The translations under genes were made by a program, and so were the position numbers. This document shows, one piece after another, positions 1-64,000 of a DNA stretch of 64,000 bases; within the stretch, counting starts at the first letter, position 1; each line of letters opens with the position of its first letter. The notes below the pieces were generated by a model. It ran no database searches and had not been told where the DNA came from. It saw nothing but the letters and a program-made list of their open reading frames with translations. Source of the stretch: Planctomycetaceae bacterium (GTDB lineage Bacteria > Planctomycetota > Planctomycetia > Planctomycetales > Planctomycetaceae); contig JAGQQG010000002.1 of assembly GCA_020426325.1 (NCBI GenBank), forward strand, positions 1 through 64,000, written 5' to 3'.

Positions 1-1
1 C

Positions 2-325
2 AGCATGCCCTTGCACCAGGTGGCTGCCGAAGTCGGCGTGCGGCACTACGCCCCCATCCGTCAGCAACGGGTGGGGCGACGACAGCAACCGCGCCGGAAG
101 CTGCTGCTCAAACTCTTGTCCAGCGACGTGGGCCAAAGCTTTTTGAAACAGCGTGACGCCATCGAACGCTGGTACGCCCAGATGAGCAACATCTCCTGCG
201 GCTACAAAGGCCTGCCCAACTGGGTCCGCCGGCAACCCCGTGTCGAACGCTGGATGTGGGGCAAGATCCTGATCTATCACGCCTACAAACTTCAACTTAC
301 AAAACACCCCTCACCAAAAGCTTGA
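2..325 (+). CDS. Transposase, C-terminal part (5' end outside window)
   Basis: The frame is open to the window edge, so only the last 107 or so codons are visible; the ATG at 5 is probably internal. The visible protein is basic and ends with a block (ERWYAQMSN ... GLPNWVRR ... VERWMWGKILIYHA) that resembles the last part of the catalytic domain in small DDE transposases, where the glutamate of the DDE triad lies in an R-x-x-I-E-R-like context. The family call is from memory of such C-termini and no terminal inverted repeat can be checked because the left end is missing. It could be a complete element or a remnant. The next gene, a sigma factor on the opposite strand, ends about 140 bp downstream. 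Confidence 0.6.
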   Translation, partial: SMPLHQVAAEVGVRHYAPIRQQRVGRRQQPRRKLLLKLLSSDVGQSFLKQRDAIERWYAQMSNISCGYKGLPNWVRRQPRVERWMWGKILIYHAYKLQLTKHPSPKA

Positions 326-399
326 TGCAATCTGTTGAAACGACAGTTGCGGGATCATTCTAATCAGAAATGTGAACAGGCGGCATCGTTGGCGTCGTC

Positions 400-439
400 A
401 AAAAAGCCCTCCGGCTGCTTGGAACAGCCGGAAGGCTTT
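400..439 (-). terminator. Rho-independent terminator of the ECF sigma factor gene
   Basis: A 14-bp stem (404-417 with 425-438, one G-T type mismatch) with a 7-base loop is followed, on the minus strand, by a run of T residues (401-405 read as A on the plus strand). It lies just beyond the stop of the minus-strand sigma factor gene. The plus strand has only three T residues after the stem, so the element is directional. Confidence 0.8.
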
Positions 440-464
440 AGGTTTCACGTTCTACACGTGGGCT

Positions 465-1016
465 TCAAGCCGGTTGCAGGTCGGTCAGTTGCTCACGCAG
501 GCGTGAGCGGGCCGTGTGCAGTCGGCGCTTGATCGTGCCGATCGGCGAACCGGTCCGATCGCTCATCTCCTTCAGGGACTGGCCCTCGAAGTAGAACGCG
601 ATCAGCGTGTCACGATCCATCGGTCGCAGACGATCGAGGCCGCCGCGGACCTGATGTGCCCGCTCTCCCTCGAGGACGCTGTCGAGAGCGACCTCGGGCG
701 AGGACGTGACCGATGCAAACACGTCCGGCGACGTCATCGTCTCGCGCGGCTTACGGACCGCCCGGTTGATCGACAGTCGGATCGCGATCCGCTTGAGCCA
801 GCCGATGAACCGCTCCGGCTCGCGCAGCTGGTCAATCTTCCGCATCGCGCGGAGGAAGACCTCCTGCGTGACTTCGCGGGCTTCCGAACGGTTTCGCAGT
901 CGGCGGAGCGTCATTGCGAAGACCGTCGGCTCGAACTCGATGACGAGCTTGCCGAACGCTTCACGGTCGCCCCGCTGTGCGGCCTGAACCAGACTGATGA
1001 GTTGCGTGTCTTCCAT
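465..1016 (-). CDS. ECF-type RNA polymerase sigma factor
   Basis: A 183-residue sigma-70 family protein of extracytoplasmic-function size, directing RNA polymerase to a dedicated promoter set. Region 2 is visible in the first 90 residues (RGDREAFGKLV ... ALRRLRN-type helix, then EAREVTQEVFLRAMRKIDQLREPERFIGWLKRIAIRLSINRAVRK), followed by a short linker and a region 4 helix-turn-helix (LRPMDRDTLIAFYFEGQSLKEMSDRTGSPIGTIKRRLHTARSRLREQL). The frame is open to 1172, but the ATG at 1016 is preceded by an excellent ribosome binding site (AAGGAGGG about 9 bases upstream), so the shorter start is chosen. No anti-sigma factor gene is adjacent; its terminator follows directly. Confidence 0.9.
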   Translation of the reverse strand: MEDTQLISLVQAAQRGDREAFGKLVIEFEPTVFAMTLRRLRNRSEAREVTQEVFLRAMRKIDQLREPERFIGWLKRIAIRLSINRAVRKPRETMTSPDVFASVTSSPEVALDSVLEGERAHQVRGGLDRLRPMDRDTLIAFYFEGQSLKEMSDRTGSPIGTIKRRLHTARSRLREQLTDLQPA

Positions 1017-1180
1017 GGCGGTGCCCTCCTTCGGAGGGAGAGTGGCTAAGTGGTCGGGTGGCAAGGTGGCTGAGGATGCGAGGGCCACGAATGCCAAACG
1101 GACAATCTCGGCGGGAGCCGGCGTGCGGTGTTGAACGCAAGTGACATCGGAGAGTCGTGGGGCATGATTCAAAGCTGTGG

Positions 1181-1240
1181 GTCAGGCTGTGCCTGACAGA
1201 AACTTTGAAGTCGCTCTCGAAACGTCAGGCAGAGCCTGAG
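1181..1240. repeat. Two related short palindromes
   Basis: GTCAGGC-TGT-GCCTGAC (1181-1197) and GTCAGGC-AGA-GCCTGAG (1224-1240) are two near-identical inverted repeats with 3-base loops, 26 bases apart, upstream of the sigma factor gene. They look like copies of a dispersed palindromic repeat. No function is evident. Confidence 0.55.
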
Positions 1241-1343
1241 TACGAAAGAGACAGCCGGGGCCGACTCGACCGATCCGTGAGTGAGTGAGGTTGTGCGGCG
1301 ACAGTTGCCTGGTGGAACAAGTTGTCGCGGAACGACTCTCAGA

Positions 1344-1667
1344 TCACAGGGTGGTCTGCTGGTGTAAGACCAGCGAGGCCCACATCGCGGCCGGTGCCTG
1401 TCCGGCTGCCGACATCTGGCAGCAGGACATGCCGGGTCGCTGCCGTTGACACCATGTCTCTTGTGAGACTGGTACCGAGACGGGTTCGATTCCCGCTCTG
1501 GGTGTCGTGGCAGTTGGCGTTGTCAGATACGCCACACTTAGCCGTTTCCCCGACGGCTTGGTTCCGGGGAGCGTATGATGGGCGCGACCGACGACGAGAC
1601 CCGCATCAATGCCATTGCCGGCAAAGGTGTTGATCACAGAGTCGTTGATTTGGTCGAACTTCAACAT
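1344..1667 (-). CDS. Possible small protein of 107 residues, unrecognised
   Basis: The ATG at 1667 is preceded by a strong ribosome binding site (GGAGGA, about 7 bases away), and the first 35 or so codons (MLKFDQINDSVINTFAGNGI...) have coding-like base use. From about residue 50 the frame runs antisense to the hairpin-rich tRNA-like region at 1356-1558 and reads like a typical spurious antisense-tRNA peptide. It may be a short real gene whose 3' part has been replaced, or a translated leader. No domain is recognised. The neighbours on the same strand are the beta-propeller gene upstream and the sigma factor downstream. Confidence 0.3.
   Translation of the reverse strand: MLKFDQINDSVINTFAGNGIDAGLVVGRAHHTLPGTKPSGKRLSVAYLTTPTATTPRAGIEPVSVPVSQETWCQRQRPGMSCCQMSAAGQAPAAMWASLVLHQQTTL
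1356..1558 (+). other. Hairpin-rich, tRNA-like non-coding region
   Basis: A nearly continuous series of inverted repeats fills this stretch: 1358-1374 (5-bp stem, 7-base loop), 1390-1406 (5 bp, 7-base loop), 1405-1423 (6 bp, 7-base loop), an outer stem 1440-1453 with 1501-1513 enclosing 1456-1469 (5 bp) and 1481-1495 (4 bp around TTCGATT), then 1516-1533 and 1540-1558. The TTCGATT loop closed by CGGG/CCCG matches a tRNA T-arm on the plus strand, and the 1358 hairpin resembles a D-arm. I could not fold a canonical cloverleaf with a 7-bp acceptor stem, so these may be decayed tRNA genes or another structured RNA. Confidence 0.5.
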
Positions 1668-2174
1668 TGCTCTTCCTCCGGAAGGAGCCCGATCATCGGG
1701 CTCGTACAGTTTGGACTGGCGAGGATGCGGTCCTCGTGGACCGGAGTTGTCATCCGTCGTCAGGTCCCGGGGCAACTCAACAGACTGAAAAAGTCGCCGG
1801 TCGGGGAAACTCAAATTGAAAAAGGGGATGCTCTCAACAGATTGCTGGGAGACAGTTTAGGGAAACATGCAGCGACGTTCGGGGGGTGTTGGCCCCGGCA
1901 AAACGCAGCCTGTACTTTCCTCTACGTCATGTGACCCGCATTCTATGGAGAAGGTTCGGAGAATCCCAGAAAATCTTCCAGGATTTTTGAGATCGTCGCT
2001 TGGGATTCGAGAAATCAGCCCAAACTCGCTTCAGGGACAGAAGTTAGGCTGCCTCGGCGAGACCCTGATGTGTCGAATGAGCACTCTGGGTGTACCTCAA
2101 TCCGGCGTCGACGATGGAGAATTCGTTCATTCGCAGATGAAAACTCACCCAAATCGGTGTCCAAGCGAGACTGG
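1668..2174. other. About 500 bp with no supported gene
   Basis: Open frames here (for example 1867-2337 plus) are biased in composition, lack a ribosome binding site and resemble nothing known. No strong terminator was found after the beta-propeller gene that ends at 2175. Confidence 0.5.
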
Positions 2175-4475
2175 CTATCGACGAGCAAAGAACCGCAAGG
2201 GCCCCAGAGCACGTCCGCTTCGTCGAAGTAAGGGAGAGAAGAGGCTGCTCCCCAACCGGTCGCTAACCAGATCGCTCACTTTTGAGGTCAGCGAACTTGT
2301 TGTTTTCGAGACGATTTGTGAGGTCTCATTCAATTGACTGGGAATTGACTCAATCGCAGATTGAACGTCTGTTGACTGCGTCCGTCTGATGGCTTCTTTC
2401 GAGTTCACCGGGCCAATGACGCCGATCTGCCCGATGGCGCGGACGAGGTTCTGATGAATCAAGCCACCGACAGACGAGAGGATGGGCAGGTTATGCTTGG
2501 GACGATGCAGGAACGGTCCGTAGAAAGGATGTCGGGGATGTTTGACTGGGGGTAACTCATGATTTGTTGGAGCTTCCGGAGGTCCTATCAAAGGTGTCTT
2601 CACGGGAGTGGCGATCCCGATGAACTTGACGATGCCGTCGCCACCAGTGATCGCGCCCGGTGTTGACTCCAACGACCAGTTGTTGGCAACCCACACATTG
2701 CCTGACTGGTCGATTTGCAGCGCCGTCACGTGCTGGAGTGACTTGTTCGAGAAGTTGGCCAGAACATTCCCGCGTCCTTCTTCGCTTCCATCAACGACCG
2801 AAATAAACGGCGGATCCATCAACCGTCCCTCGATGGGGGGATTGGAGAAACTCTGAATCCAGATGCGATCACTGCCATCGACCGCTAATCCCCACTGACG
2901 TGATGGTTCAGCAAGCGGCTCTTTGGTTGCCAGGTAGTCCGTCACTTCGAACGTCTCGCCGTTGATGAAGGTCACATCGCTGGACTCAAAGTTTGCGACC
3001 CAGGCGTTGCCCTGACTGTCGATGGCGATGGTTCGGGGAGATGCAAAGTCCGAGTAAGGACGCAGCGGGAAATTGTCAATCGGCTTTGTGAGCGCGTCGG
3101 AATCAACGGATTGGACTTTGACAACCCGACGGCCTTTCAGTTCCATCACGACCACTCCGCGACCGCCAGCGATCGGGGAGTTCGCCGCCCAGACTCGACC
3201 TTGCCCGTCGACTGCCACGCTGAATGGTTTGTAAACGTCTTGTGTGAAGGTACGCCGCTGCCAGGGGTTTCCTTTGAAGTAGACCGTGACGGAACCGGGA
3301 TCGCTGCTGTCAGCTGGATCTCCCATATTGGCGATCCAGAGATTCCCGTCCTGATCAAAGGCCATTCCCATCGGATGGTCGAGCCCGCTGAGTAAGCCGG
3401 GAACGAAGAACGCTTTTCGACCGTTCGGGTAGAACTTGGTAATGCCTCCTTCGTCGAAATTGGAAATCCAGATGCTGCCATCGGGCGCAATGGCCGTGCC
3501 ATAGCCGGAACCGTTGACGCCCAATGCATAGATCGGGCTGCCCAGAATCGGTTCTCCTGCCGGATTCAACACGCTGATTTGCCGACCAGGAAGCGACGGC
3601 AATTCACCGGGACCGTACACTCCCTCGATGTAGAGGAAGTTGTTGTTGGTCCACATGTTTCCTTGTGCATCGAAGGCCATTCTTCCGGGAGCATTGAATC
3701 CCCCTTCAGTGAGATGCAATGCGATAATCCAATCCGACGGGATTTCCGCCAAAGTGGGGCCATAGGTGGTGTTCAACTTGGAGAGTTCATCAAGCTTGAT
3801 GTTGTCGAGAGTCGTCGCATTCTGAGAAATGTTATGGAGTGCTTCAGCCGTGTTGGTCGGAGTCATTCCCCCTGTTGGAGTGGTCAGGCTGAAGAACAGG
3901 TCAGCAGTCAGTCCTGTCGAATCAGTTGCAACGGCAGCGACCATGTTGGCCAGTGAATTCATCTTTGCCAGCGCTTGTGTACTGGTCGGGTTCTCGAGGA
4001 GCGTTGTTCCGTTATTCTCGTTTGAGACCAGTTCAGCAGGTGTCCCGGTCTCGGGATCGTACAAGGTGAAAGCAGTTGCCACTGCGTTATTCAGGCCGGG
4101 CGAGGGACCCGAGATGTCTGTCCCATTCAGGAACTGTGCTAATGCGTTGACCGTTCCCACGGTGGTGAATTCATTGATCGTGACATCGTGATTGAGATTG
4201 CCCCCCACCTCTCCGGCAATGCTCATCAACACGACATCTCTACTCGACGCAGGCCCATCGGAGGCCACGAGGTAAAGAAACGATCCACGGTCGGCGTCAG
4301 GATAGCTGACGTCAAAGTGACCGAACTCATCAGCCTGATCCTGGCCGATCATCGTTGTGCCGTTTGAGTCTGCTTCGTACAGCGACACCAACGCATCCCC
4401 GTAGCCACTCCCGCCAGCAGTCACGACTCCGGAAATTGCCCCCGCGAGCAGTGTTCGTTTTTCCAGGGATTCCAA
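2175..4475 (-). CDS. Secreted NHL/Vgb-like beta-propeller protein
   Basis: A 766-residue protein from a TTG at 4475. The start of the visible protein, ESLEKRTLLAG, matches the LExRxLLA-type motif at the N-terminus of many large planctomycete exported proteins. Residues about 10-60 look like a carboxypeptidase-regulatory-type beta sandwich. Residues about 240-640 contain repeated blades of the form AFDxxGNxWxxN (GMAFDQDGNLWIANMGD, VAVDGQGRVWAANS, IAIDSQGNAWVANFES), typical of NHL or streptogramin-lyase-like propellers. The C-terminal 130 residues are proline-, serine- and arginine-rich with no recognised domain. No SD precedes the TTG, and the frame continues upstream through a basic RRRRSRDW stretch without an ATG. 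An ATG lies at 4566 in another frame, suggesting a start problem or a frameshift. Substrate unknown. Confidence 0.75.
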   Translation of the reverse strand: MESLEKRTLLAGAISGVVTAGGSGYGDALVSLYEADSNGTTMIGQDQADEFGHFDVSYPDADRGSFLYLVASDGPASSRDVVLMSIAGEVGGNLNHDVTINEFTTVGTVNALAQFLNGTDISGPSPGLNNAVATAFTLYDPETGTPAELVSNENNGTTLLENPTSTQALAKMNSLANMVAAVATDSTGLTADLFFSLTTPTGGMTPTNTAEALHNISQNATTLDNIKLDELSKLNTTYGPTLAEIPSDWIIALHLTEGGFNAPGRMAFDAQGNMWTNNNFLYIEGVYGPGELPSLPGRQISVLNPAGEPILGSPIYALGVNGSGYGTAIAPDGSIWISNFDEGGITKFYPNGRKAFFVPGLLSGLDHPMGMAFDQDGNLWIANMGDPADSSDPGSVTVYFKGNPWQRRTFTQDVYKPFSVAVDGQGRVWAANSPIAGGRGVVVMELKGRRVVKVQSVDSDALTKPIDNFPLRPYSDFASPRTIAIDSQGNAWVANFESSDVTFINGETFEVTDYLATKEPLAEPSRQWGLAVDGSDRIWIQSFSNPPIEGRLMDPPFISVVDGSEEGRGNVLANFSNKSLQHVTALQIDQSGNVWVANNWSLESTPGAITGGDGIVKFIGIATPVKTPLIGPPEAPTNHELPPVKHPRHPFYGPFLHRPKHNLPILSSVGGLIHQNLVRAIGQIGVIGPVNSKEAIRRTQSTDVQSAIESIPSQLNETSQIVSKTTSSLTSKVSDLVSDRLGSSLFSPLLRRSGRALGPLRFFARR

Positions 4476-4566
4476 AGCAGATGAGGCGGACCAGTCACGA
4501 CTCCTTCGGCGACGATGAGCATCGATGGACCTTGAGACAAACTCGACGGAGCAAAGGAAGATTCAT

Positions 4567-5164
4567 GGTCTTGGCTTTCGCAGTTCGGAACAGCCCGGCA
4601 TTCGGCGATGAGATGTTGATCTCATGTGAAAACGAAACCACTCAGAAGATTCTGAGACGGCTACGCAACTTTGCAGGAGTGAAGTGGCTGAGAGACAACC
4701 TGCATTGCAACTCATACGTCAATCGATGCAGGAAATTGCTGTGACGACTTGATAACAACGTAACACAGCAGGAATGCCATGTCACGGAAAGGGGAAAAAT
4801 GGTCAACTTGGGGGGGCGAGGTGCCTGGGAAGTATTTGCGTGGTCGGGCCGTTCTTGGGATTCAATTGGATAACCGTGCCCGCCGCGAATCACTCCTGAG
4901 GCCGAGCGACGGGTGTTTGATATCAATGGTTCTTGTCCGGGACGAACTGCGACATCCCCCGGCGAGTCTGAAGACTGGCCTGTTCTAAGCAGATACAAGG
5001 AAACGCCTTAATTCAGACGATCGTGGTGCTTCTCGAGAAATGCCGATTCGGTTGAGTGGTCCGGCATCGGACAGATTGGTAACATGGTGTGATGGCAGAT
5101 GACGCAACATGTGTCGCTGCTGACTGATCCGACCTCCCTCCACGACTCTCTCACCTGAAAATCG
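4567..5164. other. Intergenic region between divergent genes
   Basis: About 600 bp between the minus-strand beta-propeller gene and the plus-strand LRR lipoprotein. Open frames here lack coding character. A short hairpin (CTCAGA-AGAT-TCTGAG, 4641-4656) lies in the leader of the minus-strand gene. It presumably holds both promoters, but no convincing -35/-10 pair was seen. Confidence 0.4.
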
Positions 5165-6457
5165 ATGCGATTCCACGGACTGCTTTTCGCTGCTTTCGGC
5201 CTGTGTTTCATGCTTGGTTGTCCCCAGGAGCCACCACCGGCGGCCCCTCCGGGAGGGACGGATGCCCCTGCCGGCGAGACACCTGCCGCTGAGACTGCCG
5301 CTCCTGCTCCCGAGGAACCCGCTGCCCCGGCGGCAGATCCGGACGATGAGGCCTCCGTCGCGGGACTGGAGGAGTTCGGGGTCCAGCTCAAACGGAACAA
5401 GGCGGGGAACATCGTTGCGATCGACGTGGAAGGAGCCCGCAGTTTTGGTGATGAGCAGGTTCCACTTCTCAAGGGGTTGCCTGCTCTTGAGGATGTCGAC
5501 ATCAGCATGTCACAAGTCAGCAACGATGGGCTGGCCATCCTGAAGGACATCGAGACCATCAAGTCGCTTAAACTGCGTCGCTGTGCGAATGTCGATGACG
5601 AAGGAATTGCATACCTCGTGAGCATGCCTCACCTGGAGAAGCTGATTCTGCTCTACAACTCGAACAGCATCTCGGACAATGCACTGGAATCCATTGGCAA
5701 AATCACGACCTTGAAAGTGTTGGACCTGCGAGGCTGTGTCCGCATCAGCGATGTGGGGCTCGCTCACCTGTCGGGATTGACGAATCTTGTTGACCTGCGA
5801 TTGAAGACGTCGGGCGTCAGCGATGAGGGGGTTGCCCATCTCGAACCGCTCAAGAAGCTCAGGGTGCTCCATCTCGAACAGACTCGTGTGACCGGGGAAG
5901 GCCTGGCTGCTTTAAGCGGGATGACCGACCTCACGGAACTCAACCTCTACAACACGCAGGTCGATGACGAGGGGTTGTCACATCTGTCTGAGATGTCCAA
6001 GTTGAAGTGGCTCCGTCTGCGAGACACCGCAACGCTGGGAACCGGTCTGGCCTCTCTTGAGAAATCACGTGACTCGCTGCAGACGCTCGACATGAGCGAG
6101 TCGTTCGTCGACGACAGCGGGTTGGCTGAGATCGCGAAGTTTCCGAATCTTGAATCGCTCAACCTGTGGGCGGGCACATTCACTGGGGACGGTCTGAATC
6201 AGATCACCTCGCTGACAAAGCTGAGGGAACTCAACCTGCAAAGCACCGATGTGAGTGACGACACGCTCGACATCGTGGCACAGCTGTCGTCCTTGGAAAA
6301 CCTGAACCTGATGGAGACCCGCATCTCCAGTGCGGGTCTTGCGAAGCTGCATGGACTGAAGAACCTGAAGTCCATCAATCTTGCGAACACGGATGTAGAC
6401 GACGCGGGCATTACAGCACTCAAAGAGGCGATCCCGAATCTCGACGTGCAAACTTAG
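5165..6457 (+). CDS. Leucine-rich-repeat lipoprotein
   Basis: A 430-residue protein with a signal peptide ending in a lipobox (MLGC, Cys19), then a Pro/Ala/Glu-rich linker to about residue 60. The rest is a run of about 12 leucine-rich repeats of roughly 24 residues (L-xx-L-x-L-xx-T-x-V-s-D-e-G-L-a-x-L), the AMN1/cysteine-containing-like subtype common in planctomycetes. The repeats form a curved solenoid used for protein binding, so this is likely a membrane-anchored periplasmic or surface binding protein; the partner is unknown. The start is the only one placing a signal peptide in frame. The next gene starts 58 bp downstream in the same direction and may be co-transcribed. Confidence 0.85.
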   Translation: MRFHGLLFAAFGLCFMLGCPQEPPPAAPPGGTDAPAGETPAAETAAPAPEEPAAPAADPDDEASVAGLEEFGVQLKRNKAGNIVAIDVEGARSFGDEQVPLLKGLPALEDVDISMSQVSNDGLAILKDIETIKSLKLRRCANVDDEGIAYLVSMPHLEKLILLYNSNSISDNALESIGKITTLKVLDLRGCVRISDVGLAHLSGLTNLVDLRLKTSGVSDEGVAHLEPLKKLRVLHLEQTRVTGEGLAALSGMTDLTELNLYNTQVDDEGLSHLSEMSKLKWLRLRDTATLGTGLASLEKSRDSLQTLDMSESFVDDSGLAEIAKFPNLESLNLWAGTFTGDGLNQITSLTKLRELNLQSTDVSDDTLDIVAQLSSLENLNLMETRISSAGLAKLHGLKNLKSINLANTDVDDAGITALKEAIPNLDVQT

Positions 6458-6515
6458 CACGATGGAGTTTTCTTCACTGACGCGACATCAACCTTTATTC
6501 CGAAAGGATCATCTG

Positions 6516-7865
6516 ATGACGATTCCGACTTCTCGACGAGAATTCATGCAGGCGACCGCAGCGATCGGTGCCGGCCTGTGGGTGGGGGCCAGCACGGCCT
6601 TCGCCAAACCACGTTCGCCCAATGAACGTGTGCAATACGGTGCCATTGGTGCCGGCGGTAAGGGACGCACCGACTCCAGTGAAGTCGCCAACTTTGGCGA
6701 CGTCATCGCGTTATGCGACATCGATTCCCAAACGCTCTCCAAGAACGCCAAGAATCCGAAGTTCAAGGACCCGGCAACCTTCGCTGACTATCGTGAGATG
6801 CTCGACAAGATGGATGGCAAGCTGGACGCTGTCACCGTCTCCTGTCCGGACCACAGCCACTACCCGGCGACGGCGATGGCTCTCAAGAAGAAGATCGCCT
6901 GCTACACCCAGAAGCCGCTGACTCACAGCGTCTGGGAAGCCCGGCGTCTGGCTGAACTGGCCGCCGAGTATGACGTTCCCACCCAGATGGGGAACCAGGG
7001 AACGGCCAACGATGGACTTCGTGAAGCAGCTGCCATCATAAAGGCCGGTCACCTCGGCAATGTGACCGAGGCCCACATCTTCACAAACCGTCCCGTCTGG
7101 GAGCAGGGCAACCCGCGTCCGCCCTCTGATGTCGTTCCGGATCACATCGACTGGAACCTCTGGCTCGGCCCGGCACCGCTTCGTCCGTATGCGAAAGGCG
7201 TGTATCACGACTTCGCCTGGCGTGGCTGGTGGGACTTCGGCACCGGTGCCCTCGGCGACATGGCGTGCCACACCTTCAACATGCCCTACATGGGCCTCGA
7301 CCTGAAGGACCCGGTCACCATCCAGGCCAAAAGTTCCGGTCACGATGGCGACAGCTACCCGCAGAAGGCACAGATCACCTTCGAGTTTCCATCGAACGAC
7401 TGGCGTGGTCCGGTGACGGTCACCTGGTACGATGGCGGTAACCTCCCCTCGAACGAGCTGATCTTCGGCAAAGAGTTCCAGGGAGGCGAGCGGCCGACCG
7501 GATCGATCATCAAGGGGGACAAGGCGACGATCTACTCGCCCGGCGACTACGCAGCCGAGTTCTTCATGTATGACAATGACGGCAATGAGATGCCCAAGCC
7601 GGAAGTCGAGTACGAGAAGTCTCCCGGCCACTATCTCGAATTCCATCAGTCGATTACCGGTGAGCGAAAGCGAGCCGTGTCGTGCTTCGAGAACTACGCC
7701 GGCAAGCTGACCGAGACGATCCTGCTCGGCAACCTGGCCGTCTGGACCGCAGCGACCGGCGAAGGTCCGAAGGTTGAATGGGACGCGGAGAACCTCCGTT
7801 CCCCCAGCCATCCGATCGTCGCCAACATCGTCCGCCGCCAGTACCGTGACGGCTACGACGTCTGA
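6516..7865 (+). CDS. Tat-exported Gfo/Idh/MocA family oxidoreductase
   Basis: A 449-residue NAD(P)-dependent oxidoreductase. The N-terminus carries a twin-arginine signal (TSRREFMQATAA then a hydrophobic stretch), so it is likely exported folded. The Rossmann motif GAIGAGGKGR follows at about residues 42-51, with an acidic residue at the end of the second strand (ALCDID). The family EKP-type motif appears as QKPLTHSVWEA. The C-terminal alpha/beta domain (GWWDFGTGALGDMACHTFNMP) contains the conserved His region. The ATG at 6516 is preceded by AAAGGA; the longer frame from 6462 would bury the Tat signal. Planctomycetes have many paralogues, usually assigned to sugar or inositol-like substrates; the substrate here is unknown. 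A strong terminator follows. Confidence 0.9.
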   Translation: MTIPTSRREFMQATAAIGAGLWVGASTAFAKPRSPNERVQYGAIGAGGKGRTDSSEVANFGDVIALCDIDSQTLSKNAKNPKFKDPATFADYREMLDKMDGKLDAVTVSCPDHSHYPATAMALKKKIACYTQKPLTHSVWEARRLAELAAEYDVPTQMGNQGTANDGLREAAAIIKAGHLGNVTEAHIFTNRPVWEQGNPRPPSDVVPDHIDWNLWLGPAPLRPYAKGVYHDFAWRGWWDFGTGALGDMACHTFNMPYMGLDLKDPVTIQAKSSGHDGDSYPQKAQITFEFPSNDWRGPVTVTWYDGGNLPSNELIFGKEFQGGERPTGSIIKGDKATIYSPGDYAAEFFMYDNDGNEMPKPEVEYEKSPGHYLEFHQSITGERKRAVSCFENYAGKLTETILLGNLAVWTAATGEGPKVEWDAENLRSPSHPIVANIVRRQYRDGYDV

Positions 7866-7893
7866 GCGAATCGTGAGTTAAATTGACTCTCAC

Positions 7894-7931
7894 GTTTAGC
7901 CCCACATTTCAAATGTGGGGCTAAACTTTTT
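7894..7931 (+). terminator. Rho-independent terminator
   Basis: A perfect 16-bp inverted repeat (7894-7909 with 7911-7926) with a 1-base centre is followed by TTTTT on the plus strand. It lies 28 bp after the oxidoreductase stop and just before the PhoD-like gene. The stem is flanked by A/T on both sides and could work in both directions. Confidence 0.85.
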
Positions 7932-7988
7932 CTTTGGCGACGCATGCCGCATACTCTCCTGCGTCCCATCCTTGTCACGAGCATCCGC

Positions 7989-10685
7989 ATGCACCGTCTC
8001 CCTCTCAAGATCCTCGGCGCTCTTGTCGTCTTGGCGGTTCCCACCCTCGCAGCCGAGTTCACCAGCGACTGGCATCGACAACCCGACCGCATCTGGATCG
8101 GCCCGCAGTACTGGGCCAACCCGATGGAAGACTGGCTTCTCCGAGCCGGACGCCTCGAATGCACATCCTCCGGCCCCGACCGCAACGTGCATTTGCTCTC
8201 GCACCGTCTCGGCGAAGGCGACGGCACCTTCGAGATCAGCGTGATTGTCGGCCTGCAACAAACCGAGAATCATAGCCCCGACCGTCAGGGAGGGGACCAG
8301 CCCGTCGGCTCCGTCGGTTTCGAACTCGGCATCCAGAGCGAACTCGGCGATCTTCGCAGCAGCCTGATTCGAGGCTCCGGGATCCCCATCGGTGTGCTCA
8401 CCGACGGTAGCATCTTCATGCGGAACTTTGTCGTAACCGCTGGAAAGGACAATCCCGCTCCTTTCGATCCAGTTGACTTGCTCAGATCTGATGACGGCCT
8501 GCGGTTGCGGGTGACATTTGGTCCGAATCCTGAGAGGGCGAACCGTCATCGGCTTGGGCTCCGTCTGGAGAACCCCCAGACTGGTGAAGACTATGGGATG
8601 CTCACGACGGACGACACGCTTCGCCCCCAAGACATCGTCGGGAACTTCGCGTTGATCTCGAATGTCCCTAAAAATCGCCTGCCACTCAACCATCTTCATG
8701 AGCCAACTGCCAAGTTCTGGTTCCGCGATCTCAAGGTCTCTGGCACGAAGGTCGTTGAGACACCCGAGCATGCATTTGGTCCGATCCTGTATGCGATGCA
8801 CACATTGTCGCGGGGCGTGATGACGATGACGGCTCAGATGCCGCCGATCGGACCAGAGGATGACCAGACGGTCGAACTGCAAGTGCCGGTCGATGCGGCC
8901 CAAGAGATCTTGCGGGTTCCAAACGTTGCTACCCTGTCTGAGATTTCAAATCTCAAATCTGAAATCTCAGATCCCGACGCTCAACCTTCGTGGACTACTA
9001 TCGCCCGTTCGACAATTGACCCGCTCTCGCGGACGGCCCACTTTCGTTTGCCGCACTGGCTCGACACGGAGGATGTGCCGTATCGGCTTGTCTACACGAT
9101 GCGTGAGAGCACCCCGGCTGCTCAAAGCAGCCGGGGTGCTGGGCGAACAGCGACCGAGCACTTCTATACGGGCACCGTGCGCAAGGATCCGGTCGATAAG
9201 CCGTCGATCTCGGTTGCGGGGTTCACCGGGCATAAGGACACAGCATTCCCGAACGAGTTGCTTGTGTCGAATGTACTCAAGCACGATCCAGATGTGCTGC
9301 TGTTCACAGGTGATCAAATCTACGAGGATGCGGGCGGGTTTGGCATCGTCCGGGGTGATGTCGAGCGCGGGACGCTCAACTACCTCCGCAAAATCTATCT
9401 CTGGGGCTGGTCGTTTCGCGATGTGCTCAAGGACCGACCATCGTTCGTGCTGCCGGACGATCATGACGTCTATCAGGGCAACGTCTGGGGACAGGGAGGC
9501 AATGCGACTAAAGAGGGGATCAAGGACCATGACTGGGGCGGCTTCGCGGAGCCGGCTGACTTTGTGAATGCAGTGTTTCGTACGCAGAGTGCGCATCACC
9601 CACCTGCCTACGACCCGACGCCCATGATGCAGGGGATTGACTGCTGGTATGGCGATGCTGTGTACGGCCGCATCAGCTTTGCGATCATCGAGGATCGCTA
9701 CTTCAAGTCGGGGCCGGGAGGCAAAGTCAACGACTGGCCCGGACGTCCGGACCACGTGAAGGATGCGAACTACGACGTCTCGAAGCTCGACAAACCGGGA
9801 CTCGTGCTGCTCGGCGAGCGGCAGCTGGACTTCCTCGATGCTTGGTCACAAGACTGGCGCGGGGCCGACATGAAGTGCGTCTGTTCGCAGACCATCTTCT
9901 GCAACCTTGCGAACTATCACGGCCCCGAGCAGGAGTTCATTTACGCGGACCTCGACTCGAACGGCTGGCCGCAGACGGGACGCAACAAGGCGGTCGTAGC
10001 CATGCGGAAGGGATTCGCCTTCCATTACGCGGGCGATCAGCATCTCCCCTCGATCGTGCATCACGGCATCGACACCTGGAACGACGCCGGCTGGTCGTTC
10101 TGTGTGCCTTCGACTGCTGCAGGGTATCCTCGCTCGTGGCGACCGGATGGGGAGGGACGTCCGGTCCAGAATCGTCCTGACCCCAGCCTGCCCAACACCG
10201 GTGAGTACCGAGACGCCTTCGGACATCCGATCACAGTGCATGCGATCGGCAACCCGGCGGAAGAGAACCGCAAGCCGGTCCTCGAACTGCTGCACGACAA
10301 ATCGTCCGGCTATGGTCTGGTCCATTTCAACAAGGAGAACCGCACGATCACGATGGAGTGCTGGAAGCTGCTGTTCGACGCTGACAATCCGCGGGTTGAC
10401 GATCAGTTCCCCGGCTGGCCGAAGACGATTTCCATGCTCGACAATGATGGCCGCCAGCCGGTCGCTTACCTGCCGACGATCAACGTCACCGGCACAAGCG
10501 ACCCGGTCGTGCAGGTCATCGAGGAATCAACAGGCGAAGTCGTGTACACTCTGCGGATTGATGGAACGTCGTTCCGTCCGAAAGTGTTCAAGGAGGGGCC
10601 GTACACGGTGAGAGTCAACGATCAGGAGTTTACGGGCATCGAGTCGACTACGCAGGATGACGCAACTCTCGATGTTGCTTTTTGA
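7989..10685 (+). CDS. PhoD-like metallophosphatase (alkaline phosphatase D family)
   Basis: An 898-residue secreted protein with a compact signal peptide (MHRLPLKILGALVVLAVPTLAAE); an in-frame ATG at 7944 would add 15 residues. The first 400 residues are beta-rich with no recognised domain. The metallophosphatase core follows: GFTGHKD, FTGDQIYED (about 439), PDDHDVYQGN (about 490), and AGDQHLPS (about 680), the metal-binding Asp/His motifs of the PhoD branch. PhoD enzymes release phosphate from mono- or diesters outside the cytoplasm. Two palindromes interrupt the reading frame without breaking it (8937-8971 and 9108-9140), both outside the catalytic core. The symporter gene follows after a hairpin. 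Confidence 0.85.
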   Translation: MHRLPLKILGALVVLAVPTLAAEFTSDWHRQPDRIWIGPQYWANPMEDWLLRAGRLECTSSGPDRNVHLLSHRLGEGDGTFEISVIVGLQQTENHSPDRQGGDQPVGSVGFELGIQSELGDLRSSLIRGSGIPIGVLTDGSIFMRNFVVTAGKDNPAPFDPVDLLRSDDGLRLRVTFGPNPERANRHRLGLRLENPQTGEDYGMLTTDDTLRPQDIVGNFALISNVPKNRLPLNHLHEPTAKFWFRDLKVSGTKVVETPEHAFGPILYAMHTLSRGVMTMTAQMPPIGPEDDQTVELQVPVDAAQEILRVPNVATLSEISNLKSEISDPDAQPSWTTIARSTIDPLSRTAHFRLPHWLDTEDVPYRLVYTMRESTPAAQSSRGAGRTATEHFYTGTVRKDPVDKPSISVAGFTGHKDTAFPNELLVSNVLKHDPDVLLFTGDQIYEDAGGFGIVRGDVERGTLNYLRKIYLWGWSFRDVLKDRPSFVLPDDHDVYQGNVWGQGGNATKEGIKDHDWGGFAEPADFVNAVFRTQSAHHPPAYDPTPMMQGIDCWYGDAVYGRISFAIIEDRYFKSGPGGKVNDWPGRPDHVKDANYDVSKLDKPGLVLLGERQLDFLDAWSQDWRGADMKCVCSQTIFCNLANYHGPEQEFIYADLDSNGWPQTGRNKAVVAMRKGFAFHYAGDQHLPSIVHHGIDTWNDAGWSFCVPSTAAGYPRSWRPDGEGRPVQNRPDPSLPNTGEYRDAFGHPITVHAIGNPAEENRKPVLELLHDKSSGYGLVHFNKENRTITMECWKLLFDADNPRVDDQFPGWPKTISMLDNDGRQPVAYLPTINVTGTSDPVVQVIEESTGEVVYTLRIDGTSFRPKVFKEGPYTVRVNDQEFTGIESTTQDDATLDVAF
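8937..8971. repeat. Palindromic repeat inside the PhoD-like gene
   Basis: A 12-bp perfect inverted repeat (TCTGAGATTTCA / TGAAATCTCAGA) around an 11-base centre that is itself made of AATCTCAAATC units. It is translated as SEISNLKSEIS, a peptide I associate with in-frame insertions of AT-rich repeats in planctomycete proteins. Its A/T-rich composition contrasts with the surrounding gene. Confidence 0.65.
9108..9140. repeat. Perfect 15-bp palindrome inside the PhoD-like gene
   Basis: AGCACCCCGGCTGCT (9108-9122) and its exact complement (9126-9140) flank a CAA loop. It is read through as STPAAQSSRGA in a linker ahead of the phosphatase core. It resembles a terminator stem but has no T-tract, so it is more likely a mobile palindromic repeat that landed in frame. 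Confidence 0.7.
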
Positions 10686-10700
10686 GTCATGCCTCCTCTA

Positions 10701-10722
10701 TTTCCAAACTGGAGTTTGGAAA
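10701..10722. repeat. Short intergenic palindrome
   Basis: TTTCCAAAC-TGGA-GTTTGGAAA, a perfect 9-bp stem with a 4-base loop between the PhoD-like gene and the symporter gene. There is no T-tract, so it may be an attenuating hairpin or a dispersed repeat. Confidence 0.55.
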
Positions 10723-10761
10723 CGAGAGATGTTGGATTAAGAACAACTGGAGCCGGAAAGG

Positions 10762-12294
10762 TTGAAAGACACCCTCACCATTCCTGACTACGCGATCATC
10801 CTGCTGTACCTGGTGGGGACGGTTTGGATTGGGGTGGCGATTGGTCGGCGGATCAAGACGGGGACGGATTACTTTCTGGGCGGGCGGCGGTTGCCCTGGT
10901 GGGCGATTGGGATGTCGCTGGTCGCGACTGACATCGGAGGCACCGACATCATCGGCGTCGGCGGAGCCGCCTATACGCATGGCATGGCGGTTGCGAACTT
11001 CGAGTGGATCGGCTGCGTGCCGGCAATGATCGTCGCGGCGTTTGTGTTTGTGCCGTTCTTTTATCGCACCGGGATTTATACGGTGCCGGAGTTCATGGAG
11101 CGGCGGTACAACGTGGGCGTGCGGACGGCACTGGCGGTCTGCTGGCTGATCTTCATGGCGTGCAACCTGGGCATCATGCTGCTTGCCTCGGGGAAGATGA
11201 TGTCGGCCCTGTTCGGCTGGGACGTCACGATGTGTGTGCTCGTGACGGCAGCGCTCGTCGGCTTCTACACCCTGACCGGCGGACTGGCGGCGGTCGTGTA
11301 TACCGATGCCATCCAGTGTGCGGTGATGATTGGTGGCTGTCTGCTGGTGACCGGACTGGGGTTGTGGGAAATCGGCGGCATCGATGGGCTGCGGGCACAG
11401 ATGCCGGACCCGGAGCAGACGCAACTCATTCTCCCGGCGGACAGCGACTCCCCCTTCCCCTGGCCGAGCATTCTTTTTGGACTCGCACTCATTCTCTCCC
11501 CTGCCTACTGGATTGGAAACCAGGCGATCGTGCAGCGGTCCCTCGGAGCGGAGAACGAGTTTGCTGCGAAAGCATCCTATGTGTGGGGAGCGGTGCTGAA
11601 GAACCTGATCCCGCTCATCATTGCGGTGCCCGGGCTGATTGCCGTCGCCAAATTTCCGGATCTGGCTGACGGCGATCAGGCGTATCCGATGCTCGTCTCG
11701 ACGCTGTTGCCGGTGGGACTGCGGGGTCTGTTTGTCGCAGCGTTCATCGCAGCACTCATGTCGAGCATTGACTCGTACCTCAATTCAGCGGCAACCATCC
11801 TGGCGATGGACATCTACAAGCGGTTCATCAGGCAGGAGGCGACCGATGAGCATCTCCTGGCCGTGGGCCGCGTGACGACTGCGGGACTGCTCGTGTTTGC
11901 GATTGGGTTCGCCCTGACGGCTGACCCGGAGTCGGGGCTGTACTCAATGTTTCAGACGCTGATGTCATTCTTTCAGGGGCCAGCGCTCGCCATTCTGCTT
12001 TGCGGCGTGCTCTGGCGTAGGGCGACCGGCATAGCAGCGCTCATCGGGTTCCTCTCGGGTGTGACGTTTGCGATCTTCCTCTATACCGTGTCTCAGGAGA
12101 GCGTGCTGGCGTGGCTGGGATGGCAGCCGCTGTTTCAGGTCAGCGATCCGTTCCTGTACTACTCAGTGTGGGCATTCACATTGACGGTCTCGCTGGTGGT
12201 GATCATCAGTCTCCTCACAAAACAGGAGCCGGCTGAAAAGACGCGATACGTGTTTGGCCAGTTCAAACGTGAACCGAATGAGGTGCCCGCATGA
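10762..12294 (+). CDS. Sodium:solute symporter (SSS family)
   Basis: A 510-residue inner-membrane transporter with about 13 hydrophobic segments, starting at a TTG with GGAG 12 bases upstream. Hallmarks of the SSS/SGLT family are visible: the first helix ending in a basic R-R-I-K-T, then the YFLGGRRLPWWAIGMSL block, TVPEFMERRYN, and the LTGGLAAVVYTDAIQ segment. Family members import sugars, amino acids, carboxylates or vitamins with Na+; the substrate cannot be read from sequence. Its stop codon overlaps the start of the next small membrane protein (ATGA), so the two are co-translated. Confidence 0.9.
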   Translation: MKDTLTIPDYAIILLYLVGTVWIGVAIGRRIKTGTDYFLGGRRLPWWAIGMSLVATDIGGTDIIGVGGAAYTHGMAVANFEWIGCVPAMIVAAFVFVPFFYRTGIYTVPEFMERRYNVGVRTALAVCWLIFMACNLGIMLLASGKMMSALFGWDVTMCVLVTAALVGFYTLTGGLAAVVYTDAIQCAVMIGGCLLVTGLGLWEIGGIDGLRAQMPDPEQTQLILPADSDSPFPWPSILFGLALILSPAYWIGNQAIVQRSLGAENEFAAKASYVWGAVLKNLIPLIIAVPGLIAVAKFPDLADGDQAYPMLVSTLLPVGLRGLFVAAFIAALMSSIDSYLNSAATILAMDIYKRFIRQEATDEHLLAVGRVTTAGLLVFAIGFALTADPESGLYSMFQTLMSFFQGPALAILLCGVLWRRATGIAALIGFLSGVTFAIFLYTVSQESVLAWLGWQPLFQVSDPFLYYSVWAFTLTVSLVVIISLLTKQEPAEKTRYVFGQFKREPNEVPA

Positions 12295-12530
12295 CGACGA
12301 CGCCCCTGCATCAGATCGGTAACATGATTCGTGAGGCATTGCTGCTCATTCCGCTATCGATGGTGCGGGTGATGTTTCTCGCGCTGCTGGCGAGTGTGCT
12401 CTTGTGGGTGCTCAACCTGCCTCGCAGCGAAACAACCGCTCCGGACAGCGAGGGTCGAAGTGGTGCGAACCTCAAAGTCGGCGCATCGATCGCGCTAGGC
12501 ATGCAGCTCTTAATCTATCTGCTGTTGTGA
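12291..12530 (+). CDS. Small membrane protein co-translated with the symporter
   Basis: A 79-residue protein with two hydrophobic segments (about residues 14-43 and 61-79) joined by a polar loop (LPRSETTAPDSEGRSGAN). The ATG overlaps the symporter stop by four bases, a strong sign that it is a real gene translated together with it. It does not match the known small subunits of solute symporters that I can recall, which usually precede the large subunit. A role as an accessory or stabilising subunit is inference from position only. Confidence 0.7.
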   Translation: MTTTPLHQIGNMIREALLLIPLSMVRVMFLALLASVLLWVLNLPRSETTAPDSEGRSGANLKVGASIALGMQLLIYLLL

Positions 12531-12605
12531 GAGGATGGGGTGATCATGGTTGGCACACGATGCGTTGCCCGTTGGCTTTGAAGGATACTTGTTGGGAGAC
12601 GAACG

Positions 12606-13115
12606 ATGAGGATCGGACAATCACTCATTCCGGAGTTTGATGTAGAGATGGCGAGCACTCGCCGTGTGCTGGAGCGTTTGCCGGATGACAAATGGAACTG
12701 GCGGATTCATGAGAAGTCGAACCCGATCGGCTGGGTGGCCAATCACTTGGCGGACTTGCCGGGATGGGTTGAGATTACGATTTGTCATGATGCACTCGAC
12801 GTGGAGCCGGAACCAGGGCAACGTTATCAGTCACCCACTGAGCCTAACCGCGATGCGGTGCTCGCGCTGTTCGATGCAAACGTGGCAGAGGCTCGGGAGT
12901 TACTGGAGACAGTCGATGACGAAACCTTGTATGGTCCCTGGCGACTGTTGCGGCTCGGGGAAGAACTGATGTCGATGCCTCGACTGGTCTGTCTGCGCAC
13001 ATGGGTGCTGAATCATATCATTCATCATCGAGCGCATCTGTGTGTCTACCTGCGCGTCAACGATATCCCGGTGCCTGGGCTCTACGGCCCCTCAGCTGAC
13101 GAGGGTGTAAACTGA
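12606..13115 (+). CDS. DinB/YfiT-like metalloprotein
   Basis: A 169-residue four-helix-bundle protein of the DinB superfamily. The three metal-binding histidines fit the family pattern: one in WVANHLADLPGW (about residue 47) and two in VLNHIIHHRAHLCVYLR near residues 136-140. Family members include thiol-dependent transferases such as bacillithiol transferases and many uncharacterised proteins, so the reaction is unknown. The C-terminal GLYGPSADE resembles a PxxYGPSxDE ending common in this group. The start follows a weak purine stretch (GAGACGAACG). The sulfatase gene begins immediately after its stop. Confidence 0.8.
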   Translation: MRIGQSLIPEFDVEMASTRRVLERLPDDKWNWRIHEKSNPIGWVANHLADLPGWVEITICHDALDVEPEPGQRYQSPTEPNRDAVLALFDANVAEARELLETVDDETLYGPWRLLRLGEELMSMPRLVCLRTWVLNHIIHHRAHLCVYLRVNDIPVPGLYGPSADEGVN

Positions 13116-13116
13116 T

Positions 13117-14559
13117 ATGAGTTTGTCACATCGCTTCGAGATTTCCCTCGGCCTAATGCGAGCGATTCTCGTCGCTGCGTTTCTTTGTCTCCTCTGCGGT
13201 TCATCATTTGCCGCAGACACTCCCAACATTGTGCTGATCATGGCGGATGATTTGGGGTACGGGGCGCTGGGGTGTTATGGGCAGACGAAGATCGATACGC
13301 CGCACATCGATCAGCTGGCAGCGGATGGGATTCGGTTCACGCAGGCGTATGCGGGGTCGCATGTCTGTCAGCCTTCGCGGTCTGTGTTGATGCAGGGGCT
13401 GCACACGGGGCACACAGCGGTGCGTGCGAATGATCTTGATCAGTTGTTGTCGCCGGAGGATGTGACGGTTGCGGGGTTGCTCAAGGACAGGGGTTATGCG
13501 ACCGGCGGGTTCGGTAAGTGGGGGTTGGGATACATCGGCACAACGGGCCAACCAAACCGGCAGGGGTTTGACACGTGGTTCGGCCAATATCTGCAGGTGC
13601 ATGCGCATTTCTACTATCCCTATTGGGTTAGGCTGAATAACGAGCAGTACATGCTTCCCGGCAACGAGGGAGGCAAACGTGGTCAATACGTGCAGGACGC
13701 GATGCAGTCGCAGGCCCTCAACTTCATCCGCGAGAACGCTGACGGGCCGTTTTTCGCTTACCTGCCGTACATCATTCCGCACGTGGAGATGGTCGTGCCG
13801 GAGGAATGGGAGGAGCCGTATCGCGGGAAGTTTCCAAAGGTGGCCATCATGGACCCGCGCCCCGGTTACATCGGTTCAGAGGATGGCCTGACGACGCTGG
13901 CCGGGATGATCAGCCGGTTGGACGCGTATGTCGGCGAGGTACGATCATTGCTCGATGAACTGGAGATCGCAGACAACACAATCGTAATCTTCACCTCCGA
14001 CAACGGTGCTCAAAGTGGCGGCAAGGATGCAGGCTGGACGAAGATGACGGACTTCTTTCAGGCGAACGGTCCGCTGCGGGGATACAAGGGAACGTTTTAC
14101 GAAGGCGGACTGCGGGTGCCCTTCATCGTCTATTGGCCGGGCAAGACAAAGGCGGGCGCAGTCAGCGATCACATCTGCGGGTTTCAGGACGTGCTGCCGA
14201 CGTTGTGCGAAATTGCAGGAGTCGACACGCCGGAGGTGACCGATGGCATGTCCCTCATGCCGACGCTTGTCGGTCAAGGGTCACAAGACGAGCATCGTGG
14301 GCTGTACTGGGAGTATCGTGGGCGCGATTCGCTGGGACGAGCCGCCCGGATGGGACGCTGGAAAGCGGTCCAGTTGCGGGACGATGGCCCGGTCGAGTTG
14401 TATGATCTGTCGAACAACGTGAGTGAAACACATAACATTGCCCCTCAACATCCGGCGATCGTGCGTGAGATGGTCGCGTTCATGGATGGCTGTCACGAGG
14501 ATCAGCGTGAGTATCCACCCGCGACGTTCCGTCCAAAGATTGACGACTTCATCCGTTAA
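13117..14559 (+). CDS. Secreted arylsulfatase (sulfatase family S1)
   Basis: A 480-residue sulfatase that hydrolyses sulfate esters. A signal peptide (residues about 14-32) precedes the alkaline-phosphatase-like fold starting PNIVLIMADDLGYG, whose Asp44/Asp45 bind calcium. The activation motif C-x-P-S-R is intact (CQPSR, Cys84), which the formylglycine-generating enzyme converts to the catalytic formylglycine. Further family motifs are FGKWGLG and the TSDNGAQSG block. Planctomycetes encode many such enzymes for sulfated polysaccharides; the specificity here is unknown. It starts one or two bases after the DinB-like gene and is probably co-transcribed. An in-frame ATG near 13156 would also leave a signal peptide. 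Confidence 0.92.
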   Translation: MSLSHRFEISLGLMRAILVAAFLCLLCGSSFAADTPNIVLIMADDLGYGALGCYGQTKIDTPHIDQLAADGIRFTQAYAGSHVCQPSRSVLMQGLHTGHTAVRANDLDQLLSPEDVTVAGLLKDRGYATGGFGKWGLGYIGTTGQPNRQGFDTWFGQYLQVHAHFYYPYWVRLNNEQYMLPGNEGGKRGQYVQDAMQSQALNFIRENADGPFFAYLPYIIPHVEMVVPEEWEEPYRGKFPKVAIMDPRPGYIGSEDGLTTLAGMISRLDAYVGEVRSLLDELEIADNTIVIFTSDNGAQSGGKDAGWTKMTDFFQANGPLRGYKGTFYEGGLRVPFIVYWPGKTKAGAVSDHICGFQDVLPTLCEIAGVDTPEVTDGMSLMPTLVGQGSQDEHRGLYWEYRGRDSLGRAARMGRWKAVQLRDDGPVELYDLSNNVSETHNIAPQHPAIVREMVAFMDGCHEDQREYPPATFRPKIDDFIR

Positions 14560-14577
14560 CAAGAGATTTTCTTATAG

Positions 14578-14597
14578 CTGAACTCGACAGAGTTCAG
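14578..14597. repeat. Short intergenic palindrome
   Basis: CTGAACTC-GACA-GAGTTCAG, a perfect 8-bp stem, lies between the sulfatase gene and nadD. A weaker CTGG-CGAAT-CCAG hairpin follows. There is no T-tract. Confidence 0.5.
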
Positions 14598-14665
14598 ACC
14601 CAACGCGGCTGAATTCTGGCGAATCCAGCTACCCTCAACCTTCAACTCGTAACCTTCATCATCTC

Positions 14666-15271
14666 ATGCGACTTGGTATCTACGGCGGAACCTTCGATCC
14701 CGTCCACTACGGACACCTGCTGCTTGCAGAGCAGTGTCGAGAGCAGTGTGAGCTGGATGAAGTCTGGTTCGTGCCAGCGGGAGTACCGCCGCATAAGCAG
14801 GCAGACGGCATCACACCCGCGAAGGACCGCATCAACATGCTGGACTTTGCTTTGGCGGGAATGCCCGAATTCTCGATCAGCCGCATCGAAGTGGAGCGTG
14901 AGGGGCCGAGTTATACGGTCGACACGTTACAGCAACTGGTTAACGACGATGACTCACGCGAGTTGTTCCTGCTGATCGGAGCTGACTCGCTCGCTGACTT
15001 TCCCACATGGCGACAGCCACAGCGGATTTTGGAGTTGGCGACATTGGTGGCGGTCAATCGTGGCGATTTTGATGAGGCTCAACTGCGAAGCGATGTGGTG
15101 CGCCTCGGATCGCAAGCGGCTGATCGACTGCAGATCGTCGAGATGCCGGGTATTGACATTTCAGCGACCGACATCCGTCGGCGCGTCCGTGAGGGGCGAA
15201 GCATCCGATTCTTCACACCGCGCCCCGTCGAGCATTATATCGTCGAGCGAGGACTGTATCGGGATGCATGA
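14666..15271 (+). CDS. nadD: Nicotinate-nucleotide adenylyltransferase
   Basis: A 201-residue cytoplasmic enzyme transferring AMP from ATP to nicotinate mononucleotide in NAD synthesis. The nucleotidyltransferase motif GGTFDPVHYGH sits at residues 7-17, and the second motif ISATDIRRRVREG (the ISSTxIR signature) near residue 166. VPAGVPPHK and the GADSLADFPTW block are typical of bacterial NadD. Length matches the family. A gap of about 190 bp separates it from the next gene; the usual partner rsfS is not adjacent. Confidence 0.95.
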   Translation: MRLGIYGGTFDPVHYGHLLLAEQCREQCELDEVWFVPAGVPPHKQADGITPAKDRINMLDFALAGMPEFSISRIEVEREGPSYTVDTLQQLVNDDDSRELFLLIGADSLADFPTWRQPQRILELATLVAVNRGDFDEAQLRSDVVRLGSQAADRLQIVEMPGIDISATDIRRRVREGRSIRFFTPRPVEHYIVERGLYRDA

Positions 15272-15460
15272 TTTCCCAACTCTGTCGCACCGTCTACGAA
15301 AAATTGATCCGCACAGAGCCCAGGCAGCACCCGTTGCGATTCATCGACTTCCGCAAATGCGTCGCGTGCAATGCGTCCGGGAGGTCGGTACATTAGTGGT
15401 GTTTCCTTCCTGAAATCACACACCTTGCTTCCCCACCTCTTTGCTGCTCTGGAGCTGTGA

Positions 15461-17281
15461 ATGCCGGTCAAAGTTCGCTGCCGCGGGTGTGAAAAGGTCC
15501 TCAACGCGCCGGATCAGGCACGGGGGAAGGTCGTTAAATGTCCGCACTGTCAGACTAAGCTGAAGGTCCCTGACGGGAAGTCCACCCCTGCGAAGCAGCC
15601 CGCCGCTAAGCAACCGGCTGCCAAGCCTGAGAGGAAGGTCTCTACCAAAGCACCGGGAAAGAAGGGAAAGTCGAGCGGCCCGCCTCTGAGCGAGACGGAA
15701 CTTTTCGCGAATCTTGATTTTGGCAAGGCAGAAGACACCGAACACCGGATCTGTCCATATTGTGCGACAGAACTTGAGGAAGACCGCGATGTCTGTCCCG
15801 GCTGTGGCATGAATGTTGCCTTGGGCCAGATGGACAAACGCGAAGCCAAGCGTCGCAGCCGCAGAGGGCCGGATCCGGCCAAGTTCTACAAAGCGGCCTG
15901 GACGGATTCGTTTCAGTTTGTGAAGGAACACAAAGGGCTCGCGCTGCGGACAGGCTCGTACCTCACGATCTTCACCGTGCTCTGTTGGTCGTGCTTCTAC
16001 ATGTACGATGAAGTCTGCGTGAACGGACCGCCCAAGTTCTTCTGGGCCTGCTGTACGTTCATAAGTGCAATGGGTTTGCCGGGATGGTTCTTCTTCCTGT
16101 CGATGAAGATCGTTGACTATTCGATCATCAAGGGGACGAAGTTAGACCGTATCCACTTTGACTTCTTCCAATGCGTAACGCTGGGGATGCGGACGATCTT
16201 CTGGCCTCTGGTCATGCTGATTCCTGTATTCCCTTTAGCGGTACTGTTTCAGCCAAAGGTGTTGCTTCTTCCTTTATGGCCGATTGTCAAGTTCCTCTTT
16301 CCAAGCGTGACATGGTCACTCGATGAGTTTCGGAATGTGTTTATCTTTTTGGGTGTCCTTGGATTCGTTCCATTGGTCATGCTTCCGCTGGCCATTCCAC
16401 ACATGACGGCCAAGTACACCTACAAGGCCTGGATCCTGTGGGAGATGATCAAGGTCTTCGGTAAGAATGCCGCTCCCGCGCTGTATTGGGTCTTCCTGGC
16501 ACTCGTGACGCTCATTCTGCCTTTTGGAGCCATCTTTGGCGCGATTCAGTTTTATGGCGGAGGTCTGAATCCCTACTACAACGAGCATTTCACCGGGTTG
16601 ACCAACTCGATGCTCACGCCTGTCTTTGCAGCGATGGACATGGACCCCGAGGGATGGATGTACTCAGCGGCCATCGCGCTCCTGCGATTCGGCCTGGCGT
16701 TTGTGGTTGCGGTTCCGCTGTTCCTCGTGGCCGGGTTTCCGATTCTCTTTCTGATGAGGGCGAATGGTCTGCTGGCTTACTACCGTCAGCAGTACCTCGA
16801 CCTCGTGATGAAAATGGGGACCAACACACCAGCGGGATTCTGGGTGCGAATGCTGGCCTTTCTGGTGGACGTGCTGCTCTTTCCCCTCGCGAGCTTCATC
16901 GTGACGAAGGAGCGACGCATTCTGTTGATCGCACAGTTTTTGAACGGAATCGCAGTGGCCGGTTATTTGCTGTTTGGAGTTGAATTCACCAAAGCCCTGA
17001 TGGCCCCCGTCTGGCTTTCGTATAACTACTGGATGTACTTCGCTGCTCAAGAGGCGACCACACAGCGAACCACAATCGGCAAGGATGCTTTCGGCCTGAT
17101 CGTCTCGACACAAGAGGACAAGAAGATGGGTCTTCGTGAAGCGACGATCCGTCTGGCATGTACTGCTGCGTCTCTGGTAACACTTGGTTTGGGCTTTCTG
17201 GTCTGTGCTTTTCATCCTCAGAAGAAAGCCTTGCATGACATGCTGTCCAAGACCAAAGTGGTCTGGCAGGGGGACCGTTGA
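15461..17281 (+). CDS. Zinc-ribbon / RDD-domain multi-pass membrane protein
   Basis: A 606-residue protein. Residues 1-40 form one zinc ribbon (CRGC ... CPHC) and residues about 98-117 a second (CPYC ... CPGC), separated by a Lys/Ala/Pro-rich linker. About eight hydrophobic segments follow between residues 160 and 470. The last 150 residues match an RDD domain: GFWVRMLAFLVD with its Arg and Asp, and a closing KKALHDMLSKTKVV. RDD proteins are integral membrane proteins of mostly unknown function, with ion or metabolite transport suggested for some. The first ribbon resembles those fused to many planctomycete membrane proteins. It looks monocistronic. Confidence 0.75.
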   Translation: MPVKVRCRGCEKVLNAPDQARGKVVKCPHCQTKLKVPDGKSTPAKQPAAKQPAAKPERKVSTKAPGKKGKSSGPPLSETELFANLDFGKAEDTEHRICPYCATELEEDRDVCPGCGMNVALGQMDKREAKRRSRRGPDPAKFYKAAWTDSFQFVKEHKGLALRTGSYLTIFTVLCWSCFYMYDEVCVNGPPKFFWACCTFISAMGLPGWFFFLSMKIVDYSIIKGTKLDRIHFDFFQCVTLGMRTIFWPLVMLIPVFPLAVLFQPKVLLLPLWPIVKFLFPSVTWSLDEFRNVFIFLGVLGFVPLVMLPLAIPHMTAKYTYKAWILWEMIKVFGKNAAPALYWVFLALVTLILPFGAIFGAIQFYGGGLNPYYNEHFTGLTNSMLTPVFAAMDMDPEGWMYSAAIALLRFGLAFVVAVPLFLVAGFPILFLMRANGLLAYYRQQYLDLVMKMGTNTPAGFWVRMLAFLVDVLLFPLASFIVTKERRILLIAQFLNGIAVAGYLLFGVEFTKALMAPVWLSYNYWMYFAAQEATTQRTTIGKDAFGLIVSTQEDKKMGLREATIRLACTAASLVTLGLGFLVCAFHPQKKALHDMLSKTKVVWQGDR

Positions 17282-17355
17282 GAACCAATCGATGAGGCGT
17301 GAGGTTCTGCCCGTCAGGACAATTTGTTCGCCGCAACTGCTTAATTGACACCGTC

Positions 17356-17385
17356 TTGACCGGTTTCCGGCGGCTGACCTATACT
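17356..17385 (+). promoter_or_regulatory. Candidate sigma-70-type promoter
   Basis: TTGACC (17356-17361) and TATACT (17380-17385) are separated by 18 bases, each matching consensus at five of six positions. It lies 127 bp upstream of the TPR-like membrane protein gene at 17512. Confidence 0.5.
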
Positions 17386-17511
17386 CACCCGCAGCTCGGC
17401 AAAGTTGACGCATTTTCGCGCGCCGGGTGAACGTCGCGCAGGTCTCCCATCTGCCGATGATCCATCTCAGTTGGCCGGTCCGAGGGAGCGGGCAAGGTAA
17501 ATGCAGCGTCC

Positions 17512-18441
17512 ATGAAGAGCGAACATCGTCACGAACTGGCAGAGAACGACCTCAGCAAGGTTCTGGGGCAAGGGGTTCAGAAACTCGACGAACACCAGAA
17601 TACGATTCTGTCAGTCGCAGTCGTCGTGGCTCTGATTGCAGCGGCCCTCATCTACTGGACGCGGATGTCGCGTTTCGAGCGATCCAGCGGTTGGGCACAA
17701 CTTGCTGCGAGCAGCTCTCCCGAAGACTTCATGAATGTGGCTGAGGCTCACGCTGGCTCGGCAGTCGGCGACTGGGCGCGGCTGCGAGCGGGGGACGGTT
17801 TTCTGCAGGAAGGAATCCGGCTGTCAATCACCGATCGCCCGGCCAGTACGGAACGTCTCGAGCAGGCGAAAGAAGCCTTTGAAGCACTCACCCCACAGAA
17901 GACCCTGCCAGCCATTCGCGAACAGGCCATGAACGGGCTGGCGGTCACGCTGGAATCACTCTCGACCGGCGACACCGAGCCGGCCATCGCCGCCTATCAG
18001 AACCTGCTCACTGCATTTCCAGAGTCACGCTTCAAATCCTGGGCCGAGGATCGGATCGACGCTCTCAAGCTGGGGAGCACTCAGGACTTTTACGCCTGGT
18101 TCCATCAACAGAATCCCAAGCCGGCTGACATGCCTCTTCCGAACGATCAGCTCGGTGGCGGTTCGAGTCCGCTGGAGTCTCTGTTGCCTGAGTCTGGTCT
18201 GGGCAATCTCAACATCGGTGACGAGCCTTTCACGCCTCCGATGGCAGAAGATGGGGAGGACTCCACTTCGGACGGGAGTGATGTCAATCCGTTTGAACCG
18301 GAATCGACCAGCGAAACGAACGAGTCCGAAACCGACTCTGAAACAAACGAGCCTGAAGCCAACACCGACGAAGCTCCTGCAGCGGAGCAGACTCCTGCTT
18401 CAGCTGACGAGGAAGCCGAATCTCCTGCACCGGGCGAATAG
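17512..18441 (+). CDS. Single-pass membrane protein with a TPR-like region and acidic tail
   Basis: A 309-residue protein: a cytoplasmic N-terminus of about 30 residues, one transmembrane helix (about 32-49, TILSVAVVVALIAAALIYW), then a helical region to about 190 resembling the tetratricopeptide-like domain of YfgM/anchored TPR proteins (EQAKEAFEAL, EPAIAAYQNLLTAFPES). The C-terminal third is low-complexity, rich in Glu, Ser, Asp and Pro. YfgM-type proteins help periplasmic folding; that role is only an analogy. It is the first gene of a co-directional run through hemW. Confidence 0.7.
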   Translation: MKSEHRHELAENDLSKVLGQGVQKLDEHQNTILSVAVVVALIAAALIYWTRMSRFERSSGWAQLAASSSPEDFMNVAEAHAGSAVGDWARLRAGDGFLQEGIRLSITDRPASTERLEQAKEAFEALTPQKTLPAIREQAMNGLAVTLESLSTGDTEPAIAAYQNLLTAFPESRFKSWAEDRIDALKLGSTQDFYAWFHQQNPKPADMPLPNDQLGGGSSPLESLLPESGLGNLNIGDEPFTPPMAEDGEDSTSDGSDVNPFEPESTSETNESETDSETNEPEANTDEAPAAEQTPASADEEAESPAPGE

Positions 18442-18495
18442 TTCTCTCGCAATGGTCACACATTTCCTATGCGTGGCTGAACGAGCCATGTGACG

Positions 18496-19497
18496 ATGAG
18501 TGACGAACTCTCTGCCGAGTCCGCCTTGCATACCGTGGAGGCCCGCGCTCATGGCTGGCGGCTCGATCATTACCTGGCTCGGCTGTATCCCAATTACAGC
18601 CGCGTGCTCCTGCAGCGGGCTGTCTCGGACGGCAGCGTTCAGCTGAACGGACTGCCGGCCAAACCGTCACGTCGTCTGCGGGTGAACGATCGCATCTCGA
18701 TCAAACTGCCGGAGGAACCCGACTACACGGTCGCGCCTGAGGATCTGCCGCTCGATATCCTGCACGAGGATGAGTGGCTGATCGTCGTCAACAAGGCCCC
18801 CGGAATGATCGTGCATCCGGGACGCGGGAACACTCAGGGGACCCTGGCCGCGGCACTGCAGTTCCACTTCGACACACTCAGCGACGTCGCCGGACAACAC
18901 CGGCCGGGCATCGTGCATCGCCTCGACCGGGACACGTCAGGTGTGCTCGTCATCGCGAAGGATAATCAGGTGCATCACCGTTTGAGTCGACAGTTCGAGC
19001 AGCGAACCGTCAGCAAACAGTACCGCGCCATCGTACGCGGTGTCATCGAGCGGGACAGTGACTGGATCGAGACTTTCGTCCGGGTGAATCCCCATCATCG
19101 CGAGAAGATGATGGTCTGTGATGAGGGAGGCAATGCTCGGCCCGCGTCCACGTTTTACGAGGTCGACCAGCGGTTCGACGGCTTCACTTCGGTGCGTCTG
19201 TTCCCCAAGACGGGACGGACGCATCAGCTGCGGGTCCACATGACGCATCTGGGGCATCCCATCATCGCAGACCGTCAATACGGAGGGGGCGACCGTCTGC
19301 GGCTCTGTGAACTCGCGGCAGACGCGACAGCGGGCGACGAAGACGATACCCTGATCGAAAGACAGGCCCTGCATGCCTGGCGGCTGGCGTTTCAGCACCC
19401 GGCGACAAACGAGTCCGTCGAGTTTGTCGCCCCGTTGCCGCATGACATGCAGCAGACCCTCGCTGCCCTTGAACAATACCGATCGTTGAAGACATAG
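18496..19497 (+). CDS. RluA-family pseudouridine synthase
   Basis: A 333-residue enzyme converting uridine to pseudouridine in ribosomal RNA. An S4 RNA-binding domain occupies about residues 15-75 and the catalytic domain follows with HRLDRDTSGVLVIAKD, whose first Asp (about residue 144) is the nucleophile. The later motif FPKTGRTHQLRVHMTHLGHPIIADRQYGG is typical of the RluC/RluD branch. The ATG at 18496 is used; a GTG two codons upstream is possible, and neither has a clear SD. The FAH-family gene starts 16 bp downstream, suggesting an operon. Confidence 0.93.
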   Translation: MSDELSAESALHTVEARAHGWRLDHYLARLYPNYSRVLLQRAVSDGSVQLNGLPAKPSRRLRVNDRISIKLPEEPDYTVAPEDLPLDILHEDEWLIVVNKAPGMIVHPGRGNTQGTLAAALQFHFDTLSDVAGQHRPGIVHRLDRDTSGVLVIAKDNQVHHRLSRQFEQRTVSKQYRAIVRGVIERDSDWIETFVRVNPHHREKMMVCDEGGNARPASTFYEVDQRFDGFTSVRLFPKTGRTHQLRVHMTHLGHPIIADRQYGGGDRLRLCELAADATAGDEDDTLIERQALHAWRLAFQHPATNESVEFVAPLPHDMQQTLAALEQYRSLKT

Positions 19498-19513
19498 GCC
19501 CCGATTCGCTTCC

Positions 19514-20398
19514 ATGAAACTTGCCAAGATTCGTTTTGCTGACGGCACCGTGCGTGTGGCTGTCGTTGATACTGATGCCAATGAGGCCCGTGTGCTCGAC
19601 CTGATGCAGATCGAGAACTGTCACACACTCGCGGACGTACTTCACAGTCCCGATCCGGCCGGACTGGCGAACTTTCTGATCGATCCCAATGTGGCACCGC
19701 TCGACCTCTCGTCGGTGACGTTCGCTGCTCCCATTAACCGGCAGGAAGTCTGGGCAGCGGGTGTGACTTACAAGCGCAGCCAGACGGCCCGCATGGAAGA
19801 GTCCGAGTCGGCAGCGACCCATTACGATCGGGTCTACACGGCTCCCCGGCCTGAGTTGTTCTTCAAAGGCATGGCCAACCGGATGAGCGGTCCACACGAA
19901 CCGGTCCGGGTAAGAGCAGACAGTCAGTGGAGCGTCCCGGAACCTGAATTCACGCTCGTCATCAACCCGAAGATGAAGATCGTGGGCTACACCATCGGCA
20001 ACGACATGTCGGCCCGCGACATCGAAGGAGAAAACCCGCTTTACCTTCCACAGGCCAAAGTCTATCGCCAGTGCTGTGCACTCGGTCCGGTGATCCGTCT
20101 GGCCAACGAACCGCTCGTGCTGGAGGAAACACACATCACACTGACGATCCGCCGCGACGGTGAAAACGTTTTCCAGGACAGCACGTCACTCGGCCAATTG
20201 AACCGCTCGCTCGAAGAACTCGTCGACTGGCTCGGCCGCGAGAATGAGTTCCCGAACGGAGCCTTACTGCTGACCGGAACGGGCGTCGTGCCTCCGGATG
20301 AGTTCACCCTTGAAGATGGCGATCATGTCACGATCGAAATGACGGGTATTGGCAAGCTTGAAAACCCCGTGGTTAAGGATTCCCCAAGTCCGGCATGA
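19514..20398 (+). CDS. Fumarylacetoacetate hydrolase (FAH) family protein
   Basis: A 294-residue metal-dependent enzyme. The C-terminal FAH core carries the acidic metal ligands in [11 protein letters not shown] and the [27 protein letters not shown] block. The last stretch resembles 2-keto-3-deoxy-arabinonate dehydratase-like members more than classical fumarylacetoacetases, so a sugar-acid dehydratase role is my inference. Its stop overlaps the methyltransferase start by four bases, indicating translational coupling, though the two functions have no obvious link. Confidence 0.8.
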
Positions 20399-21405
20399 CG
20401 CAACGAACTCACACTCTGTCTACAGACGTGATCAACCGGGTGCACCAGCAGGACTGCATCAGCGGGATGCAGGCGCTGCCGGATGGTAGCGTTGATCTGG
20501 CGTTCGCTGATCCGCCGTTCAACATCGGGTATCAGTACGATGTCTATGAGGACAGGCTGAAAGCAGAAGAGTACCTCGAATGGAGCCGTGCATGGATCGG
20601 TGAGGTCGCGCGCGTGCTCAAGTCGAATGGCACGTTCTGGCTGGCCATCGGGGATGAGTTTGCGGCTGAGCTCAAGGTGCTGATGCAGCGGGAACTCGGT
20701 CTGTGCTGTCGCAGCTGGGTCATCTGGTATTACACGTTCGGCGTGAACTGCAAGCAGAAGTTCAGCCGTTCACATGCACACCTGTTTCACATGGTGAAGG
20801 ACCCGCAGGACTTCACCTTCAACGCAGACGATCCGGGCATTCGTGTCCCTTCAGCGAGACAGCTTGTGTACGGCGACAAACGGGCCAACCCACAGGGGCG
20901 ACTGCCGGACGACACATGGATCGTCCCGGATCCGGAGGCTGCTCTGCACTTCGCTGCGCACGACGGCTTCGTGCTCCGCCCGCAGGACGCAGCCGAATCG
21001 TTCGACCCCGGACATGACACATGGTACTACCCTCGTGTTAACGGGACCTTCAAGGAACGCAAAGGATGGCACGGCTGTCAGATGCCGGAACAGATTCTCG
21101 GCCGCATCATCCGGGCGTGCTCGCATGAGGGAGACGTGGTCCTCGACCCCTTCACGGGGAGCGGGACGACGCTCGCAGTGGCTAAGAAACTTGGTCGCCA
21201 GTTCATTGGTTTTGAACTCTCCGAACAGTATGCGGAGCGTGCGATCGAACGCATTGAAAGCGTCAACACAGGTGATCCGTTGGAAGGTGTCGAGAATCCG
21301 TTGACCAGTGCCCCTTCAACCAGCAACGGCGTCCGACTGGATGACCGCGAGAAACGTCGCCCGGCCCCCAAGGCGTCTCGACAGAAGACGCTCGATTTGA
21401 AGTGA
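20395..21405 (+). CDS. Orphan beta-class DNA methyltransferase (probably N6-adenine)
   Basis: A 336-residue SAM-dependent DNA methyltransferase. Catalytic motif IV is DPPF at residues 39-42, and the SAM-binding motif [10 protein letters not shown], lies later at 251-259, the IV-before-I order of the beta class. DPPF favours N6-adenine over N4-cytosine, where SPPY is usual. The region between the motifs (about 120-240) should hold the target recognition element. No restriction endonuclease or specificity gene is next to it. It overlaps the FAH gene by four bases and its stop overlaps the hemW GTG, so it is embedded in a housekeeping operon. The C-terminal 35 residues are basic. Confidence 0.88.
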
Positions 21406-22541
21406 CTGTATCGTTCACTCCGCCGAGTGCTGCTTACGTGCATGTGCCGTTCTGTCGGCATCGATGTGGATACTGCGACTTTCCGCTAATCGCGGGGCGG
21501 GATGATCTGATCGCTGACTATCTGCGTGCTTTGAGGGTGGAACTCTCTGAAGTGAGCGAGCACCCTGAGTTACAGACGCTGTTCTTCGGCGGAGGCACGC
21601 CGACTCATCTGTCGCCTGACCAATTGAGACGTCTGTTTTCGATCGTGTATGAAAAGTTTCGGCTGGCGGATGGCGTGGAGATGAGTGTCGAAGCCAATCC
21701 GCTGGACCTGGATGACGCGACAATTGATGTGCTTGTCGAGGCGGGGGTGAATCGCGTGAGTCTGGGGGCACAGTCGTTTGACCTGGTAGCTTTGTCCGTG
21801 CTGGAACGTGACCATCAGCCGGACGATATCGGTGATGTCACCCACAGGCTCCGCGAACATGGAATCACGAACCAGGCAATCGACCTCATCTTCGGAGTGC
21901 CGGGACAGTCATTGGAGGTGTGGGAACGGACCCTCGATGCAGCGATCTCGCTGGAGATCGAGCATGTTTCGACGTATGGACTGACATACGAGAAAGGGAC
22001 TGCGTTCTGGAGTCGACGTTCAGCAGGAGCATTGCAGCCCGTTGAGGAGGAGATGGAGCGAGCAATGTACGCATCTGCGATGGAGCGACTGTCGTCTGGC
22101 GGATTTGTCCACTACGAGATCTCGAACTTCGCACGACCGGGGTACGAGTGCAGGCACAACCGGGTGTACTGGCAGGGGGACGAATTCTACGGTTTCGGTC
22201 CGGGGGCAGCTCGCTATCTGAGCGGCACACGTTCGACGGCTCATCGCAGCGTGACGAACTGGCTGAAACGCGTGCTTGCGGGAGAGTCGGGCATTGCGGA
22301 GTCCGAGACGCTGACACCGGAACAGCGGGCTCGCGAGGCGGTCATGCTGGGTCTGCGTCAGACGGCGGGCATCCATCTCGAAACATTTGAGCGACAGACC
22401 GGGTATGCCTTGCCGGAACTCGCTCCGCAGGCCTTGGACCGATTTCTCCAGTGCGGCTGGCTCGTCGAGGACAACGGCTTCGTCCGTTTGACGGACGAGG
22501 GGAGGTTCCTGGCCGATACGGTGACGGCGGAGTTTCTCTGA
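21402..22541 (+). CDS. hemW: HemW-like radical SAM protein
   Basis: A 379-residue radical SAM protein related to oxygen-independent coproporphyrinogen III oxidase. The cluster motif is [14 protein letters not shown] with Cys18, Cys22 and Cys25. [26 protein letters not shown] and DLIFGVPGQ are the conserved barrel motifs, and the HemW C-terminal domain is present ([13 protein letters not shown]). Known HemW proteins bind haem and act as haem chaperones rather than HemN oxidases; the missing extra HemN Cys fits HemW. Translation starts at a GTG overlapping the methyltransferase stop. Confidence 0.92.
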
Positions 22542-22547
22542 GCCTCG

Positions 22548-25500
22548 TCAGTTTTCCTCAAGATCAGGAGGGCCATTAGGCGGCGGAGCCGGAAGCGGAG
22601 GTCTGCGGCCGACAGGCCGTTTGCGAGGCGATGCCGATTCGTCCTCGGTGGATGCCGGTTCTTTTTGTTCACCGAACGTGATGTTCAGATCTGTTGCTCC
22701 AAACGACAATTGCATTTCGGGTTCTTCGGGTGAAACACTCCAGCTGATCCCCCGTCGCGTTCCGTCCCCCTCTCCTTCAAAGAGCGTCTCGCCGGTATGC
22801 TTGTCGAGCAGCATCAACTCCAGATACTGATTACGACTCTGTCCGTCTGTCGATTGAAACCCGGACGCGAGCACCAGCATCGGCCATCTTCCGGGAAGTG
22901 ACGGGTCCACAATCTGCCTTGGGATCTCCCGGCTCCAGAGTTGCTCGTTCGTGCGGCGATCGAATGCACAGGCGATGCCATTGGCGACGTGCACATCGCG
23001 TGCTTGTTGCGGAAGCAATCCGGTGACATTCTGTGCCAGACCCCCTCGTCGATTTGTGAACAGGATCCACATGTCCGGCAGTCCCAGCACACTCATGCTG
23101 CGCACATCATCAGGCACATCGATGTTTGTCTCGAACAGGATTTCGCCGTCTTCGGCTCGCAGGAGGTTGACGCTTCCGTCTTTCTCGACGACGACGAGTT
23201 TCTGTCCATCCAGCGGCATCCATGCGATGAATCCGGGGAACGTTCGCTCCCAGATGTTGCGATCGGTCACCGGATCGTACATAGCCAACGAGACTCCTTC
23301 GGCCTCGCGTTGCCGGGTGAGAAACAGCCGGCCCCAGTCAGCGTCCTGCAAATTCTCTTCAAGAGTGCGGGGCAACTCTCGCGTTCCCAGAAACTCGCCG
23401 TCCGCGGCTCTGTAGAGATCGGTCTCTGTGGGGTCTGTCCGTGGACCTCGCGACACCAGCACGATGTATTCATCGTCAGCAAAGATCTCGCAACCACGAC
23501 GGACATCGTCGACATGCCAGAGTTCATCTCCCGAACAGGGATCGACCGCTGTGAGTGTCCCCCCCTGCTCATAGCAGAACACGTCATCTCCAACCGGACC
23601 GATGCTGCCGAAATACTCCTCATTCCCTTGATCAAACATGAGATCTGCCCGCAGACCTCTCCGGGCCTGCTGTGGTCGCACGACCGCTCCGCCGAAGACT
23701 GTCTGCCGGGAGAGGTCGATCACGGCCCCTTCGAGAATCGTTTTCGGTTGATTCCGAGTCAGCAGATTGAGGAGTTGAAACTGTTGTCCGTTGAAGATGA
23801 GGGTTCGATGGCCCCTCAGACGAGCATAGTTACTGTCCGGCAGACCGAGACCAGATCCCGACTGTACACGAATGGGATCTTCCATCTGCCCATCGCCGTC
23901 ATACACACTCAGCTGAGCATTCGGATGCAGCATGATGACTCCGGCGTGCAACAGCGGGTCGATCGGTCCGACACGTCGAAGCGGCATTGGGAACTGTCTT
24001 GTATTGAACTGAGACTTTGTGACATTGACGGGTTCGTTCGGCCAGTCGATCACTGAGTCCAGTGCTTCCACAAGTTGCTCGTCCTTGCTCCACGCTTCTG
24101 CCACTTCCGCGCCGGTCATGCCCTCCCACGTCTCCACGTCGGCAAACTCGCTGGCGAGTTCGTCAAGCAAGGATCGCACGAGCAGGCCCTGATCGTGTTC
24201 GGCATACAGACGAATGAGACGTGCCGTCGCATTCGCTCGTTGTAGGGTCGTCCCCTGTTGTCGACGACGGAGATACAGGGCCTCCGCACGCAAGGGGGCG
24301 TGCTCCGGATCGAGGAACTCGCTCAGGCTGTTCTCAGCTAGCTCACTTGCGGGATGTCGATCGAATGCGGAGAGGAAACGAGCCAGGATCTCCGTCCGTT
24401 TGGCGGAGACGGCCGCTTGCACCGTCTCTTCCAGTTGACGATCCAGTTCCTCACGGTCGACAGCCGGAGCCGCATCGTAAAGTCGAAGGAGCTGTCCCTG
24501 TACCCAACGGTCGAGTCTCACCGTGTGAGTGTCGTTCAAATGGACCTGCGTGTCGGCGATGTCATCGAAAGTCATCAGCTGCAGGTAACGCTGGAATGCT
24601 TCTTGAGTTTTGCCGATCGATTCGAGTCCGGTCGCCATCGTCCGCAGCAGTCGGATTCGTTGCACGGGATCGTCAGCGAGACGTTCGAGTTCGGGGACGA
24701 CCTCCTGGTTGGCAGCAAAGTCGCCCCGCAATCGCTCCAGCAGGGTGTCAACGACCAGTTGTTGCGTGCGGTCATCAGCTACTGCCGCGAGTGAGGTTCG
24801 CAAATCTTCGAGCCCCTCAGAGGTCAGCCCTGCATGGAGTCGCATCTCCCCTCGAACCGCTAACGCTGCCGGGTCGTTCGGGTTGGCTGCGAGGTCCGTT
24901 GCGAGTTGCTGATCGAGTTCCGCGAGCGACCGAAAACCGCGAATGTCTGTTGTGTTCTGAGTAAACAGCCTGCCATTGACGGCGACGAGGTTACCGAGTT
25001 CCGCCCCGGTCCTCATCGGCGATTGAACCAGCAAACGGCCGTCAGTCAGATCAATCGTGGCGATGCGACTCTCTTTTAGTGGAAGGTGATACAGGTCCCC
25101 CTCGCGGACTCCACGTCCGCCAGGTGAGTCGATGGGTAAGGACCAACGCACGTTGCCGGATTCGAGATCAACGGCTTCGAGTGATCGCTCTCCGATCAGT
25201 AGCACCGATCCGCGATGTACTCCGCCGAGCGAGAGCGTTCGTTGTCGTGGCCGAGACCAACGGGCTTTGCCGTCTTCCAGATTGAGGCAGTGCATCACCG
25301 CCTGATCAGGAGGAGCGATCAGAACAGAGCGATCCGCGATGACGGTCGAGGGACCATACCAACGCTCCTCAGCCAGAAGCGTATCGACAGACTCCATGTC
25401 AATCGTTGTTACTGATCCAGGAGGAAATCCGCGCCTCATGTGCAGATCGAACGGCTGCTGCTGGATCGTGTTGTATCGATGACCCCACACGAGGGTCCGC

Positions 25501-27176
25501 TGCACGGGGTCCACCGCAACGATCAATCCGCCTCCGGTCGGACAAATCAACAGTCCCCCCGCATAAGCCGGACTGAGGCCTGCCAGTCGCCGGTTGAGGT
25601 CATTGTTGACGTCAGAGGATGCGTTGAGGAGTGGAAGTGTCCAGCGTGCTTCACCTGTGTCCGGTTCCAGCGCGAACAGCCGAACCTGTCCACGGTCTTC
25701 GCCGAGCACAAACAACAGGCCGTCGACAGGCAGAGGCGCCCCCAGAAAGAACGTCCCCGCCAATGGCAGCGAGACACGAGAGTTGGGGCCGCCAATTTCC
25801 CAGAGGAGCTTGCCCTCAGTGGGGATGTCGTAGGCCCTCAGACGGTTGTACGGCTGCGGACTCAGGGGGTGATTGTTGGAGTTCTCCGCCATCAGTCGAT
25901 CATGAAAGGGACCAACCATACCGCAATTGAAAACCTGATAGACCCTTTCGCCGTCGCTCGACAGAGACGCGGACGTGGCATCCAGCCAGGCTCGTTGGGC
26001 GAGGAAGTCTCTGATCGATCCCTGGACGGGAATCCCCGTGGGACCCGACGTGTTGCCCAACACAGCGAGCAGATACTCAAAGACCGGGTCCGTATCAGCA
26101 GCCTGCCAGCGAAAACTCCCCGTCTTCGCGTCCACGGCCTTCAAGCGGCCATAGGACGAAAACAGAATGGTCTCGCCAACGACCAGTGGTTCGCTGACCG
26201 GAAATGTCTGCAATTCGCTCTCTTGCTCAGCGAAGGCTTGAAGGCTGTCAGCGACTGCTTGCAACTCGACAAGCCGGGTTTCAGTTCGTGCTTCTGAAAG
26301 TCCGATAACCGACGTCCGCCAGGCATCGTCAAAGACAGGAGTGGATGGACGAACCGACGCATTGTGGTCATCGGCTCCCCCTTGAATCAGCCACTGGGCG
26401 ACAGCCATGTTCTCCGGAACTTCGGGGGCCCCCAGCTGTTGTTGAAGCCGGGTGACAGCTTCAACACGCGTGGTGATGTTCGTTGGGGTCGGCTGATCGT
26501 TTTTGAAAAGATGCAATCCATTGTTGACCGCAGCCAACAGGATGTCGGCAGCGCGGTTCTGCATTCCTGCACGCCAGCAGGCGAGGACTGTCCGTTCCGA
26601 AAGCTCCGGTTCTCGTTGACTCCGTGAGGGGTGCATCGTCCGCAGGCGATCAAACCAGAGGGCTGCTGCGATGAGCTCGCCCCGGTCCATCTCGGCCACG
26701 GCGAGGTCGAACGCCGCATCGCCCCCGGCTTCGGTCATGAAGAACCGGTGAACGATCTCTCGTTTCTGCCTGCCAGATCCGGTCTTGCGGGCTTCCTGCA
26801 ACAGGGCCTTCGCCTCTCCACCGTAGGTCTCCTGATAGAGCCGCAGTCCCTGTGCCGGGAGTGTGGAGAGAATCGTTTCTGCTTCCTGTCGAAGACTCGA
26901 ATCCAGCTTCGAGTTCGTGAACGCGTCCTCGTTGGAATCGATGACGAACTGCAGCAATTGCAGTGTGGCGGGCTGAACGTCTCCTGCTTGTTTGAGTTGC
27001 TCTCGCGCCTGATCCAGCAGCACCTGCATTCGTCGATTCTGAGGGATGAACTGAGAGAGCTCATCGCGATCATCCAACCACGATGGCCGCAGCTGACCGA
27101 GAACCACCCCGGCTCCGACGATGCAGATCAGTCCAATCACGGGCACAAGTCCCGCACGACGATTCAAGACTTTCAA
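22548..27176 (-). CDS. Giant PQQ-like beta-propeller protein
   Basis: A 1542-residue exported protein. Residues about 8-27 form a signal peptide or anchor. Residues about 40-330 are helical with TPR-like character. Residues about 335-720 contain PQQ-type propeller blades (LKAVDAKTGSFRWQ, LFALEPDTGEARWTL, MHCLNLEDGKARWS, LEAVDLESGNVRWSL). A second helical stretch follows (about 780-1060), then another propeller (LTAVDPCSGDELWHV, VNLLRAEDGEILFE, AFDRRTNEQLWSREI) and a Pro-rich end. Such proteins are frequent in planctomycetes; no PQQ enzyme active site is recognised, so binding or scaffolding is more likely. It converges on hemW with a 6-bp gap. Confidence 0.85.
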   Translation of the reverse strand: MKVLNRRAGLVPVIGLICIVGAGVVLGQLRPSWLDDRDELSQFIPQNRRMQVLLDQAREQLKQAGDVQPATLQLLQFVIDSNEDAFTNSKLDSSLRQEAETILSTLPAQGLRLYQETYGGEAKALLQEARKTGSGRQKREIVHRFFMTEAGGDAAFDLAVAEMDRGELIAAALWFDRLRTMHPSRSQREPELSERTVLACWRAGMQNRAADILLAAVNNGLHLFKNDQPTPTNITTRVEAVTRLQQQLGAPEVPENMAVAQWLIQGGADDHNASVRPSTPVFDDAWRTSVIGLSEARTETRLVELQAVADSLQAFAEQESELQTFPVSEPLVVGETILFSSYGRLKAVDAKTGSFRWQAADTDPVFEYLLAVLGNTSGPTGIPVQGSIRDFLAQRAWLDATSASLSSDGERVYQVFNCGMVGPFHDRLMAENSNNHPLSPQPYNRLRAYDIPTEGKLLWEIGGPNSRVSLPLAGTFFLGAPLPVDGLLFVLGEDRGQVRLFALEPDTGEARWTLPLLNASSDVNNDLNRRLAGLSPAYAGGLLICPTGGGLIVAVDPVQRTLVWGHRYNTIQQQPFDLHMRRGFPPGSVTTIDMESVDTLLAEERWYGPSTVIADRSVLIAPPDQAVMHCLNLEDGKARWSRPRQRTLSLGGVHRGSVLLIGERSLEAVDLESGNVRWSLPIDSPGGRGVREGDLYHLPLKESRIATIDLTDGRLLVQSPMRTGAELGNLVAVNGRLFTQNTTDIRGFRSLAELDQQLATDLAANPNDPAALAVRGEMRLHAGLTSEGLEDLRTSLAAVADDRTQQLVVDTLLERLRGDFAANQEVVPELERLADDPVQRIRLLRTMATGLESIGKTQEAFQRYLQLMTFDDIADTQVHLNDTHTVRLDRWVQGQLLRLYDAAPAVDREELDRQLEETVQAAVSAKRTEILARFLSAFDRHPASELAENSLSEFLDPEHAPLRAEALYLRRRQQGTTLQRANATARLIRLYAEHDQGLLVRSLLDELASEFADVETWEGMTGAEVAEAWSKDEQLVEALDSVIDWPNEPVNVTKSQFNTRQFPMPLRRVGPIDPLLHAGVIMLHPNAQLSVYDGDGQMEDPIRVQSGSGLGLPDSNYARLRGHRTLIFNGQQFQLLNLLTRNQPKTILEGAVIDLSRQTVFGGAVVRPQQARRGLRADLMFDQGNEEYFGSIGPVGDDVFCYEQGGTLTAVDPCSGDELWHVDDVRRGCEIFADDEYIVLVSRGPRTDPTETDLYRAADGEFLGTRELPRTLEENLQDADWGRLFLTRQREAEGVSLAMYDPVTDRNIWERTFPGFIAWMPLDGQKLVVVEKDGSVNLLRAEDGEILFETNIDVPDDVRSMSVLGLPDMWILFTNRRGGLAQNVTGLLPQQARDVHVANGIACAFDRRTNEQLWSREIPRQIVDPSLPGRWPMLVLASGFQSTDGQSRNQYLELMLLDKHTGETLFEGEGDGTRRGISWSVSPEEPEMQLSFGATDLNITFGEQKEPASTEDESASPRKRPVGRRPPLPAPPPNGPPDLEEN

Positions 27177-27665
27177 GATCCTCTCCCATCTCAGTCAGCA
27201 CAGATGATCCGACAGGGAAATCTGTCGTTCGATACACGAGCTTCTGATCTTTTAAGCATAGTAGATCAGTCAAGATGCGACGATGGCGATCTGCCCGTCA
27301 CCTCGGGGCGATGCCCCTGTTTGCTGATCACTCATCTGCGTTTCCCTATCCTTTGAACCCTCATGTTCAAGTCAAGGGGCCGAGTCAGTTTGAGAGGGGT
27401 AATCCCTTCCAGTTCACGCCGAACTGGATTGCCGCCTGCACGGAGATGATGGAGATAGACAGGTGGTACGGGCTTTTCTGATCAAACAATCTCTCCCTCA
27501 CAATCGGATGTCTCGCACAAAAGAGCAAAGTCTCGCGTAGAATTTGCAAAAGACGGCAGCCGTTCTACAATGCATGTTCCCGTGAACGTAGGACTCATGG
27601 GATCGGCAATCGAAGAATCGCTGAGTCATTCGACCGCGATCGAAATTCGTCCCCGGAGGTGAGTT
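27177..27665. other. Divergent intergenic region
   Basis: About 490 bp between the minus-strand propeller gene and plus-strand floA. The small frame at 27275-27481 has no ribosome binding site or recognisable sequence. The right part holds a candidate floA promoter. Confidence 0.5.
27544..27571 (+). promoter_or_regulatory. Candidate floA promoter
   Basis: TTGCAA (27544-27549) and TACAAT (27566-27571) with a 16-base spacer lie 95 bp upstream of the floA start. The -10 matches consensus at five of six positions. Confidence 0.45.
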
Positions 27666-28625
27666 GTGGGTGATGACCTTGGCGTCGGACAAGTGTTGAC
27701 GGTGTTTGTGATCGGCTTTTTGGTGCTGGTCGGCATCGTTTTCGCGGTGATGTTCGCGGCGTACTTCAAACTCTGGCTGCGCGGCTTTGTGACAGGGGCG
27801 CGCATCAGCCCGCCTGCGCTGGTGTTCATGAAACTGCGGAAGGTGAACCCTCACGTGATTGTCGACTCCAAAATCTGGTGTGTTCAGGCGGGCTTGCCGC
27901 ACATCAATACGAATGCGCTGGAAGCACATTATCTCGCAGGAGGCAATGTCCAACGTGTCGTGAGGGCACTCATTGCAGCACATCGGGCGAACATCGATTT
28001 GGATTGGGACACGGCATCAGCGATCGATCTGGCCGGTCGAAATATCATTGAGGCCGTGCAAACCAGTGTGGATCCTAAAGTGATCGATTGTCCGGACGTG
28101 CGTCGGCATGGCCGGTCAACACTCGACGGTGTTTCGCGTGATGGCATTCAGCTCAAAGCACGGGCGCGTGTGACGGTGCGGACGAACCTGAGCCAGTTGG
28201 TCGGTGGTGCGACCGAAGATACGATCATCGCCCGCGTCGGTGAGGGGATCGTCTCCGCCATCGGCTCGTGTGACACACACAAGGCCGTGTTGGCGAATCC
28301 GACCTTGATTGCACAGGCCGTGATGAACAAGGGCCTCGACTCTCAAACGGCATACGAAATCGTCTCGATCGACATTGCGGATATTGATGTGGGTGACAAC
28401 ATTGGAGCACGGCTTCAGGCCGATCAGGCGGAGGCCGATGTCCGTGTGGCACGTGCCCGAGCGGAAGAACGTCGAGCGGAGGCTGTCGCCAATGAGCAAC
28501 TGATGCAGGCTCTCACTCAGGAAAACCGGGCGAAGGTCGTGTTGGCCGAAGCTGAGATTCCCAAGGCGATGGCTGATGCATTCCGAAGCGGGAATCTGCG
28601 TACCAGGAACGGTCATGCCGGATAA
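27666..28625 (+). CDS. floA: Flotillin-like protein FloA
   Basis: A 319-residue membrane scaffold protein. An N-terminal hydrophobic segment (about 8-32) is followed by the FloA-specific region ([27 protein letters not shown]), a PHB/SPFH domain (about 110-240) and an Ala/Glu-rich helix ([22 protein letters not shown]). FloA homologues organise membrane microdomains. The GTG start has a near-perfect SD (GGAGGTGA, six bases away). The end is odd: after [11 protein letters not shown], where homologues usually continue with a GxMDYY-type tail, the protein stops within nine residues (RTRNGHAG). Confidence 0.92.
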
Positions 28626-28928
28626 AAAGGATGCAATTCCTCGCGAAAATGTTCCAACTGAGGCGGTGGAATGATCCCATCGTTGATCGGCGAAGTTTGC
28701 CGGTCGTTTGATTCGATGATCGAATAAGGAAGGCTGCTGATCAGCCTTGAAGAAGTCCAAGAGAATCTCGCAGTAGCTGCCCAGGCTGCCTGCGAACAAC
28801 TAATGCGACCCCATGATGGGCCGCGACAATTGAGAAACCCAACCAGGTAGAGTACGATTCGTGTACGCGAAGGGACCGCGGCCGAGTTTTCAGATCACTC
28901 GCCCTGTATTCTCCCGAAATATCGAACC
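28626..28928. other. Intergenic region with two small hairpins
   Basis: ATTCGA-TGA-TCGAAT (about 28711-28725) and AAGGCTG-CTGAT-CAGCCTT (28730-28748) lie close together after floA. Neither has a T-tract. No gene is supported. Confidence 0.4.
28830..28858 (+). promoter_or_regulatory. Candidate promoter for the small conserved gene
   Basis: TTGAGA (28830-28835) and TACGAT (28853-28858) are separated by 17 bases, 71 bp upstream of the ATG at 28929. Confidence 0.35.
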
Positions 28929-29138
28929 ATGCGTGACAATTTCACACTCGAACTGAATCCCGAGCAGCGTCAAATCCTTCTGGATGGTCTGCGGTACGTC
29001 CGCAGTTCGGTCGCATTGGAAATCATCGACTGGACACCGGAAATTGAGAAGAACCGGGATCGGATGTACTCGCTCCTCGATGGCCTTGAGGACAAGCTGA
29101 ACGGCGTCTCTCCCGCGGAGAAGCACGCAAAAGTCTGA
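28929..29138 (+). CDS. Small conserved protein of unknown function
   Basis: A 69-residue acidic soluble protein (LELNPEQRQILLDGLRYVRSSVALEI ... IEKNRDRMYSLLDGLEDKLN) predicted to be two helices. The composition and codon use are coding-like, and I recall similar short proteins in other planctomycetes, but no function is known to me. It starts downstream of a plausible promoter, has no strong SD, and sits 35 bp before the OleA-like gene in the same direction. Confidence 0.65.
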   Translation: MRDNFTLELNPEQRQILLDGLRYVRSSVALEIIDWTPEIEKNRDRMYSLLDGLEDKLNGVSPAEKHAKV

Positions 29139-29173
29139 TCATTCCTGGGTGCTGTCTTCTGCGACGTTAACCG

Positions 29174-30226
29174 ATGCGATATCAGAAAGTTTGCATCGAG
29201 TCCGTCGTTTGTACGCTTCCGCCGCATGTCGTGACGTCGGATGAGATCGAAGCACGGTTGCTGCCCGTGTACGAACGGTTGCATCTGCCGGTGGGGCGCC
29301 TGGAATTGATGTCCGGCATCCGTGAGCGCCGTTTCTTCGATCCCGGGACACTTCCCGGACAGATCAGCGGAGAGACAGTCCGTCGGGCGATTGAGACATC
29401 TGGCATCGACGCTCAGTACATGGGGGCATTGATTCATGGCTCAGTGTGTCGCGATCAGATGGAGCCTGCGACTGCGTGCGGCGTGCATCATGCAGCGGGG
29501 CTGCCTTCAGAGGCACTCGTTCTTGACGTGAGCAACGCCTGCCTCGGTCTACTGAACGGCGTAGTGATGCTGGCAGACATGATCGAACTGGGCAGGATTC
29601 GCGCGGGTGTGGTCGTTGGGACGGAGATTGGTCGCCCGCTCGTCGAGGGGACGATTGAATCCTTGCTCAAGGCGCCGGACCTCTCCCGTCGTGACATCAA
29701 GCCGGCTTTTGCCTCGCTGACGATCGGCTCCGGTTCTGCTGCCATTGTGTTGTGTGACGAACAGCTAAGTCGTCGAGGGAACCGCCTGTGCGGCGGAGCC
29801 TATCTGGCTGAGACATCACATCACCGCCTGTGTGCAGGGGGTGTGGAGATGGGAACATCGAGCGACAACCGACCACTGATGGCGACCGACTCGGAAGCAC
29901 TCCTTCATGCGGGAATCGACATCGCGCGACGAACCTGGCCTCGATTTCTCGATGAGGTCGGCTGGAACAAACAGGGAGTGCAGAAGACGTTCACTCATCA
30001 GGTCGGGCGAGCCCATCGCAAGCTGCTGCTGGAAAGTCTCGATCTTGATCCGGTGATCGATTTCCCGACGGTCGAGTTTCTTGGCAATACGGGGGCCGTT
30101 GCGTTGCCGACGGCCGCCGCTTTGGGCATCGAGGCGGGACACCTCTTACCAGGGGATCATGTCGCGATGCTGGGAATCGGCAGCGGGTTGAACTGTCTGA
30201 TGCTCGGCATGGAATGGAACAGCTGA
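29174..30226 (+). CDS. OleA-like 3-oxoacyl synthase (thiolase superfamily)
   Basis: A 350-residue KAS III-fold enzyme. The catalytic triad is intact: Cys123 in [12 protein letters not shown], His275 in FTHQVGRAH and Asn305 in [10 protein letters not shown]. Several features point to OleA rather than FabH: Glu97 in [12 protein letters not shown] (OleA uses a Glu in this loop for non-decarboxylative head-to-head Claisen condensation of two fatty acyl-CoAs) and the ending [16 protein letters not shown]. OleA initiates long-chain olefin synthesis. The oleB, oleC and oleD genes are not in this window; an RND-family transporter follows about 320 bp downstream. Substrate choice is inference. Confidence 0.8.
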
Positions 30227-30548
30227 GAAGTTCGTTGTTTTCCCTGAAGCCATATGCTTCGGAGACGGGGCCGTTCTTCGTTGCAGAAACGAGCAGACCG
30301 TAAGAGTCTGACTGTCCCTTCAGGTCCGCTTAACGGGACTACTTTGCGACATCTGCAGGTTTGCGGTGATCTTCCAGGTCTGGCAGAAAACGCCGGTTGG
30401 TTAACGAAGTTTGCAACAGCGATTCGTCGATCTCTAGCTGAAACGGGGGATTCCCTTCTGCGCGTGCTTGAGCAGGCAATGGCATCCGGTGTGGCCCATC
30501 GCAGTTGTCGCCTGCTCGACGTTGACGCTCTTGCCGCCGAGAGAGTGT
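30227..30548. other. Intergenic region before the transporter gene
   Basis: A frame at 30254-30574 and an upstream extension of the transporter frame to 30468 cover it, but neither has an SD or a recognisable sequence. No hairpin or promoter stood out. Confidence 0.4.
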
Positions 30549-33395
30549 ATGTCCAATTTTTTCTCCAAACGTGATCCCTGGGGCAACGGTCTGTCCTTGT
30601 GGGTGTTCGCTGGATTGTTGTTTGCCAGCCCACTCATGATCGTGACCATTCTCCAGATTCGGATGGATAACGATGTGGAGACCTGGCTGCCCAAGAACGA
30701 TCCCGACGCCCGCGTCCTGGCGTGGTTCAAGCATCACTTCCCTGCAGAAGACAGAGTGCTGGTGACGTGGGATGGTAGTTCGCTTAACGATCCGCGTGTC
30801 GAGGCGTACGTCGAGAAACTGATCGGTCGTCTTGATGACGATGGCGTCCACCGGGGCGGTTCGCCATTAATCGATTCCGTCATCACGGCTGACGAACTCT
30901 GTACCAAGATGATCGAGTGCGGAGTCGAACCGAATGAAGCCGCACATCGCATGCTGGGGACATTGATCGGCCACGGACTGATCCGGGTCCGACTCACCGA
31001 TGACGGGCGAGTCGATCAGGCGGACACCGTGGCTCGTTTGTGTGAAGAGGCAAAGCAAAAGCTGGGGATCGATCTCGAAGTCCTCTCCAATACAGACGAT
31101 CCTTGCAGAGACGCACATCTTCATGGAACGACGCTCGATATCGTGGCGGTTGAAGAGGGAGCGGAATCGAAGCATTTAGACGGCGATCGTTTTGCCAGTG
31201 AGATCGGCGATGCGGATCGACCTCACCTTCCAGTTGCCCCCCACGACTTTCGGGTAACGTGGTGCTCCATGATCCCGCAGTCCGAATGTCTGGAGCCGTT
31301 CTATGAGATGGCACGTCAACTGCGAGGTCCGCCAAGTGGACCAGATGCCGTCGGTCCTCTGCTCATCGAAGATTGCTTTCGCTGTCCCGGCTCACCGGTC
31401 GGCATGCTCGTGAATCTTTCCGAGGCCGGCCGCTCCGATGAAGGGGGAGTGGTCCAGGAGTTGAAGTCTCTCGCGGCAGAAGTAGGAATCTCCGAGTCGG
31501 CACTTCACATTGGCGGGCGTGCTGTCACAGCATCCGAGCTGAACGAAGCCGTCCAGAGTTCCGCCTGGAACAAGGCAACCGATTCCTGGTGGCCGCATAA
31601 GCGGTCAGTGATGTTGATGACGGGGGTCGTGTCCATCGGCTTGGCGTTCCTGTTTCTCAAGAGCCTGAGATTGGGAATCTTGGTGCTTGTGGTGTCGTAT
31701 TACACGACAGCAGTCGCACTCACCATGATTCCGCTCTCAGGTGGGAACATGAACATGGTGCTGATGGTGATGCCTACGCTGTTGAATGTGCTCACACTCT
31801 CCGGGGCGATTCATGTCGCCAACTACTGGAAGCACGCAGCGGTGGAAAACCCGAGGACCGCGATTGCCCGCGCGGTCGAGATGGCTCGACAGCCCTGTGC
31901 CCTGGCCAGTATTACGACCGCCATCGGCCTGATCTCTCTGGTGACAAGCGATCTCGGACCTGTCAAAGACTTCGGGCTCTTTTCTGCAATTGGTTGTTTG
32001 CTTTCATTGGTTGCCGTTCTGTATGTGCTACCGACGCTGTTGCAATTGTGGCCTGCCGGTGCTCCGCAAGCACAAGAAGTCGATTCACGACGCTGGGAAA
32101 TGTTTGGCCGATGGGTGACAGGGCGAGCCGGCCTCGTGAGCGGGATCTGCCTCGTGGCGTGTGTGGCCTGCTCCTACGGTCTGGCGTACTTTCAAACAGA
32201 AACGAAGGTCATTCGTTACTTCCCGTCACATGCCCGTGTCGTCCGTGACGGTTTGGCTTTGGAGCAGATGTTGTCGGGAACATCCACCCTGGAACTGGTC
32301 GTCCGATTCAACCCGGAGATGCAGAAGAAATCTGCCTTTCTCGAGCGGCTGGAAATCGTGCGTCAGGTCGGTGATTCGATCTGTGAGAATTCGGAAATCA
32401 GCGGTGTCATCTCGTTGGCCGACTTTCAGCCTGTGAATGTCGCCCCTGACGAGGATGCCCGCACTTTTACGAAGATCAAATACAACCGTCGCTCGACGGA
32501 GACTGAAAGGCGGGTCAAGGAAAAGGAAATCAGCGGGACGGAGGCTTTCTTTGCCGTCGCGCCCGAGGCAGGCAACCTGTTGACTCCCGGCGATGTGGAA
32601 CTGAATGAAGCAGGTGAGGAACTGTGGCGGATCACGGCCCAAGCGGGGATCACCAGCGATCACAATTTCCATCTCCTTACCAGTGACATCGAATCGCGCG
32701 TCACGGAGATTATTAAGAAGCACCCCGGGACCAACTATGTCATTACGGGGACCGTGCCACTCTTCCTGCGGACGCAACTGGCCGTGTTGGACAGTCTGAT
32801 CAAAAGCTTTGGCATGGCATTCGCCATCATCGCGCTGGTGATGATCGGCCAGTTGCGGAGCCCGATCGCCGGACTGCTGAGCATGTTGCCGAATCTGATG
32901 CCCGTCGTGGTCGTGTTCGGGCTGATCGCCTGGTCGGGCACGAAGGTCGACATCGGATCGATGCTGACGGCATCGGTCGCGCTAGGGATCGCGGTCGATG
33001 GCACGCTTCACCTGCTGACCTGGTTTCGCGAAGGCATCGTCAAAGGGATGTCACGTGACGAAGCCGTCGTTAAAGCTCTCGCCCACTGTGGTCCAGCCAT
33101 GTGGCAGACCAGTGCCGCGGTCGGATTCGGTCTTCTGATGCTCTATCCAGCGGACCTCCTGATGATCAGTCGCTTCGGATGGCTGATGGCCGCACTCATT
33201 GGAGCGGCCCTGTTTGCCGATGTGGTCTTCCTCCCTGCGTTGCTGTCCGGTCCTCTGGGACGGATCATCGAGCGAACGGTCTCGCGATCTTCAGAGGATG
33301 AGATCGACGCACCTCGTCAACCGCAGTCAGAAGCACCTCAACCACATTTTCATGTGTCTCCCAGCCGCACACGTCGGATGCGACCGGCAGGTTAG
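30549..33395 (+). CDS. MMPL/RND-family transporter
   Basis: A 948-residue inner-membrane protein with the RND duplication: one helix near residue 25, a large periplasmic loop (about 45-350), a block of five to six helices (about 355-510), a second loop (about 545-750) and a second helix block (about 755-890). IRMDNDVETWLPKNDPDA at the start of the first loop and the sterol-sensing-like helices (GALHVANYWKHA-type, GIAVDGTLHLLTWFREG with an intramembrane Asp) are typical of the hydrophobe/MMPL branch that moves lipids. The ATG at 30549 is chosen because the frame upstream encodes no plausible protein. It follows the OleA-like gene, so export or trafficking of its product is a tentative idea. 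Confidence 0.87.
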   Translation: MSNFFSKRDPWGNGLSLWVFAGLLFASPLMIVTILQIRMDNDVETWLPKNDPDARVLAWFKHHFPAEDRVLVTWDGSSLNDPRVEAYVEKLIGRLDDDGVHRGGSPLIDSVITADELCTKMIECGVEPNEAAHRMLGTLIGHGLIRVRLTDDGRVDQADTVARLCEEAKQKLGIDLEVLSNTDDPCRDAHLHGTTLDIVAVEEGAESKHLDGDRFASEIGDADRPHLPVAPHDFRVTWCSMIPQSECLEPFYEMARQLRGPPSGPDAVGPLLIEDCFRCPGSPVGMLVNLSEAGRSDEGGVVQELKSLAAEVGISESALHIGGRAVTASELNEAVQSSAWNKATDSWWPHKRSVMLMTGVVSIGLAFLFLKSLRLGILVLVVSYYTTAVALTMIPLSGGNMNMVLMVMPTLLNVLTLSGAIHVANYWKHAAVENPRTAIARAVEMARQPCALASITTAIGLISLVTSDLGPVKDFGLFSAIGCLLSLVAVLYVLPTLLQLWPAGAPQAQEVDSRRWEMFGRWVTGRAGLVSGICLVACVACSYGLAYFQTETKVIRYFPSHARVVRDGLALEQMLSGTSTLELVVRFNPEMQKKSAFLERLEIVRQVGDSICENSEISGVISLADFQPVNVAPDEDARTFTKIKYNRRSTETERRVKEKEISGTEAFFAVAPEAGNLLTPGDVELNEAGEELWRITAQAGITSDHNFHLLTSDIESRVTEIIKKHPGTNYVITGTVPLFLRTQLAVLDSLIKSFGMAFAIIALVMIGQLRSPIAGLLSMLPNLMPVVVVFGLIAWSGTKVDIGSMLTASVALGIAVDGTLHLLTWFREGIVKGMSRDEAVVKALAHCGPAMWQTSAAVGFGLLMLYPADLLMISRFGWLMAALIGAALFADVVFLPALLSGPLGRIIERTVSRSSEDEIDAPRQPQSEAPQPHFHVSPSRTRRMRPAG

Positions 33396-33502
33396 TCGAT
33401 TCTGCATCATAAAAGCCTCGTGAAGTGGGAGTTGTGGAATCGGTCCTGTGAGCTCAAAGTGTTTCGGGCAGTTGACAGGTCGTCAGGAATTGATTGTCTG
33501 TC

Positions 33503-33508
33503 TATAAT
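33503..33508 (+). promoter_or_regulatory. Candidate -10 element of the GroES-like gene
   Basis: A perfect TATAAT lies 83 bp upstream of the ATG at 33591. The nearest TTGACA (33472-33477) is 25 bases away, too far for a standard promoter, so the -35 is unclear. Confidence 0.3.
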
Positions 33509-33590
33509 GCGGAGGAAGCGATAAGACCGTTTTCGCTCACAATGACGCACTGCAGATTCTCAAGCCGCCAGGCGGAATGGGGAGGACATC

Positions 33591-33938
33591 ATGAACGATT
33601 TTGTTGAACCTCTGGGACCAAGAATTCTGATCCGGAAGGACGAGAGCCGCCAAACGACCCGTGGCGGAATTGTTCTGCCCGATCAGGCCGAGATTCCGAC
33701 AATCACGGGCCGCGTCGTCGAGATCAGCCTGGAAGTCGCCAACGATGACGAGTTCCCGGTCCGCAAGTACGACAAGGTCTTGTTCCACCCGAAGCACGCG
33801 ATTCCCGTCGACTTTGAATCCGACAACCTCCTCTACGTTGTGCCTGTTGAAGATGTCGTCGCGGTCTTCCGCAAGTCGGCAGCGGCGGCGGCTGGACAGG
33901 ATGACGTCTCCGCGGAGTTCGATGAAGAAATCGACTGA
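33591..33938 (+). CDS. GroES-like co-chaperonin
   Basis: A 115-residue Cpn10-family protein. PLGPRILIRKDESRQTTRGGIVLPDQAE contains the mobile loop that contacts GroEL, followed by the beta-barrel strands (GRVVEIS ... YDKVLFHPKHA). It is longer than usual GroES (about 95-100) because of an Ala-rich, acidic tail (AAAAAGQDDVSAEFDEEID), and the roof region is divergent. A good SD (GGGGAGGA) precedes the ATG. No groEL lies next to it, so this is probably a paralogue rather than the main co-chaperonin. The GNAT gene follows 51 bp later. Confidence 0.85.
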   Translation: MNDFVEPLGPRILIRKDESRQTTRGGIVLPDQAEIPTITGRVVEISLEVANDDEFPVRKYDKVLFHPKHAIPVDFESDNLLYVVPVEDVVAVFRKSAAAAAGQDDVSAEFDEEID

Positions 33939-33989
33939 TTGGAACCACCGCAAGGTCATTCTCGTCCCCCTGAGTGTGATGAGCACGAA

Positions 33990-34418
33990 ATGCCCATAGA
34001 GAGTTTGTCATTTCAGGTACGGGGCACCAAGCAGGAGGATCTGACCGCGATCGAGACCTTCATCCAGCCGTTTGTCGAAGCGGGCCGGCTGTTGCCGAGA
34101 ACGACCGATGAGTTGGTCGACCTGATTCCCTCAGGTTTCATCGCGGAGCATCAGGGACGGATTGTCGGCTTTGCCGCTCTCGAAGTGTATTCGAAGAAGC
34201 TGGCCGAGTTGCGAAGCTTGGCTGTTGCTGATGAGTATCGTGGACAGGGGATCGGTCGCAGTCTAGTCGTCGCCTGCCTCAAACTCGCGAAAGAAAGGAA
34301 TGTGTTCGAGGTCCTCGCGATTACCTCGGAAGACTATTTCTTCAAAAGCTGTGGGTTTGACTTCACCCTTCCCGGTGAGAAGAAAGCGCTGTTCTATCAG
34401 ACGCGACCGCAGGCCTGA
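33990..34418 (+). CDS. GNAT family N-acetyltransferase
   Basis: A 142-residue acetyl-CoA-dependent acyltransferase. The CoA pyrophosphate loop is EYRGQGIGRSLV (R/Q-x-x-G-x-G/A), preceded by the strand LAELRSLAVADEY. The layout and the closing FFKSCGFDFTLPGEKKALFYQ resemble the N-acetylglutamate synthase-like (ArgA/ArgN) subgroup, so an amino-acid substrate is possible. The ATG at 33990 gives a standard GNAT length; the frame opens 51 bases earlier but adds no meaningful sequence. Confidence 0.85.
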   Translation: MPIESLSFQVRGTKQEDLTAIETFIQPFVEAGRLLPRTTDELVDLIPSGFIAEHQGRIVGFAALEVYSKKLAELRSLAVADEYRGQGIGRSLVVACLKLAKERNVFEVLAITSEDYFFKSCGFDFTLPGEKKALFYQTRPQA

Positions 34419-34460
34419 GTCATCTTGCAGTTCAGATCCCTTGAACTTTGCGATGTTTGA

Positions 34461-34564
34461 GGAACGTGTCAAAAAAAGATGTCGCAGCAGCCCCTGACAC
34501 GTCCGTTCCAGAACATGGCGGGGGCCACTGCGACATCCGGTCAACTGCTCGAAATATCGAGCAG
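34461..34564. repeat. Interleaved inverted repeats
   Basis: GGAACG+TGTCA (34461-34471) pairs with TGACA (34495-34499) and CGTTCC (34504-34509). GATGTCGCA (34478-34486), inside that loop, pairs exactly with TGCGACATC (34529-34537) outside it, so the two helices cross as in a pseudoknot. A separate perfect 8-bp hairpin with a 4-base loop sits at 34545-34564. The region lies between convergent GNAT and TadE genes. Confidence 0.5.
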
Positions 34565-34594
34565 GCGGACCACTGATTGCTCGGTGTTTTTGTG

Positions 34595-35086
34595 TCAGTC
34601 GAGAGTCGTTCGTCCCATGCGGAAGGTGATTGCTGCCTGCAGATCCGATCCGCCCAGGTAATTCCCCGGCAACAAAGTTATCTGGTCGAATGGTAACGCC
34701 GCAGTGATGGTAAACATCTGCAGATAGTTGTCTTCGTCTTCCAGATCGAATGGACTCCCAGCACTCGCCCCTTCCGCATGCACAATTTCAATCGTCACTT
34801 GATCACCGGGGATGCGAGAAGCGGTCAGCATGTTTTTGATGTCCTGAATCACTTTGGCGTTCGCCGTCTCACCCGGCGCGAGCATCGTGCTCCAGTCCTG
34901 GCTGGCGAGACGTCCTCCTTCCCGGAGAGCACCGTACAGAGTGTTCGAAGCATTGAGGGCATAGCCGACTTCGATACTGCCTAATGTCAGCGTGAGAAAA
35001 ACCGGTGCCATGATGGCGAACTCAACGACCGCTGCTCCGCGACGAGTTGCAAGATTTGGCTTTGAAGTATTCGTGAAACGACGCAT
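34595..35086 (-). CDS. TadE-like pseudopilin/secreted protein
   Basis: A 163-residue protein with a basic N-terminus, then RRGAAVVEFAIMAPVFLTLTLGSIEVGYAL, the TadE-family pattern of Gly-Ala before an invariant Glu and a hydrophobic helix. TadE proteins are processed by a prepilin-like peptidase and contribute to tight-adherence (Flp) pili or related export. The rest is a periplasmic domain of mixed structure. It is downstream of a second TadE-like gene on the same strand. No TadA, TadB, TadC or Flp genes are in the window. Confidence 0.85.
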   Translation of the reverse strand: MRRFTNTSKPNLATRRGAAVVEFAIMAPVFLTLTLGSIEVGYALNASNTLYGALREGGRLASQDWSTMLAPGETANAKVIQDIKNMLTASRIPGDQVTIEIVHAEGASAGSPFDLEDEDNYLQMFTITAALPFDQITLLPGNYLGGSDLQAAITFRMGRTTLD

Positions 35087-35141
35087 GGCTGAACTCTTGA
35101 GTCTAATTATTCAAGCTGAACTTTATCGCCGGGGACGAGAC

Positions 35142-35621
35142 TTACTCATGCCTCATCACCGCTTGTCCTGAAAGTGTGATGTCTTTGATCCAGAACGGGG
35201 GCAGGATGGCAACGTCGTTGTACGGCACCTCGATACGAACGATGAACAACTGTCGTGCTTCAGCATCCTGGACCTCGATATCGGGGAGTCCTGAGTAGCT
35301 GATCCCGGTAGGGTCGAAGCCGGGTGTGTCGAAATCTGATCCATCCTTGATGTACACAGTCGCATCCGAGGGGTTGACGGCACCGCCGATCTTGGCTTGG
35401 GCGAGGGCCAGAACCTGTGCAGAGGTCTTCCCTTCCAACGCCCCCAAACGAGCTGCTTGTTTCGCAGCGGAATTCAGCACGTCCATGACCATGTAGGCAT
35501 GACCGGTCTCCATGAGCCCGGCGAGAAAGATCCCAAATACGGGGAGCACCACCGCCATCTCCACGACGGTCGCACCACTGCGGGAGCGACGAGAGTCATG
35601 TGTGTTCGATCGGTGGAACAT
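35142..35621 (-). CDS. TadE-like pseudopilin/secreted protein
   Basis: A 159-residue protein with RSRSGATVVEMAVVLPVFGIFLAGLMETGHAYM, the same TadE-type cleavage and membrane segment as its neighbour. A frame extends to 35663, but the ATG at 35621 gives the usual short basic leader. The pair is separated by 55 bp and is probably co-transcribed, upstream gene first. The products may be minor pilins of a Tad system encoded elsewhere. Confidence 0.82.
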   Translation of the reverse strand: MFHRSNTHDSRRSRSGATVVEMAVVLPVFGIFLAGLMETGHAYMVMDVLNSAAKQAARLGALEGKTSAQVLALAQAKIGGAVNPSDATVYIKDGSDFDTPGFDPTGISYSGLPDIEVQDAEARQLFIVRIEVPYNDVAILPPFWIKDITLSGQAVMRHE

Positions 35622-35867
35622 GGTTCGGATCCCAGTCAACTTTCGGCCCGACTCAGTGGTCATACACGACGGGCAGCGAGTTTCACCACATCACAAACCG
35701 GCCTTCCTTGTCGGACGTGATGCATTATCAGGGGATGACAGTTAGGGAACCTGCCACGAGAGACCAAGCCATACGATCGGCATCCGAGCGCTGTCTGGCC
35801 TCTCAAGTGAACACTAGGTCACGATCGAGGCTGCGGCGCGAAAGTTTTCAGGATTTCTGAGAAATGG

Positions 35868-36749
35868 TCACAGCACAATCGTGTCGAGAGTTGGCAAGGC
35901 CTCGCGGTTCCCCAGGCGGGTGCACTTGAGACCCGCTGCCGTCACAGCGAAACGCAAAGCCTGTAGTGGTGGCCAGTCCGACAGCACGGCATGGATCATT
36001 GCGCCCGTGAAGACATCTCCTGCTCCGTTCGTGTCGACAATCGGCCCAGTCCGAACGGCGGGCTGGTAGAACGTCCTGCCTTGCGCCGCAAGCCATGCCC
36101 CGTGTTCGCCGTCGGTCACCGTCACCGCTGACGGACCCATTGCAGCAATCGCAACCGCTCCCCGTTCCGAATCGGTCACCTGCAGAAATTCTTCCACAAA
36201 TCGACGCGGGGCATTCACGTAATCGGCAAGCGACAACAACTCCTCGATTCCCGGCTTGGGCGAACCCGTATCGACAAACACCCGTCCCCCCTTCGCCTTG
36301 ACCGTCCGAGCAGCAAACAAGGCGTCTCGCGTGGGCCATCCGTCGAGATGCAACACTTCGCATTCGGTCAGCTCTTTCGCCAAGTCCACTTTGGAGAGAA
36401 CTTCGGTGATGATGGGCCGCTGAGTGACAGTCGTCCGCTGCCCGTTCGACCGCTCGACCCAGACCTGAGAGAAACCCGTCTTTGCGTCCGATTGGCGACA
36501 GCTTTCAGGGTGCGAAATGCACGTCTCTTTCAGGTTGTGCTCGATGACTCGGCCTAACGGATCATCACCCCAGGCACTGAGGTGGCGGCACTTCCAACCG
36601 AAGCGTACGAGTTGGGCAAGGGCAGTGGGCACTGGCCCGCCCACTTGAATGAGTGATTGCTGGGCTTCCTGCTTGGAGTCGATTTGCGGAAAGGTCTCAA
36701 CGATCACCATCAAGTCGACGACGGTGAGTCCCAGCCCAACGATCTCCAT
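35868..36749 (-). CDS. PfkB-family carbohydrate kinase
   Basis: A 293-residue ribokinase-like enzyme. The N-terminal half has the GGPVPTALAQLVRFGW sugar-binding/lid region, and the signature DTNGAGDVFTGA lies at 239-250 with the catalytic base Asp245. The fold phosphorylates sugars, nucleosides or similar small molecules with ATP. The substrate is not evident. It ends 205 bp from the TadE pair and starts 28 bp downstream of the DUF1549/1553 gene on the same strand, so it may be co-transcribed with it. Confidence 0.87.
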   Translation of the reverse strand: MEIVGLGLTVVDLMVIVETFPQIDSKQEAQQSLIQVGGPVPTALAQLVRFGWKCRHLSAWGDDPLGRVIEHNLKETCISHPESCRQSDAKTGFSQVWVERSNGQRTTVTQRPIITEVLSKVDLAKELTECEVLHLDGWPTRDALFAARTVKAKGGRVFVDTGSPKPGIEELLSLADYVNAPRRFVEEFLQVTDSERGAVAIAAMGPSAVTVTDGEHGAWLAAQGRTFYQPAVRTGPIVDTNGAGDVFTGAMIHAVLSDWPPLQALRFAVTAAGLKCTRLGNREALPTLDTIVL

Positions 36750-36777
36750 TCCCGTTGCTCCAATCGCCAGCGACCAC

Positions 36778-39324
<2,547 letters not shown>

Positions 39325-39571
39325 GTTTCCTCGCAAAGTGAATCGACTGTTGTCTCTCGACTTTAGGGGAGACGGCACGGGATGTGCAACTTCTCGAACG
39401 CATTGAGCGATCTCACACTTCCCGAATGGCACGGAAAACCATGAACCATCTGATTCGCCCAGTTTTGCAGGAAATGGCTGACATCAACAGTCGATTTCCC
39501 TTTTCCCGGCGAAGGTTCGATTTGTAAGATGTGCCACAGACGGGGGGCGTCCAAAAGCCAATCATTCAAAA

Positions 39572-39651
39572 CTCCGGCCCGTTGCCGGAGAGGCTTGCCA
39601 CCTGGGCAAGGAGAGCTAAGAATCTGTGAGACGTCACCCCTGACGCTCACA
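39572..39651 (+). other. Structured 5' leader with three hairpins
   Basis: Three consecutive stems lie ahead of the thioredoxin-fold gene: CTCCGGC/GCCGGAG (39572-39590), CTTGCC/GGCAAG (39594-39610) and an 11-bp stem with one bulged A and a CCCC loop (39625-39651). The ATG follows 28 bases later. It resembles a riboswitch or structured leader, but I do not recognise a known class. Confidence 0.5.
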
Positions 39652-39679
39652 TGTCCACAACTTTTGCAACGATGGAGAG

Positions 39680-40222
39680 ATGAAGATGAAACTGACAACT
39701 GCACTCTGTGCTTCTGTCATGCTGTTGGCCACCGCCGCTTTCGCTGGCGAGGGACTGGAACTGGGCTCTGGTGTCGGCGCGTTCACCGTGACCGATGTCA
39801 CCGGTCCTGAAGCTGGAAAGTCGCTGTGCTACCGTTGCCGTTACGGTTCGCAACCGGTCGTCAGCATCTTTGCACGTCAGGTCAACGACGAATTGGCCAC
39901 GCTTGTGAAGAACGTGGATCAGGTCGTGGGACAGAACAAGGGCGAGAAGATGGCCGCCTTCGTGGTCCTGCTCTCCGATGATCCGACCGGTCAGGAAGGC
40001 GCCCTGAAGTCGCTCGCCAAGGACCACGGCATCACCAACACGCCATTGACCGTGTTCGACGACAAGAACGGCCCCCCCAGCTACAAGATCACCGACGCTG
40101 ACTTCACCGTCATGATGTGGGTCGATGGCGAACTCAAGGTCAATGAGACCTTCAAGTCTGGACAGCTTACCCCGCAGGCTGTCACTCAGGTCGTGGGAAA
40201 GACCGGCTCGATCCTCAACTGA
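39680..40222 (+). CDS. Secreted thioredoxin-fold protein
   Basis: A 180-residue protein with a clean signal peptide (MKMKLTTALCASVMLLATAAFAGEG). The mature part looks like a thioredoxin-like fold: DVTGPEAGKSLCYRCRYGSQPVVSIFA places a CxxC (CYRC) at the start of the first helix, followed by a central strand (AAFVVLLSDD), then NTPLTVFDDKNGPPSYKI and a final helix. A periplasmic redox or scaffold role is inferred. The start is preceded by GGAGAG. Codon use is strongly biased and it has its own terminator, suggesting high expression. The leader is unusually structured. Confidence 0.8.
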   Translation: MKMKLTTALCASVMLLATAAFAGEGLELGSGVGAFTVTDVTGPEAGKSLCYRCRYGSQPVVSIFARQVNDELATLVKNVDQVVGQNKGEKMAAFVVLLSDDPTGQEGALKSLAKDHGITNTPLTVFDDKNGPPSYKITDADFTVMMWVDGELKVNETFKSGQLTPQAVTQVVGKTGSILN

Positions 40223-40258
40223 GAGCCTCTGATCTCTTCAGGATTCGCACGCATTTCC

Positions 40259-40295
40259 GAGCCGCCTCTGCATTGTCAGAGGCGGCTCTTTTTTT
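40259..40295 (+). terminator. Rho-independent terminator
   Basis: A perfect 12-bp GC-rich stem (40259-40270 with 40277-40288), a 6-base loop and seven T residues, 36 bp after the thioredoxin-fold gene. Confidence 0.95.
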
Positions 40296-40409
40296 GTTTC
40301 CGTGTCTCGTTGGGATTTTCCCAATCGCCTGATCGAGTCATTCTCCAAGTGCGGATGCTGGGGCACTTGTGTATCATGAAAGGATCGACTGCCCGTGAGG
40401 AAATTACCG

Positions 40410-41882
40410 ATGCAAGCGGATCATCTCGATCACTTGGGATTCAGCGAAGGTCATGCGCCTGCATCGACGAGAGATGCTTTGGACCTGCTTTCCCGTCGTG
40501 AGATGTTCGCAAGGACCGGTTGCGGGATCGGGTCGATCGCGCTCGCTTCAATGCTGGCTGAGGACGGGCTGGCGTCGGCTGCAATGACAACGAGGGCCAC
40601 AAACTTCGCTCCGCGGGCGAAGAACGTGATCTTCCTGCACATGGTCGGGGCTCCCTCGCATCTGGACCTGTTTGACTACAAGCCGGAACTCGTGCGGCTG
40701 GACGGGCAGGCGATGCCCGACGATCTCTGGGAAGGGCTGCGACTGGCCTTCATCCGCGAGAAGCCGAACCTGCTGGGCACACGGTTCAAGTTCCATCGTC
40801 ATGGCGAGAGTGGCCTCGAACTGTCGGAGACGCTGCCCCATCTCGGGCAGGTGGCGGACGAGTTGTGCGTCATCAAGAGTCTGCACACCGAGCACTTCAA
40901 TCACGGACCGGCTCAGCTGTTCTTTCAGACCGGGTTTGGCCAGTTCGGTCGACCGTCGCTCGGGGCGTGGGTGAGCTACGGCCTGGGCAGCGAGAATAGA
41001 AACCTGCCCAGCTTTGTGGTGCTCATTACGGGAGAGATCGCCGGGGGAGGCAACAGCCTGTGGGGGAGTGGCTTTCTGCCGAGTCGACATCAGGGAGTCG
41101 AATTCCGCTCGCAGGGAGACCCGGTGCTGTTTCTCTCGAACCCCGAAGGGATTGACGAAGCCCGCCGTCGTCGGATCATCGACTCAGTCAACGATCTCAA
41201 CCAGGCCCGCCTCGCTGATGTCGGCGACCCCGAGATTGCGACCCGTATCAACCAGTATGAACTGGCCTACCGCATGCAGTCATCGGTGCCCGAACTCATG
41301 GATATCGGCGGCGAACCAGCCCACATTCATGAGCTGTACGGCACCGAGCCGGGAAAGGCGAGCTTCGCCAACAATTGTCTCCTCGCCCGCAGGCTGGTCG
41401 AGCGCGGCGTCCGCTTCGTTCAACTGTACGACTCCGGCTGGGACCATCACGGCAGCGTCTTTCAGAACATCCCGAAAAAGTGCAAGGACGTCGATCGGCC
41501 CATCGCGGCTCTCATCAAGGATCTGAAAGCCCGCGGTCTGCTCGACGACACGCTCGTCGTCTGGGGAGCCGAGTTCGGTCGGACTCCCATGGTGCAGGGA
41601 AAGAACAACGACGGTAAATCCAAAACGATCGGCCGTGATCATCACAAGGATGCGTACTGCGTCTGGATGGCGGGCGGCGGCGTGAAGCCGGGCATGACCT
41701 ACGGCCGGTCAGACGACATCGGCTTCAACGTCGTGGAAGACCCCATGCACGTCAACGACTTCCACGCCACCCTGCTCCACCTGCTCGGCCTGAATCACGA
41801 GCACCTCACATTCAAATTCCAGGGCCGCGACTTCCGCCTGACCAACGTCGCCGGCAACGTCGCCGAAAAGATCATCGCCTGA
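40410..41882 (+). CDS. DUF1501 protein
   Basis: A 490-residue protein of the DUF1501 family, which belongs to the alkaline-phosphatase/sulfatase-like superfamily. [23 protein letters not shown] near residue 30 looks like a Tat-type export signal set back from the N-terminus, as is usual in this family. The conserved blocks are [20 protein letters not shown], the [12 protein letters not shown] region, [25 protein letters not shown] and DRHHKDAY-like [12 protein letters not shown]. The ATG at 40410 (SD GAGGA) is chosen over the GTG at 40395. It is often found with DUF1549/1553 genes, as it is here. Confidence 0.9.
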
Positions 41883-41906
41883 CGATCCAGATATAGCACT
41901 CGCAGG

Positions 41907-41974
41907 GTGCCGGAGGCACAGGACGAACGTCACTGCGTTGACGATGCTTCAAAGACTCTCAGACACGAAGTGTC
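41907..41974. repeat. Two short palindromes between convergent genes
   Basis: GTGCC-GGA-GGCAC (41907-41919) and GACAC-GAA-GTGTC (41962-41974) lie in the 144-bp gap between DUF1501 and the alpha/beta hydrolase. The 3-base purine loops match the style of palindromes seen elsewhere in the window. Confidence 0.4.
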
Positions 41975-42026
41975 AGCCATCTTGTCGCGTCGCAACCCAG
42001 CCTGAGGCGGCCGGACCACTCGCCTT

Positions 42027-42995
42027 TCAGTTCATGTACTTACTCAGAAATCCAAGAACCTTTTCTGGAGTCCGACCGAACCAGTTGTAGCCATCTTTGA
42101 AACGTCGGGTCGTATCCTCGATCCAGACCAGTTCCTTGTCTTTGCTTGCCAGTAAATCAAATGTCTTCTGACCATCTTCGGGTTTCGTCCAGATGTCATT
42201 GCGAACCTGCCACATCAGCACCGGCATCGTGACGGCAGGTGCCCAGAGATAGCCGCCCATGTCAGCGGCGGGGAATCCTCCCAGCTTCAGCAATTCCAGG
42301 TCGATGAGTTCCTGATACTGACTGATGCCTTGTAGCTTCGAGAATGCCTCGAAAACGGCCGTCATATTTGGGACTAGCGGACTGCACATGCACAACACGT
42401 TCTCGAACAACTCCGGGTGCTTGGAAATCGCGGCATATTGAGAAACCCCGCCCAGACACTGGCTGTACAACGCGACCTTCATCTTGCTCAGCCGGGGATG
42501 CTGGTCGACATACTTCTTCACTCCCACACAGTCACGCCATTCCCATTGGCCGATGCCACTGATGCCGTTGTTCGCTGCACCACTGTTGCCATGGTTGCGG
42601 AAGTCATAGGTCAGCACGTTGTAACCGGCATCGGTCAGGTGCTTGTACTGAATCACGAAATCGATTTCGGCATCGTCGAAGTTGCTCCACGGCTCGCCAA
42701 AGTGTCCTGGGAATCCAGCACGGCACATCGGCAATGCATGATTGAAGATCACCAGCTTGTCGCTTTCACCGCCATCGGCAGGGATGTACCAGGCTTCGAG
42801 TGGAGTGCCATCGTCGGAAGGGATCACAAGATCATGCCAACCCTTCATCCCGTATGCATCTGGCGTCTTGAAAATGAAGCTCCGCGGCGTCTTTACGATC
42901 GCAGCGAGAGCTTTGACCTTTGCGTGATCCGCTTGAGAAATGGTGTTGAGTTGTTCTTTGGCTTTCGCCATACGTTGATCGGAAATGCGACTCAT
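42027..42995 (-). CDS. Alpha/beta-hydrolase fold protein with Cys in the nucleophile position
   Basis: A 322-residue cytoplasmic protein. The fold is visible from LVIFNHALPMCRAGFPG (oxyanion region), NVLTYDFRNHGNSG and KMKVALYSQCLGGVSQYAA, where the nucleophile elbow Sm-x-Nu-x-Sm is S-Q-C180-L-G. Cys therefore replaces the usual Ser. The likely acid is Asp267 (VRNDIW). The position where a His is expected reads DTTRRFKDGYNWFG and has no His. It may be a thiol hydrolase of the dienelactone-hydrolase type or a non-catalytic member. The ATG at 42995 is chosen; the frame runs on to 43112. Confidence 0.75.
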   Translation of the reverse strand: MSRISDQRMAKAKEQLNTISQADHAKVKALAAIVKTPRSFIFKTPDAYGMKGWHDLVIPSDDGTPLEAWYIPADGGESDKLVIFNHALPMCRAGFPGHFGEPWSNFDDAEIDFVIQYKHLTDAGYNVLTYDFRNHGNSGAANNGISGIGQWEWRDCVGVKKYVDQHPRLSKMKVALYSQCLGGVSQYAAISKHPELFENVLCMCSPLVPNMTAVFEAFSKLQGISQYQELIDLELLKLGGFPAADMGGYLWAPAVTMPVLMWQVRNDIWTKPEDGQKTFDLLASKDKELVWIEDTTRRFKDGYNWFGRTPEKVLGFLSKYMN

Positions 42996-43158
42996 GGCAG
43001 TAGTTCCCCAGGATTTGGCGTCGAAAGTAGTCTCGCTTCTGTAGTGAAAAAGTACAGAAACGCCAATAGTGGTGTCATAATGTATTCCTCCATGAGCCAA
43101 GCACCACCACAACTGACGTCCAAATACCCTGCGTCTCTAATGCCCCAACAACACGTTG

Positions 43159-44235
43159 CTAGCGAGGCACGATCCAGATGTTGCGGTAGCGGACGGGGTT
43201 GCCGTGGTCCTGGAGGTAGAGCGGGCCGGGGTCCGGGCCCTCTGTGAACGGGGCGGCTCGTGTGGCTTCGGGGATCGGAACGTCGTTCTGCACGATGATC
43301 CCGTTGTGCCGGACCGTCATGCGGGCGTCAGCCATCTTGTTGCCTTCAGCATCATACCTGGCTGCGGTGAAATCGACGTCGTACGTCTGCCATGTCAGCG
43401 GCGGGAAGGCCATGTTCACGTCGGGCTTCTTGATGCTGTAGATGCCCCCCGCTTCGTTGTCCTCACCGGTCAGGCCGAACGAGTCGAGCATCTGCACTTC
43501 GTACCGCCCCTGCATGTAAGCACCGCTGTTGCCACGCGCCTGACCGCGAGCCGTCGGCATGAACGGCGTGCGCCACTCGATGTGCAGCCGGAAGTCCTGG
43601 AACTTTTCGTGACTGGTAACGCCCTGCATGAGGAGACCGTCTTCCGTCATTTGGCCTCCCTCGAAGGCATCCGCGTTCGAGCCATCGAAGAGCACGATCG
43701 CGTGTGGCGGAGCGGGAAGCCCCAGCGTACGGCTCTTGCGCACGACCTTACTCAGCCGTCCGATCGACTCGCCACTCGCATTACTCACATGAATCTTTTT
43801 GTCTGACAACTCGGCTGCGCCATCCCCCCAGGGGAAGGTGAGTTGTTCCTCTGCCGACTCTGCTGAGACTTGCTCGCGTGATGTGCCGTCCCAGCCGTTT
43901 CCTGGCAGTCCACCGTGAAGGATGACCACGTCAAAGGTCCCTTCACCCCCTGCAACTACCTGCACGCCGTACCAAGTGTCGACGCCGTCGACAGCAACCT
44001 GCCCGGTGTACTCTCCCTGAATGAGATAGTCCTCACCCGCCTCTGCAGGATCGGTGAAGGCGGGCGGCTTCGGCGGCGGTTCGGTCTCTTGAACTACTTG
44101 TTGAACGGTCGGCAGTTTGGGAGCAGGCGGCAATTGCAACACTCGCGGACGATCGTCAGCGAGGGAATTCCAACAGATGGCTGACGTCAAAACATATGTG
44201 AAGGCGCGAGCTGCGGAAGGCATGCGAATTGTCAT
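43159..44235 (-). CDS. Exported DUF1080 protein (3-keto-disaccharide hydrolase-like)
   Basis: A 358-residue protein with a signal peptide after MTIRMPSAARAFTYVLTSAICWNSLA. Residues about 45-170 contain a beta domain and Pro-rich linker. The C-terminal DUF1080 domain (LamG-like concanavalin fold, about 180-358) shows the conserved FQDFRLHIEWRTPFMP, GNSGAYMQGRYEVQMLDSFG, AGGIYSIKKPDVNMAFPP and NIWIVP blocks. Some family members hydrolyse 3-keto-glycosides. The start at 44235 (or 44223) is chosen because it gives a signal peptide; upstream codons to 44424 look non-coding. Confidence 0.88.
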   Translation of the reverse strand: MTIRMPSAARAFTYVLTSAICWNSLADDRPRVLQLPPAPKLPTVQQVVQETEPPPKPPAFTDPAEAGEDYLIQGEYTGQVAVDGVDTWYGVQVVAGGEGTFDVVILHGGLPGNGWDGTSREQVSAESAEEQLTFPWGDGAAELSDKKIHVSNASGESIGRLSKVVRKSRTLGLPAPPHAIVLFDGSNADAFEGGQMTEDGLLMQGVTSHEKFQDFRLHIEWRTPFMPTARGQARGNSGAYMQGRYEVQMLDSFGLTGEDNEAGGIYSIKKPDVNMAFPPLTWQTYDVDFTAARYDAEGNKMADARMTVRHNGIIVQNDVPIPEATRAAPFTEGPDPGPLYLQDHGNPVRYRNIWIVPR

Positions 44236-44483
44236 GTGCTGTTGATTTCTGTCAGGAATGCAGAACGAGATCGTCAGTCTTGTTGGGTTCATTCTGTGAC
44301 GATGCACGACGAGTTGCAAGTCGTGCTGAATTGTTGGTGATGGGCGCCATGTGTTCGAGTTGTGTTGAACATGCTCACCTGCTAAATGGCGTGAGAACAT
44401 GCCACCCGGAATATTTCCGGTCATTCAGTCGGAACCATCTCCTGAATTCACGGCAGGTCTGTATCGGTCTGTCGATCAGCGCC

Positions 44484-44489
44484 TATAAT
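44484..44489 (+). promoter_or_regulatory. Candidate -10 element of the TPR gene
   Basis: A perfect TATAAT lies 48 bp upstream of the ATG at 44537. No -35 match is present at the expected distance. Confidence 0.3.
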
Positions 44490-44536
44490 TCAAATCCAGT
44501 CAATCGTGTTCACAGAGCTTCATTTCAAGGTGCAGA

Positions 44537-45937
44537 ATGTCCTCAGGCGACCTGAACGGATCGGCCAGACAGAAGGCCGCCATGCAGTGCTACATCAAGG
44601 GGAATGATGCGCTCGCGAAACAGAACTACGAGTATGCCCTGCAGATGTACGTGCAGTGCATCGCATTGGTGCAGGATAATCTGACCTATCGCCAGCTCGC
44701 ACGGGGGGCAGCCTACAAGAAGTACAACGACAACAAAACCGGAGCGGGGACCCTTGCCAAAGCGAAGCTGATGGGGATCCGTAACAAGATCAAGAAGGCC
44801 AAAGCAGCCGAACAATGGGATGAGGTTGACAAACTGGCTGAAGAAGGGTTGAAGCTCAATCCGTGGGACGCTCAGCTCAACGTCGATCTCGGCGAGGCTA
44901 CACAGGCTCGCGAACTTCTGGATATTGCTCAATTTGCCTTCAGCTGTGCCCGCAACACCGACCCGCAGAACAAAGATTACAACCGGATGCTCGCGCTTGT
45001 ATTAGAGGAGAAGGGGGAGTTTATTGAAGCATCGAAGGTCTGGAACCATCTCGTCAAACTGGATCCGAATGACGGTCAAGCGAGATCAAATGCGACCCGC
45101 TGCGACTTCGAGGCGGTCCGGACTCGTGGAGGCTATGAAGAGGCTAAGACGACGGCTGACGTCGCTGTCCAGCGGAACCGGTTTGCCAAGAAGCCCGGCG
45201 AGGCTGATGCTCCTGGCATGTCCGCCGAGAAGGACCTGCAACATGCCATCCGCAAGGAGCCGGAGAAAGTCGAACACTATCTCAAGCTGGCGGACCACTA
45301 CCGCAAGAACAACCAACTGGAAGAGGCGGCTCAGACACTGAAAAAGGCGCTGGAAGTCTCAGGCGGAGACCGCAACATTCACGAACAGATCGAGGACGTC
45401 AACCTCGACCAGATGCGATACAACCTGGCGCTCGCCCGCGAAAAAGCAGCCGGCGAACCCGATGAGCCGGTGTTCCAGGAGAAGGTGAAAGCACTTGATC
45501 TGGAACTGCTCAAGCGCGAGTTGCAGGTGTTCAGCGGACGTGTGGAACGCTATCCGAAGGACATGGAACTGAAGGTCAAGTTTGCTGAACGATTGATGCG
45601 CATCAAGAAATGGAAGGAAGCGATTCCGCTGCTTCAGAAATCGGCACAGCACACCAAGCTCAAAGGCCGGTCGCATCTGATGCTCGGCAAATGCCTGATG
45701 CGAGATCGCAAGCTCAAACCGGCCCGAGGACAGCTGGAACGTGCGATCCCGGAGTTCGCAGCCGAAAACGACAACGAGAGACCGCTGCTCATTGAAGCCC
45801 ACTATATCATGGGAGTTCTCTGCGAAGAACTCGGCGACACCGCAGCTGCTGAGGATCATTTCGGGGAAGTGATCACGTTGGACTACGACTACAAAGACGC
45901 GCTGAAACGCCTCGAAAAACTCCAGGGCGGCGAGTGA
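44537..45937 (+). CDS. Tetratricopeptide repeat protein
   Basis: A 466-residue soluble helical protein. TPR-like pairs occur at about residues 20-60, 85-190 and 230-290 (VEHYLKLADHYRKNNQLEEAAQTLKKAL) and again in the last 130 residues (LKVKFAERLMRIKKWKEAIPLLQKSA, LLIEAHYIMGVLCEELGDTAAAEDHFGEVI). No signal peptide or membrane helix is present. TPR arrays bind other proteins; the partner is unknown. The gene converges with hemL with only one base between the stop codons. Confidence 0.85.
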   Translation: MSSGDLNGSARQKAAMQCYIKGNDALAKQNYEYALQMYVQCIALVQDNLTYRQLARGAAYKKYNDNKTGAGTLAKAKLMGIRNKIKKAKAAEQWDEVDKLAEEGLKLNPWDAQLNVDLGEATQARELLDIAQFAFSCARNTDPQNKDYNRMLALVLEEKGEFIEASKVWNHLVKLDPNDGQARSNATRCDFEAVRTRGGYEEAKTTADVAVQRNRFAKKPGEADAPGMSAEKDLQHAIRKEPEKVEHYLKLADHYRKNNQLEEAAQTLKKALEVSGGDRNIHEQIEDVNLDQMRYNLALAREKAAGEPDEPVFQEKVKALDLELLKRELQVFSGRVERYPKDMELKVKFAERLMRIKKWKEAIPLLQKSAQHTKLKGRSHLMLGKCLMRDRKLKPARGQLERAIPEFAAENDNERPLLIEAHYIMGVLCEELGDTAAAEDHFGEVITLDYDYKDALKRLEKLQGGE

Positions 45938-45938
45938 T

Positions 45939-47237
45939 TTACACGATTGCTGACAAGACCTCTCGCGCTGCTTTGATCGTGGCGTCGAGGTCCTCGTCCG
46001 TGTGGCAGGTCGAGACGAAGTTCGCTTCAAACTGACTGCAGGGCAGATACACTCCCCGGTCGAGCATCTCCTGAAAGTACCTGGCGAATCGTGCGGTGTC
46101 GTTGCGTGCAGAGATGTCGTAGTTCGTCACCGGTTCGTCGTTGAAGAACAGGGTGAACATGCTTCCCACTTGAGCGACCTGATGCGGAATCCCGGCGGAC
46201 TTCGCCGCATCCGACAGACCCCCGACGAGGCGGGTCGTTGTTGCTTCGAGTTTGTCGTAGGGATCACTTTCCTTGAGGGTCTTGAGCGTGGCGATGCCGC
46301 TAGCTGTCGCGAGCGGGTTGCCTGACAGAGTTCCCGCCTGATAGACCGGGCCCACGGGAGAGATCGAGTCCATGATGTCTGCCCGTCCGCCGTAGGCGCC
46401 CACAGGGAGGCCGCCACCGACGATCTTGCCGAGTGTCGTCAGGTCTGGAGTGACTCCGTAACGAGCCTGAGCACCCCCAAAGGCCACTCGAAACCCGGTC
46501 ATGACTTCATCGAAGATCAGGATTGCTCCGTGTTTTGTGCACAATTCACGACACGCTTCCAGGAAGCCCGTCTGAGGTGGCACGCATCCCATGTTCCCGA
46601 CGACCGGCTCCAAGATGACGGCTGCGATTTCGTCGCCTCGCTTGGCAAGCGTGTCGGCCAGATGGTCCGCATCGTTATAACGCAGAGACAGTGTGTCTGT
46701 TGTGCATCCTTCAGGGACGCCGGGGCTTGAAGGGACGCCATGCGTGAGGGCGCCGCTGCCGGCTTCGACAAGCAGGCTGTCAACGTGCCCGTGATAACAG
46801 CCGGCAAACTTGACGACCACATTGCGCCCGGTGTGTCCGCGTGCAAGTCGGATCGCAGACATCGTCGCCTCGGTTCCCGAGTTGACCATTCGCACCTTCT
46901 CGATCGATGGGACTGCTTCAACGATCAACTCGGCCAGTTCGCTTTCACGCTCAGTCGGTGCACCGAAGCTCGTTCCCCGTGTCAGAGCGGCTTCAATGGC
47001 AGCCACAATGTTCGGATGGCAATGTCCCAGAATGTGTGGGCCCCACGATCCGATGTAGTCGATCAGCCGGTTGCCATCGATATCGAACAGGTACTGCCCT
47101 GCCCCTCGCTCAATGAACAACGGCGATCCGCCGACAGCCCCGAAGGCACGTGCTGGACTGTTGACTCCCCCCGGAATGACACGCGTTGCTCGGGCAAACG
47201 CTTCACGACTCTTCTCACGATTCAGCATCAGACTCAC
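45939..47237 (-). CDS. hemL: Glutamate-1-semialdehyde 2,1-aminomutase
   Basis: A 432-residue PLP enzyme producing 5-aminolevulinate from glutamate 1-semialdehyde, the C5 route of haem synthesis. The Schiff-base lysine is Lys271 in TTLGKIVGGGLPVGAYGG; the PLP-binding Asp is in IFDEVMTGFR. VIPGGVNSPARAF and MVNSGTEATMSAIRLARG are typical of GSA aminomutase. The frame starts at a GTG at 47237; the ATG at 47228 three codons later is equally plausible. hemW is elsewhere in the window, but the two are not clustered. Confidence 0.96.
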   Translation of the reverse strand: MSLMLNREKSREAFARATRVIPGGVNSPARAFGAVGGSPLFIERGAGQYLFDIDGNRLIDYIGSWGPHILGHCHPNIVAAIEAALTRGTSFGAPTERESELAELIVEAVPSIEKVRMVNSGTEATMSAIRLARGHTGRNVVVKFAGCYHGHVDSLLVEAGSGALTHGVPSSPGVPEGCTTDTLSLRYNDADHLADTLAKRGDEIAAVILEPVVGNMGCVPPQTGFLEACRELCTKHGAILIFDEVMTGFRVAFGGAQARYGVTPDLTTLGKIVGGGLPVGAYGGRADIMDSISPVGPVYQAGTLSGNPLATASGIATLKTLKESDPYDKLEATTTRLVGGLSDAAKSAGIPHQVAQVGSMFTLFFNDEPVTNYDISARNDTARFARYFQEMLDRGVYLPCSQFEANFVSTCHTDEDLDATIKAAREVLSAIV

Positions 47238-47316
47238 TCAGGATTGGATGGAAACGGTCATCGAACTCGATTGTACCGGTCCAACGTCGCTCCGCCGAGT
47301 GTTCCGAGAATCGGTC

Positions 47317-48099
47317 CTATGCAGCGACTCGATCGATCTGCTGACGCTGCGGAAGCAGAATCGTCACGCGATGCGAGTCAGCGGCAGCGAACCCTGCGAG
47401 TAGCCGCTTCCGCCACGTCCACATACAGAGGGCGAAGAATGTGTAAAAGTAGAATTCCTGCAACTCACTCGGTCGCGGAACAGCGGAAGGGGTCGAGGTT
47501 CCTAACATTTTGGGGACCGTCTCCAAGAGCCGGGAGAGCTCCGCACCAATTGTGATCGGCAGCACCATCATGGGGGGGAGCAGAATCGTCCACTTCGCAC
47601 GAATTTCCTTTGACGTCAGCAGATGCCAGATCGGCCAGAGGATGCCGAACACGAGGACACCCAGTTCCACGATCGCTCGGGGCTTCTGGTCAGCCCACGT
47701 TCCGATGTTGTGCAGATTTGTCTCTTGTTGATCGTTGACCTCGGCCCAGCCATCCGGGGTCGACCAGCCAAAGAGGTGCTGGCCCCAACTCGCTTCCTCT
47801 CCTGCAATCGCAAAGCACATCAGTGTCAAACCGCCGACAGCAATTGCCAGCCAACGGAGTTCGTCCCGAGTTTGAGTGAGCAATCTCCGATGACTCCAGA
47901 GTGAGCTCACACCCACGCCCATCGCGAACAGCGGAATCAGCACATGGCTGAATTCGAGTGGCCCCTGCTCACTCCAGACCCACTGACGAAAATGAGGCGT
48001 TCCTGCAAACTGGACGAGTATCAATAGTGCAGGAACGAGAAGTGAGACGCCAAGTGTGACGCGCAAGGAGAGATTGTTTGACGTCGAGTAGTCCAACAT
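47317..48099 (-). CDS. Multi-pass membrane protein with a conserved E-E-x-x-H motif
   Basis: A 260-residue membrane protein with about six hydrophobic segments. The conserved feature is AGEEASWGQHLFGWSTP followed by NDQQETNLHN in the loop between the second and third thirds. I recall similar GEExSWGQ...ETNLHN proteins in other bacteria, all uncharacterised. The acidic and His residues near a membrane face could bind metal, which is speculation. The ATG at 48099 with AAGGA upstream is preferred over the frame start at 48207. It lies 79 bp upstream of hemL on the same strand. Confidence 0.72.
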   Translation of the reverse strand: MLDYSTSNNLSLRVTLGVSLLVPALLILVQFAGTPHFRQWVWSEQGPLEFSHVLIPLFAMGVGVSSLWSHRRLLTQTRDELRWLAIAVGGLTLMCFAIAGEEASWGQHLFGWSTPDGWAEVNDQQETNLHNIGTWADQKPRAIVELGVLVFGILWPIWHLLTSKEIRAKWTILLPPMMVLPITIGAELSRLLETVPKMLGTSTPSAVPRPSELQEFYFYTFFALCMWTWRKRLLAGFAAADSHRVTILLPQRQQIDRVAA

Positions 48100-48245
48100 T
48101 TCGCAAGTCCTTTTGCGAGTGAGCCCATCCAAGTCGTCTCTTGCACGAGACGCGACCCCTTGAACGCTTGGGAAGTATGGGGATTTGGAAGATTCTGTAA
48201 AGATCAAGATCCGCTCTCATTCAGCGGCAGATGACACTTGACATG

Positions 48246-48276
48246 AAAAGAGGGTGGCATTGAATGCCACCCTCTT
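48246..48276 (-). terminator. Rho-independent terminator of ppdK
   Basis: A perfect 14-bp stem (48248-48261 with 48263-48276) with a 1-base centre is followed by TTTTC on the minus strand, about 33 bp past the ppdK stop. Confidence 0.8.
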
Positions 48277-48308
48277 GGGGATCTCTGACGTATCACTTGT
48301 CAGCTTTT

Positions 48309-51041
48309 TTAACTCTCCAACGCAGCCTGGGCGGCTGCCAGTCGGGCGATGGGGATTCGGCGAGGTGAGCAACTGACGTAGTTGAGGCCGATCTGATGGC
48401 AGAAGTAGACGGACTTCGGGTCGCCGCCGTGTTCGCCGCAGATGCCGATCTTCAGGTCCTTGCGAGTGCTGCGTCCGCCATCGACACCCATTTTCATGAG
48501 CCGGCCCACGCCGATCGTGTCGATCGTCTGGAACGGATCAGCGGGGACGATGTCGTTCTCCATGTAGTAGCCGATGAACCCTTTGTAATCGTCTCGGCTA
48601 ATGCCCAGCGTCGTCTGGGTCAAGTCATTGGTGCCGAAGCTGAAGAACTCGGCTTTCTCAGCGATCTGCTCCGCGGTGAGAGCGGCGCGAGGAACCTCGA
48701 TCATGGTGCCGACCAGATAATCGACTTCGGTCCCCTGCTCTTCAAACACCTTCTTCGCGGTACTGCGAACGACGGCTTCCTGATTGTCGAACTCGGTCTT
48801 GTACCCCGCGAGTGGGATCATGATCTCAGGATGGACGTGAACACCTGCCTTCTTGAGCTTGCACGCGGCCTCCAGGATGGCTCGGGCCTGCATGGCAGTG
48901 ATCTCCGGGTAGACGATCCCCAGTCGGCAGCCGCGATGGCCGAGCATTGGATTCGTTTCCTGAAGCTCCTCAACACGACGATGCACTTCTTCTTCAGTGA
49001 CGCCGAATGTCTTGGCCAGTGTCGGTGCCAGTGTCGGGTCATCTTGGAGGTGATGATGTGACAGGAATTCGTGGAGTGGCGGATCGAGCAGTCGAATTGT
49101 GACCGGACGATCGCCCATCGTCTTCAGCAGATGCTCGAAGTCTGCCCGCTGGATGTCGAGAAGTTTGGCGAGTGCCTTCTCGCGGTCCGCTTTTGTGGAG
49201 GAGAAGATCATCTCGCGGATTTCCGGGAGATGGTCGAAGAACATGTGCTCGGTCCGGCAGAGGCCGACGCCTTCGCATCCCAGGGCCACCGAGACTTCTG
49301 CATCATGAGACTCGGTATTTGCCCGCACATTGAGCGTGCGGAACTGATCCGCCCATTCCATCAGCTGAGCGTAGCGGCCATAGGTCTCCGAGTCCTCGGG
49401 CTGTTTGGTGCCGTTGAGCACTTCCATGACTTCGGAGTGTGACGTGTCGATCTTGCCGTTGAAGACTTCACCGGAGAAGCCGTCGATCGAGATCCAGTCC
49501 CCCTCTTTCAGCACGGTGTCGCCGACGGTGACGGTTCCCTTTTCATAATCGATGTCGAGAGCCGAGCACCCGCAAACACAGGTCTTACCCATCTGCCGAG
49601 AGACGAGTGCTGCGTGAGAGGAAGCCCCGCCAAAGGCCGTGAGAATGCCCTTAGCCACTTTCATGCCGCGGAGATCCTCCGGCGACGTTTCACGTCGCAC
49701 GAGCACGAGTTGCACATCGTTGTTGGCATTCCATTGCTCTTCAGCATCGGATGCGTGAAACACAATCTGACCGGTCGCAGCACCGGGACCGGCATTGATC
49801 CCCTTTGCGAGCAATCGGTTGTCCTGCTCGGCAGCCTGCTTGGCAGCGGGGTCGAAGATGGGCTGAAGCAACTGGTTGAGGTCGTCCGCGGGGATGCGTC
49901 GCTTCTCGGCGATTGCTGTCTTGGCGTCGATCAGTCCTTCATTCACAAGATCGACCGCGATCCGCACGGCAGCAAAACCGGTTCGCTTGGCGTTCCGGGT
50001 CTGAAGCATCCAGACATTCCCCTTCTGGACGGTGAACTCGATGTCCTGAACGTCTTTGTAATGTTGCTCCAATGTCTTGCCGATGTTGTTGAGTTGCTCG
50101 AAGGCCTCCGGCATATCCTGACTAAGCGACTCCTCGATTCGCTTGGGAGTGCGAGTGCCAGCGACAACGTCTTCACCCTGGGCGTTGATCAGGTAGTCAC
50201 CACAGAAACCGGGTGATCCATCGGAGCAGTTGCGGGTGAGGCCGACGCCCGTGGCACAGTCGTCACCCAGGTTGCCGAAGACCATCGCCTGCACGTTGGT
50301 GGCTGTCCCCCAACTGTGTGGAATGTGGTACTGACGACGATACACCATCGCCCGGTCATTCATCCAGCTTCCGAACACGGCACCAATACAGCCCCAGAGT
50401 TGCTCCATTGGATCAGTCGGGAAGTCGATGCCAGCATGCTTTTTAATGACGGCCTTGAACTGCTCAACGATGTCCTTCACGCGTTCGACCGGCAGGTCCT
50501 TTTCGTGAGTGACCCCGGCAGCGTGCAGTTCCTTTTCGAGGATTTCCTCGAAGAAGTCCGGGTCCGTCTTGGACTGTGGTTTGAGTTCAAGCACAACGTC
50601 GCCGTACATCTGGATCAGACGGCGATAACTGTCCCACGCAAAGTGCTCGTTGCCGGACTGCTTGATGAGGGCAGCGACTGTGGTCTCATTGAGGCCGATG
50701 TTGAGGACGGTGTCCATCATGCCGGGCATCGACTCGCGAGCACCCGATCGGCAGGACAGCAGCAACGGGTTTTCGCTGTCACCGAACTTGGCTCCCATGA
50801 CCTCTTCGGTGTTTTTTATGCCGGCTTCGACCTGAGCTTTGAGTTCCGGCGGATAGGTCCGATCGTTGGCATAGAAGTAGGTGCAGACCTCTGTCGAGAG
50901 GGTGAATCCCGCTGGGACCGGCAGTCCGATCAGATTCATCTCGGCCAGGTTGGCTCCCTTGCCGCCCAGTTCATTCTTCATTCCAGCTGAGCCATCAGCT
51001 TTGCCGCCACCGAATTTGAAAACGTACTGCTTATCTGCCAT
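48309..51041 (-). CDS. ppdK: Pyruvate, phosphate dikinase
   Basis: A 910-residue cytoplasmic enzyme interconverting pyruvate + ATP + Pi with phosphoenolpyruvate + AMP + PPi. The N-terminal nucleotide-binding domain begins YVFKFGGGKADGSAGMKNELGGKGANLAEM. The swivelling phosphohistidine domain has GGASSHAALVSRQ at about residue 470, with His as the phosphorylation site, and the C-terminal PEP domain has MLGHRGCRLG and the closing CGEHGGDP with its catalytic Cys. The ATG at 51041 gives the canonical start; the frame opens to 51140. In planctomycetes it can serve glycolysis or gluconeogenesis. Confidence 0.96.
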   Translation of the reverse strand: MADKQYVFKFGGGKADGSAGMKNELGGKGANLAEMNLIGLPVPAGFTLSTEVCTYFYANDRTYPPELKAQVEAGIKNTEEVMGAKFGDSENPLLLSCRSGARESMPGMMDTVLNIGLNETTVAALIKQSGNEHFAWDSYRRLIQMYGDVVLELKPQSKTDPDFFEEILEKELHAAGVTHEKDLPVERVKDIVEQFKAVIKKHAGIDFPTDPMEQLWGCIGAVFGSWMNDRAMVYRRQYHIPHSWGTATNVQAMVFGNLGDDCATGVGLTRNCSDGSPGFCGDYLINAQGEDVVAGTRTPKRIEESLSQDMPEAFEQLNNIGKTLEQHYKDVQDIEFTVQKGNVWMLQTRNAKRTGFAAVRIAVDLVNEGLIDAKTAIAEKRRIPADDLNQLLQPIFDPAAKQAAEQDNRLLAKGINAGPGAATGQIVFHASDAEEQWNANNDVQLVLVRRETSPEDLRGMKVAKGILTAFGGASSHAALVSRQMGKTCVCGCSALDIDYEKGTVTVGDTVLKEGDWISIDGFSGEVFNGKIDTSHSEVMEVLNGTKQPEDSETYGRYAQLMEWADQFRTLNVRANTESHDAEVSVALGCEGVGLCRTEHMFFDHLPEIREMIFSSTKADREKALAKLLDIQRADFEHLLKTMGDRPVTIRLLDPPLHEFLSHHHLQDDPTLAPTLAKTFGVTEEEVHRRVEELQETNPMLGHRGCRLGIVYPEITAMQARAILEAACKLKKAGVHVHPEIMIPLAGYKTEFDNQEAVVRSTAKKVFEEQGTEVDYLVGTMIEVPRAALTAEQIAEKAEFFSFGTNDLTQTTLGISRDDYKGFIGYYMENDIVPADPFQTIDTIGVGRLMKMGVDGGRSTRKDLKIGICGEHGGDPKSVYFCHQIGLNYVSCSPRRIPIARLAAAQAALES

Positions 51042-51496
51042 CGATCTTGTGTTCCTGGGCCGAGCGCCATATCCCATTGACCAGATGCGGTTTAGGGCAT
51101 ACTGGGACAGGTCAGGCTGGGCTGAGATGTAGGCTGCCAATTGGAGGCTGATCGTTCAGTTTCTCCGCGCGCTCGACGACCGGGCAACCGGACAGTCCTG
51201 CCAAGCGATCGGCAAACTAACATCGCCAGACCCGATCTTCAAGGGAATCGGACGCATCAGCGCCAGGCCGGAATGCATCAATTAAGCGTGAGATAACGAG
51301 ATTTCTATTTGTGACCGACTGAGCGTGCCCGATTTTCCGGGATTTGCTGAAAACTCGCGAGATTGCGTGTAAGCATTGCCCAGTTTGCTCGTACCGGAGG
51401 AGTTCCGCGCTTGGAACTCGTCAACCGTGGACCCAGAATCGTCCCGTCTCGACATCGGGACAATCCATTCAGAGAACACTTTGCGGGAGGTGTCTC
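51042..51496. other. Divergent intergenic region between ppdK and the sigma factor
   Basis: About 450 bp. The plus-strand frame from 51344 covers part of it, but its codons look non-coding. Inverted repeats GTTCC/GGAAC and GTCCCG/CGGGAC occur near 51400-51460. Promoters for both genes are presumably here but are not clear. Confidence 0.4.
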
Positions 51497-52126
51497 TTGC
51501 CTGTTACACGCGACTCTTTGATCTTTCGGGTCACACAAAACGGCGATGGTCTGAGTTGGGAAGAGTTCTTCTCGATCTACCAGCCGTACTTGTTCGGTGT
51601 GGTAAAACGTTCGGGCATCACAGACGACGATGCCCGGGACATCGTTCAGGACGTGTTTGTCACACTCGTCAGGGCCTTGCCGCAGTTTGAATACCGCGCG
51701 GAGAGGGGACGCTTCCGAGGTTGGCTCAAGACCGTCGTCAACAACGCGATGATCGACTGGTATCGTCGCAAGGGGCGTTTGCGCGAAGTGTCACTCAACG
51801 CTTTGCCGAGTCAGGACGTTCCTCTGGCTGACGAATTGGAATGGGATTCTTCCTACTGCCTACGGGTGCTGAGCGTTGCCACGCAGAGGATCAAGGAACG
51901 CTCCAACACTGTCACCTGGTATTGCTTTGAAGAACACAGCCTTCGTCGTCGCAAGGCGGCAGAGGTCGGAGAGGAATGCGGCCTGACAGAGAATGCGGTT
52001 CAGGTGAATGCGTGCCGAACTTGGCTAAGGATTCGACGCCTTTACGTGAAGCTGGATGGCGATTTCTCCGCTTTCAGTCAACCTGAGCAGGGCAATTCAG
52101 ATTCCAGCAGTGAGATTTCTGCGTGA
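51497..52126 (+). CDS. ECF-type sigma factor (kinase-linked)
   Basis: A 209-residue sigma factor. The TTG at 51497 is preceded by a strong SD (GGGAGGT, five to six bases away), so translation most likely begins there although the frame opens at 51344. Region 2 is clear (FFSIYQPYLFGVVKRSGITDDDARDIVQDVFVTLVRALPQFEY ... GRFRGWLKTVVNNAMIDWYRRK). Region 4 is present but unusual (EHSLRRRKAAEVGEECGLTENAVQVNACRTWLRIRR). A Ser/Thr kinase gene with its own zinc-finger N-terminus follows 45 bp later, the arrangement of planctomycete ECF/kinase pairs in which phosphorylation is thought to control the sigma factor. Confidence 0.88.
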   Translation: MPVTRDSLIFRVTQNGDGLSWEEFFSIYQPYLFGVVKRSGITDDDARDIVQDVFVTLVRALPQFEYRAERGRFRGWLKTVVNNAMIDWYRRKGRLREVSLNALPSQDVPLADELEWDSSYCLRVLSVATQRIKERSNTVTWYCFEEHSLRRRKAAEVGEECGLTENAVQVNACRTWLRIRRLYVKLDGDFSAFSQPEQGNSDSSSEISA

Positions 52127-52171
52127 GCGATCGATCCGGCTAAATGTGTTCAATCAATAAGGGCTCGAACT

Positions 52172-54061
52172 GTGAAAGCAACAGGTAGTAGACAAGCCTC
52201 ACCATTTCATGAATCTCCGGCGGTCCCATTGAATGAGTCGCTTAGCAGCAGGTTTCTCAAACAAGCCGAAGCGTGTCCCTCCACAAGAGAGCTTTGGCCG
52301 GCTGCTGTTCACGAAACTCCCTTGGGATCTGTGACTGAGCACCTGGAGACCTGTTCGAGTTGTCAGCATCGCGTGACCCAAATGATGCAGGAGATTGAGT
52401 TGGCCCGGTCGCTAGCAGATGGCTGTGAACAATCAAATTCTGGGTGGGATTCCGATGACGCGGACATTCCCTGTTTTGATCGCGAATTCCTGGGGTCTCC
52501 TGAATGTCCCGTTAACCGATTTCCCAGCGATCACTTTTCGGAAATGTTGACCCGCCCCTTAGCAGTCATCGGCAAGTATTTTATTTTGGAAACCATCAGC
52601 GTGAGCGGGCAGTCCTCGGTCTTCCGAGGATTCCATCCTGCGCTGTTGAAAGACGTCGTCATCAAACTGGCTCATCAGCCCTGTCATCAGGATCAGCAGG
52701 ACCGGGCGAGGCTCGTCACAGAGGCGAAGGCTCTGGCTGAGATCGATCATCCGCACCTGGCGCGTCTATACGATCTGGAGTTTCTCGAAGATCGTCCTTT
52801 TCTGGTCCTCGAGCACGTGCGAGGCGTGCGGTTGGGGGATTATCGTGAGGGAACTGGGTTAACTGACAGCGAACTGGCATTCCTGTTAGCAAAGGTCGCC
52901 CGAGCGGTCTCTGCCGCACATGAGCGAGGGATTCTCCATCTGGATCTGAAGCCCGACAACATCCTTGTGACGCTGCAGGGTGAGCCGGTACTGATCGATT
53001 TCGGGCTGTCGATTCTCAGGCGATCGGGGACCGCACAAGGAGGAGGAGAGTTCTGCATCGCTGGGACTCCGCAATACATGTCGCCGGAACAGGCCCGCGG
53101 ACAGACCGCAAGGTTGGATGTCCGAACGGATGTCTTCGGTCTCGGAGCTGTCCTGTATGATCTGTGCGTAGGACATCCTCCCTTTGAAATCGATGGGGAA
53201 GGTCAGGATGAGAGTTTGACAGCAACCAGCGAGCCTGACTGGAAAGCACTCAACCGTGCACCCGTCCCGAGGCTCCTGAAAACTGTCTGTCGCAAGGCGA
53301 TGGCCAGGGATCCCAAGAATCGTTTTAGCACAGCGACTGAATTGGCGGAGCGGCTGGAGGCCATCGGTAAACAGTTGGAAAGACGGAGAAGGTTCGTCAA
53401 CCGGCTGACTTTGACATCCGTTTTTACCCTGGGCGTCTTGAGCTTATTCATCGGCTGGTGGATGCCGGGCCCGATCTTGCGGGAGGCAACGTCACTCCAG
53501 CTTCAGGTGGTCAGAGAAACGGGTGAGGTTCCCCTGCAGCAGGCTCTTCCCCTTCGCGGAGGCGATGCAGTCAGGCTTCAGGGAATGATTGGAGAGACCT
53601 CACACGTGGGATTGTTTGCCCTCATTGAAGGTCAGGGAAGTCAATGGATGGGGCCGCTGCGGACCCTCACTGAGAAAGATCGAACACGGGTGGCGTTTCC
53701 TGATTTTTCAGAACAGATTGCACTTTCGGAGGAAGGAGGCACTCTGCTGATTCTACTCGTTTCGCAGTGTGATCAACCGCTGAAGCAGTCTGACCTGTTG
53801 GGAATCACATGGGATTCGTTACCCAATTCCGACATCCCCGCCGATCTGGCGATCGTGTTGAGTCGAGAGCATTGTGATGTGATTGCACCAGACGGTCGCA
53901 CGGTTGATGGCAGCGAGACGGCTGAGGCTCGGAGACAGTTGGAGGAGTTGCAGCAAAAGCTGAACACTCAGGTCGATGACTTCGCAGGGATACTGATCCG
54001 GGTGGAGCCAAATCCAGTCCCGCTCGTGCGACTCACGGACGTTCAATCGAAACGGGAATGA
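52172..54061 (+). CDS. Transmembrane Ser/Thr protein kinase with N-terminal zinc-finger motif
   Basis: A 629-residue protein from a GTG start. Residues 57-64 carry H-x3-C-x2-C (HLETCSSC), the anti-sigma-type zinc-binding motif. The kinase domain spans about 135-400: a degenerate glycine loop (ISVSGQSSVF), Lys165 (VVIKLAH), the catalytic loop HLDLKPDN with Asp258 and Leu in place of Arg, IDFGLS with Asp276, and GTPQYMSPEQARG. A single membrane helix (about 411-430) is followed by a 200-residue extracellular domain with no recognised fold. It probably senses an external cue and acts on the ECF sigma factor encoded just upstream; this is inferred from gene order and the anti-sigma-like motif. 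Confidence 0.87.
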   Translation: MKATGSRQASPFHESPAVPLNESLSSRFLKQAEACPSTRELWPAAVHETPLGSVTEHLETCSSCQHRVTQMMQEIELARSLADGCEQSNSGWDSDDADIPCFDREFLGSPECPVNRFPSDHFSEMLTRPLAVIGKYFILETISVSGQSSVFRGFHPALLKDVVIKLAHQPCHQDQQDRARLVTEAKALAEIDHPHLARLYDLEFLEDRPFLVLEHVRGVRLGDYREGTGLTDSELAFLLAKVARAVSAAHERGILHLDLKPDNILVTLQGEPVLIDFGLSILRRSGTAQGGGEFCIAGTPQYMSPEQARGQTARLDVRTDVFGLGAVLYDLCVGHPPFEIDGEGQDESLTATSEPDWKALNRAPVPRLLKTVCRKAMARDPKNRFSTATELAERLEAIGKQLERRRRFVNRLTLTSVFTLGVLSLFIGWWMPGPILREATSLQLQVVRETGEVPLQQALPLRGGDAVRLQGMIGETSHVGLFALIEGQGSQWMGPLRTLTEKDRTRVAFPDFSEQIALSEEGGTLLILLVSQCDQPLKQSDLLGITWDSLPNSDIPADLAIVLSREHCDVIAPDGRTVDGSETAEARRQLEELQQKLNTQVDDFAGILIRVEPNPVPLVRLTDVQSKRE

Positions 54062-54188
54062 TGCGATGAAGTCCTGCTTACCGTGAATAGATGTTCTGGA
54101 TGCGGTCAGTTCGGATCACAGTACCATCCTCTCACGTGAAGGCTTATGCTTGAGATCGTTTGGCACTAACCGTCAGTGAGAGAGCAGC

Positions 54189-55010
54189 ATGTCATCGGGA
54201 TCAAGCGTGAAAATCGGATTCATTGGTGCGGGCAGGATGGCGACTGCACTGGCGACCGGATTGATCGATGCAGCATTTACGACGTCAAAATGTTTAGTCG
54301 CCAGTGACGTCAGCGAAGAGGCACGACAGCGATTTTCGGCAGAGACCGGGGGAGCGACCACAACTGATAACTCGGAGGTTCTCGGTCGTTCCGAGGTGAT
54401 TGTGTTGGCCGTGAAGCCTCAGAAGATTTCAGAAGTTCTCAAAGAACTTCATGGTCAGGCATCGCCCGACAAACTGTTCGTTTCGATCGCAGCTGGAGTG
54501 CCGCTTGGGACCTTGCAGGAGGGCTTGGGAAGCGAGTGTCGGCTGGTTCGCGTGATGCCTAATTCGCCGTGCCTGGTTCAGGCAGGAGCTTCCGCCTTCG
54601 CCTGTGGAGAACATGCGAGCAAGACTGATGCTGAACTTGTCAGTGCCCTGTTCTCGACCGTGGGGATCGCCATCCCTGTCCCGGAATCTTACATCGATGC
54701 TGTCACCGGACTGTCGGGAAGTGGGCCAGCCTATGGATTTCAGATCATCGAGGCCCTCAGCGATGGCGGTGTGAAGGTCGGCTTGCCACGTGATGTTGCG
54801 ACTCGCCTGGCCGCTCAGACGCTGCTGGGTGCTGCCCGGATGGTCTTGGAAACGGGACAGCATCCGGGGGCTCTAAAAGACGCTGTCACGAGTCCCGGCG
54901 GCACAACGATTGCCGGCCTGCACGCGATGGAGCGGGCCGGGATCCGTGCAGGTCTGATTGATGCGGTCGAGTCGGCCACCATGCGTTCGATTGAGTTGGG
55001 ACGATCGTAG
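54189..55010 (+). CDS. proC: Pyrroline-5-carboxylate reductase
   Basis: A 273-residue enzyme catalysing the last step of proline synthesis with NAD(P)H. The Rossmann motif KIGFIGAGRMATAL is at residues 8-21, VLAVKPQ is the second family motif, and the C-terminal substrate region has VTGLSGSGPAYGFQIIEAL, the DAVTSPGGTTIAGL signature and a final helix. Length is typical. It is 128 bp after the kinase gene and appears separately transcribed. Confidence 0.96.
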   Translation: MSSGSSVKIGFIGAGRMATALATGLIDAAFTTSKCLVASDVSEEARQRFSAETGGATTTDNSEVLGRSEVIVLAVKPQKISEVLKELHGQASPDKLFVSIAAGVPLGTLQEGLGSECRLVRVMPNSPCLVQAGASAFACGEHASKTDAELVSALFSTVGIAIPVPESYIDAVTGLSGSGPAYGFQIIEALSDGGVKVGLPRDVATRLAAQTLLGAARMVLETGQHPGALKDAVTSPGGTTIAGLHAMERAGIRAGLIDAVESATMRSIELGRS

Positions 55011-55192
55011 CGATCGAGCGGATCGATCAGGTTGCAGATTCGGTGACTCACACATCGATCGCCCCGAATGATGTCGCGAATCGGCATCAACGGTTTGACT
55101 CCCACTGAGGATGACCTAGCGTTTCTCGCAAATGCGTGGTTTTGCGCGCGAAGGGTCGGGTGCGGATCCGCATCGTTCTGGAGAAACTGGTC

Positions 55193-57310
55193 GTGAATAC
55201 TCTGCAGACTGCTGAAACTCACGTGGATCCCCTCGTCCACAGCAGCCATCCCATGGATTCCTCGCGGATACTGCTGTCGATGATGGCCTTGGCTCGTCAG
55301 GGTGAACTGGCGCATCACGACGGTCCGCAAAGCCTCGACAGTGTTGTCTCCAGACCGGTGCTCAAACGGTTGATTTCAGCCCTGAATTTTCGGGATGCCA
55401 AGACACTTCAGCACTCGCGTCGAGTGGCGTTGCTGTCTGTCGGGATGGCTCAGCAACTGGGGTGGGACGGGAGACACCTGCGTGTACTGGAAGTGGCTGC
55501 GCTGTTGCATGACATCGGGAAGATCGGTGTTCCGGACAACATCCTGCTCAAGCCGGGCAAGTTGAGTGCGGAGGAGGCCGAGTTAATGTCACTCCACTAC
55601 AACATCGGGGCCGATGTCCTGCAGGCCTGCCGTCTGGACAAAGAGGTGATTCAGATCGTCTTTGACTCTCACTCCTACTTCGACGCTCATATTGATGAGT
55701 CGAGAAGGATGGGGGCGGACATCCATTTGGGGGCACGTATCCTCGCGGTTGCAGATGCCTACGACTCATTGACCCATGATCAAGTGTTTCGTAAAGGCAA
55801 GTCGCACGAAGAAGCGATGGAAATCCTGCATGGTGATGCCGGGACGAAGTTTGATGGAAATGTCGTCGGCGCACTCGATCGCTGGGTCGAGAAAGACGGC
55901 ATGGCTTATGTCAAGACTGAAGGGCAGGCCGCTGACGATGTGGAGTCCAGCGCACCGCAGAATCTTGAGGCCTCGATCGAAGCGGGCTCGCTTTGCCACA
56001 TCTTTTCGTATCTCTACGTCCTGGAGAGCCTGTATGACGGATTCTACGTCCTCGATTCCGATCTGCGTTTTACCGTCTGGAGTTCAGGCGCGGAGAAACT
56101 GCTGGGACGACTTTGCTCTCAGGTTCTCGGCAAGCCGTGGAGTTCACGGCTCTTCTCGTACAGCGACAGTTCGGCGAAACGTCTGGGGGATAGCGAATGT
56201 CCCATTCATGAGGTGATGGAGACTTCCCGTCCGGCATGTCGCACGCTCAATGTTCAACAGCGTGGAGGAAACTGGATCGAGGTCGAAGTCCAATGTGTGC
56301 CCCTTATCGACTATCACGGAACATTGCAGGGTGTTGCGGAAATCTTCCGGGATGTGTCACGAAGTAAACGAAATGCGCCTCAGTTTCGAGAGTTGAAACT
56401 CGCAGCTACTCGCGATGCGTTGACGGGTATCTCGAATCGCGGTGAATTGGAAAAACATCTGAAGCAAATGGTTCAGGAGTACATGCAGGGTGATACCGAT
56501 CCGTTTAGCGTCATCTTTCTGGACATCGATCACTTCAAGAGCATCAACGACACACACGGCCACGGAGTTGGTGACCGGGTCCTGATTTCAGTTGCGAGAC
56601 TGATGCAGTCGGAGTTGTACTCCGGTGAAATGGTTGCTCGATACGGGGGCGAGGAATTCGTCGTCCTGTGTCCCTCAACCGAAATCGACTCCGCCATGCG
56701 AAAGGCCGAGCGTCTCCGTTCCACGCTTGCCGCAACGACGATCGACGACAGCGTGCGGCTCAAAGTGACAGCTTCGCTGGGTGTGTCTCAGATCGATGCA
56801 GACGACACGATGCATTCGCTCCTGCATCGCGCGGACACGGCTCTGTACAACGCCAAAGAGAGCGGCCGTAATCGCATCTGTAAGCTGCTGGCTGGCGATG
56901 TCGTCGATTCGAAACAGGACGATCAGAGTGTCACGAAAATCGACGGATCGCCTTTCACGTTCGAGGCTGCGTTCACGACGTGCATGGTGGCTTCGATGGG
57001 GGTCTACAAAGTCAGCGGATTCGTCAATGAGCTTGAAGCTCAGTTGATCGACGCGAACAAAGACCGCGTGATCATGAAGATGGGGCAATCGGGATTCTTT
57101 TCCAGTTGGGGGAGCAGCGACAAACGGCGGCCGGTGACCGTCACCATGTCGTTCAGTGAACCGGAGCAACAATCGGCTAAGGCGGCTTCGCGTCGGGTGC
57201 TCGTCACAGTGCATGTCACCCCGATTGGAAAGCCTCCTTCGGAGAGAATCTTCGAGGAGCGTGCGAAACGGGTCTTCGAAATGTCCCGCTGTTACTTCGC
57301 GGCTGACTGA
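55193..57310 (+). CDS. HD-PAS-GGDEF signalling protein
   Basis: About 705 residues; the GTG at 55193 has GGAG ten bases upstream, while the frame opens at a GTG at 55136. An HD domain comes first (LQHSRRVALL, then ALLHDIGKIGVPDNILLKPGKL). It resembles HD-GYP phosphodiesterases, but the HHExxDGxGYP region reads DSHSYFDAHIDESRRMG, so the GYP motif is missing. A PAS domain follows (about 265-375), then a diguanylate cyclase domain with the active-site motif GGEEF near residue 485, preceded by VIFLDIDHFKSINDTHGHGVGD. A C-terminal 115-residue domain is unrecognised. The intact cyclase plus degenerate HD domain suggests net c-di-GMP synthesis under sensory control, which is inference. Confidence 0.87.
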   Translation: MNTLQTAETHVDPLVHSSHPMDSSRILLSMMALARQGELAHHDGPQSLDSVVSRPVLKRLISALNFRDAKTLQHSRRVALLSVGMAQQLGWDGRHLRVLEVAALLHDIGKIGVPDNILLKPGKLSAEEAELMSLHYNIGADVLQACRLDKEVIQIVFDSHSYFDAHIDESRRMGADIHLGARILAVADAYDSLTHDQVFRKGKSHEEAMEILHGDAGTKFDGNVVGALDRWVEKDGMAYVKTEGQAADDVESSAPQNLEASIEAGSLCHIFSYLYVLESLYDGFYVLDSDLRFTVWSSGAEKLLGRLCSQVLGKPWSSRLFSYSDSSAKRLGDSECPIHEVMETSRPACRTLNVQQRGGNWIEVEVQCVPLIDYHGTLQGVAEIFRDVSRSKRNAPQFRELKLAATRDALTGISNRGELEKHLKQMVQEYMQGDTDPFSVIFLDIDHFKSINDTHGHGVGDRVLISVARLMQSELYSGEMVARYGGEEFVVLCPSTEIDSAMRKAERLRSTLAATTIDDSVRLKVTASLGVSQIDADDTMHSLLHRADTALYNAKESGRNRICKLLAGDVVDSKQDDQSVTKIDGSPFTFEAAFTTCMVASMGVYKVSGFVNELEAQLIDANKDRVIMKMGQSGFFSSWGSSDKRRPVTVTMSFSEPEQQSAKAASRRVLVTVHVTPIGKPPSERIFEERAKRVFEMSRCYFAAD

Positions 57311-57361
57311 CTTGGTTTGGAAACAAACGAGGTCAGTGCTCGTGATTTTCAAAGAACAAAC

Positions 57362-57391
57362 GAACCCGACTCCCTTGAGGGATTCGGGCTC
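57362..57391 (-). terminator. Likely terminator of the Cys/His-rich lipoprotein gene
   Basis: An imperfect inverted repeat of 12 paired bases with two mismatches, reading into a T-rich stretch (TTCGTTTGTTCTTT) on the minus strand. It also lies 52 bp after the HD-PAS-GGDEF gene and could serve both. Confidence 0.5.
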
Positions 57392-57448
57392 GTGAGGTGA
57401 TCAACCATCTGACTCGGACACGTGACGGGCATGGCCGTGACGGGTCGT

Positions 57449-57889
57449 TCATTTCCGGAAGAAGTCGCTGGGGCCTTTGTGCGTGTAATACGGGTACACG
57501 ACAGCTCCGCCCGGTGCACCTTCTGAGGGATACCTCAAATCGTGCGGACGACTGTAAGCGTAGGAATGGTAGTGCTGCGGGCACGAATGACCGCAACCAC
57601 ATCCGCAGGCTGCCCCATGACTGCATGCTCCCCCGTGTCCGCAGGCGCCGGTGGGACATCCTGCAAAGCCGTTGTACCCGGGAAATCCACTCGTGCTGTG
57701 ATACGAGGATGAATACGCATGGGCATCGTGAATCGGATGCTGAATGGTCGCCAGATTCCCATGACCAGCCGGAACAACATTCACGTCCTGGTGGTGCGGA
57801 CTCTGCCCTCGGGTGACTCCTTGCTGAGCCATACATCCGCATGCCGTCAACAGTGACGACATCATGCAAGCAGCAACGTAGTTCTTCAT
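57449..57889 (-). CDS. Cys/His-rich lipoprotein
   Basis: A 146-residue protein with a lipoprotein signal (MKNYVAACMMSSLLTACG, lipobox Cys17). The mature part is rich in His, Tyr, Gly and Cys. A central block (GCPTGACGHGGACSHGAACGCGCGHSC) holds eight Cys and three His in about 27 residues and could bind metal. The end (YPYYTHKGPSDFF) resembles short C-termini seen in other planctomycete surface proteins. The ATG at 57889 has a purine-rich GGGGGATGAA upstream; the frame start at 57916 would destroy the signal. Function unknown. Confidence 0.72.
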   Translation of the reverse strand: MKNYVAACMMSSLLTACGCMAQQGVTRGQSPHHQDVNVVPAGHGNLATIQHPIHDAHAYSSSYHSTSGFPGYNGFAGCPTGACGHGGACSHGAACGCGCGHSCPQHYHSYAYSRPHDLRYPSEGAPGGAVVYPYYTHKGPSDFFRK

Positions 57890-58050
57890 TTCATCCCCCT
57901 GTATTCGGTCGGTCACAATCGGACCGTGTCTGCCATTGTTGGTGAGTCACCACAATCCGGTTCCACAATGTTTATCGGCGCGAAGCTCGCCGGAATCCGC
58001 ACATTCCATGAAAAACCATCGACCGTTGCACTGAGAACAACCGGTCGATC

Positions 58051-58079
58051 TTGCAGGCTCGATGTAATCCGCATAGATT
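58051..58079 (+). promoter_or_regulatory. Candidate promoter of the TIM-barrel gene
   Basis: TTGCAG (58051-58056) and TAGATT (58074-58079) with a 17-base spacer lie about 97 bp upstream of the GTG at 58177. Confidence 0.3.
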
Positions 58080-58176
58080 AACATCTGTCAATGGGGACGA
58101 TTTTTGTGGATTCTGGTTGTAACGTCGTTCCCACACGGAGGTTATCAAGAATTGCTGTGAGCTGCGGGGTGTTTGA

Positions 58177-58920
58177 GTGTTCGTCTCTGCTTCGACTATC
58201 TGTTTTCCCGAATCCAACTTTGCGGATGCCTGTCAGCAGCTCGCTGATCTGGAGTACGATCGGGTGGAAGTATGGCTTAGCGATTCGTCCCCCCAATTCA
58301 GCGCTACGGAAATCGCGAAGGACCCTGATCGATTCGCGATGGAATACCGGGCCACCACACGTTTGACTCCGGTGGCTTTCTGCTGCGATGAGGACATCTC
58401 ACCACAGGCCTTTGCAGGACTTTCCAAAGCGGCGAAGCTGCTTCAGGTGACGCAGATCACGGTTCCCTCTTCACCGATCGGCACGCCCTTCAATGCAGAA
58501 ATCGACCGACTCCGGAGCCTGACTCTGATCGCGAGCCAGGACGGTATTCGGGTGTCGATCAAAACGCAAACCGGGCAACTCACCGAAGATCCCGAGACTG
58601 CGGTCGAACTCTGTGGTTCAGTCAATGGGCTGGGACTGACTCTGGACCCCAGTCACTATCTGATTCGTCAGAATCCGATCACATCGTTCGAGCGGTTTGC
58701 TCCCCATGTATATCACGTTCACCTCAGAGACAGCACAACGGACCAGTTGCAGGTCCAGGTCGGTCTCGGCGAAATCGACTACAGCCGGCTGATCGCTCAA
58801 TTGGAGCGAGAGAATTACAACCGAGCACTTTCGGTTGAGCTGATTCCTTCCTTGACTGACGTCGCGTCTCGGATGCTGGAGATGCGCAAGCTCAGGATGC
58901 TGCTGGACTCACTCCTCTGA
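58177..58920 (+). CDS. Sugar phosphate isomerase/epimerase-like TIM barrel
   Basis: A 247-residue protein of the xylose-isomerase-like AP-endonuclease-2 superfamily, starting at a GTG. The barrel strands are visible (YDRVEVWLS, GLGLTLDPSHYLI, HVYHVHLRDS, ALSVELIPS). The expected metal ligands are Glu30-like VEVW, Asp near DPSHYL, His in YHVHLRD and Glu in SVELIP. The usual substrates are sugars or inositols; here unknown. The N-terminus is short, so the true start may differ. Its 3' end overlaps the convergent histidine kinase gene by 12 bases. Confidence 0.8.
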   Translation: MFVSASTICFPESNFADACQQLADLEYDRVEVWLSDSSPQFSATEIAKDPDRFAMEYRATTRLTPVAFCCDEDISPQAFAGLSKAAKLLQVTQITVPSSPIGTPFNAEIDRLRSLTLIASQDGIRVSIKTQTGQLTEDPETAVELCGSVNGLGLTLDPSHYLIRQNPITSFERFAPHVYHVHLRDSTTDQLQVQVGLGEIDYSRLIAQLERENYNRALSVELIPSLTDVASRMLEMRKLRMLLDSLL

Positions 58921-59670
58921 GTCATCGTCCTGATTGGAATCTGCAATAATAAGGGCATTGGGCAGCGAGATGCTGAACCGCGTGCCCTGTCCCGGTTCGC
59001 TTTCACATTCAATTGTCCCGTGATGTGCTTCAATGATTTTGCGAACCGTTGGCAGGCCGAGTCCGCTCCCTCCCGAGCGGGTTGAGAAGAATGCCTTGAA
59101 CATGCGGCTCCTCGTTCGCTCATCCATGCCGATGCCGTTGTCGATGATGTCCAGGCAGACGCGACCATCGCGTTCGTAGGTCTGAATCTCCAGCAGTCCC
59201 CCATCTGGCATGGCCTGCCTGGCATTGCGAACCAGATTCATCAACACCTGATGCATCAACGTTTCGTCCAGTTGCACCATCGGCAGATCGGGATCAAGAT
59301 GCGGACTCAGTTCGATCCCATGCTCGGACAATTCTGCCTGAGCAAAGCTGACGAACTGTTTGACCACAGTGTTCAAGTCTGCCGGATGCAGACGCAGTTC
59401 ACCGACGCGGGCGAACTGCAGGAATGCGTCGAGAATGTCTTCGAGATGCTTGCACTCTCGTTGAAGTGTGAGCAGCTTGTTGAGCATGCGCCGATCACGA
59501 GCTGACTCCCCCTGCTCGACCTCTTCCGAGAGCAGGTTCAGGTTGAGACGGATCGTCGAGAGCGGGTTACGAATCTCATGGGCCAGCCCACCCGCGAGGG
59601 TGGCAATCTCGGAGTACTGCTTGAGCAGTCGTGCACGTTCCTGCTCATCAAACTCAGCAGTCACTGCCAT
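58909..59670 (-). CDS. Soluble histidine kinase
   Basis: A 253-residue kinase without a membrane segment or obvious sensor. The dimerisation domain has LAGGLAHEIRNPLSTIRLNL with the phospho-accepting His about 31 residues in; the ATPase domain has the N box (LMNLVRNARQAM), G1 (DNGIGMDE) and G2 (GGSGLGLPTVRKIIEAH). The starts TTG 59682 and ATG 59670 are both possible; GGAG lies close to the latter. The C-terminal end is acidic. No response regulator is next to it, so it is an orphan kinase in this window and may need a partner protein for signal input. Confidence 0.86.
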   Translation of the reverse strand: MAVTAEFDEQERARLLKQYSEIATLAGGLAHEIRNPLSTIRLNLNLLSEEVEQGESARDRRMLNKLLTLQRECKHLEDILDAFLQFARVGELRLHPADLNTVVKQFVSFAQAELSEHGIELSPHLDPDLPMVQLDETLMHQVLMNLVRNARQAMPDGGLLEIQTYERDGRVCLDIIDNGIGMDERTRSRMFKAFFSTRSGGSGLGLPTVRKIIEAHHGTIECESEPGQGTRFSISLPNALIIADSNQDDDSEE

Positions 59671-59778
59671 ACTCCGAGACAATGCGACTCTCTAACCGTC
59701 ACTCCGATGGGAGGCTGACAGTCTGCCGAACAGATCTGGCTGATTCGCAGGTTGACGCTTGACTTCGACCAAGGGTGA

Positions 59779-61905
59779 TCAGTCGTCGCCTTCGGCGTCG
59801 TCATCCGTGTCCTTCGCCGCATCAGCGAGGACCGCCTTGCGTGAAAGCTTCACGCGGTTCTGATCATCGACGGCGATCACTTTGACTTCCAGGCGGTCGC
59901 CGACTTTGCAGATGTCATTGACAGATTTTACGAAGCCGTCGGACAACTCGCTGATGTGGCACAGGCCATCCTTGCCGGGGGCGATCTCGATGAAGGCTCC
60001 GAAGTCCTTGATCGAGTTGACGGTGCCCGTGTAGATGCGGCCGACTTTGATGTCTTCGGTCATCGCTTCAATGCGAGCCAGGGCTTGATCTGCCCCCTCC
60101 TTGGACATCGAGGAGATGGTGACCGTTCCATCGTCCGTCACATCGATTTGTGCTCCCGTTTCCTCCTGCATGGCTCGAATCGTCTTGCCACCCGGACCGA
60201 TGAGCAGGCCGATCTTTTCTGGATCGATCTTGGTCGTGGCGATACGGGGAGCATGCGGGGACACATCGGCCCGCGGACGGCGGATTGTGGTCAGCATCTG
60301 ACGGAGCAGCTCGCGACGGGCCTCCCGGGCCTGATCGAGAGTCTTGCGAATGATCTCCTCGTTGATCCCGTCGATCTTGAGGTCCAGCTGAATCCCGGTG
60401 ATGCCCTTCTGAGAGCCGGCGATCTTGAAGTCCATGTCGCCGAAATGATCCTCGTCTCCCATGATGTCTGTCAGGAGGACGTATTTGTTTTCGTCCTTCA
60501 CGAGACCGATTGAGATGCCGGCAACTGGTTGCGAAATCGGCACGCCGGTGTCCATCAGCGAAAGTGTGGCACTGCACACGCTCGCCATCGAACTGCTGCC
60601 GTTTGATTCTGTGATGTCCGAGATCACGCGGACCGTATAGGGGAACGCTTCATGATTGGGCATGACCGGTTGGACAGATCGTTCTGCCAAGGCTCCGTGG
60701 CCGATCTCACGCCGCCCCGGACCACGAATCGGACGGCATTCTCCAACCGAGTACGGTGGGAAATTGTAATCCAGCATGAACGACTTGAAGGTGTCTTCAA
60801 ACAGGCCATCCACTCGTTGTTGGTCGCGGACCGTTCCGAGGGTCACGGTCGCCAGCGACTGTGTTTCACCACGGGTGAACAGGGCCGAGCCATGAACACG
60901 AGGCAGAACATCGACCTGACAGTTGACTTCACGCAGCTGATTCGCAGAGCGTCCGTCAAGTCGATTGCCTTCGAGTGTCAGATCGCGACAGACCTTCTTA
61001 TCCACTGACGAGAAAGCAGATTTGAGTTGTTCGAGCGTGCGACCGTCGTGTGTGACTTCCGCTCCGTTGGGGAAGTACTTCTCGACGAGTGCATCGCGGA
61101 CTGCCCGTGTGTCTGCGGACCGCTCCGCCTTCTTGGTGTTCTGTCGGGCTTCCCTTAACTGACTGTACGCTTCTTCCCGGACCACAGAAACGAAGGGATT
61201 CTCCGGAGGATTCTCATACTCGAAGGGCTTGATCCCCAGCTTTTCGCGGAGCTCTTGCTGCATTTCGCAGAGCGTACGAATGTGCTTGTGACCAAACATC
61301 AGCGCTTCGACCATCTGATCTTCCGGAATCTGATGGCCAAAGCCTTCGATCATCAGAATCGACTCGGTGCTACCTGCGACGATTAGGTCGAGAGTGCTGT
61401 TTTCCATCTGCTGGACGGTGGGCAGCAGGATGAACTCGCCATCGACGAGGCCGACGCGGACGGCTCCGATCGGCCCCTGAAAGGGGACGGGAGAGATGCA
61501 CAGAGCAGCGCTGGCACCGTTGATGGACAGCACATCAGGATCATTGACCCCGTCGCAGGACATCACGTTGGACATGATCTGCATCTCGTCGTTGAAGCTT
61601 TTCGGAAAAAGCGGACGGATGGGGCGATCGGTCAAACGGCAGGTAAGAATTTCACGCTGTGTGGGGCGGCTTTCCCGCTTAAGGAACCCGCCGGGAAACT
61701 TACCCGCAGCTGCAAAACGTTCGCGGTAATCTACAGTCAACGGGAAAAAATCGATTCCCGGCCGAGCGGGGCCGGTCTGAGCAGCCACGAGAACAACTGT
61801 TTCACCATGTTGAATCAGGACGCAACCGCTGGCCTGTTTCGCAATTTCGCCTGTGGTAATGGAAAGGGTTCTGCCCCCGACTTCTCGCTCGACAGTCTGT
61901 TTCAC
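59779..61905 (-). CDS. pnp: Polyribonucleotide nucleotidyltransferase (PNPase)
   Basis: A 708-residue phosphorolytic 3'-5' exoribonuclease of the RNA degradosome type. Two RNase PH-like domains (residues about 10-215 and 310-540) flank an alpha-helical linker. A KH domain (IGLLIGPGGKTIRAMQEETGAQIDV) and an S1 domain (GRIYTGTVNSIKDFGAFIEIAPGKDGLCHISEL) complete it, with a short acidic tail. Translation starts at a GTG with AAGGAA upstream. It lies 234 bp downstream of rpsO on the same strand, the gene order found in many bacteria, where the two can be co-transcribed. Confidence 0.97.
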   Translation of the reverse strand: MKQTVEREVGGRTLSITTGEIAKQASGCVLIQHGETVVLVAAQTGPARPGIDFFPLTVDYRERFAAAGKFPGGFLKRESRPTQREILTCRLTDRPIRPLFPKSFNDEMQIMSNVMSCDGVNDPDVLSINGASAALCISPVPFQGPIGAVRVGLVDGEFILLPTVQQMENSTLDLIVAGSTESILMIEGFGHQIPEDQMVEALMFGHKHIRTLCEMQQELREKLGIKPFEYENPPENPFVSVVREEAYSQLREARQNTKKAERSADTRAVRDALVEKYFPNGAEVTHDGRTLEQLKSAFSSVDKKVCRDLTLEGNRLDGRSANQLREVNCQVDVLPRVHGSALFTRGETQSLATVTLGTVRDQQRVDGLFEDTFKSFMLDYNFPPYSVGECRPIRGPGRREIGHGALAERSVQPVMPNHEAFPYTVRVISDITESNGSSSMASVCSATLSLMDTGVPISQPVAGISIGLVKDENKYVLLTDIMGDEDHFGDMDFKIAGSQKGITGIQLDLKIDGINEEIIRKTLDQAREARRELLRQMLTTIRRPRADVSPHAPRIATTKIDPEKIGLLIGPGGKTIRAMQEETGAQIDVTDDGTVTISSMSKEGADQALARIEAMTEDIKVGRIYTGTVNSIKDFGAFIEIAPGKDGLCHISELSDGFVKSVNDICKVGDRLEVKVIAVDDQNRVKLSRKAVLADAAKDTDDDAEGDD

Positions 61906-62139
61906 TCGATTTTTCCTTCTTCAATTCCCTCGGCCATCACGGCGCCCCGCCTCATCGGGAGCAAACCTTCAATCGCCCTGACATCATTCATTCCACCCGA
62001 CGACTGACATTCCTGTTCATCGACTGCGCATGATCAAGCGTTCGGCACCTAACACCGACCAAACAACAACCCTGCCGGAGCGTCAAACTTCCTGCAAACC
62101 GGCTCGTATTGGCGTTCAACATGAATAGCCTCCACGGGG

Positions 62140-62409
62140 CTACTTACGAATGTTGAGACGTTCCAACAAGTTGAGATAGCGGTCGGAATCGTGCTCACGG
62201 ACGTAATCGAGCAAGCGTCTCCGCCGACTAACCATCATCAACAGGCCCCGCCTGCTGGCGTGATCCTTGGAGTGTTGCTTGAGATGCTCGGTCAACTCGT
62301 TGATCCGTTGAGTCAGCACGGCGATTTGAACGTCCGGCGAGCCGGTGTCATCGTCACTGCGACGATACTGTTCGATCAACTCAGTCTTTTTTTCTTTCGT
62401 CAGCGACAT
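62140..62409 (-). CDS. rpsO: 30S ribosomal protein S15
   Basis: An 89-residue ribosomal protein that binds 16S rRNA early in small-subunit assembly. The sequence [33 protein letters not shown] and the [12 protein letters not shown] core are standard S15, including the loop that contacts rRNA ([19 protein letters not shown]). Length is exactly typical. It precedes pnp. No clear terminator separates them, although a short TAGCC/GGCTA stem follows the stop. Confidence 0.97.
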
Positions 62410-62589
62410 TGGGTCCTTCCAAACCCTGTTCTTTCGTCAGGCGGTCCAAATGCCGCCCTGCCGGGAAGCCCAAGACCAGTAAATGTTTACGCATATTGTC
62501 GACATACTGTATCAGGGACGTCGGAATATGCAACACTGTGCAGGAAATTCGTCGATCCTGATTCAGGATCTTGGAATTGTCAGGAGACT
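62410..62589. other. Intergenic region upstream of rpsO
   Basis: About 180 bp. On the minus strand TTGCAT, 16 bases, then TACAGT (roughly 62510-62540) could be an rpsO promoter; the match is moderate. The frame at 62381-62593 lacks coding character. Confidence 0.35.
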
Positions 62590-64000
62590 TCACGCCTCGC
62601 GGACAACGACACGGTTGCCGCTGACTTGCACAATCTCGACGGTTTTTCCCTGTGGAATGAAGGGACCGTCGCTCACCACGTCTAGCAGGCGGCCTTCCAC
62701 ACGTGCTTTGCCAGCCGGGCGGAGCATCGTGAGTGTCTCCCCCTGCAGACCCAGGAGGGCGGCGATCGATCCGGCTTCTGCGAGGTCCGGCCGGAGTTGC
62801 GGCTCATCTGGAGACTGCACGGAATCCATGCCGGGCGGGGTCAGAATCATCTGATTCAGAATCGGAATTCTCGGAAGGAATCTGGAGATCGCCATTGCAA
62901 CCACGATCACGGCAATGATCGATGTGCTCAGCGTGGCCATCGTCCAGGTCGCATTGGTCAGGTCCTCGTTCTTTTGGAGGATACCGTTACCGAACGTCTG
63001 GCTCGCCATGACGAGTGATGCAAACACCAGCAGGGCTCCCGAGACTCCGAACACCCCGAATCCCGGAATCACGAACACTTCCAAGGCCAAGCATCCCAAC
63101 CCGAGCATGAATAGCAGAACCTCCAGCCAGCCAGCGGTTCCCCCCAGGAATTTGCTCCAGAAGAAGACTGCAAAGCAGAGGGCCGAGATGATTCCCAGAA
63201 TCCCGCTCATGAAGTGCAATTCAAGATAGATGCACACGATGCCGACGAAGAACAGCAGTCCTGTGATGAAGTTGGTGTTAAGCACGAAGACCGTGTCGTC
63301 CAACCAGGTGCGGCCGATCTTCAATGGTTCCACATCCTCCGGGACGCCCAGTCGTTCCTTGAGGTCATCAAATGAGACGCTGGGGTCTTGGGGATCATGC
63401 TGGAGTGGCCGCTCGGCGATCAGAAGTTCGTGCGCACGCTTCCCGTTGAGTGTGAGAAGCAGGTCTTCGGCCGACTCCGGAACCAGGCGTCCTTGCTCCC
63501 ACTCGTCTCCCGCCTGATGAATCTCATCCTCGCTCATGTAGGTCACGTCACCGGTCAAACGGTTGCGAACCTCATAAACCTGCAAGTCCTTGTCGGCCAT
63601 GGCCATCAGGAGTGCGGGCGGACGGTTCTTGCGTTCCCCGAGTTCTCGCATGATCTCACGGAGGAAACTCAGGACTTTCTCGGGAGCACGCTCGAATTGT
63701 CCGCCCTCCCTCATTTCGATGGGGCCAGCATCACCGATCAGTCCGTTCGGTGTGAGATAGATCTCATCACACCCCAGCGCGATGATCGCAGCCCCGCTCA
63801 GTGCCTGTTCCGGAACGTAAGCGATGGTGCGAATCCCCTGCTCTCCCAGGTCTGCGATCGCGTAGGACAGATCGCGAGATTGCCAAAGCAGTCCACCAGG
63901 GGAATCAATTTCGAAGATGATTACTTCGGAACCATCGGCGACCGCCCGATCGATCTGTCGTTCCAGGAATGATTCCAACAGCGGATCGATCGCGCCTTTG
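62590..64000 (-). CDS. NfeD-like membrane serine protease (5' end outside window)
   Basis: At least 469 codons, open at the window edge (KGAIDPLLESFLERQIDRA at the border), so the start is not here. The first half is a ClpP-like protease domain: EVIIFEIDSPGG, then ALSGAAIIALGCDEIYLTPNGLIGDAGPI, where the Ser of ALSGA is the likely nucleophile. Four to five membrane helices follow (about 235-365), then an OB-fold NfeD domain at the C-terminus (GLQGETLTMLRPAGKARVEGRLLDVVSDGPFIPQGKTVEIVQVSGNRVVV). Such long NfeD proteins often act with stomatin/SPFH partners; floA, an SPFH-type gene, is in this window but 34 kb away. Confidence 0.9.
   Translation of the reverse strand, partial: KGAIDPLLESFLERQIDRAVADGSEVIIFEIDSPGGLLWQSRDLSYAIADLGEQGIRTIAYVPEQALSGAAIIALGCDEIYLTPNGLIGDAGPIEMREGGQFERAPEKVLSFLREIMRELGERKNRPPALLMAMADKDLQVYEVRNRLTGDVTYMSEDEIHQAGDEWEQGRLVPESAEDLLLTLNGKRAHELLIAERPLQHDPQDPSVSFDDLKERLGVPEDVEPLKIGRTWLDDTVFVLNTNFITGLLFFVGIVCIYLELHFMSGILGIISALCFAVFFWSKFLGGTAGWLEVLLFMLGLGCLALEVFVIPGFGVFGVSGALLVFASLVMASQTFGNGILQKNEDLTNATWTMATLSTSIIAVIVVAMAISRFLPRIPILNQMILTPPGMDSVQSPDEPQLRPDLAEAGSIAALLGLQGETLTMLRPAGKARVEGRLLDVVSDGPFIPQGKTVEIVQVSGNRVVVREA

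Follow-up and report, generated by a model that had tools for sequence, protein, structure and literature searches.

A small, apparently overlooked protein gene with hairpin-rich coding RNA upstream of an ECF sigma factor gene in Planctomycetaceae

What is encoded by the closely spaced hairpins near the start of a Planctomycetaceae contig? The DNA analysed, referred to below as the window, comprised the opening 64 kb of contig C219, which is 129 kb long and belongs to a 6.85-Mb assembly with a completeness of 95.6%. The initial annotation had described a run of tRNA-like hairpins there, in a region said to be without protein genes. Reading of the sequence confirmed a run of stem-loops at approximately 1356-1558, including CGGG-TTCGATT-CCCG (1481-1495) and an outer stem formed by 1440-1453 with 1501-1513. 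The segment 1340-1560 folded with z scores of -4.2 on the plus strand and -3.3 on the minus strand, and none of 200 dinucleotide shuffles was as stable. The folding background consisted of 256 segments of 200 nt each from the same 64 kb. The segments that begin at 1351, 1361 and 1401 had stability ranks of 2, 5 and 4 of 256 on the minus strand, with plus-strand ranks of 12, 16 and 25. Two further segments, beginning at 1451 and 1501, were ordinary (minus-strand ranks 42 and 32, plus-strand ranks 39 and 22). The hairpins over 1351-1600 are real and stand above chance. Among the 256 segments, folding scored highest in two stretches, around 7794 and 9044.

The description of the region as free of protein genes could not be upheld. 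A conserved ORF (smORF; 107 aa plus stop, MLKFDQIN...WASLVLHQQTTL) spans 1344-1667 on the minus strand and holds the reported hairpin run; it begins with ATG, and a Shine-Dalgarno site, GGAGG, was read directly at 1675-1679 (minus). The genus sample (g1) consisted of the window and four other genomes, whose named records are Planctomycetaceae MAGs, these five being the g1 genomes found. The smORF was recovered in all four other genomes searched, at 61-88% identity and with indels in multiples of three, and its frame, start and Shine-Dalgarno site were kept in 5/5 genus members. Substitution rates were determined for 18 disjoint pairs, several of them intrageneric and one with a dS of 0; dN/dS was 0.14-0.95 and below 1 in 17/17 defined pairs, and the third codon position was the most changed in 14 of the 18. 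Retention of the frame in relatives, together with a dN/dS below 1, marks the smORF as protein-coding, with the reservation that in the genus one plus-strand frame had a dN/dS of 0.45-0.65 against 0.49-0.59 for the smORF, but contained 2-3 stops. The dS of the smORF was lower than that of the sigma factor gene described below in 10/10 genus pairs, and amino-acid change was higher in the smORF. The window protein matched no Pfam or NCBIfam family up to an E value of 1, and no known anti-sigma domain within the same searches. A PDB profile search returned a single match at E 0.14, which was disregarded. The AlphaFold model had a pLDDT of 44.7, which is weak evidence because only five sequences were available to it.

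Downstream of the smORF, at 465-1016 on the minus strand, lies the gene of a 183-aa ECF sigma factor, recognised by Pfam (Sigma70_r2, 9.3e-12; Sigma70_r4, 8e-08) and above the cut-off of the NCBIfam sigma70-ECF superfamily. A hairpin seen in its sequence and by local folding, CCCTCC-GAA-GGAGGG (1024-1038, minus), would sequester the sigma gene's Shine-Dalgarno site; this arrangement is not uniform in the family. Upstream of the smORF, approximately 290 nt before its start, is an ECF-type promoter-like site, CGAACCTT...GGTCA (GAACC-N17-GTC; 1932-1958, minus), and preceding the Shine-Dalgarno site is a leader hairpin, GAGCCCG-ATGAT-CGGGCTC (1685-1703, minus). The unit is probably ordered as promoter-like site, hairpin with Shine-Dalgarno site, smORF and ECF sigma gene. 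That the smORF is a coding gene and stands first in an ECF sigma unit is held with high confidence, and it is apparently an overlooked small protein gene before a stress-type ECF sigma gene in planctomycetes. A 766-aa protein with NHL and propeller repeats is encoded at 2175-4475 (minus), between the unit and an LRR gene at 5165-6457; in the relative L109, no other large ORF separates the smORF from the LRR gene upstream of it. AtpZ-like and LRR genes were considered as conserved neighbours and rejected, being found in 1/30 and 6/30 loci, respectively, within 1.5-kb flanks.

The ECF sigma gene was matched in 121 of 150 family genomes, and upstream DNA was taken for 90 of those 121 loci. A related, much diverged smORF was located upstream of the sigma gene at 85/90 loci by iterated profile and at 86/90 with the last profile, recruitment by iterated HMM being a procedure that keeps the best-scoring frame at each locus and is open to overfitting. 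The four loci that yielded no ORF were L030, L054 and L088, with 0, 330 and 428 nt of upstream DNA, and L108. Lengths over the 86 loci were 91-197 residues (median 107), and the stop codon lay 184-733 nt before the sigma start, which is long for translational coupling. Asparagine was enriched near the start (13.6% in codons 2-25 vs 1.2% in the rest). GGAGG, AGGAG or GAGGT preceded the ATG in 67/86 loci, a count favoured by the preference for Shine-Dalgarno sites with which starts were picked. Among the 42 of the 86 smORFs compared, many had a block resembling GKRL as well as the motif PAxAWASLV at the C-terminus, and the codons of this motif vary between loci. The nucleotide motif GGGAAACGGCTA (1539-1550, minus), which holds the GKRL codons, recurs across genera; the lysine codon was AAA at 30/30 GK sites listed, a count that includes several sites per genus and is uncorrected for codon usage. 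The string GGGAAACGGCT was considered as the -35 element of an internal promoter and rejected, no fixed -10 element being visible after it by eye. In one relative, L061, the smORF (434-796, minus) contains long inverted and direct repeats within the coding sequence, as if produced by template switching.

The search was extended to the class, in which profile A6 matched 35 of 198 genomes, 29 of them in the family and 6 outside it at E 0.002-0.009. Twenty loci of other families were fetched, and a sigma start was located in 17 (none in L175, L177 or L178). Among those 17, five iterated-profile matches were obtained at E 2e-4 to 1.3e-3, profile A6 gave none below 0.006, and GAACC-N16-18-GTC occurred within 1300 nt in 13/17, the last being a raw count taken without shuffling. 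These sequence matches are no more than suggestive of smORF counterparts in the corresponding position in further families of the class.

The choice of the promoter-like pattern followed a word count in the loci used to test it. GAACC-N16-18-GTC was present no more than 450 nt upstream of the smORF in 46/49 loci chosen for diversity and in 82/86 loci overall; in 100 shuffles the mean was 1.5 and the maximum 5 of 49. The spacer was exactly N17 in 43/48 sites, and the typical GAACC-N17-GTC site was about 200 nt before the smORF. The same blocks occurred in 1/49 stretches between smORF and sigma gene (a smaller target, mean 345 nt), in 2/49 ORFs and in 4/49 opposite-strand upstream regions. A conserved GAACC-N17-GTC site upstream, the feature looked for in an ECF sigma unit, was found. 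GAAC and GTC blocks are a signature of ECF promoters, and this signature together with the conserved place suggests that the site is used by the downstream sigma factor. Strict forms of the pattern were used to look for a regulon in the genome itself and in six relatives, and none was found: the genome held three sites, one at the smORF-sigma unit and two inside ORFs on other contigs, which were taken as chance, and a variant pattern matched one of the six relatives, at the smORF-sigma unit.

Folding of the coding RNA was compared with that of codon-preserving shuffles. The five genus smORFs gave sense-strand z scores of -2.5, -4.0, -3.0, -3.3 and -2.0. For 44 smORFs chosen from the 86 for diversity, the genus of the window being left out, the mean z was -3.13 and 32/44 fell below -2, as compared with a mean of -1.15 for 22 sigma genes (6/22 below -2) and of -0.49 for 60 coding windows drawn from the same 64 kb (6/60 below -2). 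The excess peaked at nt 120-340 of the smORF (40 loci), where the hairpins had been seen at the outset. The antisense strand gave a mean z of -2.58, with 29/44 below -2, and a consensus energy of -162.8 against -149.4 for the sense strand. The folding excess being alike on both strands, the strand was assigned from the gene and not from the folding.

Within the genus, the 72 named pairs of the structure were formed in 94.7% of cells, the structure and its pair counts both deriving from the same five sequences. Double changes were found in eight named pairs, five of them inside the smORF, against 0-2 when slid and a mean of 4.2 when shuffled; eight was reached by 1/500 shuffles. Pair types showed no excess (12 vs 12.2). 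The individual hairpins, all on the minus strand, follow one another through and beyond the ORF. The one once read as a T-arm (1475-1502) keeps its stem, mostly still paired, and not its loop letters, and GTCTC-ACAA-GAGAC (1456-1469) is paired in 84% of cells with two double-change pairs. One such pair was found in each of TGTCC.TGCTGCC...GGCAGC.GGACA (1399-1429), GCTGGT-CTTAC-ACCAGC near the smORF stop (1358-1374), GCGACA...TGTCGC after the stop (1298-1328) and the former T-arm. A further hairpin runs from the codons of VVGRAH to beyond GKRL (1518-1596, modelled as 1513-1597), contains GGGAAACGGCTA, and was paired in 95.3% of cells without a double change.

A covariance model of the 1513-1597 hairpin, built from the genus, was run over 75 sources and matched the window, the five genus loci, L042 (E 0.0012) and L060 (E 0.014). 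Outside the genus it was recognised in 2/69 sources only, both belonging to genus g30, where 11 and 10 of the 17 outer pairs were formed in L042 and L060 and a separate fold gave a like hairpin. The remaining matches were near or below chance, some lying inside other smORFs (L065, L028, L034, L037, L091). Since it was recognised in g30, at least this hairpin outlives the genus; most genera have other hairpins, or none visible to the 1513-1597 model.

The leader hairpin was followed more widely. It has two double-change pairs in the genus, and a variant, CTGCGG...CCGCAG, was present in many other loci. Over 72 family sequences 82.8% of cells were paired against no more than 54.3% when slid, covariation was 0.193 against no more than 0.119, and double-change cells numbered 19 against no more than 10. 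In the same 72 sequences the number of double-change pairs showed no excess and pair types stood at 10 vs 9.7, and RNAalifold placed no pairs at the leader hairpin in the gapped family alignment. Both a Shine-Dalgarno site and a structured leader, as sought in a translated regulatory leader ORF, were present. Terminator-like sites in 1000-2200 numbered 2, with 1.3 expected.

The whole is probably best explained by a gene for a small protein with a structured leader, placed in an autoregulated ECF operon. A mechanism in which the smORF influences the sigma gene as a translated structured leader is offered more tentatively. The sigma factor would drive its own two-gene unit from the ECF-type site, and the smORF would be translated efficiently. 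Ribosomes crossing the hairpin-rich coding RNA could then set how much transcript reaches the sigma gene, or how much of it opens for translation of the sigma gene, whose own Shine-Dalgarno site lies in a paired stretch in the window. Selection would also bear on the peptide, which may in turn influence the sigma factor. A bolder extension, which we regard as speculative and rather unlikely as it stands, is that two roles keep a fast-evolving ORF in place, that of a peptide gene and that of hairpin-rich coding RNA, so that translation through this ORF tunes an autoregulated ECF sigma factor, perhaps as a class-wide planctomycete control element in which the sequence largely drifts and the start site, the hairpin content and the ECF promoter are held.

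Several other explanations were weighed against the translated leader gene. The hairpins had been proposed to be decayed tandem tRNAs or an attachment-site remnant next to a transposase. The ORF so named lies at 5-325 (plus), is cut by the contig start, and had no match in Pfam or NCBIfam. This proposal draws on a single T-arm-like stem-loop in the window, and it is contradicted by the other results: ARAGORN in standard mode returned 0 genes in the window and no cloverleaf, Rfam gave 0 matches at gathering score in the 64 kb (at E up to 10, three matches fell in 900-2200, all far under their gathering scores), the loop letters TTCGATT occurred in 0/4 genus relatives, and a related coding sequence occupies the position in 86/90 family loci. 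The tRNA reading fails because both searches were empty and the loop letters were missing from all four relatives, and the probability left to it or to an attachment site beside ORF 5-325 is negligible. Phage records contained no DNA similar to the region. A third proposal, an unknown structured RNA, held in part: the folding is real and covaries within the genus, but its place is in a leader gene that codes for protein, within an ECF sigma unit. That the RNA is purely non-coding, on either strand, and the ORF accidental would agree with the strong folding on both strands, with the dS below that of the sigma gene and with the plus-strand frame of similar dN/dS; it is nevertheless very improbable, given a frame kept in 5/5 genomes with indels in threes, a dN/dS below 1 in every one of the 17 defined pairs, the Shine-Dalgarno site and a related ORF in 86/90 loci.

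The main rival to the translated structured leader is action of the peptide in trans, the smORF being an independent small protein, for example a feedback inhibitor or partner of the sigma factor, and its folding a by-product or of use only in stabilising the mRNA. The dN/dS below 1, the N- and C-terminal motifs held at the amino-acid level and the constant place before the sigma gene (86/90 loci) are all compatible with it. Such a protein would leave the folding beyond codon content and the low synonymous change unexplained; neither Pfam nor NCBIfam yielded a match up to E 1, no PDB match was better than E 0.14, and the pLDDT of 44.7 (weak evidence, from five sequences) points the same way. 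We consider it possible but rather doubtful. Less probable again is a mutational origin, by which template switching at inverted repeats lying close together would generate functionless hairpins in a gene that evolves fast. Stems that fold about equally on both strands, a modelled hairpin recognisable in one other genus only, and the long repeats, inverted and direct, that L061 carries within its ORF are in its favour. Against it, the excess was seen in 32/44 diverse smORFs vs 6/60 coding windows, z scores below -2 on either strand were only slightly commoner in intergenic than in coding windows of the 64 kb (12% of 25 vs 6% of 439), and double changes preserve pairs. The preferred reading remained a gene that combines small protein and structured leader in an autoregulated ECF operon.

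Such a unit resembles autoregulated ECF sigma factor operons in its Sigma70_r2 and r4 protein and in the GAACC and GTC blocks conserved before the unit. It differs from them in having a partner gene without a match to any known anti-sigma family, this partner being a fast-evolving, hairpin-rich small ORF that separates the sigma gene from the promoter-like site. Control of a downstream gene by a translated leader ORF is exemplified by leader peptides and by arrest peptides such as SecM or MifM. The smORF is like these in being an ORF of about 100 aa that precedes a regulatory gene and has a Shine-Dalgarno site, in being poorly conserved save for short motifs, and in having a structured mRNA; unlike them, it lies 184-733 nt from the gene it precedes.

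Planctomycete ECF factors with non-standard regulation have been described (PMC8103513, PMC8999054). In the portions of these papers drawn on here, the groups have N-terminal extensions or are linked to phosphorylation, and those portions, in contrast to the present locus, mention no small leader ORF. Among the open-literature matches listed, titles and abstract openings contained no leader gene of the smORF kind. According to one passage of PMC8103513, no planctomycete ECF factor with an N-terminal extension has been examined by experiment, and on that account ECF control in the phylum is an open field.

For the family, the finding means that an ECF factor matched in 121 of 150 genomes is accompanied by a conserved promoter-like site and by a small gene unseen by Pfam and NCBIfam models. 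If the folded coding RNA matters, selection would hold hairpin content more than sequence and, if this is true, such selection would escape sequence-based RNA searches.
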